Part shown: piece after piece, positions 1 to 64,000 of the stretch
Position numbering within the stretch: position 1 is the stretch's first letter
How the letters are laid out: each line of letters opens with the position of its first letter
Assembly: GCA_028279555.1 (NCBI GenBank)
Contig: JANQNO010000005.1
Location: 124,001-188,000, forward strand
Reading direction: 5' to 3'
Length of the DNA stretch: 64,000 bases
DNA from: Sphingorhabdus sp.
GTDB taxonomy: Bacteria; Pseudomonadota; Alphaproteobacteria; Sphingomonadales; Sphingomonadaceae
Notes under the pieces: generated by a model
The model's input: only the letters and a program-made list of their open reading frames with translations
The model's database searches: none
Told to the model about the DNA's origin: nothing
Translations under genes and position numbers: made by a program

Positions 1-212
1 TCGGTATCGGCATCGCCCTGTATTACCGATAGCCCGCGCGCGACAGCGGCGGAGACGTTAGCGGCATCTATCTCCAGACCGCGGGCGTCGACCTGTTTCT
101 CGTCGCGCAATGCGGCCATCAGCGCGCCGTCGCCGCAGCCGACATCCAGCACGCGCGTCCCGGCCTGGATGTTGTTTGCTATAATGGTCAGGTCCGGGCG
201 AAGCGCAGTCAT
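1..212 (-). CDS. metW: MetW methyltransferase-like protein, 3' part cut off by window edge
   Basis: The first 70 codons of a MetW-type protein are present; the rest lies before base 1. The start codon overlaps the metX stop by four bases (ATGA on the minus strand), so the two are translationally coupled. Residues about 20-27 read VLDVGCGDG, the SAM-binding motif I of class I methyltransferases, followed by the acidic residue of motif II in GLEID. MetW occurs almost always directly after metX in proteobacteria and is thought to support homoserine acylation; its exact activity is less certain than the family assignment. The pairing with metX makes the call firm despite truncation. Confidence 0.9.
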
Positions 213-1333
213 CCAATGTCTCCGGCGCTCAAAAAGCCTGCAATCACACGGTTCATCTCGGGCGTCTCCAGAAGGAAGGCGTCATGGCCGAATGGCGACG
301 AAAGCTCAACAAAGCTCGCAGCGGCTCCTGCGGCATTCAGCGCATGCACGATGCGGCGCGATTCAGCGGTCGGGTAAAGCCAGTCGCTATCGAAGCTGAT
401 AAGGCAAAAGCGCGTCTTGCTGCCCGAAAATGCCTTGGCCAGCACGCCGTTATGCGCTTCGGCAAGATCGAAATAGTCCATGGCGCGGGTAATGTAGAGA
501 TAGCTGTTGGCATCGAAGCGGTCGACAAAGGTCGATCCCTGATGGCGCAAATAGCTTTCCACCTGAAAGTCCGCATCGAAGCCGAAACTTTTGGCTTCCC
601 GATCTTGCAGGTTACGACCGAATTTCCCGGTCAGCCCCTCTTCGGACATATAGGTGATGTGGGCCGCCATCCGCGCAACCGCGAGGCCTTTGGCAGGTGA
701 GTTGTCGCTGCCATAATAGTCTCCGCCCTGCCAGTTGGGGTCGGCCATGATTGCCTGCCGCCCGACCTCGTGAAAGGCGATATTCTGCGCGGAATGGCGC
801 GCTGTCGATGCAATCACGATTGCGCTTTTCACCCGGTCAGGAAACAGCGATGCCCAGCTCAGCGCCTGCATGCCGCCCATCGAACCGCCGATGACGCAGG
901 CCAGCCGCTCTATCTCCAGATGATCGAGCAGGATTGCCTGCGCTCTTACCATGTCGGCAATCGTGATGACAGGAAACGCCATGCCGTAAGGGTTGTTGGT
1001 GGCAGGATTGATGCTTGCGGGGCCGGAGGAGCCCATGCAGCTCCCAAGCACATTGATACAGATCACGCAAAAGCGATCAGTATCCAGCGGTTTGCCGGGG
1101 CCGACCATATTCAGCCACCAGCCCGGCTTTCCCGTGGCGGGATGCTGGCTTGCTACATACTGGTCGCCTGTAAGGGCGTGGCAGATCAATATGGCGTTGT
1201 CGCGCGCTTCATTGAGCGCGCCATAGCTTTCATACGCAAAGTCGACTGGCACAAGCTCTGCGCCGCTATCCAGCTTGACCGGCCCCATCAGCCGGATGCC
1301 CTTGTCGAGGCCAAATCTGTCGTCTTCGCTCAT
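209..1333 (-). CDS. metX: Homoserine O-acyltransferase (acetyl or succinyl)
   Basis: Activates homoserine by acylation in the first committed step of methionine synthesis; cytoplasmic alpha/beta-hydrolase fold. The 374-residue length is normal for MetX. The nucleophile elbow GGSMGG puts Ser at residue 151; Asp317 (in FDSDWLY) and His350 (in FGHDAF) complete the triad. Start at ATG 1333 gives the usual short N-terminus, though I see no strong Shine-Dalgarno in front of it. First gene of a metX-metW pair. The 102-base gap to the divergent esterase gene shows no SAM-II riboswitch consensus that I can recognise. Acetyl versus succinyl donor cannot be decided here. Confidence 0.95.
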
Positions 1334-1435
1334 GGCAAAAGGGGGCTAGGCAGTGGGCTGCGCGGCGTCAATCACGATTTGAATTGGCATCGCACCGAAG
1401 TTGCGCAATAACTTGCTGGCAGAGGAGGTCAGGTC

Positions 1436-2404
1436 ATGGACAGAATTGCAGCTTTCGGACTGTCATTTGCGGCGATCTGCCTATGCGCGAATGCACCGGT
1501 TGGTGATGGCCAGCAAGATCGCGGCTCGATGGATACCGCGCTGTCTGGCATTGTTGAAAAGGGCGCTACGGCCAAGATCCACACCGCGGGAGACGGCGCG
1601 TTTCAGCCCGGCATCAACCATGTCCGCTTCGACGCATGGGCGGGCAAACCGATCCCGGCCTTCATTTTCGTGCCCGAGGGCGTTGATGCGAGCAAGGCAC
1701 CCATCATGGTCATGATGCATGGCGCGAAACGCGGGGCGGCTCGCTATCTGAGCGAGTGGGTACCGCATGCCCAGAAAAAGGGCGTGGTTATCATTGCGCC
1801 GAAATTCTCAAGGGAGGATTTCAGGGGATCGCGGCGCTACAATAGCGGTCATGTCTTCACCTCGAAAAAGGACGGTAGCAAGCGGCGCGACGAGGAGAAA
1901 TGGTCCTTCTCCGCCATAGAACCGCTGTTCGATGCGGTGGTCAAACGGCTCGGCAGCGACCAGAAGCAATATACGTTGTATGGCCATTCCGCCGGGTCGC
2001 AATTTGCCCATCGCTTCCTGTTCTACAAGCCCGATGCGCGGGTGAAACGATTTATCGCCGCCAATGCCGGCTGGTATACCATGCCATCCTATCGCTGGCC
2101 CTACCCCTATGGGCTGAAGGGCGGGAAGGCACCGAAAGGAACGCTGGATAAGGCGCTCGCCAAGCAGGTCTATGTGGTATTGGGCGACCAGGACAATGAT
2201 CCCGATCACGAAAGTCTGCGGCGGACCGCCAATGCCAATGCGCAGGGCGCACATCGTTTCGCGCGCGGCGTCAATTTCTTCCGCGAGGCCAAAAAGGAAG
2301 CCGAGAAACGAAAAATCGAATTCGGCTGGAAAATCGTGGTCGTCAAGGGCATCGCCCACAGCAATGGAGGGATTGCGGCGGCAGCTATCAATTTCGTTGA
2401 ATAG
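1436..2404 (+). CDS. Secreted alpha/beta hydrolase (esterase/depolymerase-like)
   Basis: A 322-residue protein with a hydrophobic N-terminus (about residues 4-20) that looks like a signal peptide. Residues 92-96 VMMHG fit the oxyanion-hole strand, and GHSAG puts the nucleophile Ser at 185. Asp in GDQDND (around residue 250) and His in GIAHSNGG (near the C-terminus) can complete the triad. Start ATG is preceded by AGGAGG at 1423-1428 with ideal spacing. The fold and MHG/GHSAG pattern recall esterases and PHB-depolymerase-like enzymes, but the substrate is unknown. It ends 29 bases before hisC, so read-through is possible. Confidence 0.75.
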   Translation: MDRIAAFGLSFAAICLCANAPVGDGQQDRGSMDTALSGIVEKGATAKIHTAGDGAFQPGINHVRFDAWAGKPIPAFIFVPEGVDASKAPIMVMMHGAKRGAARYLSEWVPHAQKKGVVIIAPKFSREDFRGSRRYNSGHVFTSKKDGSKRRDEEKWSFSAIEPLFDAVVKRLGSDQKQYTLYGHSAGSQFAHRFLFYKPDARVKRFIAANAGWYTMPSYRWPYPYGLKGGKAPKGTLDKALAKQVYVVLGDQDNDPDHESLRRTANANAQGAHRFARGVNFFREAKKEAEKRKIEFGWKIVVVKGIAHSNGGIAAAAINFVE

Positions 2405-2433
2405 CGGTGCGGGCGCGGTTATGCCGCCATGCG

Positions 2434-3543
2434 ATGACACAGACCCAGAAAAAACCGCTACCCAAAGGCTATATTTCCGAGATTAATGCCTACACCCCTG
2501 GCAAGGCCAAGGCGGATGATGGCCGGGCGCTCATCAAGCTGTCAGCAAACGAAAATCCGCTCGGATGCTGTCCGGATGCCAGCGCCGCGCTTGCAGGAGA
2601 GGCGGGCAAAGTAGCGCGCTATCCCGATCCCGCGAGCAATGGCCTGCGGCTGGCGCTAGCCGACCATTATGGTCTGGAGAGCGACCGCATCGTTTGCGGA
2701 ACTGGCTCGGATGAACTGCTAAACCTGATTGCGATGGGCTATGCGGGCGAGGGCGACGAGATCATTCATGTCAATTATGGGTTTGCGGTTTATGAAATTG
2801 CAACCCGCAAGGTCGGGGCAAAGGTCGTTATCGCGCCCGATGACGATTATGCCACCGACGTAGATGCTTTGCTGGCGCTGGTTACGCCCAAGACGCGGCT
2901 GGTTTATCTCGCCAATCCGAACAACCCGACAGGAACCTATTTGGTCGCCAGCGAGGTCGAACGGCTGCATGCCGGCCTTCCGGCAGATGTTATTCTGGTG
3001 CTGGATCAGGCCTATGGAGAATATCTGGAAGATGATGGCCCGCAGGCTTTCGATCTGGCGCGGGCGCATGACAATGTACTGATCACGCGGACATTCTCCA
3101 AGATATACGGCTTGGCGGCCGAGCGAATCGGCTGGGCCTATGGCCAGCCGCACTTGATCGATACGATCAACCGTATCCGCGGGCCTTTCAATGTCACCAC
3201 CGCCGGGCAGGCCGCGGCGATTGCCGCGCTTGGGGATCAGGATTTTGTCGATGCAAGCCGTGAACACAATGCCGAGTGGCGCAGCTGGATGACGGGCGAG
3301 ATTGCGTCGCTTTCAAACCACGGTCTGCGCGCCATTCCATCCGAGGCCAATTTCCTGCTCGTCATTTTTGACGGCGCGGTGAGCGCTGAAATCGCCGACC
3401 GGGAATTGGTCGAGGCAGGCTATGTCGTGCGCCGTCTGGCGGGGCAGGGGCTTGGCCACGCGCTCAGGATGACCATCGGCACTGAAGAGGAAAATCGGGG
3501 GCTGATGAAGGCACTGCGTGATATTCTTGAGAAAAAGCGCTGA
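2434..3543 (+). CDS. hisC: Histidinol-phosphate / aromatic aminotransferase
   Basis: PLP-dependent fold-type I aminotransferase of the HisC family (369 residues from ATG 2434). Visible PLP-site features are NPNNPTGT (161-168), Asp191 in VLDQAYGEY, and the Schiff-base Lys223 in TFSKIYGLAAERIGW. An in-frame GTG at 2407 would add nine residues (starting MRARLC) that do not look conserved, so the later ATG is preferred. It overlaps tyrC by the TGATG junction. In Zymomonas, a relative, the same pair encodes an imidazole-acetol-phosphate aminotransferase that also transaminates aromatic keto acids, next to cyclohexadienyl dehydrogenase; a dual His/Tyr/Phe role is the likely inference. Confidence 0.92.
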   Translation: MTQTQKKPLPKGYISEINAYTPGKAKADDGRALIKLSANENPLGCCPDASAALAGEAGKVARYPDPASNGLRLALADHYGLESDRIVCGTGSDELLNLIAMGYAGEGDEIIHVNYGFAVYEIATRKVGAKVVIAPDDDYATDVDALLALVTPKTRLVYLANPNNPTGTYLVASEVERLHAGLPADVILVLDQAYGEYLEDDGPQAFDLARAHDNVLITRTFSKIYGLAAERIGWAYGQPHLIDTINRIRGPFNVTTAGQAAAIAALGDQDFVDASREHNAEWRSWMTGEIASLSNHGLRAIPSEANFLLVIFDGAVSAEIADRELVEAGYVVRRLAGQGLGHALRMTIGTEEENRGLMKALRDILEKKR

Positions 3544-4448
3544 TGCTTCCCTTTTCCCGCGTCACCATCATCGGCCTCGGTCTTATCGGCTCGTCGGTCG
3601 CGCGCGCCATCCGCGCCAATATGCCTGATGTCCAGATAATGGGGCATGATGGCGACGCCGATGTACGCGCGAAGGCCCGGAAACTGGGCCTGTGCGACGA
3701 TGTTTCGGATCAGGCCGGAACAGCGGTTATCGATGCGGATCTGGTGATCTTGTGCGTACCGGTGGGCGCGATGCAGGAGGTGGCGGAGAGTATCGCTGCG
3801 GATTTGCCGGACGAAGCCATCGTCAGCGATGTTGGCAGCTGCAAGCAGAGCGTGTCGGAAGCGCTCGCGGCCGCTCTGCCGAATGCGACGATCATTCCAG
3901 CCCACCCTGTAGCGGGCACGGAAAAGAGCGGGCCGGAGGCCGGGTTCGCGACGCTGTTCAAGGGGCGCTGGTGCATATTGACGCCGCCTGATGCCGCGCC
4001 GGAAGTTGCTGCCGAGAAGCTGTCGACTTTCTGGAAGCGATTGGGCGCAGATGTCGAGATCATGGATGCGCGGCATCATGACATGGTGCTCGCTGTCACC
4101 AGCCATCTGCCGCATCTGATCGCCTATACCATCGTTGGCACTGCGGACGACCTGGGCGATGTGACCGAGCGCGAAGTGATCAAATATTCGGCTGGCGGTT
4201 TTCGCGACTTTACCCGGATTGCTGCATCCGATCCGGTGATGTGGCGCGATGTGTTCCTGAATAACAAGGATGCGGTGCTCGAAATGCTGCAGCGTTTCAG
4301 CGAAGACCTCACTGCGCTGCAGCGCGCCATCCGCTACGGCAAGGGTGATGAGCTGGAGGCGCTATTCACCCGGACCCGCGCCATCCGCCGTTCGATTGTC
4401 GAAGAGGGGCAGGATGATGATGCACCCGACTTTGGCCGGAAGCATTAG
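3543..4448 (+). CDS. tyrC: Prephenate/arogenate (cyclohexadienyl) dehydrogenase
   Basis: NAD(P)-dependent oxidative decarboxylation of prephenate and/or arogenate toward tyrosine. N-terminal Rossmann motif GLGLIGSS (residues 11-18), followed by the conserved SDVGSCK and PAHPVAGTEKSGPEAG segments that line the substrate pocket (about residues 99-145), and an all-helical C-terminal dimer domain. The 301-residue length suits a stand-alone dehydrogenase without chorismate mutase or ACT domain. Its start codon overlaps the hisC stop. The lack of an ACT domain suggests no allosteric tyrosine control through that fold. Confidence 0.92.
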   Translation: MLPFSRVTIIGLGLIGSSVARAIRANMPDVQIMGHDGDADVRAKARKLGLCDDVSDQAGTAVIDADLVILCVPVGAMQEVAESIAADLPDEAIVSDVGSCKQSVSEALAAALPNATIIPAHPVAGTEKSGPEAGFATLFKGRWCILTPPDAAPEVAAEKLSTFWKRLGADVEIMDARHHDMVLAVTSHLPHLIAYTIVGTADDLGDVTEREVIKYSAGGFRDFTRIAASDPVMWRDVFLNNKDAVLEMLQRFSEDLTALQRAIRYGKGDELEALFTRTRAIRRSIVEEGQDDDAPDFGRKH

Positions 4449-4451
4449 AAC

Positions 4452-4784
4452 TTAATCCACGCCTGGAAAGCTCTCGACATATTTGACCTTGAGGTCGGGA
4501 AAACTCTCGACAATCTGGATTTTGAAATCCGGAAAGCTCTCAACAAATTTCCATTTCCCGCATTCGTCGGGAAAGCTCTCCACGACCTTCACCTTGATAT
4601 CCGGGAGGCTCTCTACGATCTGCACCTTGATGTCGGGAAAGCTATCGACGATCTGGACCCGGCCCTGAAGCGGGATGCTGTCAAAGTGGCATTCGGCTGC
4701 CTTGTCCATAGAAGCCGACGCGCCAACGGGCGTGATCATTGCCAAAGCTGGCAGTATCAGCACAGTTTTCGGCATCGAAGTCAT
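4452..4784 (-). CDS. Secreted tandem-repeat protein, probable 7(1) septoil knot domain
   Basis: A 110-residue protein with a signal-peptide-like start (residues about 4-24 ending ASA) and a mature part made of six near-identical 11-13-residue repeats of the form K-(V/I)-x-(I/V/F)-V-(E/D)-S-(F/L)-P-D-x. Two cysteines sit in AECHF and DECGK. From memory this repeat layout matches small proteins annotated with the 7(1) septoil knot domain (Pfam Septknot), a deeply knotted all-beta fold; that link was not searched. ATG 4784 is chosen over an upstream TTG at 4808 because AAAGGGGG lies just before it and it puts the hydrophobic stretch at the N-terminus. It converges on tyrC with a 3-base gap. Role unknown. 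Confidence 0.7.
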   Translation of the reverse strand: MTSMPKTVLILPALAMITPVGASASMDKAAECHFDSIPLQGRVQIVDSFPDIKVQIVESLPDIKVKVVESFPDECGKWKFVESFPDFKIQIVESFPDLKVKYVESFPGVD

Positions 4785-5015
4785 CCGGCCCCCTTTGGTA
4801 AGCAACAAAATTTCCCTTTGCAGCTTGATTCACATTTAAAATTCCCGCAATGAACATGGCATGTATGCAAAAGCATCGCTGTTGCTTCTACGACTTACGC
4901 GCCCTTGGGCGTGACATAGTTCATGGCCGTTCGCGCCGTGATCCCGCTCAAGGGTTCCCAAAAAATCCATCATCAACCGGCAACTGACAGCCCCTGAGTA
5001 GTATAGCGACCAGCC

Positions 5016-6698
5016 ATGCCCATGCTCCAAGACCCATCGCGAAAATACAATTCCTTCCCGCAGATTGATCTGCCTGACCGGCAATGGCCTGCGCGGACGA
5101 TAGATGCTCCGCCGCGCTGGCTTTCGACCGACCTGCGCGACGGCAATCAGGCGCTTATCGATCCCATGGGGCATGAGAAGAAGCAGCGCTTCTTCGACCT
5201 GCTGTGCAAAGTCGGCGTCAAGGAGATCGAGGTTGGCTTTCCCAGCGCCAGCGCCACCGACTTCGATTTCATTCGCAGCCTGGTCGATGGCGGGAAAATT
5301 CCGGATGATGTCATAATCCAGGGACTGACGCAGTCGCGCCGCGACCTGATCGAACGCACCTTCGAAAGCATGGCAGGCGCAAAGCGGGCCATCGTGCATC
5401 TTTATAATGCCGTCAGCCCGGCCTGGCGCGAAATAGTGTTCAAGCTCGATCAGGCCGGGGTGAAGGCCATTGCCGTCGAAGGCGCGGAAATACTGGCTGA
5501 GCAGGCCGCCAAATATCCAGAGACCGACTGGCATTTCGAATATTCACCGGAAACTTTCTCGACAGCCGAGCTCGATTTCAGCCTGGAGGTTTGCGAGGCA
5601 GTCATGGCGGTGCTGAAGCCGACAGCGGCCAAGCCGTTGATCCTCAATCTGCCGGCGACGGTCGAGGCAGCGATGCCCAATATCTATGCCGACCAAATAG
5701 AATGGATGTGCAGGCATATCAGTGACCGGGAAAGCGTGGTGATCAGCCTTCATCCGCATAATGATCGCGGTAGCGGGATTGCAGCAGCGGAGCTCGGCAT
5801 GCTGGCAGGAGCAGACCGGATCGAGGGCTGCCTGTTCGGCAATGGCGAACGCACCGGCAATGTCGATCTCGTAACGCTGGCGCTCAACATGTATACGCAA
5901 GGGATCCATCCAGGCCTCGATTTCAGCGATATCGACGACGTCATCGGCACGGTCGAATATTGCAATGACCTACCCGTTCATCCACGCCATCCCTATGCGG
6001 GTGAGCTGGTCTTCACTGCTTTTTCGGGCAGCCATCAGGATGCGATCAAGAAAGGCTTTGCCGCGCAGGAAATGCGCAATGACGATCAATGGCGCGTGCC
6101 CTATCTGCCGATCGATCCCGCCGATCTGGGGCGCAGCTATGAGGCGGTGATCCGGGTCAATTCGCAGAGCGGGAAGGGCGGCGTGGCCTGGGTGCTCGAG
6201 CAGGATTATGGTTACCGCCTGCCAAAGCGCATGCAGGCGAATTTCTCGCTGACGGTTCAGGAGCTGTCCGATGAAACCGGGCGCGAGCTGACCAGCGCGG
6301 ATATTTTCGACGCATTCCAGAAGCGCTATTTCCTCATTCCCGATGAGGAGACGCGTTTCGATCTCGTCGAATTCAACGAAAGCGTCGATCCGCGAGCCGG
6401 CGTAGAACGCATTTTTGCCGGCAAGATCCGGATCGATGGCAAGGAGCAAAGCGTCAGCGGGCGGGGTAACGGCTTGATCTCGTCTCTTGCCGATGCGCTG
6501 GAGGATGCGCTGGGCGGGCCGCTTGAGATCATCGATTATTCAGAGCATGCGATCGGCCATGGCACCGATGCGCGCGCGGCGGCCTATGTCGAATGCAGGG
6601 TTGGCGATGGGCCGCTGCTTTACGGTGTTGGCAACAGCCGCGACGTCGCCACCGCCAGCGTGCGGGCCATTTTGAGCGCTGTGAACGGGATGGCCTGA
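5016..6698 (+). CDS. leuA: 2-isopropylmalate synthase
   Basis: Condenses acetyl-CoA with 2-ketoisovalerate, the first committed step of leucine synthesis. The 560-residue length and N-terminus fit the longer LeuA class. TIM-barrel metal-binding motif STDLRDGNQ (37-45), the HPHNDRG segment (about 246-252), and [17 protein letters not shown] follow in order. The C-terminal about 130 residues form the LeuA dimer/regulatory domain that binds leucine. The ATG has only a weak ribosome-binding site. The stop overlaps the start of the OmpA-like gene (TGATG). Confidence 0.96.
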
Positions 6699-7132
6699 TG
6701 AAAACCTTTTCCAAGAGCTTGTTGTATTGTGTTTGTTTGGTTAGCGCGGCGGCATGTCATGGTGCCGCGGCAAGTTCATGTTTTACTGGCCCATTTGTTG
6801 TCTTTTTTGAGTTCGATAGCACACGCTGGGACGGCAAAGCGGCGAAGACGTTGCAGCACGTTCTAGATTTGCGAGGCAACTGTGGCTTCGATCACGTGTA
6901 TGTTGCAGGTCACGCGGATCAGATCGGAAACGAAGCTTACAACATGCACCTTTCAAAGCGCAGGGCCGAAGTCGTCTTCCACTATCTCAGACATCGCGGC
7001 ATAGAATCCGAACAAATTACAATTGCAGCTTTCGGCGAACAGCAACCTCTCGTTTCAGCAAAAACTGGAAGTATAAAACTCAACAGAAGAGTAGAAATCA
7101 GTTTCGGACCACCACCTGACAAGCAGTTTTGA
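6698..7132 (+). CDS. Small secreted OmpA-domain protein
   Basis: 144 residues: a signal peptide (about 1-25, with cysteines at C11, C13 and C20 so possibly a lipoprotein) and one OmpA/MotB-like peptidoglycan-binding domain. Visible domain marks are FFEFDS, VYVAGHADQIG, the YNMHLSKRRAEVV helix, IAAFGEQQP and NRRVEISF at the end. There is no beta-barrel. ATG 6698 overlaps the leuA stop, yet the gene reads clearly more AT-rich than leuA and uses different codons, so it may be a later insertion behind leuA. Probable role is periplasmic peptidoglycan contact. Confidence 0.75.
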   Translation: MKTFSKSLLYCVCLVSAAACHGAAASSCFTGPFVVFFEFDSTRWDGKAAKTLQHVLDLRGNCGFDHVYVAGHADQIGNEAYNMHLSKRRAEVVFHYLRHRGIESEQITIAAFGEQQPLVSAKTGSIKLNRRVEISFGPPPDKQF

Positions 7133-7347
7133 GAATGAAACAGACCAAGGGATTAGCTGGACGAGGTGCTGAAACACAGCTGCCGCGACTGGCAGGCTGA
7201 AGGTATCGGAAGTAAAAATCCAGCTTGGTGTGGCATCCCGCTATGCCGTAGCGGAAAGCGGAAACCTGCCAAATTGACCGTTTGACTCGGCATGGGGCCT
7301 GCGCTTTACCGGCGGCAACTGGAAACTGAATAGATGGAATTTCCGCC

Positions 7348-8319
7348 ATGTCCTTGCCCGCCATTTTCGATCCGTTGCGTATTCCAGTCATCGGCGCGCC
7401 GCTGTTCATCGTCTCAGGTCCCGAACTGGTCATCGCGCAATGCAAGGCGGGTATTGTCGGGGCCTTTCCAGCGCTCAATGCGCGGCCACAGGCTCAGCTG
7501 GACGAATGGCTGCACCAGATCACCGAAGAGCTGGCTGCGCATAATCGCGACAATCCCGATCGTCCTGCTGCGCCCTATGCGGTCAACCAAATCGTGCACA
7601 AGTCGAACAACCGGCTCGAGGAGGATATTGCGACCTGTGCCAAGTGGCAGGTGCCGATCACTATCACCTCGCTCGGCGCGCGGGTCGAGCTGAATGATGC
7701 CGTGCATGCATGGGGCGGCATAACCTTGCATGATGTTATCAATGACCGCTTTGCGAGGAAGGCGGTCGAGAAAGGCGCAGATGGCCTTATTCCCGTCGCT
7801 GCCGGGGCGGGCGGTCATGCCGGGGTTACCTCCCCTTTCGCGCTGGTGCAGGAAATCCGCGAATGGTTCGACGGGCCGATTGCGCTTTCGGGTTCGATCG
7901 GCGCTGGCGCTTCGGTGCTCGGCGCGCAGGCGATGGGTGCCGATCTCGCCTATATCGGCAGCGCTTTCATCGCCACCGCAGAAGCCCGCGCGACAGAGGA
8001 TTACAAGGGCGGCATCGTTGAAGGCAAGGCGGAGGATATTGTCTATTCGGACCTGTTCACCGGTGTGCATGGCAACTATCTTGCGCCATCGATCCGCAAC
8101 GCCGGGCTCGACCCAGACAATCTGCCCAAAGGCGATATTTCGACGATGAATTTCGGTTCGGGCGGCAACACCGACGCCAAGGCATGGAAAGACATCTGGG
8201 GCAGCGGGCAGGGGATTGGTGCGGTCAAAAAAGTCGTTTCAGCCGGAGAAATGGTGGACCGGCTTGAAAAAGAATATCGCGCGGCGAAAGAAAGGCTGGA
8301 CGCGGCCTTCAGGGGATAA
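7348..8319 (+). CDS. Nitronate monooxygenase (2-nitropropane dioxygenase family)
   Basis: FMN-dependent TIM-barrel enzyme that oxidises alkyl nitronates. The 323-residue protein starts IFDPLRIPVIGAPLF, typical of the family, carries the catalytic-His loop AGAGGHAG (around 151-158), and the phosphate-binding segment SGSIGAGASVLGAQAMGADLAYIGSAF. Family-level assignment is firm; the physiological substrate is not known, and such enzymes are often detoxifying. The preceding 215 bases show no other gene. Confidence 0.88.
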   Translation: MSLPAIFDPLRIPVIGAPLFIVSGPELVIAQCKAGIVGAFPALNARPQAQLDEWLHQITEELAAHNRDNPDRPAAPYAVNQIVHKSNNRLEEDIATCAKWQVPITITSLGARVELNDAVHAWGGITLHDVINDRFARKAVEKGADGLIPVAAGAGGHAGVTSPFALVQEIREWFDGPIALSGSIGAGASVLGAQAMGADLAYIGSAFIATAEARATEDYKGGIVEGKAEDIVYSDLFTGVHGNYLAPSIRNAGLDPDNLPKGDISTMNFGSGGNTDAKAWKDIWGSGQGIGAVKKVVSAGEMVDRLEKEYRAAKERLDAAFRG

Positions 8320-8447
8320 GACGTAACCCATCAGTGCTTTTCCGGGCATTTTTTTCGGCCGGTTTGAAACTTTATTGCGCCGCCCCGCGAATGGAGGGGC
8401 AAGTGCGTTTCAATCCGAGTTGAATATTTTAGAAAAGGACGACCCAA

Positions 8448-8993
8448 ATGAAAAAATCACTTATAACTCTTGCCCTGCTGGCTGGCGTTACGGCGGCTTG
8501 CACAAACCAGGAAGCCGAGACGGCTGCTCCGGAAACAGAAGAAGTTGCCGCAACGCCTGCAGCGCTCGCTGATCTTGGTGGCACGCCCGAAGGTCCGGTC
8601 TATACCGAAACCAAGGGAGAGACCCTTGCGCTTTCCGGCTATGATGCGGTCAGCTATTTCACCGGCGATGAACCCGCCCTCGGCAGCGAGGAATTCACCG
8701 TTCGCTATCAGGGCTATGACTATCGCTTTGCCAGCGCCGACAATGCCAAGCAGTTTCAGGCCGATCCGGCGAAATATGCGCCGCAATATGGCGGTTATTG
8801 CGCATGGGCCATAGGCGCGAATGATGCGCTCGCACCGGGCGATCCGAAAGTCTACAAGATTGTCGACGGCAAGCTCTATCTGAATTTCAATGCCGACGTT
8901 GCCAAGAAATGGGAAGTCGATATTCCCGGCTTCATCTCAAAGGGTGATGTCAACTATCCCAAGCATGATGCCAGCGAGCATTATCAGGACTGA
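8448..8993 (+). CDS. YHS-domain lipoprotein
   Basis: 181 residues. An N-terminal hydrophobic signal ends at AGVTAAC, a plausible lipobox with lipidated Cys18, followed by an Ala/Glu/Pro-rich linker (19-45). A YHS domain covers about residues 60-115: LSGYDAVSYF, YRFASADNAKQF, and DPAKYAPQYGGYCAWA, the last with the conserved Tyr-Cys. YHS domains in copper and heavy-metal proteins bind metal, but this variant with GYCAWA is widespread in proteobacteria with no fixed role. AAGGA about 10 bases upstream supports the start. A strong hairpin terminator follows. Confidence 0.8.
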   Translation: MKKSLITLALLAGVTAACTNQEAETAAPETEEVAATPAALADLGGTPEGPVYTETKGETLALSGYDAVSYFTGDEPALGSEEFTVRYQGYDYRFASADNAKQFQADPAKYAPQYGGYCAWAIGANDALAPGDPKVYKIVDGKLYLNFNADVAKKWEVDIPGFISKGDVNYPKHDASEHYQD

Positions 8994-9015
8994 TCAAGGT
9001 CTACGAAGACAATTG

Positions 9016-9050
9016 AAGGCGGTGGAGCATTGCTCCGCCGCCTTTTCTTT
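9016..9050. terminator. Bidirectional intrinsic terminator between convergent genes
   Basis: AAGGCGG(T)GGAGCA pairs with TGCTCC(G)CCGCCTT around a tiny loop, followed by TTTTCTTTT; the left side begins with A residues so it can also act for the opposite strand. It sits between the YHS lipoprotein (plus) and the DUF2200 gene (minus). Confidence 0.85.
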
Positions 9051-9058
9051 TGCGCCGC

Positions 9059-9412
9059 TCAATCGGGCTTACGAAGGATGTTCTCCATCTTTTTGCCGCG
9101 GGCCAGTTCGTCGACCACCTTGTCCATATAGCGAAGCTCGCGCATGATGGGGTCTTCGACTTCTTCGACGCGGACACCGCAGACTACGCCCTTGATCAGC
9201 TCGCGATCGGGATTGAGCGGTGCCTCTTCGATAAAAGCGCGGCAATCGATCCCTTTTTCCACCTGCCCCTGAAGCTGTTTTTGCGAATAGCCGGTGACCC
9301 AGCGCAGGACCGTATCGACTTCCGCCTTGCTACGGCCTTTCTTCTCCGCCTTTTGGACATACATCGGATAGATTTTCGAAAAGGCCATCTTGAAGACGGG
9401 ATGATCGGCCAT
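9059..9412 (-). CDS. DUF2200 family protein
   Basis: A 117-residue protein that matches the DUF2200 pattern along its whole length: [22 protein letters not shown]-(T/S)-KAEVD at the start, [11 protein letters not shown] in the middle, and [19 protein letters not shown] near residue 85. The family is cytoplasmic, short and uncharacterised. It is often mobile between genomes. It stands alone here, tail-to-tail with the YHS gene and about 40 bases from the ilvC 3' end, so it lies downstream of the ilv operon on the same strand. Confidence 0.85.
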
Positions 9413-9453
9413 GGCGTCGGGTTCCTCTGTATCGGCAGCGCCGGATTATGACT

Positions 9454-10870
<1,417 letters not shown>

Positions 10871-10874
<4 letters not shown>

Positions 10875-11386
10875 GATGCTTCATTTCCACGCATCAGGCC
10901 CACGACGCCGGTCCGGCCAACCTCGACAAGGCCAACCTCGCGCATCAGCGCAACGAATGTGTCGATTTTCGCTGGCCCCCCGGTAATCTCGAAGACAAAG
11001 CTGGAGACTGTCGCATCGATGACCCGCGCCCGGTAGATATCTGCTAGTCGCATCGCCTCGACGCGTTTGTCGCCCGCGCCAGAAACCTTGACCAGTGCCA
11101 GCTCGCGCTCGACATGGGGGCCTGCTTCGGTAAGGTCAGTGACCTTGTGCACGGGAACCAGCCGCTCGCATTGCGCAATAATCTGGTCAATAACCGGCGG
11201 CGGGCCGCTGGTGACGATCGTGATCCGGCTTGTCGAGCGGTCTTCATCGATGTCGGCCACGGTCAGGCTGTCGATATTGTATCCGCGCGAGGTAAACATG
11301 CCCGCGATTCGTGCAAGCGTCCCCGCCTCGTTGTCGACTGTGAGCGTCAAAACATGCCGCTCGCTGGCTTCCTGTTTGATATGCAT
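10871..11386 (-). CDS. ilvN: Acetolactate synthase small (regulatory) subunit
   Basis: 171 residues: an N-terminal ACT domain (about 12-85, HVLTLTVDNEAGTLARIAGMF) that binds valine for feedback control, and the C-terminal ALS small-subunit domain (RELALVKV to the end). ATG 11386 is chosen because it lies right before the conserved start and is preceded by GGGGAAG; the open frame continues upstream through the palindromic repeat region, which is not coding-like. Its partner ilvB is upstream, separated by a 169-base gap filled with hairpins. Confidence 0.95.
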
Positions 11387-11397
11387 GGCTACTTCTT

Positions 11398-11519
11398 CCC
11401 CTCCCGCTTGCGGGAGGGGACTGAGGGGTGGGTGTAAGCGGGTATTATGCCCACCCCACTGCGACTTACCAGCGCGGCGCACTGGTAAGTCTCGTTGCCC
11501 CTCCCGCTTGCGGGAGGGG
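11398..11519. repeat. REP-like cluster: two identical palindromes flanking two more hairpins
   Basis: Two identical 22-base palindromes (arms CCCCTCCCGC / GCGGGAGGGG around TT) start exactly 100 bases apart, at 11398 and 11498. Between them are a GGGGTGGG...CCCACCCC stem (11425-11457) and an ACTTACCAG...CTGGTAAGT stem (11464-11490). The layout resembles a paired REP (BIME-like) element. It fills the ilvB-ilvN gap, where folded RNA could set the ratio of the two subunits or end part of the transcripts. Confidence 0.8.
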
Positions 11520-11555
11520 AGCATGTCATATCTTTCGCTATAACTGTGCCAACCA

Positions 11556-13292
11556 TCACACCAAAGCCTTCGCTTCATCATCCATCGTTCCGGAAACCTC
11601 GTCGGAATGCAGGATCATTTCGGTATGTGCCGCGCCAGAGGGGATCATTGGGAAGCAGTTGGCCTCCTTGGTCACGCGACAATCGACCATCACCGGCCCG
11701 TCATGATCGATCATCGCCTGTATGCCGCTATCCAGATCACCCGGTTTCTCAATGCAGATGCCTTTCCAGCCATAGCTTTCGGCCAAGGCAACGAAATCGG
11801 GAAGGCTATCGGAATAGCTGCTCGAATAGCGTCCTTCATAGGTCAGCTCCTGCCACTGTCGCACCATTCCCATCCACTGATTATTGAGAATGAAGATTTT
11901 GACCGGCAAGCGATATTGCGTTGCGGTTCCCATTTCCTGAATATTCATCTGGATCGAGGCTTCGCCGGCAATATCGATAACCAGCGCGTCGGGCATGCCC
12001 ATTTGCGCGCCGATGGCCGCAGGCATGCCATAGCCCATAGTGCCCAGCCCGCCGCTGGTTAGCCATCTGTTGGGATCGTCAAAATGAAAATGCTGTGCAG
12101 CCCACATCTGGTGCTGACCAACCTCAGTTGTGATGATCGGGTTTCTGTCCTTGGTCAGCTCGTGGAGCCGCTGAACCGCGAGCTGCGGCATAATTTCGGT
12201 TTTGTGTTCTGGATAGTTAAGACATTCGACGGCGCGCCAACCCTTGATCCGCGACCACCATTCATCAAGCGGCTGCGGCTTGGTCTTGCGCGATTTCCAG
12301 ACATCGACCATCTGCTGAATTGCTTGCCCGGCATCGGCAACAATGCCCAGATCGACAGGCACGGTCTTGTTGATCGAACTGCGGTCGATGTCGACATGAA
12401 TTTTTGTCGAATGGGGCGAGAATGCATCCAGCCGCCCGGTGACCCGATCGTCGAAACGCGCGCCCAGACAGAGCATCAGGTCACACTGGTTCATCGCCAT
12501 ATTGGCTTCATAGGTGCCATGCATGCCCAGCATGCCGAGCCATTTGTCGTCCGAGGCGGGAAAGGCACCGAGGCCCATCAGGGTTGATGTAACAGGCGCG
12601 CCGGTTAGTTCGGCGAGTTCGCGCAGCGCCGCGCTCGCTTTCGGTCCCGAATTGATGATGCCGCCGCCTGTATACAGGATCGGGGCCTTCGCCTTGGAGA
12701 GAAGCTCGACGGCCTGAGTGATCTTGCCGAAATCGGCCTTGTCGGCAGGTTTGTGGCGATTTCGCGCCGGTGTTTTCTCACTGGTCACGGCAACCTGCAC
12801 ATTCTTTGGAATGTCGACAACGACCGGGCCGGGCCGCCCCCGCGTTGCCAGATCGAATGCTTCGGCAATGACGGAATTCAGGTCGGCCGGGTCCTTGACC
12901 AGATAATTATGTTTCGAGCAGTGGCGGGTGATTCCCACCGTGTCGGCTTCCTGAAAGGCGTCGGAGCCGATGAGATTGGTCGCAACCTGCCCAGTGATTA
13001 CCACCATCGGAATGCTGTCGAGAAAGGCGTCGGCGATCCCGGTCACCGCGTTGGTTGCACCGGGGCCGGAGGTAACGAGCACGACGCCGGGTTTTCCGGT
13101 CGCACGGGCATACCCTTCCGCGGCATGTGCTGCGCCGGCCTCATGCCGGACGAGGACATGGCGGATCTTCGAATGCTCGAACAGCGTGTCGTAAATCGGC
13201 AGCACTGCGCCGCCGGGATAGCCAAAGACGACCTCCACACCCTCAGCAATGAGGGATTCGATGAGTATATCTGCGCCCGATTTTTCTCGCAC
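11556..13292 (-). CDS. ilvB: Acetolactate synthase large (catalytic) subunit
   Basis: ThDP- and FAD-dependent enzyme joining two pyruvates, or pyruvate with 2-ketobutyrate. 578 residues with three domains: N-terminal Pyr domain containing the catalytic Glu (in VRHEAGAAHAAEGYAR, about 50), central FAD domain, and C-terminal PP domain. The Mg-ThDP motif reads AGEASIQMN...LNNQWMG instead of the usual GDGS/GDAS, with Glu in place of Asp around residue 445. Start ATG 13292. Upstream DNA holds a 10-base perfect palindrome GTTATATAAC (13389-13398); I find no obvious Ile/Val/Leu leader peptide. Confidence 0.96.
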   Translation of the reverse strand: MREKSGADILIESLIAEGVEVVFGYPGGAVLPIYDTLFEHSKIRHVLVRHEAGAAHAAEGYARATGKPGVVLVTSGPGATNAVTGIADAFLDSIPMVVITGQVATNLIGSDAFQEADTVGITRHCSKHNYLVKDPADLNSVIAEAFDLATRGRPGPVVVDIPKNVQVAVTSEKTPARNRHKPADKADFGKITQAVELLSKAKAPILYTGGGIINSGPKASAALRELAELTGAPVTSTLMGLGAFPASDDKWLGMLGMHGTYEANMAMNQCDLMLCLGARFDDRVTGRLDAFSPHSTKIHVDIDRSSINKTVPVDLGIVADAGQAIQQMVDVWKSRKTKPQPLDEWWSRIKGWRAVECLNYPEHKTEIMPQLAVQRLHELTKDRNPIITTEVGQHQMWAAQHFHFDDPNRWLTSGGLGTMGYGMPAAIGAQMGMPDALVIDIAGEASIQMNIQEMGTATQYRLPVKIFILNNQWMGMVRQWQELTYEGRYSSSYSDSLPDFVALAESYGWKGICIEKPGDLDSGIQAMIDHDGPVMVDCRVTKEANCFPMIPSGAAHTEMILHSDEVSGTMDDEAKALV

Positions 13293-13408
13293 TGCCTTGT
13301 CCGTTTCCTTGACCGCGCCCGCCCGACCGGGCGCAGGCAGCGGCTATGCTGCGGTGCAACCGGAATGGCAAGACAGCGCTCGCTACTTGTTATATAACAC
13401 TATGTCAA

Positions 13409-14356
13409 TCAAGAAAGTTGAAATAAAGTTACAATCTTGTTGAAATTTGAACAATTTACTTCCTCACGCCATTTTGGCCAATGATCCGGCGGCTGATTGG
13501 AAAACCAGGTATATTGGCGCTTTGCATATTGCCGCGTGGCTGTCTGGGCGCGCCTGATCGCTTCTGCGCGCGATAACGTGCCTTCCAGCATTGCGGAAAT
13601 CTCCGGCACACCAATCGCACGCAGTATCGGTGCATCGGCTGGCAGGCCCAATGCAAGCAGAGCCTCGACTTCCTCGATTGCGCCCGCTTCCATCATCCCG
13701 CCGAAACGCCTGTCGCAGCGCGCATATATCCACTCGCGCGGCGGCAGCAGGATGAGCGGGCGCAGATCGATCTGCTCTCCTATCCCGCCTTCCTTGCGCT
13801 CTCGCCAGTGGATGATGCTTTTGCCGGTGGAGATCGCCACCTCCAACGCCCGCTTGATCCGGCTGTCATCATTCGGGTTCAGCTTTTCGGCGGCGGCAGC
13901 ATCGACCGGCTGCAGTCTCCGCCATGCCTCGGCCGTCGCCATCGCCCGAACATCCGCGCGGGTTGCAGGATCGATATCGGGCACTGGCGCGATACCCTCC
14001 AGCAGCGTGCGCAGATATAGCCCGGTTCCGCCAACCAGGACGGGTAGGCGTCCCGCTTCCCAGGCCGCCTCGATCTCGCGCTTGGCGTCTGCCGCCCAAT
14101 CTGCAGCAGAGCAGCTTTCGTTGCCATCGCGATAGCCAAACAGCCGGTGCGGAGTGCTTGCCTGCTCTTCCGCTGTTGGCTGCGCGCTGAGTATTGGCAG
14201 ATGCGCATAGACTTGCGCGCTGTCAGCGTTGATGATCGTTGCGTCCTGCTGGCTCGCAAGCCGCAAAGCCAATGCGGTCTTGCCGCTCGCGGTGGGACCG
14301 GCAATAAGCGCGACGGTCTTTTTTTCCGCTGGATTCGAGGCGACAGGATTATTCAT
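13409..14356 (-). CDS. miaA: tRNA dimethylallyltransferase
   Basis: Adds the dimethylallyl group to A37 of tRNAs reading UNN codons. 315 residues from ATG 14356; P-loop GPTASGKT at 20-27, then INADSAQVYAHLPILSAQP (substrate/tRNA-binding region), VGGTGLYLR and the C-terminal QTATRQYAKRQYTWF signature. The open frame continues 89 codons upstream but that part is antisense to serB. No alternative ATG, GTG or TTG fits between the chosen start and the P-loop, so the start codon overlaps that of serB on the other strand. Confidence 0.95.
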   Translation of the reverse strand: MNNPVASNPAEKKTVALIAGPTASGKTALALRLASQQDATIINADSAQVYAHLPILSAQPTAEEQASTPHRLFGYRDGNESCSAADWAADAKREIEAAWEAGRLPVLVGGTGLYLRTLLEGIAPVPDIDPATRADVRAMATAEAWRRLQPVDAAAAEKLNPNDDSRIKRALEVAISTGKSIIHWRERKEGGIGEQIDLRPLILLPPREWIYARCDRRFGGMMEAGAIEEVEALLALGLPADAPILRAIGVPEISAMLEGTLSRAEAIRRAQTATRQYAKRQYTWFSNQPPDHWPKWREEVNCSNFNKIVTLFQLS

Positions 14357-15245
14357 GGCAATCGCGACCCTAATAGCAACAGGCGGGCTGGCAAGTGGCC
14401 ATGTTTCTGCGGCCGAAGACGCCTTGCGCGAAGCCGGGCTGAAACCGGCCGCGACAAGCTGGATCGACGATGGGTTGGCCGCCGATATTGTCTTTGAAGG
14501 CGATTTGGAGGCGGGGAGGGCTGCGCTGGCACCTATGCAGAGCGAAGCGGATATCTGCGCCCAGTCCGGCGCACATCGCCGCAAGAAGCTGCTGATTTCG
14601 GATATGGACAGCACGATGATCACCGTCGAATGTATCGACGAGCTGGCCGATTATGCAGGCATCAAACCACAGATTGCCGAAATCACCGAGTGCGCAATGC
14701 AGGGCGAGTTGGACTTTCAAGAGGCTTTGCGCGCGCGCGTCCAACTGCTCGCCGGGATGGATATCGCCCTGATCGATCGTTGTCTGACCGAACGGGTGAC
14801 GATGACGCCCGGCGGAAAAGCGCTGGTCGGCACCATGCGTGGATGGGGCGCGAGGACAATTCTGGTCTCCGGCGGCTTTACGCAATTTGCCGAGGTTGTG
14901 GCCGATGAGTTAGGCTTCGAGGACGTCTTCGCCAATATTCTTGAGACTGCTGGCGGCAAGCTGAGTGGCACGTTGGTGGGTTCCATTGTAGATGCCTCTG
15001 GCAAGGCTGAGCGGCTCGAAGCAATGGCGAGCAAACACAAAGTCGGTGGTGAGAATATTCTGGCGGTTGGCGATGGCGCGAATGACATTCCGATGATCCG
15101 CGCGGCGATCGACGGCGGCGGCCTCGGTGCGGCCTTTCATGCCAAACCCAAAGCTGCCGACGCCGCCAATTTTGCAGTTCGGCATAGCGACCTGACGGCG
15201 CTTCTCTATGCGCAGGGTATTCCGCGCAAGGAATGGGCGGCGTAG
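14355..15245 (+). CDS. serB: Phosphoserine phosphatase
   Basis: Last step of serine synthesis. 296 residues from ATG 14355: an N-terminal ACT-like region (1-70), then a HAD phosphatase domain with the nucleophile motif LLISDMDST (Asp83, Asp85), SGGFTQFA (motif II Ser) and GDGANDIPM (motif IV). AGGA about 9 bases upstream supports this start. The ATG shares two bases with the miaA ATG in a CATG, so each gene's 5' untranslated region must lie inside the other's coding sequence. Confidence 0.95.
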   Translation: MAIATLIATGGLASGHVSAAEDALREAGLKPAATSWIDDGLAADIVFEGDLEAGRAALAPMQSEADICAQSGAHRRKKLLISDMDSTMITVECIDELADYAGIKPQIAEITECAMQGELDFQEALRARVQLLAGMDIALIDRCLTERVTMTPGGKALVGTMRGWGARTILVSGGFTQFAEVVADELGFEDVFANILETAGGKLSGTLVGSIVDASGKAERLEAMASKHKVGGENILAVGDGANDIPMIRAAIDGGGLGAAFHAKPKAADAANFAVRHSDLTALLYAQGIPRKEWAA

Positions 15246-15268
15246 GAAATTCCGGCGCTTTGTGCTTA

Positions 15269-15360
15269 GGGCATGATCCACTCAAGCTGAGTCGTCACGC
15301 CCGCCCTGCGGCACCGAAGGGCTGGGGTGGCGGTTGGTTCAACTCAAGTGAGTCATGCTC
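15269..15360. repeat. Imperfect long inverted repeat between convergent genes
   Basis: GCATGATCCACTCAAG at the left pairs imperfectly with CTCAAGTGAGTCATGC at the right, and an inner CCGCC / GGCGG pair lies between, giving one long stem of about 92 bases with mismatches. It ends exactly at the stop codon of the next minus gene. It may act as terminator for serB or be a dispersed palindromic repeat. Confidence 0.55.
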
Positions 15361-16043
15361 TAGGCCAAACCAAGCGATTCGAGCTTTTCATCGAGATCGA
15401 CCGGAATTTCGGCGAGTATGTCGTGTTTCTTGTCTTCCCAAAGCGCGATGTCGCCATCGGGCGTTGCACCAATGTCGCTGAAATAGACATCGCGGCGGCG
15501 GATGAGATCGGCGATTTCTTCGCGGTAGAGGGCAACCATCGCCGTTAGAAAGCGATTGACAGTGATGTCCTCGGCAGTGTCGTCAACGTGATAAAGCGGC
15601 AGATGCTGGATAATCTTCTCTGCCGGATACAACCATTCGTCCGTGACCCAGCGGTTGGCGACAAACCACGCGCGCGGAATGCCGACATGATCGATCGAAA
15701 GACCGGCGACGTGAACGACGTTGGCGCGCTTTTCCGACTTATTGGCAGGCTCGGACCATGCGCCGCTATCATCCACCAGTTGCGTTCGGTGCAGGAACAG
15801 ATGGAAATGCCCATGCTCTGCCGGATCGCGATCACCCGGTTTATGAATATGATAGTACCAGCGCCCCAGTGTCGATTTGCTGCGTGCATCATTGTCGGGA
15901 TAATGCTCCCAGATTATCGGCTGTTCGCCATCGGGCAAAACGCGCTGCATCAGCGGCTTTCCTTCCGATGCCATGGTCATGATCGTTTCGATTACGATCT
16001 CTGCCGCGTCCTTGGCTTCCAATGGCTGTGGCGTTTTACTCAT
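15360..16043 (-). CDS. Uncharacterised His-rich protein, DUF6969-like
   Basis: 227 residues, no signal peptide or membrane segment. The core RWYYHIHKPGDRDPAEHGHF followed by HLFLHR (about 60-88) carries a cluster of histidines (HIH, EHGHFH) that could bind metal, followed by VVHVAGLSIDHVGIPRAWFVANRW. This reminds me of the DUF6969 family, but the name is from memory. ATG 16043 is chosen over a TTG four codons upstream. Function unknown; a metal-dependent enzyme is one possibility. Confidence 0.6.
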   Translation of the reverse strand: MSKTPQPLEAKDAAEIVIETIMTMASEGKPLMQRVLPDGEQPIIWEHYPDNDARSKSTLGRWYYHIHKPGDRDPAEHGHFHLFLHRTQLVDDSGAWSEPANKSEKRANVVHVAGLSIDHVGIPRAWFVANRWVTDEWLYPAEKIIQHLPLYHVDDTAEDITVNRFLTAMVALYREEIADLIRRRDVYFSDIGATPDGDIALWEDKKHDILAEIPVDLDEKLESLGLA

Positions 16044-16071
16044 AAAGCTCTGCAATCAGGGGTTTTCGCCA

Positions 16072-16110
16072 AAGAAAAAGGCTGGCGATGGATGCCACCG
16101 CCAGCCCTTT
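16072..16110 (-). terminator. Intrinsic terminator of the EGCAA-repeat lipoprotein gene
   Basis: On the minus strand GGCTGGCG pairs with CGCCAGCC around a short loop and is followed by TTTTTCTTT. It sits 24 bases after the stop codon at 16134 and ends the transcript before the next minus gene. Confidence 0.85.
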
Positions 16111-16133
16111 TCAAATTGGCTTTGTTCTGAAGC

Positions 16134-16424
16134 TTATTCAGATTTGGCAGCGCAACCTTCAGCAGCGGCGCAACCTTCCTTGGCAGCGCAACCTTCTTTG
16201 GCGGCACAACCTTCAGCAGCGGCGCAGCCTTCAGCGGCAGCACAGCCTTCAGCAGCGGCGCAGCCTTCAGTAGCGGCACAGCCTTCGGTTGCAGCGTCAG
16301 TCGCTTCTTCCGTTGCTTCTTCGGTAGCTTCAGCAGCTTCTTCAGCCTGGTTACCACATGCGGTGGTCGCCAGTGCCAGTCCGCCTGCAACGGCGAGCAT
16401 CGAAGCAAATTTTGCCTTCTTCAT
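16134..16424 (-). CDS. Lipoprotein with eight EGCAA repeats
   Basis: 96 residues. Signal sequence with lipobox LATTAC (lipidated Cys23), an Ala/Glu/Thr linker, then eight hexapeptide repeats EGCAA-x (x mostly A, T or K) from about residue 47 to the end, closing with KSE. That gives eight evenly spaced cysteines. In DNA the repeat is a near-perfect 18-base tandem array on this strand. GGAGG precedes the ATG and a clear terminator follows, so it is an expressed single-gene unit. I do not recognise the family; metal binding or thiol chemistry at the envelope is a guess from the regular Cys spacing. Confidence 0.8.
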   Translation of the reverse strand: MKKAKFASMLAVAGGLALATTACGNQAEEAAEATEEATEEATDAATEGCAATEGCAAAEGCAAAEGCAAAEGCAAKEGCAAKEGCAAAEGCAAKSE

Positions 16425-16595
16425 GATATACTTTCCTCCAATATTTCCCCGCGCAGGTAAATCAATTTAGCGCGTAAGCAGTCCCGACCCCTTGCCGAAA
16501 CCAGTGTGCGGTGCTGCCACGGAAAAAGCGTGGTTGCAAGCATTGATTCACCATTTTGACGATTTTTTTGTCGATGAAGCGTTTTTTTTGAGCGT

Positions 16596-17720
16596 TCAGC
16601 CGAGTGCTGTTTCTGGCTCAATGAAAGGTAAATCAAGGCTTTCGGCGACGGCCTTGCTGGTCACTTTGCCTTTGTGAATATTAAGCCCATCGAGCAACCC
16701 CGAACCGGTCGGGCTGTGCGCATGCATGGCATCCAGTCCCTGTTCGGCCAGCGCGAGCCCATAGGGTAGCGTAGCGTTGTTGAGCGCAGCGGCGCTCGTC
16801 TGCGGCACAGCGCCCGGCATATTGGCAACGCAATAGTGAATGATGCCATCAACGACGAAGGTCGGATCCTCATGCGTCGTGGGCTTGCTCGTTTCGAAGC
16901 AGCCGCCCTGATCGATCGCCACATCGACCAGAACTGAGCCGGGCTTCATGCTGCCCAGCATCTCTCGCGTCACGAGCTTTGGCGCGCTCGCTCCGGGGAT
17001 AAGCACAGCACCAATCACGGCATCGGCGACGCCGATTTCATGGTCGATGGTCTCCAGCGTGGAATAGCGGGTTTTGACCCGTCCATGGAACATCTCGTCT
17101 AGCTGCCTGAGGCGGGGAATCGACTTGTCTACAATGGTCACTTCCGCGCCTAGCCCGACCGCCATGCGCGCTGCATGCGTACCGACCACGCCGCCGCCCA
17201 GCACTGTAACCTTCCCGGCCTGGACGCCGGGAACGCCGCCAAGCAGAATTCCGGCCCCGCCTTCGCTGCGGCGCATGGCTTCACCCGCCGCTTCGATGGA
17301 GAGCCGTCCGGCGACCTCGCTCATGGGCGCGAGCAGCGGCAACGCGCCGCGTTCATCGGTGACGGTTTCGTATGCAATTGCCGTGCATCCGCTTTCGATC
17401 AGACCCTTGGCCTGATCGGGGTCGGGCGCAAGATGGAGATAGGTGAACAAGAGCTGCCCTTCACGCAGCTGGACCCATTCGCCGGGTTGCGGTTCCTTCA
17501 CCTTGACGATCATGTCGGCGCTTTTGAAAATTTCTTCGGCAGTATCGGCGATAATGGCCCCGGCCGCGCGGTAGGCATCGTCCGTGGCGAGGATGCCGTC
17601 GCCCGCTCCTGCCTGGACCGTCGCCGTGTGGCCGCGCGCTGTATATTCGCGCACGGCACCGGGCGTTAGCCCGACTCGGTATTCATGATTTTTTATCTCG
17701 CTGGGCACGCCGATATGCAT
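16596..17720 (-). CDS. ald: Alanine dehydrogenase
   Basis: NAD-dependent reversible deamination of L-alanine to pyruvate. 374 residues; N-terminal catalytic domain starting GVPSEIKNHEYRVGLTP (Arg15 contacts pyruvate), Lys in VKVKEPQP, His in YLHLAPD, then the Rossmann motif VLGGGVVGTHAA and MPGAVPQTSAAALNNATLPY near the C-terminus. All are conserved in Ald. No lrp-type regulator is next to it in this window. Upstream DNA (17721-17902) shows no further gene. Confidence 0.96.
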   Translation of the reverse strand: MHIGVPSEIKNHEYRVGLTPGAVREYTARGHTATVQAGAGDGILATDDAYRAAGAIIADTAEEIFKSADMIVKVKEPQPGEWVQLREGQLLFTYLHLAPDPDQAKGLIESGCTAIAYETVTDERGALPLLAPMSEVAGRLSIEAAGEAMRRSEGGAGILLGGVPGVQAGKVTVLGGGVVGTHAARMAVGLGAEVTIVDKSIPRLRQLDEMFHGRVKTRYSTLETIDHEIGVADAVIGAVLIPGASAPKLVTREMLGSMKPGSVLVDVAIDQGGCFETSKPTTHEDPTFVVDGIIHYCVANMPGAVPQTSAAALNNATLPYGLALAEQGLDAMHAHSPTGSGLLDGLNIHKGKVTSKAVAESLDLPFIEPETALG

Positions 17721-17902
17721 CGGAAGTCTCCTGAATTTCGATGCTGCCGGAATAGCGCCAAAGCGAGGCTGCGTCGAGCGAATCCGGTGAGATCAGTGCG
17801 CCAGCATACCGCTGAAAATTTGCGGTATGCCAGCGGGCAAAATTGCGCAAGAAAGATATGCCGATTGCGCCATCGCCAAAAGGAAAATTGTTTGGGTGGC
17901 TT

Positions 17903-17936
17903 CAAAGAAACAGCCGCCCGGGTTTCCCCGGACGGC
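17903..17936 (-). terminator. Intrinsic terminator of the TorF-like porin gene
   Basis: On the minus strand GCCGTCCGGG pairs with CCCGGGCGGC (one mismatch) around GAAA and is followed by TGTTTCTTTG. It begins 27 bases after the porin stop codon. Confidence 0.75.
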
Positions 17937-17963
17937 CGCAATTGGAAATCTACCTGCTTGCAA

Positions 17964-18734
17964 TCAGAATTCGACGCCGAGCGTGAAGATGATTGCCGAA
18001 TCGGTAAAGTCATTCTGGGATGGCGAATCGTCGGTGTCGGTATATTTGATCCCCGCGGTCAAATTCTCGGTGATCACGAGATCTGCTCCTATGGCCCAAT
18101 CGATATAGCTATCATCTGCACCCTGAAGCGTGGCCAGAAAGCTGTCGCCCTTGGAAAAGCCGATATGGCCGTTCAGCGTGACCGGCGTGCCCGGAATACC
18201 AACCCCGACATCAGTGTGGATATACAGATTGTCCTGATTGGCGAGAGCGCTTTGCCCGCTCCAGCTATAGGCGAGGCCTACGGTGGTTTCGACCGGACCG
18301 ACAGTTCCAGAGAGCGAAGCATAAGGTTCAAAGAAATCCGTGGCACCGCCGCCGACACCGCCCGCATCGGGATAGAAATAATAGAGCAGGCCCACATCGA
18401 GTTCCAGACCGCTGGTAACCTCGCCCGACCAGCCTCCATAGATGTCGATCTCCGTGCCGCCGGCAAAGTTGATCGAGGAACCCCAGGTGCCGATATAAAA
18501 GCCGCTGTCATGCGATACGTCGATGCCGCCCTGTATGGCGAAATCGCCGCCCGATTGCGCGACCCCGCGAAAACGATAGTCGGATGTGACCGCTGCGTTG
18601 CCCGAGACGGAGATGCCGCTGGCGGGCGGATCGGTATCGCTGCCACCTTCGTCCTGCGCGTAGACGGGGGAAGCCCACAAAGCAGCCAATCCGGCAGCAG
18701 CGAGAAGCGTTTTTTTGGAAAGTTTGGTTCGCAT
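17964..18734 (-). CDS. TorF family putative outer-membrane porin
   Basis: 256 residues with a clean signal peptide ending ASPVYAQ. The mature part is a repeated Gly/aromatic beta-strand pattern: GNAAVTSDYRFRGVAQSGGDFAIQGG at the start is the hallmark of this family (gcw_chp), and the chain ends with FTLGVEF, a C-terminal aromatic as in outer-membrane barrels. The family is assigned to outer-membrane proteins of unknown substrate. An 8-2-8 palindrome lies 15-32 bases before the start codon. Confidence 0.85.
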   Translation of the reverse strand: MRTKLSKKTLLAAAGLAALWASPVYAQDEGGSDTDPPASGISVSGNAAVTSDYRFRGVAQSGGDFAIQGGIDVSHDSGFYIGTWGSSINFAGGTEIDIYGGWSGEVTSGLELDVGLLYYFYPDAGGVGGGATDFFEPYASLSGTVGPVETTVGLAYSWSGQSALANQDNLYIHTDVGVGIPGTPVTLNGHIGFSKGDSFLATLQGADDSYIDWAIGADLVITENLTAGIKYTDTDDSPSQNDFTDSAIIFTLGVEF

Positions 18735-18748
18735 AGGTTAAGCCTTTC

Positions 18749-18766
18749 ACGTAAATAAATTTACGT
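18749..18766. promoter_or_regulatory. Palindrome upstream of the porin gene, possible operator
   Basis: ACGTAAATAAATTTACGT has perfect 8-base arms around AA. It lies between the putative AAAGG ribosome-binding site of the porin gene and any promoter, so it could be an operator or an mRNA 5' hairpin. No regulator gene is adjacent. Confidence 0.45.
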
Positions 18767-18995
18767 TCCGCCCGCGAACCAGTCCGGTTGTCATTTTATT
18801 GCGCCAGCTTTGCCGGTCACAGACAATCTCAAAACCAATTGCCTTCTAGCTGCACGATTCTGTTGCGCTGCACAATAGAAAATGCGGCAGCCATGGCACC
18901 ATAGTTCACTTTTGTTGTATTATGGCCACAAGGAGACCGGCCGCATGGCGGAAATATCGGACAGCAATTTTGCTGTTTCGCTGTTCAGGACAGCA

Positions 18996-20159
18996 TCATC
19001 CCGCGCCGATAAGCTCACGCCCGATCAGCATACGGCGGATCTCGTTGGTGCCAGCACCAATGTCGAGCAGCTTGGCATCGCGCATATAACGCTCGACCGG
19101 CCAGTCGGTCGTGTAGCCCGCGCCGCCCAGCGCCTGGACCGCTTCACCAGCCACGCGGAAGGCATTCTCGCTGGCCAGGAGGATTGATCCGGCGGCATCG
19201 AAGCGCGTTGTCTTGTCCGCATCGCAGGCCCGCGCGACGGCATAGACATAGGCGCGCGCCGAGTTCAGCGCGACATACATGTCGGCGATCTTGGCCTGCA
19301 TCAGCTGGAAACCGCCGATCGGTTTGCCAAATTGTTTGCGCTCGCGAACGTAAGGCAGCACCACATCGAGGCAGGCCTGCATTAGGCCCAGCGGAAGTCC
19401 GGCCAGTACGGCGCGCTCATAATCGAGGCCCGACATGAGCACACCCACACCGCCATTGACCGGGCCCATCACATTTTCTTCCGGCACCTCGCAATCTTCG
19501 AAAACCAGCTCGCAGGTCGGACTGCCGCGCATCCCCACCTTGTCGATATGCTGGCCGATGGAAAAGCCGGGCATATCTTTTTCGATCAGAAAGGCTGTGA
19601 TCCCTTTCGAGCCCTCGCCCGGCGCTGTCTTGGCATAAACCACCAGCGTGTCGGCGGCGGATGCGTTGGTGATCCAGAATTTGGTGCCGTTGAGCAGAAA
19701 GCCGCCCTGAACGCTTTCCGCTTTCAGCTTCATCGAGACAACATCGGAGCCTGCACTGGCCTCCGACATGGCAAGCGCGCCGACATGTTCGCCTGAAATC
19801 AGCTTGGGGAGATATTTGGCTTTTTGCTCGTCATTTCCCCAGCGGCGGATCTGGTTCATGCACAGATTGCTGTGCGCGCCATAGGACAGGCCGACCGAGG
19901 CGCTGGCGCGGCTGATTTCCTCCACCGCGATCACATGCTCCAGATAGCCGAGCCCCAGCCCGCCATCTTTTTCATCGACGGTAATCCCGAGCAGGCCTAA
20001 CTCGCCCATCTGCGCCCATAATTCGCGCGGAAACCAGTCTTCGCGGTCGGCTTTTCCAGCCAGCGGTTCGATCTTGTCCTGTGCAAAGCGGCGTGTGGTT
20101 TCTCGGATCATCTCGGCGGTTTCGCCAAGTCCGAAGTCGAGGGTAGCCATGTCAGTCAT
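18996..20159 (-). CDS. ivd: Isovaleryl-CoA dehydrogenase
   Basis: FAD enzyme of leucine degradation, oxidising isovaleryl-CoA to 3-methylcrotonyl-CoA. The 387-residue protein has the acyl-CoA dehydrogenase signatures [16 protein letters not shown] and [22 protein letters not shown]. The catalytic Glu is in [10 protein letters not shown] (helix G), the isovaleryl-CoA dehydrogenase position, while the usual C-terminal Glu site reads GAGTNEIRR; this separates it from other acyl-CoA dehydrogenases. ATG 20159 is taken as start; ATGs at 20171 and 20150 are alternatives. The rest of the leucine-degradation operon is not adjacent. Confidence 0.9.
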
Positions 20160-20446
20160 GGCGCAAAGCATTGCCGCCCGGCGGTTTCATTTGCAACTGG
20201 TTTGTCGCGTCATTTTTGGGGCGCTCTCTCGGTCATGAGACTGGCCGTTTTGATCGGGTACAAGATTTTACGAGAGTCAAATGTTTAGAAGGCTGAATTT
20301 TATGGGTTTTTTCCCATCTGTATGGAAAATATACACCCACCGTTCATTTTCAGGAAGTTAGCCAATGAAGCGTCAAGAGATGGCCGGCGTCGGGGGGCGC
20401 GCAGTCTATCGATCTGGCGATTCGATATAGAAGAGGAATTATTCAC

Positions 20447-21001
20447 ATGAAAAAGACTATTGCGGCCGTTCTGTCGGCCGTTTTGCTATCAGCCCCCGCT
20501 TTGGCGCAGGATGCCGGAGATTTTTCAGGCACAAAGGCTACGGCTGTTGTCGGTTTTGATAGCGTTGGCACTGACACGCCCGACATTGTCGATAACATCA
20601 ATGGGCTGCTGTTTGGTGCCGCCATCGGTCATGACTGGCAATCCGGCAATATCGTCTATGGCATGGAAGGCGAAGTGACCGAATCTACCGGCAGCGAAGA
20701 CACGATTGCCGGCACCAATGTCGTTGCCGGTGTTGAACTCAGCCGCGACCTGTATGCTGGTGCCCGTTTGGGTTTTGTGGCAGGCGAGTCCGCCCTGATA
20801 TATGCCAAGGCCGGTTACACCAATGGGCGGATTACAGTCTTTGATCAATTCAGCGAAGATAGCGACGGCCTGCGCCTTGGAGCCGGTGTCGAAGTCAAGC
20901 TGGGCGACCAGTTGTTCGGGCGCGGCGAATATCGCTACAGCGACTATGAAGGCGGCTTTTCGCGGCATCAGGCTGTGCTGGGTGTCGGTCTGCGCTTCTA
21001 G
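20447..21001 (+). CDS. Small outer-membrane beta-barrel protein
   Basis: 184 residues with a signal peptide ending APALAQD and a predicted eight-strand barrel: alternating hydrophobic strands, YAGARLGFVAGESALIYAKAGYTNGR in the middle, FGRGEYRYSDYEGG near the end, and a C-terminal Phe (GVGLRF). The layout is that of the porin-like / Omp25-Omp31 group of alphaproteobacteria. GAGGAATT precedes the start. The 287-base stretch before it holds a small ATGGG/CCCAT hairpin (20302-20317) but no gene that I can support. Confidence 0.75.
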   Translation: MKKTIAAVLSAVLLSAPALAQDAGDFSGTKATAVVGFDSVGTDTPDIVDNINGLLFGAAIGHDWQSGNIVYGMEGEVTESTGSEDTIAGTNVVAGVELSRDLYAGARLGFVAGESALIYAKAGYTNGRITVFDQFSEDSDGLRLGAGVEVKLGDQLFGRGEYRYSDYEGGFSRHQAVLGVGLRF

Positions 21002-21099
21002 CGCGCATAAATCTCAGGCTGGGGCGGAGCAAATCCGCTCCAGCTTGCCCCCCATACCGCGATGACAGCTGCAACAATCCCAGTTAGTCTGCCATGAGT

Positions 21100-21180
21100 A
21101 TTTCAGGACATTATACTTAATTCGACCGGAAAGCCTGTGACAGCCTCAGCAGCATTGAATTAAGTATAGTGTCCTGAAAT
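21100..21180. repeat. 81-base palindromic element with 24-base inverted ends
   Basis: The left end (starting ATTTCAGGAC, ending CTTAATTC) and the right end (starting GAATTAAGTA, ending GTCCTGAAAT) are inverted copies matching at 23 of 24 positions, with a 33-base centre. The shape suits a REP-like or MITE-like element. It lies between the beta-barrel gene and the helicase, 53 bases before the helicase start. No flanking target duplication is clear. Confidence 0.8.
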
Positions 21181-21233
21181 AGAGGCTGCGCCTTAACGAA
21201 TGGCGAAATGCCCTTTATCAAGGCGCAAGAATC

Positions 21234-24095
21234 ATGCTCTCCCCAAAATCGACCCTGACCGCCGTGCTCGGCCCGACCAACACCGGCAAGACGCATCTCG
21301 CCGTGGAGCGGATGTCGGCGCATTCCAGCGGCATCATGGGCTTTCCGCTGCGGCTCTTGGCGCGTGAGGTCTATGACCGGATGGTTCGCATCAAGGGAGA
21401 GAAACAGGTCGCGCTGATCACCGGGGAGGAGCGGATCGAACCGCCGGCTGCGCGCTATTATTGCTGCACAGTGGAGAGCATGCCTGTGCTGGGCGGGGTC
21501 GAAGGGCTGGCGGATAGCGACTTCGCCTTTGTCGCGGTGGACGAGGCGCAGATCGGTGCCGACCCTGAGCGCGGGCATATCTTTACCGACCGGATGCTGC
21601 ATGCGCGTGGGCGCGAAGAGACGATGATACTGGGCAGCGAAAGCTTGCGCCCGGTGATCCGCACGCTCCTGCCTGAGGCGGAGATCGTTACCAGGCCGCG
21701 CTTTTCTAATCTCAGCTACGCGGGATCGAAAAAGTTGTCGCGGCTGCCTAAGCGCAGCGCCATCGTCGCCTTTTCGGTGGAGCAGGTTTATGCGGTGGCC
21801 GAGCTTCTCAGGCGGCAGCGCGGCGGATGCGCGGTGGTGATGGGTGCGCTATCCCCAGCTACGCGCAATGCGCAGGTCGAGATGTTCCAGTCTGGCGAGG
21901 TCGACTATCTTGTCGCTACCGATGCGATCGGGATGGGCCTCAATCTAGACGTGCAGCATGTGGCCTTTGCGGGCCTGACCAAATTCGATGGCAAGCGCCG
22001 CCGCCGGTTGACTGTAGCGGAAATGGCGCAGATCGCCGGGCGTGCGGGTCGCCATCATATGGACGGGACCTTCGGCGCGCTTGCCGGCGAAGGGTTTGAA
22101 TTCACGCCGGAAGAAGTCGAGCGGATAGAGAATCACGAGTTTCCCCCGCTCGACTGGCTCTATTGGCGGGATGCAGAACCGGAAACAGGCAGCGTTCCCG
22201 CGCTGATCGACGGGCTGTGCCAGCGGCCGGAGGAAGACGGGCTGCGCGCTGCGCCCGAGGCGGTCGATCTGGAGGTGCTAAAGCGCCTGTCGGACATGCC
22301 GGACGCGTTGCAGCTGGCACAGGGGAGGGCAAAAGTTGAGCGGTTATGGGATGCCGCGCGGCTACCCGATTTCCGGCAACTGGGCCCCGAGCCGCATAGC
22401 CGCTTTGTCGCTTCGCTGTGGAAGCATCTGGGTCGCGGCGACGGCTTTATCCCGCATCAGAACATGGCCGGGGAACTGGCACGGCTCGACAATGTGCAGG
22501 GCGATGTCGATCAGCTTTCCGGGCGGATTGCGGCGGTGCGTAGCTGGGCCTATGTTGCGCACCGTGCCGACTGGCTGGCCGAGCCGGCGGCGATGGCCGA
22601 GCGCGCCCGGGAATTGGAGGGCAAGCTGTCCGATGCGCTGCATGCTGGCCTGCGGCAGCGTTTTGTGGATCAGCGCACGGTAAAATTGATGCGCGGAGCC
22701 TCCACCGACGCAGCGTTGCTGCCTGTGGATATCGCTGTGGACAATCGTGTTCTGGTCGACGGCGAGGACATCGGGCGCCTTGATGGATTTGCCTTTAAGG
22801 TTGACGCGGGCGCAAGGGCAGGGGACAGAAAGCTGTTATTGGCGGCCGCGCAGCGGCATCTCGCCGGATATCTGCGCGCAAAGGCAAGAAAGGTAGCGAT
22901 GGCCGAAGATTCCGAATTTGCCCTGGGCATGGATGATGCGCGTCGTCCGGTGATTACATGGAAGGGCGAACGGCTGGGATTTCTCGCAAGGGGACGCAGC
23001 CTGCTTCAGCCGGCATTTACGCCTGAAAAAGCCGTCGGCGGGCTCGAAGGCGATGCCTTGCGCGATATTTCGCAGCGCGCCGAAGCCTGGATCTCTGCGC
23101 AGCTGGAAAAGCATCTTGAAGGCGTCGTTGCGCTTGACCGGCTGGCGCAGGATGAAAGCACCGAAGCGCCGGTGCGCGCCCTGGCCATGCAATTGGCAGA
23201 GGCGGGCGGTATCGCCGGACGGCATTATCTTTCTGACGCGATCCGGGCGCTTCCCAAAGAGGCAAGGGGCGCAGCCCGCAAGGGCGGGATTGTGTTCGGC
23301 GCGCTCGACATATTTCACCGCCACGCGATGAAGCCTGCGGCTGTTAAATGGCGCAGCGCGCTGTTTGCCGCACGCGATGACAAGCCCTTGGCCGAGCTTC
23401 CGCCGGAAAACGCTGTGCATTTGGCAGAGTGGAAGTTTGCCAGCGCAGCCGATCGCCGCAATGCCGGTTATCGCCGCATCGGCAGCGAATATCTGCGCAT
23501 CGATCTGGCCGAACGGGTGATCAAGAAAGCGCATGAGGCGCGCGGCGAAGATAAGGTTTTCGCGATGGATATGGCATTTGCCACCTCGCTGGGCGTGAGC
23601 GAAGATGGCGTCGCCGCTTTGATGCGCGATGCCGGCTTTCGAAAAGCGGAGAAGCCGTGCGAAGGCTCCGACGAGACAGGCGATGACCAAGACATGGAGA
23701 ATACGCCGCCGCAACTGGGCGAAGCGGACAAGGCGGAAGAATCCGGTGATGCAAATTTGGCAGCTTCGACCGAGCCTGCTGCAGATCAGAAACCGCCGGA
23801 AGATGGTCAATCGCCGGACGGGCAGGAAGAGTCTGAAGCGTCTGGCGACACTGCTCAGGCGACCACCGATGCCGATGCTGCCGAACCCGTCTTAACCTGG
23901 TGGCGCTGGGTGGGGCTGGGCCGCGCCAACAGCAAAGCGGCGCGCGGCGGAGGCAAAAGAGGCGGCAGCAAAGCGAAGCAAGGGCGAAAGAAGAAAGCAA
24001 CAGGCGCACCGTCAAGATCGCAATCGTCTCCGCCATCCGAACTGGCGCTTCAGCTCGCCGCGCTGACCGGTAAGGATACCCCTGCCAAGAAATGA
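21234..24095 (+). CDS. Suv3-like superfamily 2 RNA/DNA helicase
   Basis: 953 residues. ATPase core: Walker A GPTNTGKT (13-20), motif II DEAQ (about 106), GMGLN and QIAGRAGRHH (motif VI, about 268). These read like the mitochondrial Suv3 / Ski2-like RNA helicases common in alphaproteobacteria. After the Suv3-type C-terminal region (about 550-800) comes an acidic tail (Asp/Glu-rich, about 820-890), then a basic Lys/Arg/Gly tail, probably disordered and nucleic-acid-binding. The stop overlaps the S4 gene (ATGA), suggesting joint work in RNA turnover or translation. Confidence 0.88.
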   Translation: MLSPKSTLTAVLGPTNTGKTHLAVERMSAHSSGIMGFPLRLLAREVYDRMVRIKGEKQVALITGEERIEPPAARYYCCTVESMPVLGGVEGLADSDFAFVAVDEAQIGADPERGHIFTDRMLHARGREETMILGSESLRPVIRTLLPEAEIVTRPRFSNLSYAGSKKLSRLPKRSAIVAFSVEQVYAVAELLRRQRGGCAVVMGALSPATRNAQVEMFQSGEVDYLVATDAIGMGLNLDVQHVAFAGLTKFDGKRRRRLTVAEMAQIAGRAGRHHMDGTFGALAGEGFEFTPEEVERIENHEFPPLDWLYWRDAEPETGSVPALIDGLCQRPEEDGLRAAPEAVDLEVLKRLSDMPDALQLAQGRAKVERLWDAARLPDFRQLGPEPHSRFVASLWKHLGRGDGFIPHQNMAGELARLDNVQGDVDQLSGRIAAVRSWAYVAHRADWLAEPAAMAERARELEGKLSDALHAGLRQRFVDQRTVKLMRGASTDAALLPVDIAVDNRVLVDGEDIGRLDGFAFKVDAGARAGDRKLLLAAAQRHLAGYLRAKARKVAMAEDSEFALGMDDARRPVITWKGERLGFLARGRSLLQPAFTPEKAVGGLEGDALRDISQRAEAWISAQLEKHLEGVVALDRLAQDESTEAPVRALAMQLAEAGGIAGRHYLSDAIRALPKEARGAARKGGIVFGALDIFHRHAMKPAAVKWRSALFAARDDKPLAELPPENAVHLAEWKFASAADRRNAGYRRIGSEYLRIDLAERVIKKAHEARGEDKVFAMDMAFATSLGVSEDGVAALMRDAGFRKAEKPCEGSDETGDDQDMENTPPQLGEADKAEESGDANLAASTEPAADQKPPEDGQSPDGQEESEASGDTAQATTDADAAEPVLTWWRWVGLGRANSKAARGGGKRGGSKAKQGRKKKATGAPSRSQSSPPSELALQLAALTGKDTPAKK

Positions 24096-24361
24096 GCGGG
24101 CCAATCGAGACGATTCGCATCGATCAGCTGCTTTGGCGGCTTCGCTTCATGAAAACGCGTGGCTTGGCCCAAAAGGCGATCAAAAGGAGCCATGTCCGCG
24201 TAAATGGCCGCCGCGTCATTCGCGCGAGCGCTTCGGTTCGCGCAGATGATATACTGACCATGCCCTGGGGCGGTAGCGTAATCGCGCTGCGCCTCATCGA
24301 AATTCCGCAGCGCCGCGGCCCGGCAAGCGAGGCGCAGGCTTGCTACATGCTCCTCGAATAG
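24092..24361 (+). CDS. S4-domain RNA-binding protein (Hsp15/HslR-like)
   Basis: 89 residues, nearly all one S4 domain: IRIDQLLWRLRFMKTRGLAQKAI then HVRVNGRRV, with R and K residues facing RNA. Related Hsp15 binds stalled 50S subunits with a nascent chain, but this short form lacks the longer tail. It starts inside the helicase stop, so the pair forms one operon. Role in ribosome rescue or RNA handling is inferred from family and partner. Confidence 0.85.
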   Translation: MSGPIETIRIDQLLWRLRFMKTRGLAQKAIKRSHVRVNGRRVIRASASVRADDILTMPWGGSVIALRLIEIPQRRGPASEAQACYMLLE

Positions 24362-24482
24362 CGCTGCTGCCTGTTTTTTTGACTCTACCCTTCATCAACC
24401 TGTTGACTAATCGCCTACTCCCGCAATAGGCGTAGGCCTGAGACGCGGCCTGCTAGTGCCGCATATCGGGAGTGAGAAATAA

Positions 24483-24821
24483 ATGACCTATGTCGTCACC
24501 GACGCCTGCATCAAATGCAAATATATGGACTGCGTGGAAGTCTGCCCGGTGGATTGCTTCTATGAGGGCGAGAACATGCTCGTCATCAGCCCCGATGAAT
24601 GTATCGATTGCGGCGTGTGTGAACCTGAATGCCCGGCCGAGGCGATTTTACCCGATACCGAGGATGGCCTGGAAAAGTGGCTGGAGATCAACACGACCTA
24701 CAGCGCCGAATGGCCCAACATCACGACGTCTAAAGACCCGCCCGCTGATGCCGACGAGCATAAGGGCGAAGAGGGCAAATTCGAAAAATACTTCTCTGAG
24801 AAGCCCGGCGAAGGCGATTGA
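24483..24821 (+). CDS. fdxA: Seven-iron ferredoxin FdxA
   Basis: 112 residues with the Cys pattern of [3Fe-4S][4Fe-4S] ferredoxins: C9-IK-C12, C17, C21, C25 in the first half, then [11 protein letters not shown]. The sequence [19 protein letters not shown] is typical of FdxA in alphaproteobacteria. Gly/Asp/Glu-rich C-terminal tail. It has its own leader with a small hairpin (CGCCTA / TAGGCG at 24411-24431) upstream; a good ribosome-binding site (GGGAGTGAG) precedes the ATG. Confidence 0.95.
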
Positions 24822-24990
24822 CTATCAGCCTCACAGTGGCTCGCTGGATTGGCAAAAATCTCAGCTGAAAGGCTGCTTTGTCAGGATCGGTGGAGCTATG
24901 GTGATCGGAATTCCGCCTGATCGGCAAGATGCCGCGCTATCCCATTTGACCGACATAGGGCAAGGGCAGAGCGCAGCATCTTCGCCAATC

Positions 24991-25833
24991 CTAGGCTGTT
25001 GCGGAAACCCTCACCGAAGTCGGCCCACCGGCCGCCTTTTTTGGCCTCGCAACGTTGCTCGCAAATTCCTTCCCATAGTCTTCATGTTCGGTGCCCATCA
25101 TCCGGTCCCACCAGGTGAAGTAGAGGCCGTAATTACGATTGAATCCGCCACAATGATGAAGGTCATGATGGGTTGTCGTATTGATCCAGCTAGTAAGCGG
25201 CGTGTTCAGCCACCAGCGGGCATGCAGTTCCAGACCTGCGTGACCCATGACATTGCGGATGATCATGAAAGCCAGAAATCCTGAGATGACAGTCGCCGCT
25301 GTCGGCACGAAGAATAACCAGAGCGGCATGAAAGCGACCATGACAATCGCTTCTGGAACGTCGAAAGCGTAAGCGGCGAATGGTGTTGGTGTGACCGACC
25401 TGTGGTGAAGCCGATGAAATCTTTTAAAAAGCCGTGGATGATGCATCGCCCGGTGGGTCCAGTAGAAATAGGCATCATGCGCAACAATGATGGCAGCAAA
25501 GGTTGCAACGTCGCGCCACAGGCCAAGGCTAATCTGAACCTCTTGCAGAAACCCGGTCCGAATACCAAAAGAAATGCCGACCCCTGCCACAACAAAGACA
25601 GCGCAGGTTCTTAGCGACGCAAAAAACTCACGCCGATAATCGGACGAATCCGCAAGCCGTGGCTGGATTTGGCGATATCCCCAGATGGTCTTTTTCAATA
25701 GCCAGCCGACAACAAACATGGTCGTTGCTGCAATCAGATATCGTCCAAAATCAAATGCCGCCATATACGGGATATGCTCAAGCGATGCGATGAATGCTTC
25801 GTCAGCGGGTACTGAATTGAGCCTTATAGACAT
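24991..25833 (-). CDS. Sterol desaturase / fatty-acid hydroxylase family protein
   Basis: 280 residues, integral membrane di-iron enzyme. Membrane segments near 30-50, 75-95, 160-190. His boxes: HDAYFYWTHRAMHH, then FHRLHH, and TTHHDLHHCGG, spaced as in the family. The substrate could be a hopanoid, carotenoid, sterol or fatty acyl chain; the sequence does not say. AAGGAAACG precedes the ATG. It is the last gene of an apparent minus-strand unit: membrane AraC regulator, 35-residue small gene, desaturase. Confidence 0.85.
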   Translation of the reverse strand: MSIRLNSVPADEAFIASLEHIPYMAAFDFGRYLIAATTMFVVGWLLKKTIWGYRQIQPRLADSSDYRREFFASLRTCAVFVVAGVGISFGIRTGFLQEVQISLGLWRDVATFAAIIVAHDAYFYWTHRAMHHPRLFKRFHRLHHRSVTPTPFAAYAFDVPEAIVMVAFMPLWLFFVPTAATVISGFLAFMIIRNVMGHAGLELHARWWLNTPLTSWINTTTHHDLHHCGGFNRNYGLYFTWWDRMMGTEHEDYGKEFASNVARPKKAAGGPTSVRVSATA

Positions 25834-25859
25834 GGCCGTTTCCTTTCTTATTCAAAATT

Positions 25860-25967
25860 TCATGCAATAGCAGGAGCAATGGCAGTGCCTATGCTCAGGC
25901 TGCTGCAAACAAGGGCTGCGCAGATGCAGAACACGGTGCTAGTGATTCTCAACTGGTAATTGGTCAT
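25860..25967 (-). CDS. 35-residue small protein with a hydrophobic segment
   Basis: A short open frame with a very good ribosome-binding site (AAAGGAGA, 7 bases before ATG) encodes a basic-polar N-terminus, MTNYQLRITST, a hydrophobic stretch VFCICAALVCSSLSIG and a TAIAPAIA tail. It looks like a bare signal peptide or a single membrane helix. Its stop is 26 bases before the desaturase start. Likely a real small gene that helps or leads the desaturase; function unknown. Confidence 0.65.
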   Translation of the reverse strand: MTNYQLRITSTVFCICAALVCSSLSIGTAIAPAIA

Positions 25968-26031
25968 TTGAAGTCTCCTTTATCGATATGACGAGATTGC
26001 AAATGCGGATGAACCATCTCTTGTTCGCTGC

Positions 26032-26065
26032 GATTTCGAAAATTGGCTGGTCGTTTTTCGAAATC
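26032..26065. promoter_or_regulatory. Perfect 11-base inverted repeat, possible operator
   Basis: GATTTCGAAAA and TTTTCGAAATC are exact inverted copies separated by 12 bases. It covers the end of the AraC-type gene and lies 65-98 bases upstream of the small gene/desaturase start, where a regulator would sit. There is no T-tract, so a terminator is less likely. Confidence 0.55.
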
Positions 26066-27119
26066 AGCCAAGATGGGCGGCGCGAAACTGGCTGGGAGTC
26101 ATCCCCTCTGCATCGCGAAATGCACGATTGAACGGTCCCAGCGAACCAAAACCAGCATCAAGCGCAATGGTAAGGATTGGGACGTCCTTTTGAGACGGAT
26201 CGACCAATGCCTGTTTGACTTCTTTGAGCCTGTATCCATTGAGGTAGGCCGCAAAATTGCGATGGCCGAGCTGCTTGTTGATCAGATTGCGCAGTTGGTA
26301 TTCCTTAATGTCAAGTGCGCGGGCAAGATCGCCAATGGCAAGACCTTCATTACGCCAGGCCAGCTCAGCCTGAATGTATTGTTCCAGTCTTTCGGCGAGC
26401 CCAATATCGATCTCTGACCTGTGTCCCTGAATTAATGGCTCGTCCATTTTTGGTGGCCCGAAAAGGTCATCACGGTTAAGTCTGACGATGGATATCGTAG
26501 CACCCAGTGCGAGGAGAAATATTCCGAAAATAAGCCAGAACCGCAGGACATCGGGCAAAATTGCACCATCTTGTCGCATCCCGATTTCGACCAGTAAGAC
26601 CAGAATCGTATATAAACCTATTGCCGCGATGCCATGGCTTCGCAGCCTCCTGCGTTCATCAATCAGGTCATCACCGCGGCCTTTCCATGCGACAAAAAGG
26701 CCAAAAAGTACGAGAATGACGCCGGCGGCGCGCGCAATCAGCCCGCTGAGAAAGATCAATTCCTCGGAACCGGAATCGAGGGCGTGAACATGCCACCGCA
26801 TCAGCAGGCTGGAGATCAGGACAATCAGCCATGACCGCCAACCCGGCCTTTCATCGCCGAACCAGGCCCGCGCCAGGATCCAGAACAGCCCGGGGGCTGC
26901 ATTGGATAATATTTCCGCAAACCATTCGAAAATATGTTCCAGGTCGTTATTGTGCCGGATGGTTGCCAAGAGATGGCCCAGCACAGTGACCAGAAACAAA
27001 ACCGCAATCTTGCCGGCCAGCGTATGCCGATGATCTCGCACGATAAGGATTATGATCAGCAAGATCAGGGCAAATGCCCCGCCGCGTGTCATCATGGCAA
27101 GTTGGTCGAAATTCATCAT
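26064..27119 (-). CDS. Membrane-bound AraC-family transcriptional regulator
   Basis: 351 residues. The N-terminal half has about six to seven membrane segments (LILLIIILIV, VLFLVTVLGHLL, FWILARAWF, LIVLISSLL, and others up to about 210). The C-terminal about 110 residues form an AraC helix-turn-helix domain (IGDLARALDIKEYQLRNLINKQLG, then ILTIALDAGFGSLGPFNRAF, ending TPSQFR). Sensing in the membrane while binding DNA is the expected mode. A TTG nine codons upstream is possible, but ATG 27119 is taken. It precedes the small gene and desaturase on the same strand and probably controls them. Confidence 0.85.
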   Translation of the reverse strand: MMNFDQLAMMTRGGAFALILLIIILIVRDHRHTLAGKIAVLFLVTVLGHLLATIRHNNDLEHIFEWFAEILSNAAPGLFWILARAWFGDERPGWRSWLIVLISSLLMRWHVHALDSGSEELIFLSGLIARAAGVILVLFGLFVAWKGRGDDLIDERRRLRSHGIAAIGLYTILVLLVEIGMRQDGAILPDVLRFWLIFGIFLLALGATISIVRLNRDDLFGPPKMDEPLIQGHRSEIDIGLAERLEQYIQAELAWRNEGLAIGDLARALDIKEYQLRNLINKQLGHRNFAAYLNGYRLKEVKQALVDPSQKDVPILTIALDAGFGSLGPFNRAFRDAEGMTPSQFRAAHLG

Positions 27120-27176
27120 CACCAGATTTTTATGCCAGCAACCCAAATCCGGCTAGCCGATTTTGAAAATCAGCAA

Positions 27177-27875
27177 CTATAGCAAACCTTCACCGCGCAT
27201 GCTGTAATGCCCTTCGCCGCCGATGATGATATGATCGTGCACCGCTATTCCGAGGCGCTTTCCTGCTTCGACAATGTCGCGGGTCATAGCGATATCCTGC
27301 CGACTGGGCGCGCAGTCGCCCGATGGATGATTGTGGACCAGGATGACCGCAGCCGCACCCAGATCCAGCGCACGGCGGATGACCTCCCTGGTGTAGATGG
27401 CGGCGCTGTCGATAGAGCCTTCGCTAGCGACTTCATCGCGGATCAGCTGCGTCTTGGTATCGAGATAAAGCGTGCGCACACGCTCATTCTTTATATGTGC
27501 CAGATCCGCGCGCAGATAGTCGAGCAGCGCTTGCCAGCTTGCAAGTACCGTCGATTTACGCATCGGCTCGCTGATCATTCTCAGCGCCGCTGCCCGGACT
27601 ATCTTGAGCGCCGCTGTGCTGACCTCGCCCATCCCCTCCTGCCGCATGATCGATTCCGCATCGGCGGCCAGCAGCGCTGAAAGGCTGCCAAATTCTGCGA
27701 GAAGCCGTTTGGCCAAGGGCTTGGTGTCGCGCCGCGGGATGGCCAGTCCAAGCAGATATTCGATCAGCTCGTGATCATGCAGTGCCCCGCCGTCGCAAAG
27801 GAACAGGCGTTCCCTTACGCGGGCGCGATGCCCGGCTGTATCTTCGCTACCCTCTCGATTTCGCTTCCCGGCCAT
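27177..27875 (-). CDS. radC: RadC/JAMM-domain DNA repair protein family
   Basis: 232 residues from ATG 27875. N-terminal UPF0758 helix-hairpin-helix part, then a JAMM metal-binding motif: Glu upstream, HNHPSGDCAPSRQD with two His and Asp, and HDHIIIGG. An ATG at 27956 would add 27 residues with no conserved look; the shorter start is my choice but uncertain. The historical radC repair phenotype is disputed; the family may act as a metal-dependent nuclease or peptidase. Confidence 0.88.
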   Translation of the reverse strand: MAGKRNREGSEDTAGHRARVRERLFLCDGGALHDHELIEYLLGLAIPRRDTKPLAKRLLAEFGSLSALLAADAESIMRQEGMGEVSTAALKIVRAAALRMISEPMRKSTVLASWQALLDYLRADLAHIKNERVRTLYLDTKTQLIRDEVASEGSIDSAAIYTREVIRRALDLGAAAVILVHNHPSGDCAPSRQDIAMTRDIVEAGKRLGIAVHDHIIIGGEGHYSMRGEGLL

Positions 27876-28031
27876 TGGCTGCCTGTGCTGGTGATGCAAA
27901 TCGAACCGATGCCCGCGTGACACCGACCCCCAACCGAGAATGTTAGTTTTGAGCATTTTTACCGTGCAGGCAAGCCATTATGACAACTATGCGATTGCAA
28001 GCGGGCGGCGATTGGCGCATTTGAGAATGTA

Positions 28032-31000
28032 ATGACACAAGAGGTCGCAGAAGAAGCTGTTGAGACGTTGCCAGGGAAGCGCAGGCAAAAGCGACGGATA
28101 TTCGGCGGAATGCTGCTCCTGCTCATGGTCCTTCTGGCGATCGCCTGGTGGCAACGCACGCAGATTGCCGACAAATTCGTTCAGGATACGATTGCAGGCT
28201 ATGATGTGGAGGCCAGCTATGAAATCGACAATGTCGGCATCCGCACGCAAAGCGTAAAAAACCTCGTCCTGGGAGATCCGGACAATCCCGACCTGACCGT
28301 CCGGTCGCTGGAGGTGGATTTGTCGCTCGGCTTTTCGGGCGTAGCCATCCAGTGGATACGCGCAAAAGGGGTCCGGTTGCGCGGCAAGCTGCTGGAAGAC
28401 GGCACCATTCAATTGGGCGAGCTTGACAAATTCCTCGATCCTGAAAGCGAGGAACCATTCCGGCTACCCGATTTTGCGCTTGACCTTGAAGACGCATCGG
28501 CCTCGCTAGCTACGCCTTGGGGCAATCTCGGTATCGCGCTGGAGGGATTTGGCCAGCTGCGCGGCCAGTTCAATGGTGAGGCGGCTTTGCGCAGCCCATC
28601 GCTCGCCTATCAGGGCTGCAATCTGCGCGGCGTTCGCTTTGATGGCGAGCTGCTGCTGGATGCGGAAAAACCGCAACTTATCGGCCCGCTGCAAGCCGAT
28701 ATGCTGCGTTGCCCGCAGCAGGATCTTGCGGCGACGCGGCCGCTGCTTGATACCGACCTCACGCTCAATGAAACATTCGACCGCTGGGTTGGAAATGTCG
28801 GTTTCAAGGCTCAGAATGTTGCTTTGGCAGGGCAGGAATTTATCGCGCCTGCCGGAACGCTCGATGTCAGCGGCGGAATTGAGCGGAGCCTGTTCCAGCT
28901 GACCGTTGACGAGGCTGGGTATCGCGGCGACCCGCTAAAAATTCGCCAAATGGCATTGACAGGAGAAGGGCGTATGGGCCTTGCCGAGGCCGGTTTCTCG
29001 CTTGCCATGCGCGGCAATGCCGAAATCGCCGGTGGGAGTATCGATCCATCGCTCGTCTCTGCAATTGACGATGCTGCGGCAAGTAGCGCTGAAACCCCGG
29101 TCGGCCCGTTGCTCGAGCGGCTGGGGCCTGCCGCGCGCGCGGCCTTGAACAGTTTCGATGCAGGCGCAGATTTTGATTTTGCGGTGCCGGCGCGCGCTGC
29201 GGCGAAGATCGACATCACTGGTCTCGACATTGCCACCCAGTCGGGCGCGCGGCTTCGCCAATCCGGCGCGCTACGGCTCGAAACGCGGGGCGGCGGCCTC
29301 GCGCTTGTCAGCCCGGTCGCGCTTGCCTTCGATGGCGGCGGCCTGCCGGAGGGCCGATTGGCGCTGCGGCGATCGGGCGCGCAAGGCTGGGCGGGCAGGC
29401 TTTCGCTGTCGCCCTATGCCAGCGGCAATGCCAGGCTGGCGCTTACCGACTTTGATTTCAGCGGCAATCCGGGCGGCAGCTGGCGCTTCGGTGGCAATGC
29501 CGTGCTCTCGGGGCCCTTGCCCGGCGGCCGGATCGATGGCCTTCGCCTGCCCGTCGATGGGCGCTGGGACGGGCGCAGCCTGTCGATGCTGAGCGGGTGC
29601 CGCCAGCTGGCATTCGACCGTGCGGCCTATGCTGGCCTCGATCTGGGGGCGCATCGTTTCAACCTGTGTCCGCAAAGCGAGTCAATTGTTACCTCCGGAC
29701 CGTCGGGGACCAGCGTAAATACCCGTATCCCTAGCTTCGCCATGAAAGGCCGCCTCGGCGGAACGCCCATAGATTTGAAGGCCGCTACAGTCCGTTTCAG
29801 CCTTGATGAAGGTTTCAATGCCCGCAATGTCGACGTGGCCCTGGGTGCTGCCGGTACGGAAACAGCATTCTCCGCCGACGCCCTCGATGGCCGGTTCGAC
29901 CGGAGGGGCATGGTCGGAACGCTGTCGGGCGGGGCAGGAAAAATCGCCAATGTCCCGCTGCTGATGAGTGAGGCAGGCGGCGACTGGAGTTATCGCAATG
30001 GCGACATCCGCCTGGTCGCCAGCCTCGCCTTCGCTGATGAGGCAGAACAGAATCGATTTTTCCCGATGCAGGTGCCGGAGATCATCGTCGACTATATCGA
30101 CGGCACGATCACGGCCATCGGGGACATTGTTGAGCCGAAGACGGGAACCCGCATTGCCGATGCGGATATTCGCCACGAACTCGCGACCAATGAGGGGCGC
30201 GCGCTGATCTCGGTCGATGATCTATCCTTCACCGATGCTTTTCAGCCGGAAATGGTGACGCCGCTGACACTGGGCGTCATCGCCAATGTGAAAGGCGATG
30301 TTTTCGGCGATGCGCGTATCGAATGGGACAATAGCGAAGATGGCATTGTCAGCACCGGCAGATTTGGCACCAATGATATGGATCTGGCCGCCGCCTTTGG
30401 CCCGGTGCGCGGGCTGAAGACCGAAATGGCCTTTACCGACCTGCTCTTTCTCGAGACCGCTCCGGCCCAGATCGCAACAATTCAGTCGATCAATCCCGGC
30501 GTAGAGGCGCTTGGCGGGCTGGTGAAATACCGGCTCCTCGCCGATCAGCAGGTGCAGATCGAAGGCGGCGAATGGCCTTTTGCGGGCGGGCAGTTGATAC
30601 TGGAACCGACCATCTGGGATCTGGGGGTGGAAACGGATCGCAATCTGGTGCTGCGCGTTCGCGGCGTTCAGGTAGGCCAGTTTGTCGAGCAGTTTGATTT
30701 CGACAATTTGACCGCTACCGGCGTTTTTGACGGCGTGCTTCCGATGACATTCGATGCGGACGGCGGCCGGATTATAGGCGGCGAATTGATTGCCCGTCCG
30801 GGCGGTGGGAATATCTCCTATATTGGTGAACTGACCTACGAGGATCTCAGTCCCTATGCCGATTTCGCTTTCGATGCTTTGCGGTCGCTGGACTATAATG
30901 GCCTTAGAATTGGTATGAATGGCGATCTCGGCGGGGAAATCATTACGGTTATCCAGTTCGAGGGTATCAAGCAGGGCGAGGGGGCAAGGCGCAACTTTGT

Positions 31001-31220
31001 CACGCGGCAACTGGCCAGCATCCCGATCAAATTCAACATTGTGGTGGAAGCGGAATTCTTCAAGTTATTCGGCTCCATCCGGTCGATCTATGATCCGGAA
31101 TATCTGGTTCAGCGCAACTTGCCGCTTTTGCTGCGTGAGCAGCAGGAAGCAGCGAGACGCAAGCTGGAACAGGACGGCGTGGCCACTGACGCCGAAACAG
31201 CAACGGAACAGCAAAATTGA
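28032..31220 (+). CDS. ydbH: YdbH-family AsmA-like intermembrane lipid transport protein
   Basis: 1062 residues: cytosolic basic start, one membrane anchor (about 26-42), then a long periplasmic beta-rich body with AsmA/TamB-type repeats and the YdbH C-terminal region (about 700-1020) ending FKLFGSIRSIYDPEYLVQRN. In E. coli YdbH forms, with YnbE and YdbL, one of three bridges carrying phospholipids between the membranes. The next two genes here are ynbE- and ydbL-like in the same order, which settles the call. Confidence 0.9.
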   Translation: MTQEVAEEAVETLPGKRRQKRRIFGGMLLLLMVLLAIAWWQRTQIADKFVQDTIAGYDVEASYEIDNVGIRTQSVKNLVLGDPDNPDLTVRSLEVDLSLGFSGVAIQWIRAKGVRLRGKLLEDGTIQLGELDKFLDPESEEPFRLPDFALDLEDASASLATPWGNLGIALEGFGQLRGQFNGEAALRSPSLAYQGCNLRGVRFDGELLLDAEKPQLIGPLQADMLRCPQQDLAATRPLLDTDLTLNETFDRWVGNVGFKAQNVALAGQEFIAPAGTLDVSGGIERSLFQLTVDEAGYRGDPLKIRQMALTGEGRMGLAEAGFSLAMRGNAEIAGGSIDPSLVSAIDDAAASSAETPVGPLLERLGPAARAALNSFDAGADFDFAVPARAAAKIDITGLDIATQSGARLRQSGALRLETRGGGLALVSPVALAFDGGGLPEGRLALRRSGAQGWAGRLSLSPYASGNARLALTDFDFSGNPGGSWRFGGNAVLSGPLPGGRIDGLRLPVDGRWDGRSLSMLSGCRQLAFDRAAYAGLDLGAHRFNLCPQSESIVTSGPSGTSVNTRIPSFAMKGRLGGTPIDLKAATVRFSLDEGFNARNVDVALGAAGTETAFSADALDGRFDRRGMVGTLSGGAGKIANVPLLMSEAGGDWSYRNGDIRLVASLAFADEAEQNRFFPMQVPEIIVDYIDGTITAIGDIVEPKTGTRIADADIRHELATNEGRALISVDDLSFTDAFQPEMVTPLTLGVIANVKGDVFGDARIEWDNSEDGIVSTGRFGTNDMDLAAAFGPVRGLKTEMAFTDLLFLETAPAQIATIQSINPGVEALGGLVKYRLLADQQVQIEGGEWPFAGGQLILEPTIWDLGVETDRNLVLRVRGVQVGQFVEQFDFDNLTATGVFDGVLPMTFDADGGRIIGGELIARPGGGNISYIGELTYEDLSPYADFAFDALRSLDYNGLRIGMNGDLGGEIITVIQFEGIKQGEGARRNFVTRQLASIPIKFNIVVEAEFFKLFGSIRSIYDPEYLVQRNLPLLLREQQEAARRKLEQDGVATDAETATEQQN

Positions 31221-31265
31221 CATGGCTGAACAAGCGGTTCAGCCTCCAGAAAGCAGGGATCGGGC

Positions 31266-31502
31266 ATGACAGATGGGAGATTGACGGCAATCGCAAAAGC
31301 TGCGATTCGCGCGAGAATGAAAGGAATTGCGAAGAGGGCACTTCTCGTTGCTGCTGCGACCGGCCTGACAGGCTGTGTGCAGGTAGCGGCACCGGACAAG
31401 CCAATAGAGATCAATCTGAATATCAGGATTGAACAAGAGGTGGTTTACCGGATCGAAGGTGCAGTAAATGACGCAATTGAAGAGAATGCGGAGATATTCT
31501 GA
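31266..31502 (+). CDS. ynbE: YnbE-like outer-membrane lipoprotein
   Basis: 78 residues with lipobox LTGC, then the conserved VAAPDKPIEINLNIRIEQEVVYRI that defines YnbE. The start at 31266 gives a rather long n-region; an in-frame ATG at 31317 (MKGIAKR) would give a standard lipoprotein signal and is equally possible. In E. coli YnbE stacks at the YdbH tip to reach the outer membrane. Stop overlaps the ydbL start (TGATG). Confidence 0.85.
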   Translation: MTDGRLTAIAKAAIRARMKGIAKRALLVAAATGLTGCVQVAAPDKPIEINLNIRIEQEVVYRIEGAVNDAIEENAEIF

Positions 31503-31909
31503 TGACCAAGGGTAAAACAGGTTCCAAATGGGTTGAATTTACGGCTGCAGCGCTTGCATTGGCTGCAACTGCCATGCCGGCCGCGGTATCGGCCCAATCG
31601 CTGAAACAGCAATATGACCAGGCCAAATCCAGCGGGTTGGTTGGCGAAAAAATGGACGGCTATATTGGTGCCGTGTCAGCACCCTCGGCTTCGGTTGATG
31701 CGCTGATCAAGGCGATCAACATCAAGCGCAAGGAAGTGTATTTCAACGTCGCCAGCCAAACCGGCGCACGCCCTGATGAGGCGGCTTTCACCGGCGGCTG
31801 CACCAACATAAAAAACACAGAGAATGGCGAATATTACCAGGCACCGAACGGTTCCTGGGTGCAGCGCACAGCAGGCCCGCCGCAACTTAACAGCAAATGC
31901 CCGCAATAG
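31502..31909 (+). CDS. ydbL: YdbL-like periplasmic protein (DUF1318)
   Basis: 135 residues with a signal peptide ending AAVSAQ. The core LKQQYDQAKSSGLVGEKMDGYIGAV, followed by INIKRKEVYFNVASQTGARPDEAAF and YYQAPNGSWVQR, matches DUF1318/YdbL. In E. coli YdbL stops premature YnbE multimer formation. Here it closes the ydbH-ynbE-ydbL operon before a strong terminator. Confidence 0.88.
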   Translation: MTKGKTGSKWVEFTAAALALAATAMPAAVSAQSLKQQYDQAKSSGLVGEKMDGYIGAVSAPSASVDALIKAINIKRKEVYFNVASQTGARPDEAAFTGGCTNIKNTENGEYYQAPNGSWVQRTAGPPQLNSKCPQ

Positions 31910-31952
31910 GGCTTCGCACCTTTAGCGCCATTTGCGCGTCAGACTAATTTCC

Positions 31953-31990
31953 GAGGCCCCAAAGCAGCTTGCTTTCGGGGCCTTTTTTTT
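31953..31990 (+). terminator. Strong intrinsic terminator after ydbL
   Basis: GAGGCCCCAAAGCA pairs with TGCTTTCGGGGCC, giving a long GC-rich stem, followed by TTTTTTTT. It separates the ydbH-ynbE-ydbL operon from the F0 operon. Confidence 0.92.
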
Positions 31991-32116
31991 GCCATGCACA
32001 ATATGCGCCATGTCAGTTATTGACTTGGGCTAGCGGCTTTCCTAAAGCGCGCCTGCCTAGGCGGGGTGGCCCGATTTCATGGCAATCAGGAACACCTTGA
32101 AAAAGGAATGGTTGCA

Positions 32117-32434
32117 ATGGCTGAGGAAAATTCTGCACAGGACGGTGAAGACGCTCCTGATCCGCGGTTGGATTCCTTGGAAACCCGGCTGCGCGAAGTC
32201 AGAAAAGCGAAGAGAATCCGTTCGGAAAAGGCGAATTATTCGGCCAAAGGAATGCGGCAGGGTAATCGCGTCCTTACCGAATTGATTGCCGGTCCTGCGG
32301 GCGGTACCCTGATCGGGTGGGTTCTTGACCGCCTGCTTGGAACCGCTCCCTGGCTCCTATTGCTCTGCCTGTTCCTCGGAATAGCGGTTGCTTTCAGGAA
32401 CATTATCAAGATTTCCAACGAGCGCCCTGAATAG
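32117..32434 (+). CDS. atpI: F0F1 ATP synthase subunit I (assembly factor)
   Basis: 105 residues: an acidic-to-basic cytoplasmic N-terminus and two membrane segments (ELIAGPAGGTLIGWVLDRLL and WLLLLCLFLGIAVAF) with the conserved GxxxG-like AGPAGG. ATG 32117 has AAGGAA nine bases upstream; the upstream in-frame ATG at 32066 lacks support. First gene of the F0 operon; AtpI is a chaperone for c-ring assembly in other bacteria. Confidence 0.85.
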   Translation: MAEENSAQDGEDAPDPRLDSLETRLREVRKAKRIRSEKANYSAKGMRQGNRVLTELIAGPAGGTLIGWVLDRLLGTAPWLLLLCLFLGIAVAFRNIIKISNERPE

Positions 32435-32469
32435 CGGGGGCGCTTTGCGCATAAACGGGGTTCGTTAAA

Positions 32470-33255
32470 GTGGCGTCTGAAAGTGGCAAGATTGACCCGA
32501 TGAAGCAATTCCAGGTCGACCCGATCGTCGACTTGCAGCTTCTTGGCTACGATATCAGTTTCACCAATTCTGCGCTCTTTATGCTTCTGGTTCTGTTCGC
32601 GCTTTGGGTGTTTATGCTGGGCGGAATGAAGCGTGAGCTGGTTCCTGGTCGCTGGCAAATGGCGGTCGAGAGCGTCACCGGTTTCGTCCAGAATATGCTG
32701 TCTTCCAGCATTGGCCCTGAAGGCAAAAAATACGTTCCGTTCGTATTTTCGCTTTTTATGTTCATTTTATTCGCCAATTTCATGGGCATGATGCCCTTTG
32801 GTATCATACCCGGCGTTCACCCTTTCACCGTTACCAGTCATCTGAGCATCACCGCCGTGCTTGCAGTGATGAGCTTTTCAATCGTTCTGATCGTTGGTTT
32901 CTGGAAGCATGGTCTGCATTTCTTCTCGCTCTTCGTTCCGCAGGGAACACCCTGGTGGCTAATGTGGCTTATTCCGCTCGTCGAGCTTTTCTCTTTTCTT
33001 GTTCGCCCCTTCAGCCTTGCCTTGCGGCTTTTTGTCGCGATGACCGCCGGGCATGTGCTTATGAAGGTTCTCGCCGGCTTTGTGATCAACGGCTTGAATG
33101 CAGAGGCGTTTTGGGTTGCTGGCGTCGTTAGCATTCCCAGCTTCATTCTCATGATCGGTATCACCATGCTGGAATTGCTGGTTTGTGCCATTCAGGCTTA
33201 CGTTTTCGCCCTGTTGACGTCGCTATACATCAACGATGCCGTCAACCTTCACTAA
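32470..33255 (+). CDS. atpB: F0F1 ATP synthase subunit a
   Basis: 261 residues, five to six membrane helices. The essential Arg of the proton path is in RPFSLALRLFVAMTAGH, and the C-terminal helix ends LLTSLYINDAVNLH. GTG start at 32470, with only a weak ribosome-binding site. Sits between atpI and atpE as in other alphaproteobacteria. Confidence 0.96.
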   Translation: MASESGKIDPMKQFQVDPIVDLQLLGYDISFTNSALFMLLVLFALWVFMLGGMKRELVPGRWQMAVESVTGFVQNMLSSSIGPEGKKYVPFVFSLFMFILFANFMGMMPFGIIPGVHPFTVTSHLSITAVLAVMSFSIVLIVGFWKHGLHFFSLFVPQGTPWWLMWLIPLVELFSFLVRPFSLALRLFVAMTAGHVLMKVLAGFVINGLNAEAFWVAGVVSIPSFILMIGITMLELLVCAIQAYVFALLTSLYINDAVNLH

Positions 33256-33303
33256 CAGTTTTCAATCAATCTATTTTTAGAGTTTGCATAAAGGAGTTTT
33301 AAG

Positions 33304-33531
33304 ATGGACGCAGAATCAGCAAAATTGATAGGTGCCGGGCTTGCGGCGATCGGTGCGGGCCTCGCCGCAGGCGGTGTGGGTAATGTATTCGGTTCCTTCC
33401 TGCAGGGCGCCCTTCGCAATCCAGAAGCGGCAGACAGCCAGCAGGGCCGCCTGTTTATCGGCTTCGCGGCCGCCGAACTTCTCGGCTTGCTTGCCTTCGT
33501 CGTAGCCATGATCCTGATCTTTGTTGTATAA
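33304..33531 (+). CDS. atpE: F0F1 ATP synthase subunit c
   Basis: 75 residues forming a helical hairpin. Gly-rich first helix (GAGLAAIGAGLAAGGVGNVFG), polar loop RNPEA, and second helix with the proton-binding Glu in FAAAELLGLL (about residue 58). AAGGAG precedes the ATG. A stable hairpin just after the gene may raise its mRNA level relative to neighbours, fitting the high copy number of c. Confidence 0.96.
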   Translation: MDAESAKLIGAGLAAIGAGLAAGGVGNVFGSFLQGALRNPEAADSQQGRLFIGFAAAELLGLLAFVVAMILIFVV

Positions 33532-33551
33532 GACAAACAGGAATTTGCTTT

Positions 33552-33574
33552 GTGCCGGGGAATATCTCCGGCAC
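33552..33574 (+). other. Intercistronic hairpin after atpE
   Basis: GTGCCGG pairs with CCGGCAC over a 9-base loop, with no T-tract behind it. Located between atpE and atpF', it probably protects or processes the atpE mRNA rather than ending transcription. Confidence 0.55.
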
Positions 33575-33606
33575 CGCCCTGTTTCTGAGACTTCGAGCGG
33601 ATAGCC

Positions 33607-34101
33607 ATGCCACAGATTGCACAGCTTCTTGAGATCTATGCCTCCCAGATGTTCTGGTTGCTAGTTACTTTTGGCATAATTTATTTTGGCATTGCCAGAA
33701 TGATGTTGCCCAAGGTTGAGGCAACGATGGTCTCGCGCGAGAAGAAAATCGCCGATGACCTTGCTGCTGCCGAACAGGCGCATGCCGCCGCCGAAACAGC
33801 GGATGATGAGGGAGAGCAGATATTGTCCGATGCGCGTTCGGAAGCACAGGCAAAGGCCTCTGCCGCCAAGGCCAAGGCGGCGGAAGATGCCGAAAAGCGG
33901 ATTGGCAAGGCCGATGCGGAAATTTCCGAGAAGTTGGCGGCTGCCGAGGCGGAAGTGGCAAAAGCCCGCAGCAAAGCCATGCTCGAGATTGAGGGCGTGG
34001 CCAAAGAAGCCGCCGCGGACATTGCTTCCAAAGTGGCTGGTGTAGAGGTTACTGCTGTGCAGGCAGGCAAGGCAGTAGGCCGGGTGATGGCAAATGGCTA
34101 A
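33607..34101 (+). CDS. atpF': F0F1 ATP synthase subunit b'
   Basis: 164 residues with one N-terminal membrane helix (about 14-32, MFWLLVTFGIIYFGIARM) and a long Ala/Glu/Lys coiled coil. This is the b' form of the peripheral stalk, found together with b in alphaproteobacteria and photosynthetic bacteria. It overlaps atpF by eight bases. Confidence 0.92.
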   Translation: MPQIAQLLEIYASQMFWLLVTFGIIYFGIARMMLPKVEATMVSREKKIADDLAAAEQAHAAAETADDEGEQILSDARSEAQAKASAAKAKAAEDAEKRIGKADAEISEKLAAAEAEVAKARSKAMLEIEGVAKEAAADIASKVAGVEVTAVQAGKAVGRVMANG

Positions 34102-34723
34102 TCCTGGGATGATATATCAGGTGCATCACGACGAGGCTCACGGCACGCCGACGCCAGCGGTACCGGCTGCCGAGACGCCGGGCGCTGAGAACACGATTGC
34201 CGGGACAGCGGCTGCCGAACAGCCGATGACGGAAGCCAAGCCAAAGGCACTCGGTATGGATGCCACCATGTGGGTAGCGCTCGCGATGTTGCTCGTGATT
34301 GGCCTGGCCGTCTGGAAGAAAGTGCCAGCGATGGTTGGTGCTGCTCTCGACAAGCAGATTGGAGCTATTCAGGCGCAGCTGGACAAGGCAACCAAGCTGC
34401 GTGAGGAAGCCGAGGCGATCAAGGCGGAGTATCTGGCCAACGCCAAGCAGGCCGAAAAAGATGCAGCCGCCATCCGGGCTGGCGCGGAAGACGAGGCCAA
34501 ACTCATCGTCAAAAAGGCCAAGGAAGATGCCAGCGAGCTGATTCATCGGCGCAAGGAAATGGCCGAGCAAAAAATAGCTGCTGCCGAGGCAGAGGCAATT
34601 GCGGATGTGCGCGCCAAGGCGGCAGCCACAGCAGCAGCGGCCGCGGAGCTCCTAATTGCCGAGAATGCCGATCCAAAGAGCGATGCGTCGCTCATCGACA
34701 AGACGATTGCCTCGCTGAATTGA
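34094..34723 (+). CDS. atpF: F0F1 ATP synthase subunit b
   Basis: 209 residues. An Ala/Pro-rich cytoplasmic or disordered start (1-52), the membrane helix MWVALAMLLVIGLAVWKKVP (about 59-78), then a long Ala/Glu/Lys coiled coil to the end. Last gene of the F0 operon; F1 genes (atpHAGDC) are not here, as is usual in this class. Confidence 0.92.
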   Translation: MANPGMIYQVHHDEAHGTPTPAVPAAETPGAENTIAGTAAAEQPMTEAKPKALGMDATMWVALAMLLVIGLAVWKKVPAMVGAALDKQIGAIQAQLDKATKLREEAEAIKAEYLANAKQAEKDAAAIRAGAEDEAKLIVKKAKEDASELIHRRKEMAEQKIAAAEAEAIADVRAKAAATAAAAAELLIAENADPKSDASLIDKTIASLN

Positions 34724-34792
34724 TCTGATGATCGGGGTATCCCGGGGCCCGCGACAAGGGCCTTGCAATTGATTGAAAAAGAGCCTGAATTA

Positions 34793-34813
34793 CCCGCAAG
34801 CAATTGCGGGAGG
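34793..34813 (+). promoter_or_regulatory. Hairpin overlapping the SIMPL gene ribosome-binding site
   Basis: CCCGCAA and TTGCGGG form a perfect 7-base stem with GCAA between (34793-34810), and the last GGG is the start of the GGGAGG Shine-Dalgarno (34808-34813). Folding could limit translation, as in RNA thermometers; this is inference. Confidence 0.45.
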
Positions 34814-34819
34814 TTTGGT

Positions 34820-35548
34820 ATGCGTCATTTCGGACACTTTATTGCGCTGGCAGCATTGGCCGCTGGTTCACCAGTAATGGCCCAACGGTCTACTTCTGCG
34901 GTTGTCGGAGATGTTGAATCGCCCGTCCTTTTGTTTTCGGTGAGGGGCAAGGCTTCGGCGAAGCCGGATGTAGGCACCATAAGCGGCGGCGTGCAGTCGA
35001 CATCGAACAATGCCAGCGAGGCGATGCGCATGAATAATCGCAAAATGGCATCTGTTATCGACACCATCCGTAGCGCAGGCGTCAAATCGAAAGACATCCA
35101 GACTTCCGGGATCAGCCTTCGCAAGCATTATGAATGGGAAAATGACAAGCGGGTGGAGAAAGGATTCCGGGCGTCGAATTCGATCAATGTACATATTCGC
35201 AACACTGAGGATCTGGGGAAAATTCTCCAGGCAATCGTCGACAGCGGGGCGACCAACATCAATGGCCCCAACTTTTCCCTGGAGGATGACAGCAAGCTCG
35301 TCGAAGAAGCCCGCGCAAAAGCCATCAAAAAGGCTGCCGCCCTTGCCCAAAGCTATGCGAAGCAAACAGGTTTTCGTGAGGCGAAGCTGGTTTCGATCAC
35401 CGAGGGATATGGCAGCGAAGCCGAGCTACTATACAACCTTGCTCCCGCAGAAGCAGCTGCCGATGCCGCCGCCGGCACTGTGCCGGTGGAAGTAGGTGAG
35501 GTCGCCAGAGAAGTTTCGATTACCGCCAGATACCGCCTTGTGAAATAG
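34820..35548 (+). CDS. SIMPL-domain (DUF541) periplasmic protein
   Basis: 242 residues with a signal peptide ending GSPVMAQ, then one SIMPL domain: FSVRGKASAKPDVGTISGGVQ at the start, IQTSGISLRKHYEW in the middle, KAIKKAAALAQSYAKQTG, ending VSITARYRL. SIMPL proteins bind various partners and some relate to oxidative stress; no clear role here. ATG 34820 is preferred over 34763 because GGGAGG lies seven bases before it and the signal peptide then starts at residue 1. Confidence 0.85.
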   Translation: MRHFGHFIALAALAAGSPVMAQRSTSAVVGDVESPVLLFSVRGKASAKPDVGTISGGVQSTSNNASEAMRMNNRKMASVIDTIRSAGVKSKDIQTSGISLRKHYEWENDKRVEKGFRASNSINVHIRNTEDLGKILQAIVDSGATNINGPNFSLEDDSKLVEEARAKAIKKAAALAQSYAKQTGFREAKLVSITEGYGSEAELLYNLAPAEAAADAAAGTVPVEVGEVAREVSITARYRLVK

Positions 35549-35600
35549 CTTCAGTCCTGCAGCCCTTGGACAGCGCGGTCTGGCGCGCTACATCAAAGCC

Positions 35601-37553
35601 ATGTCCAAGGCTGACCGTCCCGATACGCCCAACAGCGCGTCCCGCTTCAATGAGGAGAAGCAGACCTATGCCGTGCGCGGTGTGGGGCAGCCTGACCTGA
35701 AAAAAGGCGTGGCGGCGATCCGCAATGTCTGGGAAACGCTGCCCGCCAAACCCGGCGTCTACCGCATGCAGGATGCGCGCGGCGATGTGCTCTATGTCGG
35801 AAAGGCGCGGGCGCTCAAAAACCGGGTTAGCAACTATACGCAGGTCGAACGGCTGCCCAATCGTTTGAAACGCATGGTGGCGCAAACGCGCAGCATGACG
35901 ATCGTTACCACCAACAGCGAAGCGGAGGCATTGCTGCTGGAGGCACAGCTGATCAAGAAGCATCGCCCGGCCTATAATGTACTGCTGCGCGACGATAAAA
36001 GCTTTCCTTTCATCTTGCTGCGTGCGGATCATGATTTTCCGCGCATCCACAAGCATCGCGGCGCGCGCCGGCACAAGGGTGAATATTACGGCCCCTTTGC
36101 CAGCGCCGGTTCGGTCAACCGGACGCTCAATGCGCTCGAAAAGCTGTTTCTGCTGCGCTCCTGTTCCGACAGCTATTTCAACAACCGCGACCGGCCCTGT
36201 CTGCTCTATCAGATCAAGCGTTGTTCGGCACCCTGCGTCGACCGGATCAGCAGGGAGGATTATGCGCAGCTTGTGGCCGATGCCAAGGCGTTCCTCTCGG
36301 GCAAGTCGACCCAGGTCCAGTCCAAGCTTGCAGGGGAAATGGAAGCAGCGTCCGAGGCGCTCGATTTCGAACGCGCGGCGATGCTGCGCGACAGGCTGAA
36401 AGCGCTGACCTTTATTCAGGGTTCGCAGGCGATCAACGCGCAGGGGCTGGGCGATGCCGATATATTCGCCCTGGCGCGCAAGGAGGGCCATGTCTGCATC
36501 CAGGCCTTTTTCATTCGCGGCGGGCAGAATTGGGGGCACCGCGCTTTCTTCCCGCGCCATGCCGGGGATGATGGCGAGGATGTGATTCTCGCCAACGTCG
36601 TCGCGCAATTTTACGAAGATGTACCGCCCGCAAAGCTGGTGCTATTGGACCGCAAGCTGCCTGATATGACCGTGATGGCCGAAGCGCTGAGCGAGCGGGC
36701 GGGGCGCAAGGTCGAGCTGAGCGTGCCACAGCGCGGCGACCGTGTCCGATTACTGCGGCAGGCGGCGCGCAATGCCGAAGAAGCGCTCGACCGCAAAATT
36801 GCAGAGAGCGCCACGCAGAACAAGCTGCTGACCGAAATGGCCGAGCTGTTCGAACTGTCTGAACTGCCGGCGCGGATCGAGATATACGACAACAGCCATA
36901 TTCAGGGGAGCAATGCGCTCGGCGCAATGGTGGTTGCCGGACCGGAAGGCTTTATCAAGAACCAGTATCGCAAATTCAACATCAAGCGCGGTGAAACCGT
37001 TCCGGGCGATGACTTTGCGATGATGCGCGAGGTTTTTCAGCGGCGGTTTGCCCGCGCTGTGGAAGAGGATCCTGATCGCGAAAAGGATTGGCCAGATCTG
37101 GTGCTGATCGACGGCGGCAAGGGGCAGATGAGTTCTGTCTGCGAGGCGCTGGAAGAGATCGGCGTCGAGGATGTACCGCTCATCGCCATTTCCAAGGGGC
37201 CGGACCGCAATGCGGGAAGGGAAGTGATGCATTTCCCTGACGGGCGGGAGGTCACATTGCCCGCCAATTCGCCGCTGCTTTATTATCTGCAGCGGCTGCG
37301 CGACGAGGCGCACCGGTTTGCCATCGGCGCGCACCGGTCGAAACGCGCCAAGGCCATCACCTCCAGCCCGCTCGATGAAATCCCTGGTATCGGCCCGGCG
37401 CGCAAGAAGGCGCTGCTCCTTCATTTCGGAACTGCCAAAGCCGTGCGCTCGGCCAGCCTGGAGGATTTACAGAAGGCTCCGGGGGTGTCTTCTGCCGTCG
37501 CGCAGAGCGTGTACGATTTCTATAATGGTGCCCACTCTTCGAAACTACCCTAG
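35601..37553 (+). CDS. uvrC: Excinuclease ABC subunit C
   Basis: 650 residues, nucleotide-excision repair incision nuclease. N-terminal GIY-YIG nuclease (KPGVYRMQDARGDVLYVGKA, about 50-70), UVR/UvrB-binding motif (KLAGEMEAASEALDFERAAMLRD, about 245-265), RNase H-like endonuclease (IEIYDNSHIQGSNALGAMVV), and two C-terminal HhH motifs (EIPGIGPARKKALLLHFG). The 41-residue N-terminal extension is longer than in E. coli but typical of alphaproteobacteria. Confidence 0.96.
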   Translation: MSKADRPDTPNSASRFNEEKQTYAVRGVGQPDLKKGVAAIRNVWETLPAKPGVYRMQDARGDVLYVGKARALKNRVSNYTQVERLPNRLKRMVAQTRSMTIVTTNSEAEALLLEAQLIKKHRPAYNVLLRDDKSFPFILLRADHDFPRIHKHRGARRHKGEYYGPFASAGSVNRTLNALEKLFLLRSCSDSYFNNRDRPCLLYQIKRCSAPCVDRISREDYAQLVADAKAFLSGKSTQVQSKLAGEMEAASEALDFERAAMLRDRLKALTFIQGSQAINAQGLGDADIFALARKEGHVCIQAFFIRGGQNWGHRAFFPRHAGDDGEDVILANVVAQFYEDVPPAKLVLLDRKLPDMTVMAEALSERAGRKVELSVPQRGDRVRLLRQAARNAEEALDRKIAESATQNKLLTEMAELFELSELPARIEIYDNSHIQGSNALGAMVVAGPEGFIKNQYRKFNIKRGETVPGDDFAMMREVFQRRFARAVEEDPDREKDWPDLVLIDGGKGQMSSVCEALEEIGVEDVPLIAISKGPDRNAGREVMHFPDGREVTLPANSPLLYYLQRLRDEAHRFAIGAHRSKRAKAITSSPLDEIPGIGPARKKALLLHFGTAKAVRSASLEDLQKAPGVSSAVAQSVYDFYNGAHSSKLP

Positions 37554-37595
37554 GGGCAATCCAGAAAGAGCGTTCAAAGTCCGCTAGCGGGCGTA

Positions 37596-37613
37596 CTAGG
37601 TCACATGACCTAG
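37596..37613. promoter_or_regulatory. Palindrome upstream of the GG-leader peptide gene
   Basis: CTAGGTCACATGACCTAG has perfect 8-base arms around CA. It lies 88 bases before the peptide gene's start, next to a second small palindrome CCGCTAGCGG (37581-37590). It may bind a regulator or form a uvrC-end hairpin. Confidence 0.5.
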
Positions 37614-37700
37614 AGCGGCGAGCCGCAGTTTGGTGTATCCAGCTTCTCTGGTGTGTTTATCCAGAGCAAGAGTTTGCGCCAATTATCTAGGAGAGCATTT

Positions 37701-37856
37701 ATGATCGAAGCGATGTCAAATGAAGAGATTGAATTGATTTCTGGAGGCAAAATTTGGGACAAGTGTAAAACTCCTCTTCACGGCAAACAGAAGGATCACG
37801 GTAAGTCGACGTGTCAAAAGATGATCGAGTGCGTAAAGAAAGTACTCTCTTTCTGA
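37701..37856 (+). CDS. Double-glycine-leader small peptide (bacteriocin-like)
   Basis: 51 residues. The first 16 form a leader ending MSNEEIELISGG, which fits the class II bacteriocin/microcin leader consensus L-S-x-x-E-L-x-x-I-x-G-G cleaved after GG by C39-peptidase ABC exporters. The predicted mature part is 35 residues, strongly basic (nine Lys, two His) with three Cys (mature positions 6, 22, 28) and a hydrophobic C-terminus VKKVLSF. TAGGAGAG precedes ATG 37701, and a strong terminator follows. The gene is AT-rich compared with uvrC. No exporter, immunity or modification gene is adjacent. Confidence 0.75.
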   Translation: MIEAMSNEEIELISGGKIWDKCKTPLHGKQKDHGKSTCQKMIECVKKVLSF

Positions 37857-37881
37857 TTTGATTGACCCGTCAGAGTCAACG

Positions 37882-37912
37882 AAAAAGGCCTCATTGTTGA
37901 GGCCTTTTTTCT
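37882..37912 (+). terminator. Intrinsic terminator after the GG-leader peptide gene
   Basis: AAAAAGGCCTCA pairs with TGAGGCCTTTTTT around a very short loop, with T run included. It works in both directions, since the A run precedes the stem for the convergent YdcH-type gene. Confidence 0.9.
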
Positions 37913-37953
37913 CTGCGGGATAATTTTCCCGCAACGCGATTGGTTGAGCCTGG

Positions 37954-38205
37954 TCAGGTGCCCGCTTTTTCTTTCGACAGTATGTGCTGCACTTCATCGA
38001 GCATGGCCAGCCGCTGCTTCTTCAGATTTTCACTGCGCTCATCGGATGCAGCCTCGATCTCGCTTTCGATCCGGTGAATTTCCCGGTTGGTATCGTGGTA
38101 GCGATCCGCGAGTTTTGCGAAATGATTGTCCGACATTTTCAGCTTGTGGATCAAATCGCTTTCATTTGGAAATTCGTCGTGCAGTTCATGCGGTGTGTGG
38201 CTCAT
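37954..38205 (-). CDS. YdcH family protein (DUF465)
   Basis: 83 residues, short acidic/basic helical hairpin with the pattern ESDLIHKLKMSDNHFAKLADRYHDTNREIHRIE, matching YdcH/DUF465. ATG 38205 is preferred since GGGAG lies about 10 bases before it; the frame stays open upstream without support. Function unknown in the family; small coiled-coil cytoplasmic protein. Confidence 0.85.
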   Translation of the reverse strand: MSHTPHELHDEFPNESDLIHKLKMSDNHFAKLADRYHDTNREIHRIESEIEAASDERSENLKKQRLAMLDEVQHILSKEKAGT

Positions 38206-38393
38206 ACCCATTTCTCCCATATTTGAATCGCTTGCCAATCTAATAGGCCGGACTATGCCAACATTGCGCCAAATCAAAAAGGTGAAATTAATGGCGATGG
38301 GAGACCGGCTTTTCATGCTATTCACCAACCGTTCATCTTGTCGTCCATAGACGAAGCGTTCTATTTCATCGATGAAGCGTTTAGGAGGGATAT

Positions 38394-39824
38394 ATGGGAA
38401 AGCAGCGATCGCCGGGGTTCAAACTGTTTCTGGCAGCTACAATCGGCATATTGCTGATCATTCCTCTCCTGCTGATCTATGCGCTGGTCTATGACCGGCA
38501 AGGACAATCCGACACGGCTCAGGCGGGCATCGCCGATGGATGGGCTGGACCGCAGGTAATGGTTGGGCCTGTTATGGTAATTCCTTACACAACAGACAGT
38601 GTGGAGACGGTGACCGAAAATGGCCGTGAGACATCGCGGACTGTGCGGGTGAAAAAAGAGCTGTTCCTGGCACCGCAAAGTAACACACTAGCAACCACTA
38701 TCAAACCTGACCGCAAGAAGTTCAGCATTTACGAGAGTATTGTTTATGAGGCGGGCAACAGGGGTAACGCAACTTTCACTCTCCCGGTCGATTTTGACCG
38801 CTACGGAATTTCGCGCGAAAGTCTTGATCTGAACAGCGCCGAGTTGCGTTTTGGCATCTCTGACTCACGTGGCCTGCAGGCAGACAGCAAGGTAACAATC
38901 AACGGCTCATCAAGAGAGTTGCAACCGGGCAAAGGTTTGGCCGCAACTAGCGGATCGGGCTTTTTCACATTTGTTGATTGGGATGCGACAGGTTCATTGG
39001 ATGTCAGTTATGAATTTGCCTTTCGCGGTATCAAATCTCTCAGTCTGGTTCCACGTGGAGGAGATACGAGATGGCAAGTGGATTCTAGCTGGACTTCTCC
39101 CAGTTTCGGGGCAGACTACATACCCGATCGGGAAAATGTGAAACGCGACGCAGACGGCTTTGAAGTTAGCTATGCTATCGACAATCTGTCGCTGGGCGAG
39201 GCTATCGCCTCAACGGTTGATCCAGCTCCGCCACCTGTGCTGACAGAGAAGAGCTTTGGCCGATACCAGAGCGAACCGGGCCCAAACAGCACAAATGAAA
39301 GCAAATCCATAGCCATCAGCCTTATTGATCCCGTCAACATCTACAGTCAGGTGGATCGCGCGGTGAAATATGGGTTCCTGTTCATCGGCTTCACCTTCCT
39401 GGCCTTTTTTATGTTCGACGTCGTGGCTGGCGCGAGGGTGGCGGCGGCAGAATATCTGCTCACAGGTGTCGGTCTTGTGCTGTTTTTCGTGCTTCTCCTT
39501 GCCTTTGCCGAAGTGATCGGCTTCATGTGGGCTTATCTGGTTGCGGCGGGCGCGATAACCGGGTTGTTGACGGCCTATTCTGCGGCTGTGCTCAAGAGCT
39601 GGATGCGGGCGCGTGTGATCGGCGGACTGCTGATCGGGCTCTATGCGGTGCTGTATACACTGCTCAATCTGGAGGCTTATTCGCTTCTGATCGGCTCGCT
39701 CCTTCTCTTTGCAGCGCTCGCGATCGTAATGTGGGCGACGCGCAAGATCGAATGGTCATCGGCTGATGACGGCGATGCACCTGGCGAAATTGCGGAAGAA
39801 GAAGCCACCGCTACCGCGGCATAG
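38394..39824 (+). CDS. creD: Inner membrane protein CreD family
   Basis: 476 residues. N-terminal membrane segment (about 10-32), a large periplasmic beta-rich part (35-320) including WAGPQVMVGPVMVIPY and SGFFTFVDWD, then five to six C-terminal membrane helices from VKYGFLFIGFTFLAFFMFDV on and an acidic tail. This order is the CreD/CbrC-like layout. No creB/creC two-component genes are next to it. AGGAGG precedes the start. CreD overexpression is known to give colicin E2 tolerance in E. coli. Confidence 0.9.
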   Translation: MGKQRSPGFKLFLAATIGILLIIPLLLIYALVYDRQGQSDTAQAGIADGWAGPQVMVGPVMVIPYTTDSVETVTENGRETSRTVRVKKELFLAPQSNTLATTIKPDRKKFSIYESIVYEAGNRGNATFTLPVDFDRYGISRESLDLNSAELRFGISDSRGLQADSKVTINGSSRELQPGKGLAATSGSGFFTFVDWDATGSLDVSYEFAFRGIKSLSLVPRGGDTRWQVDSSWTSPSFGADYIPDRENVKRDADGFEVSYAIDNLSLGEAIASTVDPAPPPVLTEKSFGRYQSEPGPNSTNESKSIAISLIDPVNIYSQVDRAVKYGFLFIGFTFLAFFMFDVVAGARVAAAEYLLTGVGLVLFFVLLLAFAEVIGFMWAYLVAAGAITGLLTAYSAAVLKSWMRARVIGGLLIGLYAVLYTLLNLEAYSLLIGSLLLFAALAIVMWATRKIEWSSADDGDAPGEIAEEEATATAA

Positions 39825-39946
39825 ATCTGGACTGCGGGGACTGCGAGCGCTTGCCGCATTGGGGGCAGGCCTTCGCTCTCCTTTTGTGCTTGCCGTTGAC
39901 CACCTTGCCGGACTAGTGGGCCGGATAGGTAGGCAGGAGAATTGAA

Positions 39947-40834
39947 TTGCCCCAAGTCCAGGCCAACGGGATGGAAATCTACTATGAAGAGGTGGGCAAG
40001 TCCGATGCTCCGGTAATATTGCTTGTCATGGGGCTGGGCACTCAGATGATCGCCTGGCCGGAAGATTTCGTGAAAGGCTTGGCCGATTCCGGCTTTCGCG
40101 TCGTCAGTTTCGACAATCGCGATATTGGGAAGTCGACATATCTGGATGGCGCACCATCGCCAAATTTGATCTGGGCGATGTTTGCGGTGCGCTTAGGCCT
40201 GCCCTTGAAAACGGCCTATTCGCTCACCGATATGGCGAGCGATGCGGCGGCGTTGCTAGATGCGCTTGATGTAAGGCAGGCGCATATTGTCGGCGCATCG
40301 ATGGGCGGTATGATAGCGCAGATAATGTCGGCGAAATGGCCTGATCGTGTGCTTAGCCTGACCTCGGTGATGTCGTCGAGCGGCGCGCCCGGTTTGCCCG
40401 GGCCGTCGCCCGAACTGCGCAAGCGTTTGATGCAGCGCCCACCGAGAAGCGCTTCGCGAGATGAGGTGATTGCATTCGGCACCGAAACGCTCAAGGCAAT
40501 TGCATTTCCAGACCCGGCACGCCCCTCCGAAGCTTTTCAGGAGATGGCAGCCCGCGCCTATGATCGCGGCTATAATCCGAAAGGAATGCGGCGGCAGCTC
40601 GCGGCAATAATTGCCGATGGCAACCGTTCGGCCCGCCTCGCCGGGATAACAGTGCCAACGCTTGTGGTGCATGGTGCAGCGGACACGCTGGTGCCGCTGG
40701 CCTGCGGGAAGGATGTTGCGGGCAAGATTCCCGGTGCAAGGATGGAAGTTATCGACGATATGGCACATGATCTTCCGCCATCACAGATACCCCGTATGGT
40801 CGAGTTGATATCAGGGCATGTAGGAGCGGTATAG
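39947..40834 (+). CDS. Alpha/beta hydrolase
   Basis: 295 residues, no signal peptide. Oxyanion region VMGLGTQMIAW (about 28-38), nucleophile elbow GASMGGM (Ser about 117), Asp in HGAADTLVP and His in DDMAHDLP near the C-terminus. The start is TTG 39947 with AGGAG eight bases upstream; the next ATG (39971) would cut the first strand VQANG. Substrate unknown; related proteins are annotated as epoxide hydrolases or esterases. Confidence 0.82.
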   Translation: MPQVQANGMEIYYEEVGKSDAPVILLVMGLGTQMIAWPEDFVKGLADSGFRVVSFDNRDIGKSTYLDGAPSPNLIWAMFAVRLGLPLKTAYSLTDMASDAAALLDALDVRQAHIVGASMGGMIAQIMSAKWPDRVLSLTSVMSSSGAPGLPGPSPELRKRLMQRPPRSASRDEVIAFGTETLKAIAFPDPARPSEAFQEMAARAYDRGYNPKGMRRQLAAIIADGNRSARLAGITVPTLVVHGAADTLVPLACGKDVAGKIPGARMEVIDDMAHDLPPSQIPRMVELISGHVGAV

Positions 40835-40857
40835 GCAGGCCCGTCAAGCGGCTGGTC

Positions 40858-42006
40858 TCAGCGCCAGCGCAGCATCGAACGGTCCAGTTCTGATGGAGAT
40901 CGAACGCCCATGAGCCGCATGTCGCGCTCGATTTCCTCTGTCAGCTTTTGGACAATGCGCGCAACGCCCGCCTCGCCAGCCGCGGCAAGCGCATAGAGGT
41001 AGAGCCGCCCGCCCGAACATGCCGTCGCTCCGGCGGCTAGCGCTTTCAGGACATGCGTGCCGCGCCGCACGCCGCCATCGCAGATAATGTCGATTTGCCC
41101 GCCAACCGCATCGGCAATTTCCGCTATCTGATCGAAGGGGCTGCGCGAACCATCAAGCTGCCGCCCGCCATGGTTCGAGACCATGATAGCCGTTGCTCCG
41201 ATATCCACCGCGCGCTTGGCATCTTCCACGCTCATGATCCCCTTCAGGCAAAACTCGCCGTTCCAGTCGGCACGGATTGCCTCGGCCATTGTCCAGTCCA
41301 TCGAGCGGTCGAGCATGGTGTTGAAATAATCGGCGACCGATACCGCGATATTGCTCCCTTCACCGACATGGGTGTCCAGATTGGGGAGCGCGAATTTCTC
41401 GCGCAGCAGATAGTTGAGCGTCCAGCCCGGATGCGCTGCGTAAGAAAAAAGGGACGCCAGCGTGAAGCGTGGCGGCGAGGTAAATCCCGTGCGCAGGCAG
41501 CGCTCCCGGTTGCCCGCTACAATGGTATCGACGGTCAGCGCAATGGCATCGAAGCCGGCGGCCTTGCAGCGCTCGACCATCGAACGGTTCAGCCCCTTGT
41601 CCTTGTGAATGTAGATCTGGAACATTTTGGGGCTGCGGACCCGCTCGCCGATTTCTTCTATGCTTACCGTGGCGAGGCTCGAGATACCGAACCAAGTGTT
41701 CGCCCCTTGTGCAACATTGGCAACGGCCCGCTCGCCCTGCCAGTGAAACAGGCGTTGCAAGGCGGTTGGCGACAGCATCAGCGGCAAATCGATTTTCTTG
41801 CCCATGACGGTGACCGACATGTCGATATCTTCGACGCCGGCGAGCACATTGGGCACGAGGTCGCAATCGTCAAAGGCACTGCTGTTGCGGGATTTTGTTA
41901 CTTCGTCATCTGCGGCGCCATCAATGTAATGAAAGACAGGCGAGGGGAGCCGCGCCTTTGCCAGACGGCGAAAATCATCAACATTATGGCAATTGTCCAG
42001 CCGCAT
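40858..42006 (-). CDS. FMN-dependent alpha-hydroxyacid oxidase/dehydrogenase (L-lactate dehydrogenase-like)
   Basis: 382 residues, TIM barrel. FMN and substrate motifs: PLMLSPTALQRLFHWQGE, MFQIYIHKD, ALTVDTIVAGNRERC, FCLKGIMSVEDAKRA, the catalytic SNHGGRQLDG (His base and Arg), and ICDGGVRRGTHVLKALAAGA. The next signature reads TACSGGRLYLYALAAAGEAGV, slightly off the usual V-GRP. ATG 42006 starts eight bases after the peptidase stop, suggesting cotranscription; 42042 would overlap it. L-lactate is the likeliest substrate, but glycolate or mandelate relatives cannot be excluded. Confidence 0.85.
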   Translation of the reverse strand: MRLDNCHNVDDFRRLAKARLPSPVFHYIDGAADDEVTKSRNSSAFDDCDLVPNVLAGVEDIDMSVTVMGKKIDLPLMLSPTALQRLFHWQGERAVANVAQGANTWFGISSLATVSIEEIGERVRSPKMFQIYIHKDKGLNRSMVERCKAAGFDAIALTVDTIVAGNRERCLRTGFTSPPRFTLASLFSYAAHPGWTLNYLLREKFALPNLDTHVGEGSNIAVSVADYFNTMLDRSMDWTMAEAIRADWNGEFCLKGIMSVEDAKRAVDIGATAIMVSNHGGRQLDGSRSPFDQIAEIADAVGGQIDIICDGGVRRGTHVLKALAAGATACSGGRLYLYALAAAGEAGVARIVQKLTEEIERDMRLMGVRSPSELDRSMLRWR

Positions 42007-42014
42007 ATGCGGGT

Positions 42015-42938
42015 TCAGAGTACGCCCCGGAAATAATCGCATTGCTGCGGATCGCCGCTTTGCAAGCCGCGCCGCAACGCCTCCGTCCTCTGCTGCGATG
42101 TCCCATGGGTGAACATGCTTTCGATCGGACGCTGGCCCGACCGGCGCATGATTGTATCGTCACCGATAGCATGGGCAGCGCGCATGCCTTCCTCGATATC
42201 GCCTGCCTCTAACCGGGCCTTGTTGCGGTTCGCCCAGATGCCGGCATAGCAATCCGCCTGCAGTTCCATGCGCACCTGCAACTGGTTACCCTCGGCCTTG
42301 CTGACGCGTGCCTGCCGCTGCCGCACCCTGGCGGCCACACCGGTCAGATTCTGGATATGATGCCCCATTTCATGCGCGATAACATAGGCATAGGCAAAAT
42401 CGCCGCCGGCATTCATCTGCTGGCTCATCTGCGCGAAAAAGCTGGTGTCCAAATAGATGCCATTGTCGGCCGGGCAATAGAAGGGGCCCATCGCAGATTG
42501 GGCAGCACCGCAGCCCGAACGCCCTCCGCCTTGATAGAACTCCAGTTTGGCAGGCCGGTATTGCGCGCCGCCTTGCCGGAAAATCTCCGCCCAGGTCTGT
42601 TCGGTCGATGTGAAGACCCGGCAGGCAAAAAGCTCGGCCTCCGTATCGCAGGCCACATTTCCGCTCGCGCTGCCTTGCTGGCTACTGCTGCCCGGCGCAA
42701 CTCCGGAGCTCCCGAGATTCAGCCCGCCGCCTGAAAAATACATGAATGCAAGAGCAGCGATGCCGATGATCGCGATCGTGCCGCAGCCCATTTTCCGCCT
42801 ACCGAGTAACATGGGAAGGAGCCCGATGATTAGCGAAGCAATTCCGCCTCCGCCGCCTCCACCCATACGAAAGCCGCCGCTCCGGCCGCGGCCTTGATCG
42901 TTGATATTGCCGCTTGGATCCAAATCGTCGAGGCGCAT
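42015..42938 (-). CDS. ypfJ: YpfJ-family neutral zinc metallopeptidase
   Basis: 307 residues. Gly-rich N-terminus (20-35), one membrane helix (about 52-69), Ser/Gly linker, then a peptidase domain with HEMGHHIQ (zinc His pair and catalytic Glu) and the third ligand Glu in ELQADCYAGIW. Conserved C-terminal IESMFTHGTSQQRTEALRRGL is typical of the family. Anchored in the inner membrane with the catalytic domain outside. Physiological substrate unknown. Confidence 0.9.
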   Translation of the reverse strand: MRLDDLDPSGNINDQGRGRSGGFRMGGGGGGGIASLIIGLLPMLLGRRKMGCGTIAIIGIAALAFMYFSGGGLNLGSSGVAPGSSSQQGSASGNVACDTEAELFACRVFTSTEQTWAEIFRQGGAQYRPAKLEFYQGGGRSGCGAAQSAMGPFYCPADNGIYLDTSFFAQMSQQMNAGGDFAYAYVIAHEMGHHIQNLTGVAARVRQRQARVSKAEGNQLQVRMELQADCYAGIWANRNKARLEAGDIEEGMRAAHAIGDDTIMRRSGQRPIESMFTHGTSQQRTEALRRGLQSGDPQQCDYFRGVL

Positions 42939-43038
42939 CTAAATCACTCCCTACTCCTAACAGCAAAGCATTGCGCTTTTGCTCAAAAACCGCAAGGAAT
43001 AACCTCGATATCTCTCCCATATTCGAAAGGATCGTCCG

Positions 43039-43824
43039 ATGTTTCTCAAAGGCAAAACCGCGCTGATTACCGGTTCGACCAGCGGTATAGGCCTTGGCTA
43101 TGCGAGAGCGCTGGCAGCCGAGGGCGCAAATGTCATGATCAACGGCTTTGGCGATGAGGCGGAAGTCGCTGGTTATGTCGAAGAACTGAAAGAGGCGAGC
43201 GGGGCAGGGGCCGCCTATTCGCCCGCGGATATGACAAAGCCACAGGAGATCCGGGCGATGGTCGCCGATTGCGCGAAGGCGTTTGGTGGGCCTGATATTC
43301 TGATCAATAATGCCGGTATTCAGCATGTTGCGTCTGTCGACGAGTTTCCTATAGAGAAATGGGATGCCCTGATCGCCATCATCCTTTCCTCGACTTTTCA
43401 TGCAACGGCGGCGGCGTTGCCGGGGATGAAGGAAAGTGGCTGGGGACGCATTATCAACACAGGCTCCATGCACAGCAAAGTCGCCTCGCCTTTCAAGAGC
43501 GCCTATAATGCGGCCAAGCATGGCGTGGCGGGTTTCACCAAGACGGTTGCGCTCGAAGTGGCACAGCAGGGCATTACAGCCAATACGATCTCTCCCGGTT
43601 ATGTCTGGACGCCGCTGGTGGAAGGGCAGATACCCGACACAATGAAAGCACGCGGCCTGACGCGCGACGAGGTCATGAATGACGTGCTCCTGGCCAATCA
43701 GCCGCAGAAGAAATTTGTGACCATAGAGCAGGTGGCGGCGCTTGCTGTCTTTCTCTGCAAAGAGGATGCAAGCGCGATTACCGGTGCCAATCTTTCGGTG
43801 GACGGCGGCTGGACGGCGCAATAG
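43039..43824 (+). CDS. bdhA: 3-hydroxybutyrate dehydrogenase
   Basis: 261 residues, short-chain dehydrogenase. NAD motif TGSTSGIG (11-18), NNAGIQ, Ser in NTGSMHSKVASPFKSAYNAAK with YxxxK (catalytic Tyr and Lys), and the family-specific SPGYVWTPLVEGQIPD. The C-terminal lid and QPQKKFVT segment also match 3-hydroxybutyrate dehydrogenases. AAAGGAT precedes the ATG. It probably serves PHB or ketone-body breakdown, which would feed acetyl-CoA to the nearby glyoxylate enzyme. Confidence 0.92.
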   Translation: MFLKGKTALITGSTSGIGLGYARALAAEGANVMINGFGDEAEVAGYVEELKEASGAGAAYSPADMTKPQEIRAMVADCAKAFGGPDILINNAGIQHVASVDEFPIEKWDALIAIILSSTFHATAAALPGMKESGWGRIINTGSMHSKVASPFKSAYNAAKHGVAGFTKTVALEVAQQGITANTISPGYVWTPLVEGQIPDTMKARGLTRDEVMNDVLLANQPQKKFVTIEQVAALAVFLCKEDASAITGANLSVDGGWTAQ

Positions 43825-43940
43825 CCCGAAACCAAAAAAGACGGTATACTCGGTTTGATGCGCAAATGACGAAGAGGTTCGAGCTGATCGCACCTGTCAT
43901 ATGACTTATGCCGATCTAGGCTTGCATCAGGCCAGCGTCA

Positions 43941-44417
43941 TTAGCTCGACGGTGGTTTCTTCCCCTGCCAGCGCGGTGCCGGACCGGATTTTGGCATTTT
44001 CGGAGCTTTCCCCGATTGTACAGGAGCAGAGCGCGGCGCGTCATTTCTACCGGAATTGACCGTTGACCAACCACCGGTTGTGTCTGCGAAGTCGATAGTC
44101 TGATTTTCGTCCTCTTCGCCGACATCCTTGTCTTTTTTGCCAGATGCTTCGCTGCTTTTTTCTTCGTCCGGGTTTTCGCCGAAACCATGCAAGGGCTCGC
44201 CGAACTGTGAGTGGTCGAATTCTTCTATGTCACCAAAGACCGATTCTTCCACCGGCTGCTCGGCCGCAATTGCATTGGCAGTGGCCGGTGGATTGGCGGA
44301 GACAGGCTTGCCCTTTGCTGGATTGGCTGCAGGGGCACCGCCGCCGCTTGGCGCCATGAATGCTATCAGCCCGCCAATGGTCAGCACAAAAATCAGGCTT
44401 TTCGTTATATTATCCAT
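43941..44417 (-). CDS. Membrane-anchored FGEP-motif protein, copy 1
   Basis: 158 residues: MDNITKSLIFVLTIGGLIAFM (one N-terminal anchor, about 6-22), then a long disordered Pro/Ala/Glu/Lys chain with EEFDHSQFGEPLHGF around residue 68-82. It shares both the start (MD-x-ITK) and the FD-x-S-x-FGEP motif with the next gene, so the two are paralogs. Low sequence complexity outside these points. I do not recognise a family; a periplasmic or cytoplasmic tether is one idea. Confidence 0.65.
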   Translation of the reverse strand: MDNITKSLIFVLTIGGLIAFMAPSGGGAPAANPAKGKPVSANPPATANAIAAEQPVEESVFGDIEEFDHSQFGEPLHGFGENPDEEKSSEASGKKDKDVGEEDENQTIDFADTTGGWSTVNSGRNDAPRSAPVQSGKAPKMPKSGPAPRWQGKKPPSS

Positions 44418-44507
44418 CTCGGCAGATGACCCTGTCAGTTATAGCCTCTTTTGCGATAACCGCTTGTCGTTAATTATTCGCAAAATTCACGAGTTTCGGG
44501 GCATTGC

Positions 44508-44924
44508 CTACTGATCGAGGCCGGTAGCTGCATCGCTGCTGGACTCGGCTGCTGCTTCGGCGGCCTGATCTGCCGCATCCGACGCTTCGGCTGCCGGCTC
44601 GTCGGCACCTTCACGTATTTCCTCGGCTGTGTCTTGGTTTGCAAAGTCACCAACCAGCGGCGTCGTGTCGACAATTGGTTCTCCGAATTCGCTCAGGTCA
44701 AACTCGGCGGCCGGCGCTTCGCCGGCGTTCTCCTCGACACTTGGCTGGGAATTGGCAGGTTCGTCCGTATTCGCAGATTCCTTCTCCTCAGGCTCTGCTT
44801 GCATTGCTGCCCGGTTGCTCTTGGCTTGCTCGGACAGGTCCGAAGCACCAAAAGTCATCAGGGTGGCAATGATCGCAAACCCCAATACCATCATGACGAT
44901 AACCGGTTTCGTAATCTTGTCCAT
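44508..44924 (-). CDS. Membrane-anchored FGEP-motif protein, copy 2
   Basis: 138 residues: MDKITKPVIVMMVLGFAIIATLM (anchor, about 7-24), an acidic disordered chain, EFDLSEFGEPIVDTTPLVGDFANQ (about 83-105) and an Ala/Glu/Ser-rich tail. ATG 44924 is chosen because it aligns the start with its paralog; an upstream in-frame start at 45029 adds unrelated residues. Upstream by 105 bases lies a perfect hairpin. Function unknown. Confidence 0.65.
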   Translation of the reverse strand: MDKITKPVIVMMVLGFAIIATLMTFGASDLSEQAKSNRAAMQAEPEEKESANTDEPANSQPSVEENAGEAPAAEFDLSEFGEPIVDTTPLVGDFANQDTAEEIREGADEPAAEASDAADQAAEAAAESSSDAATGLDQ

Positions 44925-45028
44925 GACAACACCATATTCGTAGCAGAATCGGCCATGTTCTAAGGCGAGCATGGTTAAGATATCGCCAACAAAAATGACC
45001 ACCGACATTGCTGCCGGCGGCCAGTTCA

Positions 45029-45051
45029 ATATTTTCCTCCCCGGAAAATAT
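45029..45051 (-). other. Hairpin between the aceA-linked small gene and the FGEP pair
   Basis: ATATTTTCC and GGAAAATAT pair perfectly over a 5-base loop (TCCCC on the plus strand). No T-tract follows on the minus strand. It may slow or end the aceA transcript, or be an operator for the FGEP gene start. Confidence 0.5.
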
Positions 45052-45067
45052 CTCGAATTGATGTGGG

Positions 45068-45226
45068 CTATTTACCCCCGGCGCTGCCAAGCCGATGATA
45101 AAGCTGGGCAAATTTTACGCTTTCCGGCTTGTCTTTGATAACCTCCAGATAATGCAATACGGCTTCGCGCAGCAATGTCAGGTCTTCGGTTGAAAGGACG
45201 GCTCTCGCCCGTGATGGTTCCGGCAT
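45068..45226 (-). CDS. 52-residue small protein downstream of aceA
   Basis: A short frame with an excellent ribosome-binding site (GGAGGAG, 6-8 bases before ATG) starts 14 bases after the aceA stop. It encodes MPEPSRARAV, then LSTEDLTLLREAVLHYLEVI and KDKPESVKFAQLYHRLGSAG, predicted as two amphipathic helices. Position and spacing make it part of the aceA transcript. No known family recognised; it could be a small partner or modulator of the glyoxylate pathway. Confidence 0.7.
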   Translation of the reverse strand: MPEPSRARAVLSTEDLTLLREAVLHYLEVIKDKPESVKFAQLYHRLGSAGGK

Positions 45227-45240
45227 AATAACTCCTCCAC

Positions 45241-46833
45241 TTATCCGAACTGGTTCATAGTATTATGCTTTCCTCCCGCCTTCAATGCTGCTTCGCCGGA
45301 GAAATATTCCTTGTGGTCATCGCCAATGTCGCTGCCCGACATATTCTGGTGCTTCACACAGGCAATGCCCTGGCGGATTTCCTCGCGCTGGACGTTGAGG
45401 ACATATCCGAGCATGCCGGCATCGCCGAAATACTCCTTGGCGAGGTTATCGGTCGACAAGGCCGCGGTGTGGTATGTGGGCAGGGTGATCAGATGGTGGA
45501 ATATACCGGCCCGCTTTGAGGCGTCGGCCTGGAATGTCCTGATCCGCTTGTCGGCCTGCTCTGCAAGCTCGGTATCATCATATTTTTCATTCATCAGGTC
45601 GCCGCGCTCATATTCGGAGACATCGAGGCCGCCTTCGACCATTGCGTCATAAACCTGCTGGCGGAAATTCAGCGTCCAGTTGAAGCTTGGCGAGTTGTTG
45701 TAGACCAGCTTGGCCGTCGGGTGCACTTCACGGATGCGATCGACCATGCTGGCAATCTGCTCGACATGCGGCTTCTCGGTCTCGATCCACAATAGATCGG
45801 CACCATTGTCCAGGCTGGCTATGCAATCCATCACACAGCGGTCTGCGCCGGTGCCTTCGCGGAACTGGAAAAGTCCGGATGCCAAGCGCTTCGGGCGCAT
45901 CATCTTGCCATTGCGGTTGATGATGACATCGCCATTTTTTGCGGTATCGGGGTCGATCTCCTCGCAATCGAGGAAGCTGTTATACTGATCCCCCAGATCG
46001 CCAGGCTCATTGCTCACGGCGATCTGCTTGGTCAGACCGGCGCCCAGCGAGTCTGTCCGCGTTACGATGATGCCGTCTTCGACGCCAAGCTCCAGAAAAG
46101 CGTAGCGGCAAGCCCTGACCTTGGCGAGAAAATCTTCATGCGGCACGGTAACCTTGCCGTCCTGGTGGCCGCATTGCTTTTCGTCGGACACCTGGTTTTC
46201 GATCTGGAGCGCGCAGGCACCGGCCTCGATCATTTTCTTCGCCAGCAGATAGGTCGCCTCGGCATTGCCGAAACCGGCATCGATGTCAGCGATGATCGGT
46301 ACGACATGGGTCTGGAAATTCTCGATTTTGCCCAGTGCTTCCTTTTCTTTCCCCTCGTCCCCCGCATCCCGGGCACCGTCCAGATCACGGAAAAGCAGGT
46401 TAAGCTCGCGGCTGTCTGCCTGGCGCAGGAATGTGTAGAGTTCCTCGATAAGCGCAGGGACGCTGGTTTTTTCATGCATCGACTGATCAGGCAGCGGGCC
46501 GAACTCGCTGCGTAAGGCGGCGACCATCCATCCGGAAAGATAGAGATATTTACGCTTGGTATTGCCGAAATGCTTCTTGATCGAGATCATCTTCTGCTGG
46601 CCAATAAATCCGTGCCAGCAACCCAGCGACTGCGTATATGCGGCGGGATCGGCATCATAGGCGGCCATATCTTCGCGCATGATTTTCGCGGTGTAGCGGG
46701 CAATATCGAGCCCGGTCCTGAACTGGTTCTGGAGCTGCATGCGTGCTGCTGCTTCTTCATCGATGCCGTTCCAGCCGCTTCCATTGGCCGCCTTCAATTT
46801 GGATATGGCTTCGATCTGCTGGTTATATGTCAT
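45241..46833 (-). CDS. aceA: Isocitrate lyase
   Basis: 530 residues, the longer class of isocitrate lyase. Splits isocitrate to glyoxylate and succinate for growth on C2 compounds and fatty acids. Active-site region reads KQCGHQDGKVTVPHEDF, with the catalytic Cys-His kept but KQCGH rather than KKCGH. Further signatures: PIIADIDAGFGNAEATYLLAKKMIEAG, QIENQVSD, and VYNNSPSFNWTLNF. ATG 46833 is chosen to begin MTYNQQIEAI; the upstream extension is not conserved-looking. Divergent from its likely regulator. Confidence 0.95.
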   Translation of the reverse strand: MTYNQQIEAISKLKAANGSGWNGIDEEAAARMQLQNQFRTGLDIARYTAKIMREDMAAYDADPAAYTQSLGCWHGFIGQQKMISIKKHFGNTKRKYLYLSGWMVAALRSEFGPLPDQSMHEKTSVPALIEELYTFLRQADSRELNLLFRDLDGARDAGDEGKEKEALGKIENFQTHVVPIIADIDAGFGNAEATYLLAKKMIEAGACALQIENQVSDEKQCGHQDGKVTVPHEDFLAKVRACRYAFLELGVEDGIIVTRTDSLGAGLTKQIAVSNEPGDLGDQYNSFLDCEEIDPDTAKNGDVIINRNGKMMRPKRLASGLFQFREGTGADRCVMDCIASLDNGADLLWIETEKPHVEQIASMVDRIREVHPTAKLVYNNSPSFNWTLNFRQQVYDAMVEGGLDVSEYERGDLMNEKYDDTELAEQADKRIRTFQADASKRAGIFHHLITLPTYHTAALSTDNLAKEYFGDAGMLGYVLNVQREEIRQGIACVKHQNMSGSDIGDDHKEYFSGEAALKAGGKHNTMNQFG

Positions 46834-46919
46834 GAGGGGACCTTTCTGTCCGCAGGGAGGAATCGCTTTAGCTGTTGTGTGGAATATGACAGGCTGACGC
46901 GGCAAATCGAAGAAAATTT

Positions 46920-46978
46920 TGTAAATATTCTGGTCATGAGGTCGCTTTTGATACGGTTAATGTTGTAAATCTGTAAAT
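46920..46978. promoter_or_regulatory. TGTAAAT direct repeats between aceA and its regulator
   Basis: TGTAAAT occurs at 46920-46926, 46964-46970 and 46972-46978, the last two in direct tandem spaced by one base. They lie in the 164-base gap between divergent aceA and the XRE-type regulator and are good operator candidates for it. RamB sites in actinobacteria are similarly TTTGCAAA-like. Confidence 0.5.
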
Positions 46979-46997
46979 AATATGACAAAACTGATAT

Positions 46998-48386
46998 ATG
47001 AGCGATGACAAACTCTTTGCCGGTCACGCAGTGCGGCGGATACGGCGCTCCAGCGAACAGACTCAGGCTGCGATGGCGGAAACTTTGGGAATCTCTGCAT
47101 CCTACCTCAACCTGATCGAGCGTAATCAGCGGCCCGTGACAGGCAAGATCATCCTGGCGCTCGCGCAAAAATACGATTTTGATCCGCGTAGCTTGACCGG
47201 GGCGGCTCCCGGCGGGGGCGTCGAGGCATTGAGGCGGCGGCTTAATGACCCGCGCCTTGCCGGCATTGATGTCGACAAGGCCCAGATCGAGGAGTGGATC
47301 GCGCTCGCTCCCGGCACAGCCGAGGCCTTTGCGCGCATCTTCGATTCCGGATCCGGCGCAAGCGATGGTTCAATGGCGGTCAATCACCAAGCCGCCGTTC
47401 GGCGCGAGATCGAGCGCTGGCGCAACCATTTTGCCGATCTCGACGCGCAGGCCGAAGCTCTGGCCGATGAACTGCGTATGAAATCCGGTGATCTCTACGG
47501 GGCGATTACCGAATATCTGCGGGTCAATCATCAGCTTTCGATCCGCATTCTGCCCGCCGAGGTTATGCCCGACCTGCTCCGCCGGCTAGACCTGCATGCC
47601 CGGCAGCTGCAGATATCCGAAATGCTTGATCCGGCCAGCCGGACCTTTGCCGCCGCCTATCAGCTCGGCCAGCTCACAGCCCGTGATGAAATCGAGTCGC
47701 TGGTCAAAGCGGCGGATTTTGCAGAAGCCACGGCGCAGCATGTCTATCGCCGTCATCTTACCAGCTATTTCGCTGCTGCCCTGATGATGCCTTATGCCCG
47801 TTTCCTGCGTGCCTGCGAGAATAGCGGCTATGACATCATGCTGCTGCAGAGGCGCTTCGGTGCGGGTTTCGAGCAGGTCGCGCATCGGCTCACGACGTTG
47901 CAGCGCGTTGGCGCAAGGGGGCTTCCCTTCTTCATGATCCGCATCGATTGTGCCGGGCAAAGCAGCAAGCGATATGCGGGCGCAAGCCAATCCCCCTTGG
48001 TCGAAGGCGATGGGCGCTGTCCACTTTGGAAATTACATCACGCTTTTGCCAACAGCGGAAAATTCATGACGCAGCTGGTCGAGCTGGAGAGCGGTGCGCG
48101 CTGGTTTACGCTGGCCCGGACAGTCGAGCCGGTTGCCGCGCGGATGGGCGCAACATCAGCCGAGTTTGCGATCGGGCTTGGTATCGAAGCGGCGCTTGCG
48201 GGGCAGCTCGCGGCAGCGCGTGGTCTGGACCTGGAAAATGGGCCGACCGACCGGATTGGACTGGGCTGCAGGCAGTGCAGCCGCCGCGACTGCACGCAGC
48301 GCAGTGCGCCACCCGCTGGGCGGACATTGCTGATGAATGAGGGCGAACGTGGATTGTCGCCTTTCCGCTTTGCCGCGCCGGACTAG
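46998..48386 (+). CDS. XRE-family short-chain fatty-acyl transcriptional regulator
   Basis: 462 residues. N-terminal XRE helix-turn-helix (RRSSEQTQAAMAETLGISASYLNLIERNQRPV, about 15-50), a central IrrE/DUF955-like part (about 150-330) and a C-terminal DUF2083 domain with GLGCRQCSRRDC, a Cys cluster that may bind metal. The family includes RamB, the acetate/glyoxylate-cycle regulator. Divergence from aceA supports control of isocitrate lyase. Its stop overlaps the manC stop on the other strand. Confidence 0.88.
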   Translation: MSDDKLFAGHAVRRIRRSSEQTQAAMAETLGISASYLNLIERNQRPVTGKIILALAQKYDFDPRSLTGAAPGGGVEALRRRLNDPRLAGIDVDKAQIEEWIALAPGTAEAFARIFDSGSGASDGSMAVNHQAAVRREIERWRNHFADLDAQAEALADELRMKSGDLYGAITEYLRVNHQLSIRILPAEVMPDLLRRLDLHARQLQISEMLDPASRTFAAAYQLGQLTARDEIESLVKAADFAEATAQHVYRRHLTSYFAAALMMPYARFLRACENSGYDIMLLQRRFGAGFEQVAHRLTTLQRVGARGLPFFMIRIDCAGQSSKRYAGASQSPLVEGDGRCPLWKLHHAFANSGKFMTQLVELESGARWFTLARTVEPVAARMGATSAEFAIGLGIEAALAGQLAAARGLDLENGPTDRIGLGCRQCSRRDCTQRSAPPAGRTLLMNEGERGLSPFRFAAPD

Positions 48387-49414
48387 CCCTTCTTCTCTTG
48401 CGCCTCGGCGATTTGCTTGACCAACTGGCTCTGGCCGCGCGGCACGATCATGATGTCATCGTCGGATGCAATGACGATCATGTTTTCCAGCCCCGCCAGG
48501 TGGATCCTTTTTCCATCGGACCTGACAAAATTTCCGTTGCTTTCGATCGCGGTCGCGCTTTCGTCGGCACCTGCAATTTCTGCCAGTGCATCCCAGCTTC
48601 CGACATCGGACCAGCCCATCGAGACCGGAACGACGGCCACGCGATCGGATTTTTCCATCACCGCATAGTCGACACTGTCGGCGGGACAGGCTTCGAAGCT
48701 GTTTTTGTCGGGCAGGACCGCATTTCCGTCTCGTTCGGCCTGATCCATGGCCTTATGCGCTGCGGCCAGCATGTCGGGCGCATGGACGGACAAGGCACCC
48801 AGATAGTGGTCGGCACGAAACAGGAATATGCCGCCATTCCAGGCATATCCGCCTTCTGCCAGCATCGCCTCGGCTTCCGCAGATTCTGGCTTTTCCAGAA
48901 AGCGCTCGACCCTGTGCACGCTTGGCGACAACTCCCCGCCGAGCTTGATGTAGCCATAGCCTGTTTCAGGGGCCGTCGCCTCGATACCAAATGTCACCAG
49001 CCAGCCTTCGTCCAGATGCGGCAATGCGGATTCAATAGCGCGGTGGAAGGCTGAAATATCGGCAATCACATGATCGCTGGGCATAACCAATATGGGCGAC
49101 GATTTGTCTTCGCAGGCCAGCGCTGCAAGCGCAATGGCAGGTGCCGTATTGCGCCCGCAAGGTTCAAGCAGCAGCGTGGCATTATCCGCCCCGGCTTCGG
49201 CGAGCTGCTTTTCGATAATTTCGCGGTGCCGGGCATTGGCAATGATGATTGGATTACCGAATTGATCGCCTGGCTTTGTCCGGTCCAGCGTCATCTGAAA
49301 CATCGTCTTGTCGCTGGTGAGCGCAAGAAACTGTTTCGGCCGCTCTGGCGTGGACATCGGCCACAGGCGCGTGCCGCTGCCGCCGGACAGAATTATGGGT
49401 GTGATCTTGGTCAT
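48383..49414 (-). CDS. manC: Mannose-1-phosphate guanylyltransferase
   Basis: 343 residues, GDP-mannose synthesis for exopolysaccharide or glycan. N-terminal nucleotidyltransferase motif ILSGGSGTRLWPMSTPERPKQF (8-29), VMPSDHVI, FLEKPE and GWSDVGSWDAL. The C-terminal isomerase domain of bifunctional ManC/PMI is absent, as expected for this length. It is tail-to-tail with the regulator, with overlapping stops, and precedes the exopolysaccharide block in function. Confidence 0.93.
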   Translation of the reverse strand: MTKITPIILSGGSGTRLWPMSTPERPKQFLALTSDKTMFQMTLDRTKPGDQFGNPIIIANARHREIIEKQLAEAGADNATLLLEPCGRNTAPAIALAALACEDKSSPILVMPSDHVIADISAFHRAIESALPHLDEGWLVTFGIEATAPETGYGYIKLGGELSPSVHRVERFLEKPESAEAEAMLAEGGYAWNGGIFLFRADHYLGALSVHAPDMLAAAHKAMDQAERDGNAVLPDKNSFEACPADSVDYAVMEKSDRVAVVPVSMGWSDVGSWDALAEIAGADESATAIESNGNFVRSDGKRIHLAGLENMIVIASDDDIMIVPRGQSQLVKQIAEAQEKKG

Positions 49415-49434
49415 CAGCGCGGCCTTATAATCTT

Positions 49435-49737
49435 GGGTCAGGACCCATTAATCGCATGAGCCCCTTCGGCTGGCTGGCAATGCCAGCCGCTCAGGATAAA
49501 CTCTGTGGCCTCGATGCGAGATGAAATGGCAGGAAAAGCGCCGATGGCGGGGCCAATCCCCGTCAAGGCGCTTTGACGCAGCAGTTCGCCCGCATCGGGC
49601 CATCCAAAGGACTTGACCAATTTGGCCCATGCCTTCGTCCTTCGCTCGTCCAATAGCACCACTATTCTCCTCGCTCTTTCCTTGTCATGGACCAAATTGA
49701 TTCAAGCAACGACCATGTGCTTAATGGGTCCTGACCC
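49435..49737. mobile_element. MITE-like element with terminal inverted repeats
   Basis: GGGTCAGGACCCATTAA at 49435-49451 is repeated inverted and perfect at 49721-49737; allowing two mismatches the match runs to CATG (24 bases each). The ends enclose 303 bases with one weak frame (85 codons, minus, 49438-49695) that I do not trust as a gene. No target-site duplication is plain. It fills most of the gap between manC and the exopolysaccharide genes; the rest (49738-49865) shows nothing definite. A dispersed non-autonomous element is the best reading. Confidence 0.7.
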
Positions 49738-49865
49738 TTATCACAAACAAAGCTTTACTGCCGGTCTTACAGGCGACTGTAAAATTAATCGACAGTTTAC
49801 CATTGCGGCGTAAAGCAGGCCTGACATTATAGTGGTTTTTTGACAGGAAACGGGCGTTATCCCCA

Positions 49866-51254
49866 GTGATCAGGCTGTTTAAGCATTATGTTCCGCATGC
49901 GGTGCTATTTCTCGCACTGGTGGATTTTTGCCTGTTGCTGGCCGCGGCCGAGGCAGCTTGGGTCATTCGCGCGCAGCAGATCGGAATGGAGGTCGACTAT
50001 ATCGGCAATCGTGCCGGCCCGCTGCTGGCCTTTGCCGCATCGGTTCTGACTGCCGCCATGGCGGTCGGCGTATATGGCTCCGACGCGCTGCAATCGCTTC
50101 GTTTTGCCATTGCGCGGCTGCTGGTTGCGGTTTCGCTTGGCGTGATTTTTCAGTCGGTCATGGCCTTTGCGCTACCCGGTATGACGCTGTGGCGCTCGAA
50201 TTCTCTCTATGCGATGGGCCTGGCCTTCGTGTTTCTGGCCTTCAGCAGGGCTATACTGGGAAGCCTGATCGGGGGTGAGGCGTTCAAGCGCCGCCTGCTG
50301 ATCCTGGGCGGCGGCAAACGGGCACAGCGCATCAAGGAGCTCGAAAGCGAGCCCGGTGCCGGCTTCGTTGTTGTTGGGTATGTCGCCATGAACGAGAATA
50401 AGCGCGTGATCCCCGAGGCGATCAATCGCGATGCGATTTTCAATCTCGCCGACTATGTGGTGAAGCTTGGCGCGAGCGAGGTTGTGCTGGCGCTGGAAGA
50501 AAGGCGCAATGCGATTCCACTGGATGATCTGCTCAGGATCAAAACCACCGGCGTGCATGTCAACGATATGTCCAGCTTTATCGAACGGGAAACCGGCCGC
50601 GTTGATCTCGACAGCGTCAATCCGAGCTGGCTTATTTTCTCTGACGGTTTTTCATCGGGGCGCCGCATTTCGAGTATGGCCAAGCGTCTGTTCGACATGG
50701 TTGCCAGCAGCCTATTGCTCCTGCTGTCATCGCCAATCATTATTCTCTTTGCCATCCTGATCAAGCTGGAAAGCAAGGGACCGGCGATTTACCGGCAGGA
50801 ACGGGTCGGCCTGTTCGGGCAAACCTATTTTGTGAACAAGCTGCGTTCAATGCGCAGCGATGCAGAAGACGATGGCAAGGCGGTGTGGGCAAGCGAAGAC
50901 GATCCCCGCATCACCCGGATCGGCAAGTTTATCCGCAAGGTCCGGATCGACGAATTGCCGCAAACCTGGAATGTCCTGAAAGGCGAAATGAGCTTTGTCG
51001 GGCCGCGTCCGGAACGCCCGGAATTTGTCGCCGATCTGGAAGACAAGCTCTCCTATTACGCGGAACGCCATATGGTCAAACCTGGAATTACGGGTTGGGC
51101 GCAGGTGAACTACCCTTATGGCGCAAGCCTGGAAGATGCGCGGCACAAGCTTGAATATGATCTCTATTACGCCAAGAATTACACGCCGTTTCTGGATCTG
51201 CTGATTTTGCTGCAAACGGTGCGTGTGATCCTGTGGCCGGACGGAGCGCGCTGA
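49866..51254 (+). CDS. Exopolysaccharide sugar transferase of the PEP-CTERM system (EpsB-type)
   Basis: 462 residues. Four N-terminal membrane segments (about 14-33, 50-67, 82-100, 112-130), a nucleotide-binding-like middle ([12 protein letters not shown]), another membrane helix (about 278-300), then the bacterial sugar-transferase domain: [58 protein letters not shown]. This is the initiating phosphoglycosyl transferase. Its N-terminal and linkage pattern fits the TIGR03013 group tied to exosortase systems. GTG start 49866 with a distant AGGAAA; start not firm. Confidence 0.88.
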
Positions 51255-51255
51255 C

Positions 51256-53349
51256 ATGGAGATGATCCTCGCGCAAATGAGCTTCTGGGGCTATGCAGCC
51301 GTCGGTATCTTGTACACCGCGCTGGCTGGCTGGGTCTGGCATCAATATGGTAGCAGGAACCAGCAGCAGATCCTGTTGATCGCCGCGCTTGCGGTAACCG
51401 CGATCTGGGGCGTCATAGCGACAACGGAAGGGCCGGGATCGGCCTTTGCCGTGGTTGCGGAAAGCATCAGAAACCTGATGTGGATCGGCTTCATGTTCTT
51501 CCTTCTGCGCAGCGGCGAAGCGAAGGACCAGCCGAAAACGATCAATCTCATTTATCTCATACTTGCGCTGGTTTTGTTCATCCAGCCCTTTGTCAATGTC
51601 CTCGGGCTTACGATGACGGAATATCCCGCTGCAGCGAAAATCTTGCAGCAGAGCGCCCTGACGATGAATATGATCTTTGCGATCGGCGCGCTGGTGCTCG
51701 TTCACAATCTTTACACATTCTCTGCACCCGAAGCGCGCTGGGGCATTTCGCTTCCCATGGCGGCACTCGCCGCCATGTGGACATTCGACCTCAATCTCTA
51801 CACGATCAGCTATCTGACCAACGAAGTCCCGCAAGAACTTGTCGCTACGCGCGGTATCGGCATGAGCCTGCTCGCACCGGTCTTCGTCATGGCTTCGCGG
51901 CGGAACAGCAGCTGGCGTTTGCGCCTGTCGCGCTCGGTTGCATTCCAATCGGTTTCGTTGCTTGCGATCGGTGCTTATCTCGGGATCATGGTCCTGCTTG
52001 CCGTTGGGTTACAGCTGGTTGGCGGAACCTATGTGCGGCTCGCGCAAATTTCGGTTATCTTCGGCATGTCGGTCGGCGCTCTCCTGATTATGCCGTCGGG
52101 CCGCTTCAAGGCCTGGATCAATGTCGTCATTGCCAAACACTTCTTCCAACATCGCTACGACTATCGCGCGGAATGGATGCGCTTTGCCGATACCATCGGG
52201 TTTCCGAGCGCAGAGGCCGCTCCTTTTCATGAGCGCGTCGTCAAATCGCTGGCTGACATTTTCGGCTGCTCGGCAGGTCTCTTGCTGGTGCCCGACGAGC
52301 AGGGGCGGCTGACGCTGCAGGCGCGGTGGAACTGGGCAACGGTAGATGTTCCTTCCAACTGCGTAACGTCGCAGACAGCGCCATTCTTCGAATCGACCGG
52401 GCATATTCTTGCCATGGACGATGTTCGTGCAGGTAACGACGAGCGCTGTGATCCGCGCGCCGTTCCACAATGGCTGTATGATGAACCACAAGCCTGGGCG
52501 GTGGTGCCGCTGGTACATTTCGGCAAACTGGCCGGTCTGGCGGTATTGGGACGTCCTCCGCTCCAAAGGGAACTGGATTGGGAAGATCTCGACATGCTTC
52601 GCGTCGTCGGCCGGCAGCTTGCCAGCTACCTCGCCGAAGCCTCAAGCCACCAGGCGCTTGCCGAGGCCCAGCAGTTCGAGCAATTCAACCGCCGGTTTGC
52701 CTTTGTCATGCATGACATCAAGAATCTTGTCAGTCAGCTCAGCATTCTGGCACGGAACGCAGAAAAGCATGCGGACAAGCCGGATTTTCGCGAAGACATG
52801 ATCGAGACGTTGCAGGGCTCGGTCGGCAAAATGAACGAACTGCTTGCGCGCTTGTCGCAGCATAACAAGGCCAGGCACGAGCCGCCAAGGGATATCGATA
52901 TCGGCAAAACGGTAATGAAAGCCGTACATTCTAAGCGGCTGGTCTATCCTGTCGAAGCCGATCTGCCCGAAGATCTGATGGTCACGGCTGACCCGGCGCG
53001 CGTTGAGACCATCATCAACCATTTGCTGCAAAATGCGATCGAGGCGACCGAAGATGGCGCAGCGATCCGCATTACATGCCGCAAGCAGGGCGATGATGCC
53101 GCAATCACGGTAGCCGACAGCGGTTCTGGGATGACCGAAGCATTTATCTCCAATCAGCTTTTCAAACCATTTGAATCGACGAAGGACGGTGGCTTTGGCA
53201 TCGGAGCCTATGAAGCGCGGGCGCTGGCGACCTCGATGAATGGCCAGCTGCGGGTGGAAAGCCGGGTAGGTAAAGGAACGAGATTCACCCTTTCGCTTCC
53301 AATTACCAAGGATGATGCGGGTGACGAACAATTCGAAGAGGCGGCGTGA
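51256..53349 (+). CDS. prsK: PEP-CTERM system histidine kinase PrsK
   Basis: 697 residues. About eight N-terminal membrane helices (1-280), a GAF domain (about 315-470), then a histidine-kinase core: H-box FAFVMHDIKNLVSQLS (about 480), N-box NHLLQNAIEAT, G-boxes DSGSGM and GGFGIGAYEA. Start and spacing (2 bases) couple it to the transferase gene before it; the stop is adjacent to prsR. The layout matches PrsK, found next to PrsR in PEP-CTERM/exosortase clusters. Confidence 0.92.
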   Translation: MEMILAQMSFWGYAAVGILYTALAGWVWHQYGSRNQQQILLIAALAVTAIWGVIATTEGPGSAFAVVAESIRNLMWIGFMFFLLRSGEAKDQPKTINLIYLILALVLFIQPFVNVLGLTMTEYPAAAKILQQSALTMNMIFAIGALVLVHNLYTFSAPEARWGISLPMAALAAMWTFDLNLYTISYLTNEVPQELVATRGIGMSLLAPVFVMASRRNSSWRLRLSRSVAFQSVSLLAIGAYLGIMVLLAVGLQLVGGTYVRLAQISVIFGMSVGALLIMPSGRFKAWINVVIAKHFFQHRYDYRAEWMRFADTIGFPSAEAAPFHERVVKSLADIFGCSAGLLLVPDEQGRLTLQARWNWATVDVPSNCVTSQTAPFFESTGHILAMDDVRAGNDERCDPRAVPQWLYDEPQAWAVVPLVHFGKLAGLAVLGRPPLQRELDWEDLDMLRVVGRQLASYLAEASSHQALAEAQQFEQFNRRFAFVMHDIKNLVSQLSILARNAEKHADKPDFREDMIETLQGSVGKMNELLARLSQHNKARHEPPRDIDIGKTVMKAVHSKRLVYPVEADLPEDLMVTADPARVETIINHLLQNAIEATEDGAAIRITCRKQGDDAAITVADSGSGMTEAFISNQLFKPFESTKDGGFGIGAYEARALATSMNGQLRVESRVGKGTRFTLSLPITKDDAGDEQFEEAA

Positions 53350-53350
53350 C

Positions 53351-54709
53351 ATGAGCGAAGACAAACAGAAATTATTGATCGTCGAAGACGATCTGGGCCT
53401 GCAGAAACAGCTCAAATGGTCCTATGAGGATTTCGAGGTCTTCTGCGCCTCCGACCGGCAAGAGGCGATGGCATTGCTGCGCTCGGAGGAACCCGATGTG
53501 GTAACGCTCGATCTTGGTCTACCGCCGGATCCGGACGGTGTGAGCGAGGGCTTCGCTGCGCTCGACGAGATGCTCAAGCTGAAACCCGACACCAAGGTCA
53601 TTGTCGCATCGGGGCATGGCGCGCGCGAAAGCGCGCTGAAGGCGATCTCGGCTGGTGCATGGGATTTTTACCAGAAGCCTGTCGATATCGATGAATTGCA
53701 CCTGATCGTGCAGCGCGCCTTTCATGTACGCCAGCTGGAACTCCAGAATGAAAAGGCGCAGGCACCTGACCAGGGTGGCGAAATGCTGCTTGGCTCGATC
53801 ATAACTGCCTCGCCGGAGATGCTGAAAGTTGCGCGCACGGTCGAGCGGGTCGCGACAACCGGCGTTTCGGTGATGTTGCTTGGCGCCAGCGGCACGGGCA
53901 AAGAACTGCTCGCCCGCGGATTGCATGATGCGAGCGACCGCAGCGATCACCCCTTTGTTGCTATCAACTGCGGCGCGATTCCGGAGAATCTGCTCGAGAG
54001 TGAGTTGTTTGGATATGAAAAGGGCGCTTTCACCGGGGCCGTCAAAACCACCGAAGGCAAGATCGAAATCGCAAATGGCGGAACGCTGTTTCTCGACGAG
54101 GTCGGCGATATTCCCATGCCGCTTCAGGTAAAGCTGCTTCGCTTCCTTCAGGAACGCGAGATCGAGCGGATCGGCGGGCGCAAGGCCATCCCAGTCGATG
54201 TGCGTGTTGTCTGCGCGACCCACCGCAATCTGAACCAGATGATCGCGGCGCAGGAATTCCGCGATGATCTTTATTACCGGTTGGCAGAGGTCACGGTGAA
54301 TATTCCCGCCTTGTCGGAACGCACGGGCGACTCTGTGCTGCTGGCCAAGCATTTCCTCAATCGCTTTGCCGCCGAGATGAACCCATCGGTCAAGGGCTTT
54401 GCGTCGGCTGCGCTGACCGCCATCGATCAATGGAACTGGCCTGGCAATGTTCGCGAGCTGGAAAACCGCATCAAGCGCGCGGTCATTATGGCGGACGGGA
54501 AATTCGTGACGGTCGAAGACCTAGAGTTTGGCGAAGATGAAGAAGAGCTTCCTCTGAACCTGAAAGCCGCCAGAGAGGCGGCCGACCGTAAGGCGATCAA
54601 ACGGGCAATCGCACGCACCGAAGGCAATATATCGAGCGCAGCCAAGCTGCTCGGCATCAGCCGTCCGACGCTGTATGATCTGCTCAAGCAATATGAGCTC
54701 CAGGCCTAG
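53351..54709 (+). CDS. prsR: PEP-CTERM system sigma-54 response regulator PrsR
   Basis: 452 residues: receiver domain (LLIVEDD, phospho-Asp in [10 protein letters not shown] about 55, Lys in YQKPVD), AAA+ domain with Walker [15 protein letters not shown] (sigma-54 contact, in [11 protein letters not shown]), and a C-terminal Fis-type helix-turn-helix ([20 protein letters not shown]). ATG 53351 follows the prsK stop by one base. It should activate sigma-54 promoters of the polysaccharide / PEP-CTERM genes. Confidence 0.94.
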
Positions 54710-54727
54710 CAGGCCTCAGCCACGCAA

Positions 54728-56692
54728 ATGGGCAGCGCCTCGCGCAAATTCTGGCAAATCTCTGCGCCGGTTCTTGCCGGGCTGATGATCTGTGGCGCGC
54801 TGGCGGCTCAACCGGCCAGCGAAGGAAACGCGAAGGCAAAGGCAGCGATAGAAGAGGCTGCCGAATATCGCGACAAACAGGAATTGCGCGCTGCCAATGT
54901 CGCAGCGCTCAACGCGATTAAGGCCGATCCTGACTGGCCGATGGGGCATATAGCAAGGGCCGAGATATCATTGAGCCTGTTCGATGCTGTGACCGCCAAG
55001 GCGGAGCTGGAAAAGGCGCTGTCGCTCGGTGTGCCCAGAGTTGAGCTCAATCACCTCATCGGTGAAGCGCTTTGGCTGATTGGCGAACTTGATATGGCGG
55101 AACGCACATTGCAGCAGGATGGGCTGACACCCGGGCGCCGCATTCACGCCGACAGGATTCTGGGCCGGGTTTATATAGACAAGGGCCAAATGGACAAGGC
55201 GGGGCAGGCGTTCGATCGCGCGCTTGAGCTTGGCCCCGAAGACAGCATGCTGTGGACCGACATCGGCCGCTTTCGGCTGGTGGCTGGAGACCAGAAGGGA
55301 GCCATCGAAGCCTCGGACAAGGCCATCCGGTTAAACGCTGAAAATGTTCGCGCGCTTGAGTTTAGGGGCCGGATGACGCGCGAGCAGTTCGGACTCGCTG
55401 CCTCAATTCCCTGGTTTGAACGCGCGTTGGCAATCAACCCCGAAGATGTTCCAACGCTCGAGGAATATGGTGCAACACTCGGCGAGCTGGGCCGTTACCG
55501 CGACATGCTGGCACAAGCCCGCAAGATCGTGTCGCTCGATCGCTATAATGGGCGCGCCTATTATATGCAGGCCGTTATTGCGGCCCGGGCCGGCGACTTC
55601 GGTCTTGCACAGCGTGTGCTGGCGCTGGCCGGCTCGAGGATCAATGAACTTCCCGGGGCGATGCTACTTTCGGGCATCAGCGAATATCAAATGGGGCACT
55701 ACAACCGGTCAATTGACCTCTTTAAACGCCTTCTTGATATCCAGCCACAGAATGTCTCGGCGCGCAAGTTCCTGGCCCGGGCGCAATATAAATCGGGTGA
55801 TATTGAGGGCGCGCTGGAAGAGATCAGGCCGCTGGCAATCCGTGAAGATGCCGACAGCTACAGCCTCACAATTGCCGGCCGCGCTTTCGAAGCCAATGGT
55901 GAGAGGGAGAAGGCAGCAGGAGGGCTCGATGCGGCCAGCATGCCGATGATCCGAAAAGCGAGGCCGCTGGCCGACGGGCTGTCCGATATCGGCATAGCAG
56001 AAGGCGCGAGGCGCAATCCGGGTAATGCCCGCTTCGTGATTCCTTACATCCGCTCGCTCATGCGGCGCGGCCAATCCGGATCAGCGTTCGCTCAGGCCCA
56101 GAGCCTGCGCACGAAAAACCCTGGTGTCGCCAACGCGCATCTTCTGGAAGGCGATGTGTTGATGGATACAGGATCGGTGAAATCAGCCATCGATGCCTAT
56201 AACCGCGCGGCGGCCATCAATTTTACCGAACCTGTGATGCTTCGCCTGGCCGAAGCCTATCGCCAGCAGGGCAACGCGAAAGCGCAGCGTGATCTTGTCA
56301 CTGCCTTTGTCGCCAACAATCCGACCAGCCTGCCGGGGCTCCGACTGTTGGCCTATTACCATCTTGATGACGGTAACTGGCGCGATGCGATTGCGCCGCT
56401 CGAATATCTGCTTTGGAAAACCGGCTATAATGACAGCATTCTGCTGGCTAATCTGGCGCGTGCCTGGTCGGGGGTCGGCAATCATCAGAAGGCCGCCAGC
56501 TATGCCGCCATTGCCTACCGCGTCGACCCGGCCAATCCGATGGCGACGCATGTTTATGGGCAGGTTATTCTGCGTTCCGGCAAGCGCCCGAAAGCGGCAT
56601 TCGAGCTGCTTGAGAAAGCGGCTGCGATGATGCAGCAAAATCGCCAAGTTCAAGCGGAGTTTGCCAAAGCTGAAGAGGCTTTTCTGAACTAA
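54728..56692 (+). CDS. TPR-repeat protein of the PEP-CTERM/EPS locus (PrsT-like)
   Basis: 654 residues with a signal peptide (about 12-27) and some 14-16 tetratricopeptide repeats along the length, e.g. GRVYIDKGQMDKAGQAFDRALELGP and ISEYQMGHYNRSIDLFKRLLDIQP. The place right after prsR matches PrsT, but PrsT proteins are usually longer (near 900 residues), so this may be a shorter variant. Likely periplasmic scaffold for polysaccharide or PEP-CTERM protein export. Confidence 0.8.
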   Translation: MGSASRKFWQISAPVLAGLMICGALAAQPASEGNAKAKAAIEEAAEYRDKQELRAANVAALNAIKADPDWPMGHIARAEISLSLFDAVTAKAELEKALSLGVPRVELNHLIGEALWLIGELDMAERTLQQDGLTPGRRIHADRILGRVYIDKGQMDKAGQAFDRALELGPEDSMLWTDIGRFRLVAGDQKGAIEASDKAIRLNAENVRALEFRGRMTREQFGLAASIPWFERALAINPEDVPTLEEYGATLGELGRYRDMLAQARKIVSLDRYNGRAYYMQAVIAARAGDFGLAQRVLALAGSRINELPGAMLLSGISEYQMGHYNRSIDLFKRLLDIQPQNVSARKFLARAQYKSGDIEGALEEIRPLAIREDADSYSLTIAGRAFEANGEREKAAGGLDAASMPMIRKARPLADGLSDIGIAEGARRNPGNARFVIPYIRSLMRRGQSGSAFAQAQSLRTKNPGVANAHLLEGDVLMDTGSVKSAIDAYNRAAAINFTEPVMLRLAEAYRQQGNAKAQRDLVTAFVANNPTSLPGLRLLAYYHLDDGNWRDAIAPLEYLLWKTGYNDSILLANLARAWSGVGNHQKAASYAAIAYRVDPANPMATHVYGQVILRSGKRPKAAFELLEKAAAMMQQNRQVQAEFAKAEEAFLN

Positions 56693-56705
56693 GCGCACTC
56701 GCGCA

Positions 56706-57047
56706 CTAGCAGTTTTCCAGAAGCTCCGCTGGTTCGATCCCCGCCCGCTGCATCTGCGCCCGCACATCGGGCCAGACATTGGCGAGGAAATGCTGCCTTT
56801 CCGATTTGCGCAAGCGGGATACCGCGCCGCGGGACACAAACAGGCCGACGCCGCGCTTGACCTGCACCAGGCCATCATCCTGAAAAAGCTGATAGGCTTT
56901 GGCGACGGTCAGCGGGTTGGCACCCTGTTGTGCAGCAAATGCGCGCACCGAAGGTAGCATGGCACCTTCGGCAAACTTTCCGTCGAGAATTGCAGCTGCG
57001 ATAATATCGCGCAGCCTCAAGTAGACCGGTTTGTTTTCCTTGCTCAT
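56706..57047 (-). CDS. GntR-family regulator (YtrA type)
   Basis: 113 residues. N-terminal winged helix: LRDIIAAAILDGKFAEGAMLPSVRAFAAQQGANPLTVAKAYQLFQDDGLV, then KRGVGLFVSRGA. Only a short C-terminal helical tail follows, so it belongs to the YtrA-like short group that often controls neighbouring transporters. Tail-to-tail with the TPR gene. Its target is not evident; the closest upstream genes are nitroreductase and peptide transporter. Confidence 0.85.
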   Translation of the reverse strand: MSKENKPVYLRLRDIIAAAILDGKFAEGAMLPSVRAFAAQQGANPLTVAKAYQLFQDDGLVQVKRGVGLFVSRGAVSRLRKSERQHFLANVWPDVRAQMQRAGIEPAELLENC

Positions 57048-57114
57048 AGCTGCATGAGTGCCATAATACAGTAGGGCGCGTCAAGCGCCCTTTCAGGTGG
57101 CAATTTACAAAAGC

Positions 57115-57687
57115 CTATCCGCCAAAATCGCTGATCTTTTCTGTCGCGTCGGGTCGCGGCCTTTCGTCAAGCGGGAAAGATGGTGTGCCGAAATAGAAAA
57201 AACCGGCGATCCGCTCCCGCTCATCGCAAAGCACAGATGATACTGTCGCATCATAGCTTGCCCAGCCGGTAATCCACCCGCCCACAAAACCTTGCGCATG
57301 GGCAGCGTGCAGCAGGTTCATTCCCGCAGCACCTGTCGACAATTGCTGCTCCCATTCGGGAATTTTGCGGCTTTCTTTTGGCGAATAGATCATAATGACC
57401 AGGGCGGGTGCATAGAGTGCCAGCGCCGTGCCGGCTTCAATTTGCGCTGGGCGCGCGTCGGGGTTGGATGCAAGGAATGCCTTTTCAAGAAGTGCGGCAA
57501 ATGCCGCGCGGTCGCCAACCTTCACAAACCGCCAGGGTGCCAGCTTGCCATGATCGGGCGTGCGCATTGCGAGCTGCAATATCGCATCGAGCTGCGCAGC
57601 ATCGGGGCCGGGCGCAACCATATCACGGGGACGGCCCGAACGGCGGGTCTCAAGATAAGATAGGGGCGAAGAAAGATCGTTGAGCAT
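57115..57687 (-). CDS. Nitroreductase family protein (YdjA-like)
   Basis: 190 residues. FMN-binding features RRSGRP near the start, TPDHGKLAPWRFV, GAAGMNLLHAAHAQGFVGGWITGW and GFFYFGTPS. The compact size fits the YdjA/Frm2-like group. ATG 57687 is chosen for MLNDLSSPL, with weak ribosome-binding support. Acts in the cytoplasm on nitroaromatic or quinone-like compounds; true substrate unknown. It begins 184 bases from the divergent transporter gene. Confidence 0.85.
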   Translation of the reverse strand: MLNDLSSPLSYLETRRSGRPRDMVAPGPDAAQLDAILQLAMRTPDHGKLAPWRFVKVGDRAAFAALLEKAFLASNPDARPAQIEAGTALALYAPALVIMIYSPKESRKIPEWEQQLSTGAAGMNLLHAAHAQGFVGGWITGWASYDATVSSVLCDERERIAGFFYFGTPSFPLDERPRPDATEKISDFGG

Positions 57688-57871
57688 GCTGCGCGATGTA
57701 GGACGTGGTTTCCAACTTTGCCAGAGGCTGTACATCCTGAATCCACAGGATTTGCGCTAACCCGCGCAATTATATTCTTCACAGGCGCAATTTTTTCGCT
57801 AGGTTGCGGCAATGGTAGGAGCCGCTGGCGAGAGACCGGCGCGACAAGACAATTATTGAGGGGTTGGCCAC

Positions 57872-59737
57872 ATGGGGCTCAAGGATATTGCATTGTGGAA
57901 CTATGCCGATTGGGCGGCGCTTGTGGCGGCTATTGTTCTGTCGGGCTTTCTGATTGGCGGTGCCTGGGCGATCACGCGCCCGAAGGAAGAGGTGCTGGGC
58001 CATCCCAAGGGCCTTTACATGCTCTTCTTTGCGGAGATGTGGGAGCGCTTTTCATTCTACGGGATGAAGGCGCTTTTGATTTTGTATCTCACCAAGCACT
58101 GGCTTTATGACTCAGGGCCGGCAAACCTTATCCTCGGCGCTTACGCCTCGCTTGTCTACATCACCCCGGTTCTGGGCGGGTGGCTCGCGGACAAATATCT
58201 CGGCCAGCGCAAGGCCGTGTTGTTCGGCGCCATTCTGCTTACTGCCGGGCACTTCTTCATGGCTTTCGAGGGGGACGGTTCGGGTTACCAGAATGACCCG
58301 ACGCTCAATATCTTCTGGCTTGCTCTCGCGCTCATCATCGTCGGGTCGGGCTTCCTGAAAGCGAATATTTCGGTGATGGTCGGCCAGCTTTATCCGCGCA
58401 CCGATATCCGCCGCGACAGTGCCTATACCATTTTCTATATGGGTATTAATCTGGGCGCGGCTACGGGCGTCCTGATTGCAGCTTACATCGGTGAAACGGT
58501 CAGCTGGGCATGGGGCTTTGGATTGGCCGGTTTCGGCATGCTGCTGGGCCTTGTCGTCTTCGTGCTAGGCAAGTCGCTGCTTCGCGGCAATGGAGAATCG
58601 CCGGTGCCTGCCAAACTCAAAGAGAAAGTGGCCGGGTTCAACCTTGAATGGCTGCTTTACGCGCTTGGCTTGCTCAGTGTCGCAATCATCTGGTTCCTAA
58701 TCCAGTATCAGGAAGCGGTGGGCTGGATTCTGCTGCTTTCGGGCATCGTGCTGCTCGGCTATGTGCTTCAACAGGCGCTTTACAAACTGCCCGGGGAGAA
58801 CGGTCAGCTCAGCGACGGATCGAGCAGCACCGTCTTTTACGGTGGCGTTGTCGCTTTGCTGGCCACCGCTGTGGTCATGATTGCTCAGAACGGCGCTGGC
58901 ACAATCTCCAACGCTCTGGGCCTTGTTGGCCTGGGCCTGGTGGTTGCCGCCTGCTTCATGGAAGGGCGCAAACATGCAAACCATGCGCGTGACCGGGTGT
59001 TCGCGATGATTTTCGTGATCCTGCTTATGCCTTTGTTCTGGGGGTTGTTCGAACAGGCTGGCGGTTCGATGAATCTCTACACCGATCAATATGTCGATCG
59101 CGGGGGCATCCCGACGACATTCTTCCAGTCGATTAACCCGATCTACATTATCCTGCTCGCACCGTTGTTTGCCGGGCTATGGCAATGGATGGCAAAGACC
59201 GGCCGCGAACCTTCGGCCATTGCCAAGATGGGCCTCGGCATTGTCCAGATGGGCCTTGCCTTCATCGTGTTTGTGTGGGGCGCTCAGCAATTCAGCGTAA
59301 CGGGAGATGCAGGCCAGTTGCTCACGCCGGTCCTGTTCCTGTTCCTGTTCTATCTGCTCTCGACCACGGGTGAGCTCTGTCTTTCGCCAGTCGGCCTTTC
59401 CGCGATGAACCGTCTGTCGGTGCGCCATATGGCCAGCCTGATGATGGCGGCCTTCTTCTTCGGCACGGCAGGCGGCCAATTCGTGGCCGGCTTCCTTGGC
59501 TCGATCATGGGCGAGGGGGAAGGCGGCAATCTCAGCCGCGATGGCGCACTTGAAGTCTATTGGTCGATGGGCCTTGTTGCAGTCGGCGTCGGAATTTTCG
59601 TCACAATCGTCAGCCCGCTGGTGAAACGCCTTATGCACCTCGACTCCTTGAAGGATGACAATGTCGGCGATGATCTTGAAGGCTCGGGCGCTGCCGAGCC
59701 GCAGGCAGCTGGCATTCACCCGGCAACAAGCAGCTAG
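57872..59737 (+). CDS. POT-family proton-dependent oligopeptide transporter
   Basis: 621 residues, about 14 membrane helices. POT signature FFAEMWERFSFYGMKALLILYLT (ExxER motif, proton coupling), GGWLADKYLGQRKAV and FWGLFEQAGGSM later. Imports di- and tripeptides with protons. Longer than the short bacterial DtpT type by an extra loop and a polar C-terminal tail. AGGGG precedes the ATG. Confidence 0.92.
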   Translation: MGLKDIALWNYADWAALVAAIVLSGFLIGGAWAITRPKEEVLGHPKGLYMLFFAEMWERFSFYGMKALLILYLTKHWLYDSGPANLILGAYASLVYITPVLGGWLADKYLGQRKAVLFGAILLTAGHFFMAFEGDGSGYQNDPTLNIFWLALALIIVGSGFLKANISVMVGQLYPRTDIRRDSAYTIFYMGINLGAATGVLIAAYIGETVSWAWGFGLAGFGMLLGLVVFVLGKSLLRGNGESPVPAKLKEKVAGFNLEWLLYALGLLSVAIIWFLIQYQEAVGWILLLSGIVLLGYVLQQALYKLPGENGQLSDGSSSTVFYGGVVALLATAVVMIAQNGAGTISNALGLVGLGLVVAACFMEGRKHANHARDRVFAMIFVILLMPLFWGLFEQAGGSMNLYTDQYVDRGGIPTTFFQSINPIYIILLAPLFAGLWQWMAKTGREPSAIAKMGLGIVQMGLAFIVFVWGAQQFSVTGDAGQLLTPVLFLFLFYLLSTTGELCLSPVGLSAMNRLSVRHMASLMMAAFFFGTAGGQFVAGFLGSIMGEGEGGNLSRDGALEVYWSMGLVAVGVGIFVTIVSPLVKRLMHLDSLKDDNVGDDLEGSGAAEPQAAGIHPATSS

Positions 59738-59772
59738 TTCGGAGACGAGGCGATGAAACGACAGGGGATTAG

Positions 59773-60453
59773 ATGGGCGAATATGCTGGTCTGATTTTGG
59801 CATGCCTCACCTTTGTGGGCAGCCATTTCGCCATGTCGCATCCGCTGCGCGCGCCGATGGTGCGTATTCTCGGAGAAAAGGGTTTTCTCGGCGTCTACTC
59901 GCTGATCTCGCTGGCGGCGATTATCTGGATGGTTGTGGCATTTCGCAGGGCACCCAGCGATTTGCCGCTTTGGGGTGCCGGTGATGGTCTCTGGATAATT
60001 GCGTCGATCCTGACGCTGCTGGCCGCCGTGCTTTATGCCGGATCGATGAGCGGCAACCCGGCCTTGCCCGCACCGGGTGCAGAGGTATTGGCTTCGAAGG
60101 AACCGCATGGCGTATTCCGTGTGACCCGGCATCCGATGATGTGGTCCTTCGCACTATGGGGCATTGCGCATATGCTGGTCGCATCGCGGCCCGACAGTCT
60201 GATCTTTGTGGGCAGCATAGTGTTTCTGGCTCTATTTGGCGCTTGGGCGCAGCAGACGAAGAAACGCGCGACGATGGGCGATGCGTGGCTGGGTTGGCAG
60301 GCAAGAACCAGCTATTGGCCGCGCCTCGACAGGCTGGCTGGCGTTGGGCTGCTCCCCTGGATTGCGGGCTTCGCCATCTGGCTGGCGGCCACATGGGCGC
60401 ATGATTTCTTCGGCAGCTATGGTGCCGGACTATTTCGCTGGTTAGGGAATTAA
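59773..60453 (+). CDS. nnrU: NnrU family membrane protein
   Basis: 226 residues with about six membrane helices. VGSHFAMSHPLRAPMV, then GVFRVTRHPMMWSFALWGIAHML match the NnrU pattern (RHP-M). NnrU lies near denitrification genes in other genomes, but none are here, so the function is unclear. It starts 35 bases after the peptide transporter and may be cotranscribed. Confidence 0.88.
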   Translation: MGEYAGLILACLTFVGSHFAMSHPLRAPMVRILGEKGFLGVYSLISLAAIIWMVVAFRRAPSDLPLWGAGDGLWIIASILTLLAAVLYAGSMSGNPALPAPGAEVLASKEPHGVFRVTRHPMMWSFALWGIAHMLVASRPDSLIFVGSIVFLALFGAWAQQTKKRATMGDAWLGWQARTSYWPRLDRLAGVGLLPWIAGFAIWLAATWAHDFFGSYGAGLFRWLGN

Positions 60454-60461
60454 CGACAGGC

Positions 60462-61457
60462 TCAAAGCCGCACCATGCTCATGCCGATTTCACCGTAGCG
60501 CGGGCCGGATGTTTCGCCCACGGGCGCGGCGGCGCTTAGCTTTTCAACATCTTCGCTGTCCAGTTCCAGCTCTGCTGCAGCAACGCTGTCTTCCATGGTT
60601 ACGCGCCGCTTTGTGCCCGGGATCGGCACGATATCTTCGCCCTGCGCCAGCAGCCAGCCCAATGCGACCTGCGCATTGGATACGCGGTGTTTGCCCGCTA
60701 CTTCGGCCACGACATCGACGATTTTCATATTGGCATCGAAATTTTCCGGCGTGAAGCGCGGGTCATTGCGTCGCCAGTCATTCTCGGGGAGATCCTCATG
60801 GCTCTTCACCTGACCGGTCAGGAAACCGCGGCCCAGCGGCGAATAGGGCACAAAGCCAATACCATGATCGCGGCAGACGCCCAGAATATCGGTTTCGATG
60901 TCCCGTTCCCATAAGGAATATTCGCTCTGCAATGCTGCGATTGGCGCTGCGGATGCAGCACGCTTCAGCGTGTCCGGCCCGGCTTCGGAAAGACCGATAT
61001 GCCTGATTTTGCCTTCGTCAATCAGCGCTTTCATCGCGCCCACCGTTTCCTCGATCGGCACCTTCGGGTCGACGCGGTGCTGGTAGAAGAGATCGATGCA
61101 ATCGATCCCCAGCCTTTGCAGGCAGCCTTCGACCGATTTGCGGGCATTTTCCGGCGTGCCATTCACACCGACCGGCACGCCATTTTGAATATCAAAGCCG
61201 AATTTCGTCGCAATGACGAGCCCTTCACGCTTGCCTTTGATCGCTTCGCCGACCAGCTCCTCATTGCTGTGCGGGCCATAGACTTGCGCGGTATCGAAGA
61301 AGGTCACGCCCAGATCGATGGCTTTGTGAATCGTCTTGATCGCTTCGCCGGGATCGGCCTGATCACCATAGAGGATGTTGCCGCCCTTGATCATCGGCAT
61401 GCAGCCGATGCCGATGGCAGAGACTTTCAGCCCATGTCCCAGCTCGCGATACTTCAT
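60462..61457 (-). CDS. Aldo/keto reductase
   Basis: 331 residues, NADPH-dependent. TIM-barrel with catalytic Asp/Tyr (FFDTAQVYG, about 54-62), Lys in VIATKFGF, His in DLFYQHRVDP and the cofactor-binding IVPIPGTKRR near the C-terminus. It belongs to the AKR13-like oxidoreductases often annotated as tas/YccK-like. The start overlaps the stop of the SDF-type transporter gene (ATGA). Confidence 0.92.
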   Translation of the reverse strand: MKYRELGHGLKVSAIGIGCMPMIKGGNILYGDQADPGEAIKTIHKAIDLGVTFFDTAQVYGPHSNEELVGEAIKGKREGLVIATKFGFDIQNGVPVGVNGTPENARKSVEGCLQRLGIDCIDLFYQHRVDPKVPIEETVGAMKALIDEGKIRHIGLSEAGPDTLKRAASAAPIAALQSEYSLWERDIETDILGVCRDHGIGFVPYSPLGRGFLTGQVKSHEDLPENDWRRNDPRFTPENFDANMKIVDVVAEVAGKHRVSNAQVALGWLLAQGEDIVPIPGTKRRVTMEDSVAAAELELDSEDVEKLSAAAPVGETSGPRYGEIGMSMVRL

Positions 61458-62695
61458 GAAATCTCTCCTTCGGTGAGGTCGCCTTCGACGCGCGCAACGG
61501 TTGTGGTGACAGCCATGTCCGCCTGGACGTTGGCAAGCGTGCGCATAATGTCAGGGAAAGCCTCGATTGCCAACAGCAGCACCAGCGGCTCAACCGGTAT
61601 TCCCATCGCAATATTGATCGGCGCGATGGAAGCGATAAAGCTGACAGCACCGGGCAGGCTGACCGCTCCCATGGTCGTAATGGCAGCAGCGACCACGCCT
61701 GCCATCATCGCCGCCGTGGTGATTTCAATGCCCATCAGATGCGCGCAATAGATAGCCACGGCGAGATTCATGCAGGGGCCCGTCGCCCGGAATAATGCGA
61801 CCGAAACGGGCAGGACGATATCGGCAGAGCGCTCGCCTACGCCCATCGATTTCACGCTTTCGACCATGGCAGGGAGCGAGGCCAGCGAACTTTGCGTCGA
61901 TACCGCGACCGCTTGCGCAGGGATGGACGCCCGAAAGAATGTCAGCGGACCACGTTTTCCGCCGAGCGCCGTCAGAATGAAAGAAGCCACATAGATCACC
62001 GCGCCGACCGTGACGACGATGGCGACATAGTGCGCGAGGCCGACAAAACTCTGCGCGCCCGCCTTTGCGCCGACGACCAGCGCCAAAGCAAACACCCCGA
62101 TGGGTGCCAGCAGCAACACCCAATGCACAAGGATCAGCATGGCTTCGGAAATGGCGCTGAAGAAATCCGCCACGGTTTCCCGCCGCTTGTCGGGTAGGCG
62201 CGTGACGGCGAAAGCGAAGGCCAAAGTGAAGATGATAAGGGGCAAGATCGCATCCTCCGCAGCCGCGCTCACCGGATTGGTCGGTATGATATCGCGGAAG
62301 AACTCGGCAATCGTCGGAACAGGCCCGGGATCATCGGCGGTCTGCAGCGCGCCGCGCAAAGCCTCTGAAGCCGCTTCGGGAAGAGGAAAGGCGGCAAGCA
62401 GCGCCGGCGTCAAAAAAGCCGCCATGATCGACGAGCACCACAGGATGAATACCATGATTGCGATAGCCCGCGTTGTCATTCGGCCCGCGCGTGCCATCTT
62501 CGCTGCTTGCACAATGCCGACGACGAGCAATGCCACGACGAGCGGGATGATCGTCATGCGCAGCGCGTTGAGCCACAATGTGCCGATCAGGCTGGCCGCC
62601 TCGACGAGATTTTGCGCCTTGCCCGCCAACAAAATCCCGGCCAGCAGTCCGGCGATCAGCGATGCAAGAATAATGATGGCTTTGCGCATTTTCAC
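61454..62695 (-). CDS. SDF-family dicarboxylate/amino-acid:cation symporter, divergent
   Basis: 413 residues with eight helices and two hairpins as in GltP/DctA. Fingerprints: HP1 [13 protein letters not shown] in place of SSSSTLP, TM7 [13 protein letters not shown] in place of the NMDGT motif, HP2 [14 protein letters not shown]8 [14 protein letters not shown] (Asp and Arg kept). The loss of the NMDGT sodium-binding residues suggests proton coupling or a different substrate. AKR gene follows with overlapping stop/start. Confidence 0.85.
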
Positions 62696-62794
62696 CCCTG
62701 TAAATTTTTAGGCTGGCAGGGTGATACAGAGCATGGTCATTTCATCCAAATTGTTTTAGGGCGCTGCCAGGAAATCCAATGCAGGTGTAAGGCT

Positions 62795-64000
62795 TTGACA
62801 CGGAAATATTTCGGTACCGACGGCATTCGCGGGCGAACCAATCAGGGGGCGATGACTGCCGAAAAGGCGATGAAGGTCGGGCAGGCGGCCGGGCGCCATT
62901 TTCTGCGCGGAGACCACAAACATCGCGTGGTTATCGGAAAGGATACGCGGCTTTCCGGCTATATGGTCGAAAATGCGCTGGTTGCTGGCTTTACCAGTGT
63001 TGGCATGGATGTCGTGCAGTTTGGTCCCTTGCCCACGCCGGGTGTGGCACTGCTCGCCCGGTCGATGCGGGCCGATCTGGGCGTGATGATTTCTGCCAGT
63101 CATAACCCCTACGAGGATAATGGTATAAAGCTGTTCGGTCCCGATGGCTTCAAGCTGTCGGACGAGGATGAGCTGGCCATCGAAAAGCTGATCGACAGCG
63201 AAATTCCTCTGGCCGATGCTGCCGATATTGGCCGTGCCCGACGGATCGAGGATGGCCGAGGCCGCTATATCCACGCTGTCAAGCAATCGGTCCCAGAACA
63301 TGTCCGCTTCGACGGTCTGCATGTGGTTGTCGATTGCGCCAATGGCGCCGCCTATCAGGTTGCACCGACGGCGATCTGGGAAATGGGCGCGAAAGTCACG
63401 ACTATCGGGGTCAATCCCAATGGCAAGAACATCAACGATCGGGTTGGCTCAACGCACGCCGAAACGCTGAGCGAAACTGTCGTTGCGGCAGGCGCGCATA
63501 TTGGCATCGCTCTGGATGGCGATGCCGACCGGCTCATCATTGTTGATGAAAAAGGGCAGGTGGTCGATGGTGACCAGATCATGGCGCTGATCGGCACGCA
63601 AATGAGCCGAAACGGCTTGCTTACCGGTGATGCGATTGTGGCGACAGTCATGTCCAATCTGGGGCTGGAACGCTACCTGGAGGCGCAGCATCTGCAGCTT
63701 GTTCGCACCAAGGTGGGTGACCGCTATGTGCTGGAGGAAATGCGCGCGCGCGGGATCAATGTAGGCGGCGAACAATCCGGCCACATGATCCTTCTCGATC
63801 ACGCGACAACTGGCGATGGAACAGTGACTGCCATGCAGGTGCTTGCGGCGCTGGTGGAAAGCGGGAAGCCGGCCAGCGAATTGCTCCATCTGTTCGATCC
63901 GGTACCGCAGCTGCTTAAAAATGTGCGCTTTTCGGGCGGCAAACCGCTGGAGGATGGCAAGGTGCAATCCGCGATTGCCGATGCGGAAAAGGAACTGGAC
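62795..64000 (+). CDS. glmM: Phosphoglucosamine mutase, 3' end cut off
   Basis: 402 codons are present up to the window edge; about 40 residues should remain. It makes glucosamine-1-phosphate for peptidoglycan and LPS. Start codon TTG 62795 gives [11 protein letters not shown] right at the N-terminus, as in GlmM. Phosphoserine loop [15 protein letters not shown] puts the catalytic Ser at 102; Mg site [10 protein letters not shown]; substrate loop GGEQSGH. A GTG at 62785 would run into a stop. Divergent from the SDF-type transporter. Confidence 0.95.

Follow-up and report, generated by a model that had tools for sequence, protein, structure and literature searches.

Class II microcins such as colicin V (microcin V) and other Gram-negative double-glycine (GG) precursors pair a short, hydrophobic-spaced GG leader with a small cationic core, and a published leader consensus, M(R/K)ELX3E(I/L)X2(I/V)XG(G/A), is quoted in PMC3140520. 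A survey of E. coli microcins found a C39-peptidase ABC exporter (PCAT) in the same assembly for 81.9% of microcin matches (PMC9746304), so precursors without an assembled exporter are a reported state. The gene described here lies between uvrC and a convergent DUF465 gene in the window, by which we mean the whole 64,000-nt stretch of Sphingorhabdus DNA analyzed, and shares the short leader, close to the consensus quoted in PMC3140520, and the small cationic core. Unlike class II microcins, it has no PCAT, membrane fusion protein or immunity gene recognized alongside, no C39 domain in the assembly, a core for which no relatives were found, and Met for Leu in the leader; unlike the E. coli microcins of PMC9746304, it is a solitary sphingomonad peptide with no known relatives. 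Our search of the literature on sphingomonad double-glycine bacteriocins found no papers. The features referred to below are as follows:

37527-37539, + strand: left copy of a direct repeat, 13 bp long and imperfect (11/13), at the 3′ end of uvrC
37554-37953, strand not applicable: segment of ~400 bp between the uvrC and DUF465 stops, absent in the relative G012
37596-37613, strand not applicable: 8-2-8 palindrome CTAGGTCACATGACCTAG, a 7-bp hairpin in RNA form
37689-37693, + strand: Shine-Dalgarno-like AGGAG, 7 nt before the ATG at 37701
37701-37748, + strand: double-glycine leader of 16 residues, MIEAMSNEEIELISGG, matched by PF10439 below cut-off and by the leader profile
37749-37853, + strand: basic 35-residue core with 9 Lys, 3 Cys and a predicted C-terminal helix
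37854-37856, + strand: stop codon of the peptide ORF
37882-37909, strand not applicable: symmetrical intrinsic terminator hairpin with a perfect 12-bp stem and 4-nt loop
37957-37969, + strand: right copy of the 13-bp direct repeat, in the C-terminal codons of the DUF465 gene
G000:C4:28896-29075, elsewhere in the same genome (9397-9576 of the fetched stretch L151, − strand there): second GG-leader peptide, found with the leader profile

The 51-codon ORF at 37701-37856 on the + strand has the start, leader form, basic 35-residue core and three Cys that the initial annotation gave it, as well as the strong ribosome-binding site and the upstream palindrome. The leader does end in GG, in keeping with the GG/GA ending of the consensus, but the 12 residues quoted for it were too few, as the full leader has 16. 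The core contains 9 Lys, no Arg, 2 His, 2 Asp, 1 Glu and 3 Cys and is thus short and cationic, as in GG-leader precursors, and the ORF has a G+C content of 41% vs 57.5% for the whole window. An AlphaFold single-sequence model of the peptide, weak evidence at a pLDDT of 68, predicts helices at residues 7-15, 17-27 and 37-49. The annotated strong hairpin is there, in a region with a folding energy of -34.7 kcal/mol (z -5.6); a simple scanner reported no terminator and found no promoter-like site 5′ of the peptide gene. Given the symmetry of this hairpin and the mere 44 nt between its end and the convergent DUF465 stop, it need not belong to the peptide gene alone, contrary to the initial annotation, and is possibly common to both genes. 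The palindrome, with arms CTAGGTCA-CA-TGACCTAG, is the sole mismatch-free match in the genome, and sites with ≤2 mismatches number 4 per strand, exactly as for a backwards-read control, which does not support a regulator's repeated operator. An Rfam search of 37400-38420 returned 8 matches at E ≤ 5, all under their gathering scores.

To score the leader we built a profile of 15 positions on 30 leaders, all taken from genomes other than this one and comprising by our count 20 on a fetched stretch with a C39 exporter, 5 from the family of the second peptide (see below) and 5 from other GG/GA ORFs of the genus. The window leader reached 28.3 bits, more than anything else in the window's six reading frames and more than any of 300 dinucleotide shuffles (largest 23.2); because the training leaders were chosen by patterns devised after the window leader was known, and some came via a 7-leader profile that included it, this test is not fully independent. 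With an earlier version of the profile, differing in two training letters, the second-best 15-mer in the window scored 12.6 bits. The score of the window leader, which has Met where Leu is usual, is under the training median (34.6 bits) and within the training range (minimum 25.0). A more permissive GG-leader-plus-SD pattern, written once the window leader was known, had a single match in the window; 4 of 200 shuffles contained one or more, and the 7-leader profile that contains the window leader itself gave it an E of 3.9e-4. The leader part of PF10439 (Bacteriocin_IIc) aligns with residues 2-26 at E 0.031, its 14.7 bits remaining below the cut-off of 27.1, and the rest of the core is unmatched. 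Across the family this model gave matches at E ≤ 0.1 in 22/199 genomes, none above cut-off, and GG-leader small ORFs were present at 3 of the 20 such loci that we fetched (G250, G195 and G073). In these three genomes, 16-residue leaders that start with MI, as does the window leader, lie ≤5 kb from PCATs (MIKNLNEAEVESVTGG, MINQLNDNEISFVSGG and MIKELKSNELEVVAGG, respectively). These similar leaders near PCATs in relatives, together with the profile score, bear out the annotated class II bacteriocin/microcin form, and the gene is very probably an authentic GG-leader precursor.

Searches of 60 other relatives, 396 further genomes of the family, genome contigs, viral contigs, plasmids and phages yielded no homologue of the core, so the orthologues with conserved Cys and leader for which the initial annotation proposed to look did not appear in any of these sets. 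Searches with the whole peptide gave matches at E ≤ 1 in 17/60 relatives (best 0.044), and 11 of the 19 other places, read by eye, contained no GG-leader ORF. Eight of the 396 other family genomes matched at E ≤ 0.1; the best match (G073, E 2.7e-4) falls in a 105-aa open frame that is rich in Arg and that other frames overlap; we rejected it as an orthologue, while the GG-leader pattern had 0 matches in the loci from this search (L071-L077). None of 54 pattern matches in genome contigs and none of 36 in viral contigs was confirmed, plasmids gave 0 matches in the peptide search, the one phage match (E 2) lies inside a head-tail adaptor gene, and NCBIfam, PADLOC and PHROGs returned no match.

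The uvrC stop (37551-37553) and the convergent DUF465 stop (from 37954) delimit the segment, both gene names being confirmed by Pfam. We found uvrC in all 41 genus genomes searched, and among 29 uvrC loci of other genomes, each read for ~1.5 kb downstream, DUF465 and CreD genes adjoin in one (L044 of G012, on the same contig as L109), where 3 nt separate the uvrC and DUF465 stops and there is no peptide. At eight other CreD loci, neither uvrC nor DUF465 adjoins within the fetched stretches. Since G012, the only relative found with that neighborhood, lacks the segment, it would represent either an insert in the present lineage or a loss in G012. The left copy of the bracketing repeat starts about where uvrC alignments stop, and 1 of 500 junction shuffles produced a repeat as good, in a test made after the repeat had been spotted. 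The C-terminal tail of this uvrC, in the 37527-37969 region, could not be aligned to any other uvrC found. Outside the own genome, segment DNA had only 20- and 25-bp matches in 397 family genomes, and in plasmid records it had matches of 29-40 bp in 7 records, confined to the surroundings of the terminator hairpin. Neither neighboring gene, uvrC or convergent DUF465, resembles an immunity gene, immunity proteins being hard to spot by sequence.

No C39 peptidase domain was detected in the assembly (10 contigs, 99.91% complete) by a search that gave a signal in 8 of 14 control genomes. The genome encodes two ABC_membrane proteins, of 604 and 607 aa, both lacking C39, and neither reaches the cut-off of any listed NCBIfam model. 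The first comes closest to TIGR02204, an MsbA-related model (759.8 of 780.4 bits), and the second, which is under the cut-off of every listed model, reads as ATM1-like. Against TIGR01193, the bacteriocin/peptide cleavage-export model, both score about half the cut-off, and their alignments start at position 143 or 156, so the N-terminal peptidase part is missing. The C39 exporter that accompanies a functional class II microcin was thus not found, and the transporter that, in the view of the initial annotation, the peptide would need elsewhere was not found in this assembly; its proposal that the peptide works as a bacteriocin or pheromone, or as a modified peptide, for which it counted a missing C39 exporter as refuting, is unsupported in the genome as assembled. 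C39 is found in 17/45 genomes of the genus at E ≤ 0.01, in 12 of them within ORFs >700 aa, as expected of PCATs, and in 118/397 family genomes at E ≤ 0.001. Clear GG small ORFs lie near the PCAT at 4 of the 15 C39 loci fetched, and in G012 (L104) a GG small ORF lies near a stand-alone C39 protein.

The search for other GG-leader genes in the genome, which had been suggested as a check, uncovered a second precursor between a DUF1287 gene and a patatin-like gene, with the leader MNKISTLSAEDIEHVCGG followed by a core with RFPDGEWVGNSFFPNG. Its family, with the core pattern ..RFPxGEWxGNSFFPNG.., occurs in 9/397 family genomes, and two members compared with Pfam matched no family above cut-off. Leader-profile matches in G008, G014, G015, G024 and G254 lie inside 780-aa ORFs and were discounted. 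PCATs are present in 7/8 of the other genomes with this family (E 1.2e-29 or better) vs any C39 in 118/397, a co-occurrence with a Fisher p of 0.001 among species that are related and not independent. The eighth genome, G090, has the peptide and no C39 match; in G184 the peptide is weakly matched (E 4.4e-6), and the exporter belongs to a different branch, with 42-45% identity to the main group. The PCATs of the seven relatives lie on contigs of 1.5-2.9 Mb and are therefore probably chromosomal. GG/GA small ORFs with an SD accompany five of these seven PCAT loci and are lacking in L173 and L177. Four different GG/GA-leader small ORFs were found by pattern at the PCAT locus of G260 (L174, 9514-12125), and six different ones at that of G105 (L176, 9811-12672), one with a Phe-Pro-rich core. 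The second-family peptides of G195 and G250 are unlinked to PCAT, indicating that precursors in trans occur and that an orphan position alone means little here.

Other genomes also have precursors without C39. G013, of the same genus, has no C39 match and keeps two GG/GA-leader ORFs; it also contains a C-terminal PCAT fragment, aligned over 77-97 residues and up to 91% identical to the PCAT of G036. The fragment occupies a 100-codon open frame in the interior of a contig, ~90 nt before one of the leader ORFs. Together, these features show decay of the exporter, with both precursors remaining. On L156 (8825-9430, G013:C26), the C-terminal remnant of the C39 ABC exporter lies directly 5′ of a GA-leader peptide gene. 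G034 has a GG ORF and no C39 match, and so does G023, where the GG/GA-leader ORF is weak (E 0.41) and the genome 86% complete.

We put at roughly 70% the reading that the gene is an authentic microcin-like GG precursor, stranded by exporter loss or non-assembly; we call it stranded because the assembly has no C39 exporter. A PCAT, if present, would bind the leader at its peptidase domain, cut it after Gly15-Gly16 and release from the cell a cationic peptide of 35 residues that contains Cys, with whatever activity its core may have. The gene probably came as part of a small insertion downstream of uvrC; the exporter would since have been lost or would lie on an unassembled replicon. Counted against a stranded precursor are the core without a found homologue, the lack of a recognized immunity gene nearby, the Met for Leu, the score under the training median, the choice of the training set and the cases of G090 and G184; the assembly may also miss a plasmid. 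The genome as assembled lends no support to a secreted bacteriocin.

The precursor might instead be in working order, its PCAT lying on a plasmid or in a gap absent from the 10-contig assembly, and the long C39 ORFs in 12/45 genus genomes and the PCATs that accompany the second precursor's family in 7/8 other genomes speak for this; we nevertheless think it unlikely, given the completeness of the assembly, the probably chromosomal position of the seven relatives' PCATs and the exporter decay in G013. It is more improbable still that the GG motif is coincidental and the ORF a small basic cytosolic protein or functionless, as the lack of any orthologue in the sets searched and of a C39 exporter in the assembly could suggest, since none of 300 shuffles reached the leader score, an SD and a terminator are in place, and the same genome holds a second GG precursor whose family is present in other genera.

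The GG/GA-leader ORFs without C39 in this genome, G013, G034 and, weakly, G023 (E 0.41) could also mean that C39-less sphingomonads mature and export GG precursors by a different, unrecognized route. We give this very little credence, as the second precursor's family tracks PCATs, G013 retains a PCAT remnant, G023 is only 86% complete, and the two ABC_membrane exporters of this genome look like general types. Slightly less far-fetched, though still a long shot, is the broader idea that several sphingomonads keep intact GG peptides after C39 loss, through another maturation route or an intracellular role, the window gene being a recruited lineage-specific precursor.

What is new in the stranded precursor is a core without known relatives within a known kind of gene, and it bears on how peptides outlive their exporters. 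Our observations suggest that sphingomonad GG precursors can sit far from their exporters and persist after exporter loss; taken by itself, a GG leader is therefore weak evidence of bacteriocin secretion. Should a hidden exporter or an alternative route exist, this genome, with two precursors and a C39-free assembly, would be a clean place to find it.
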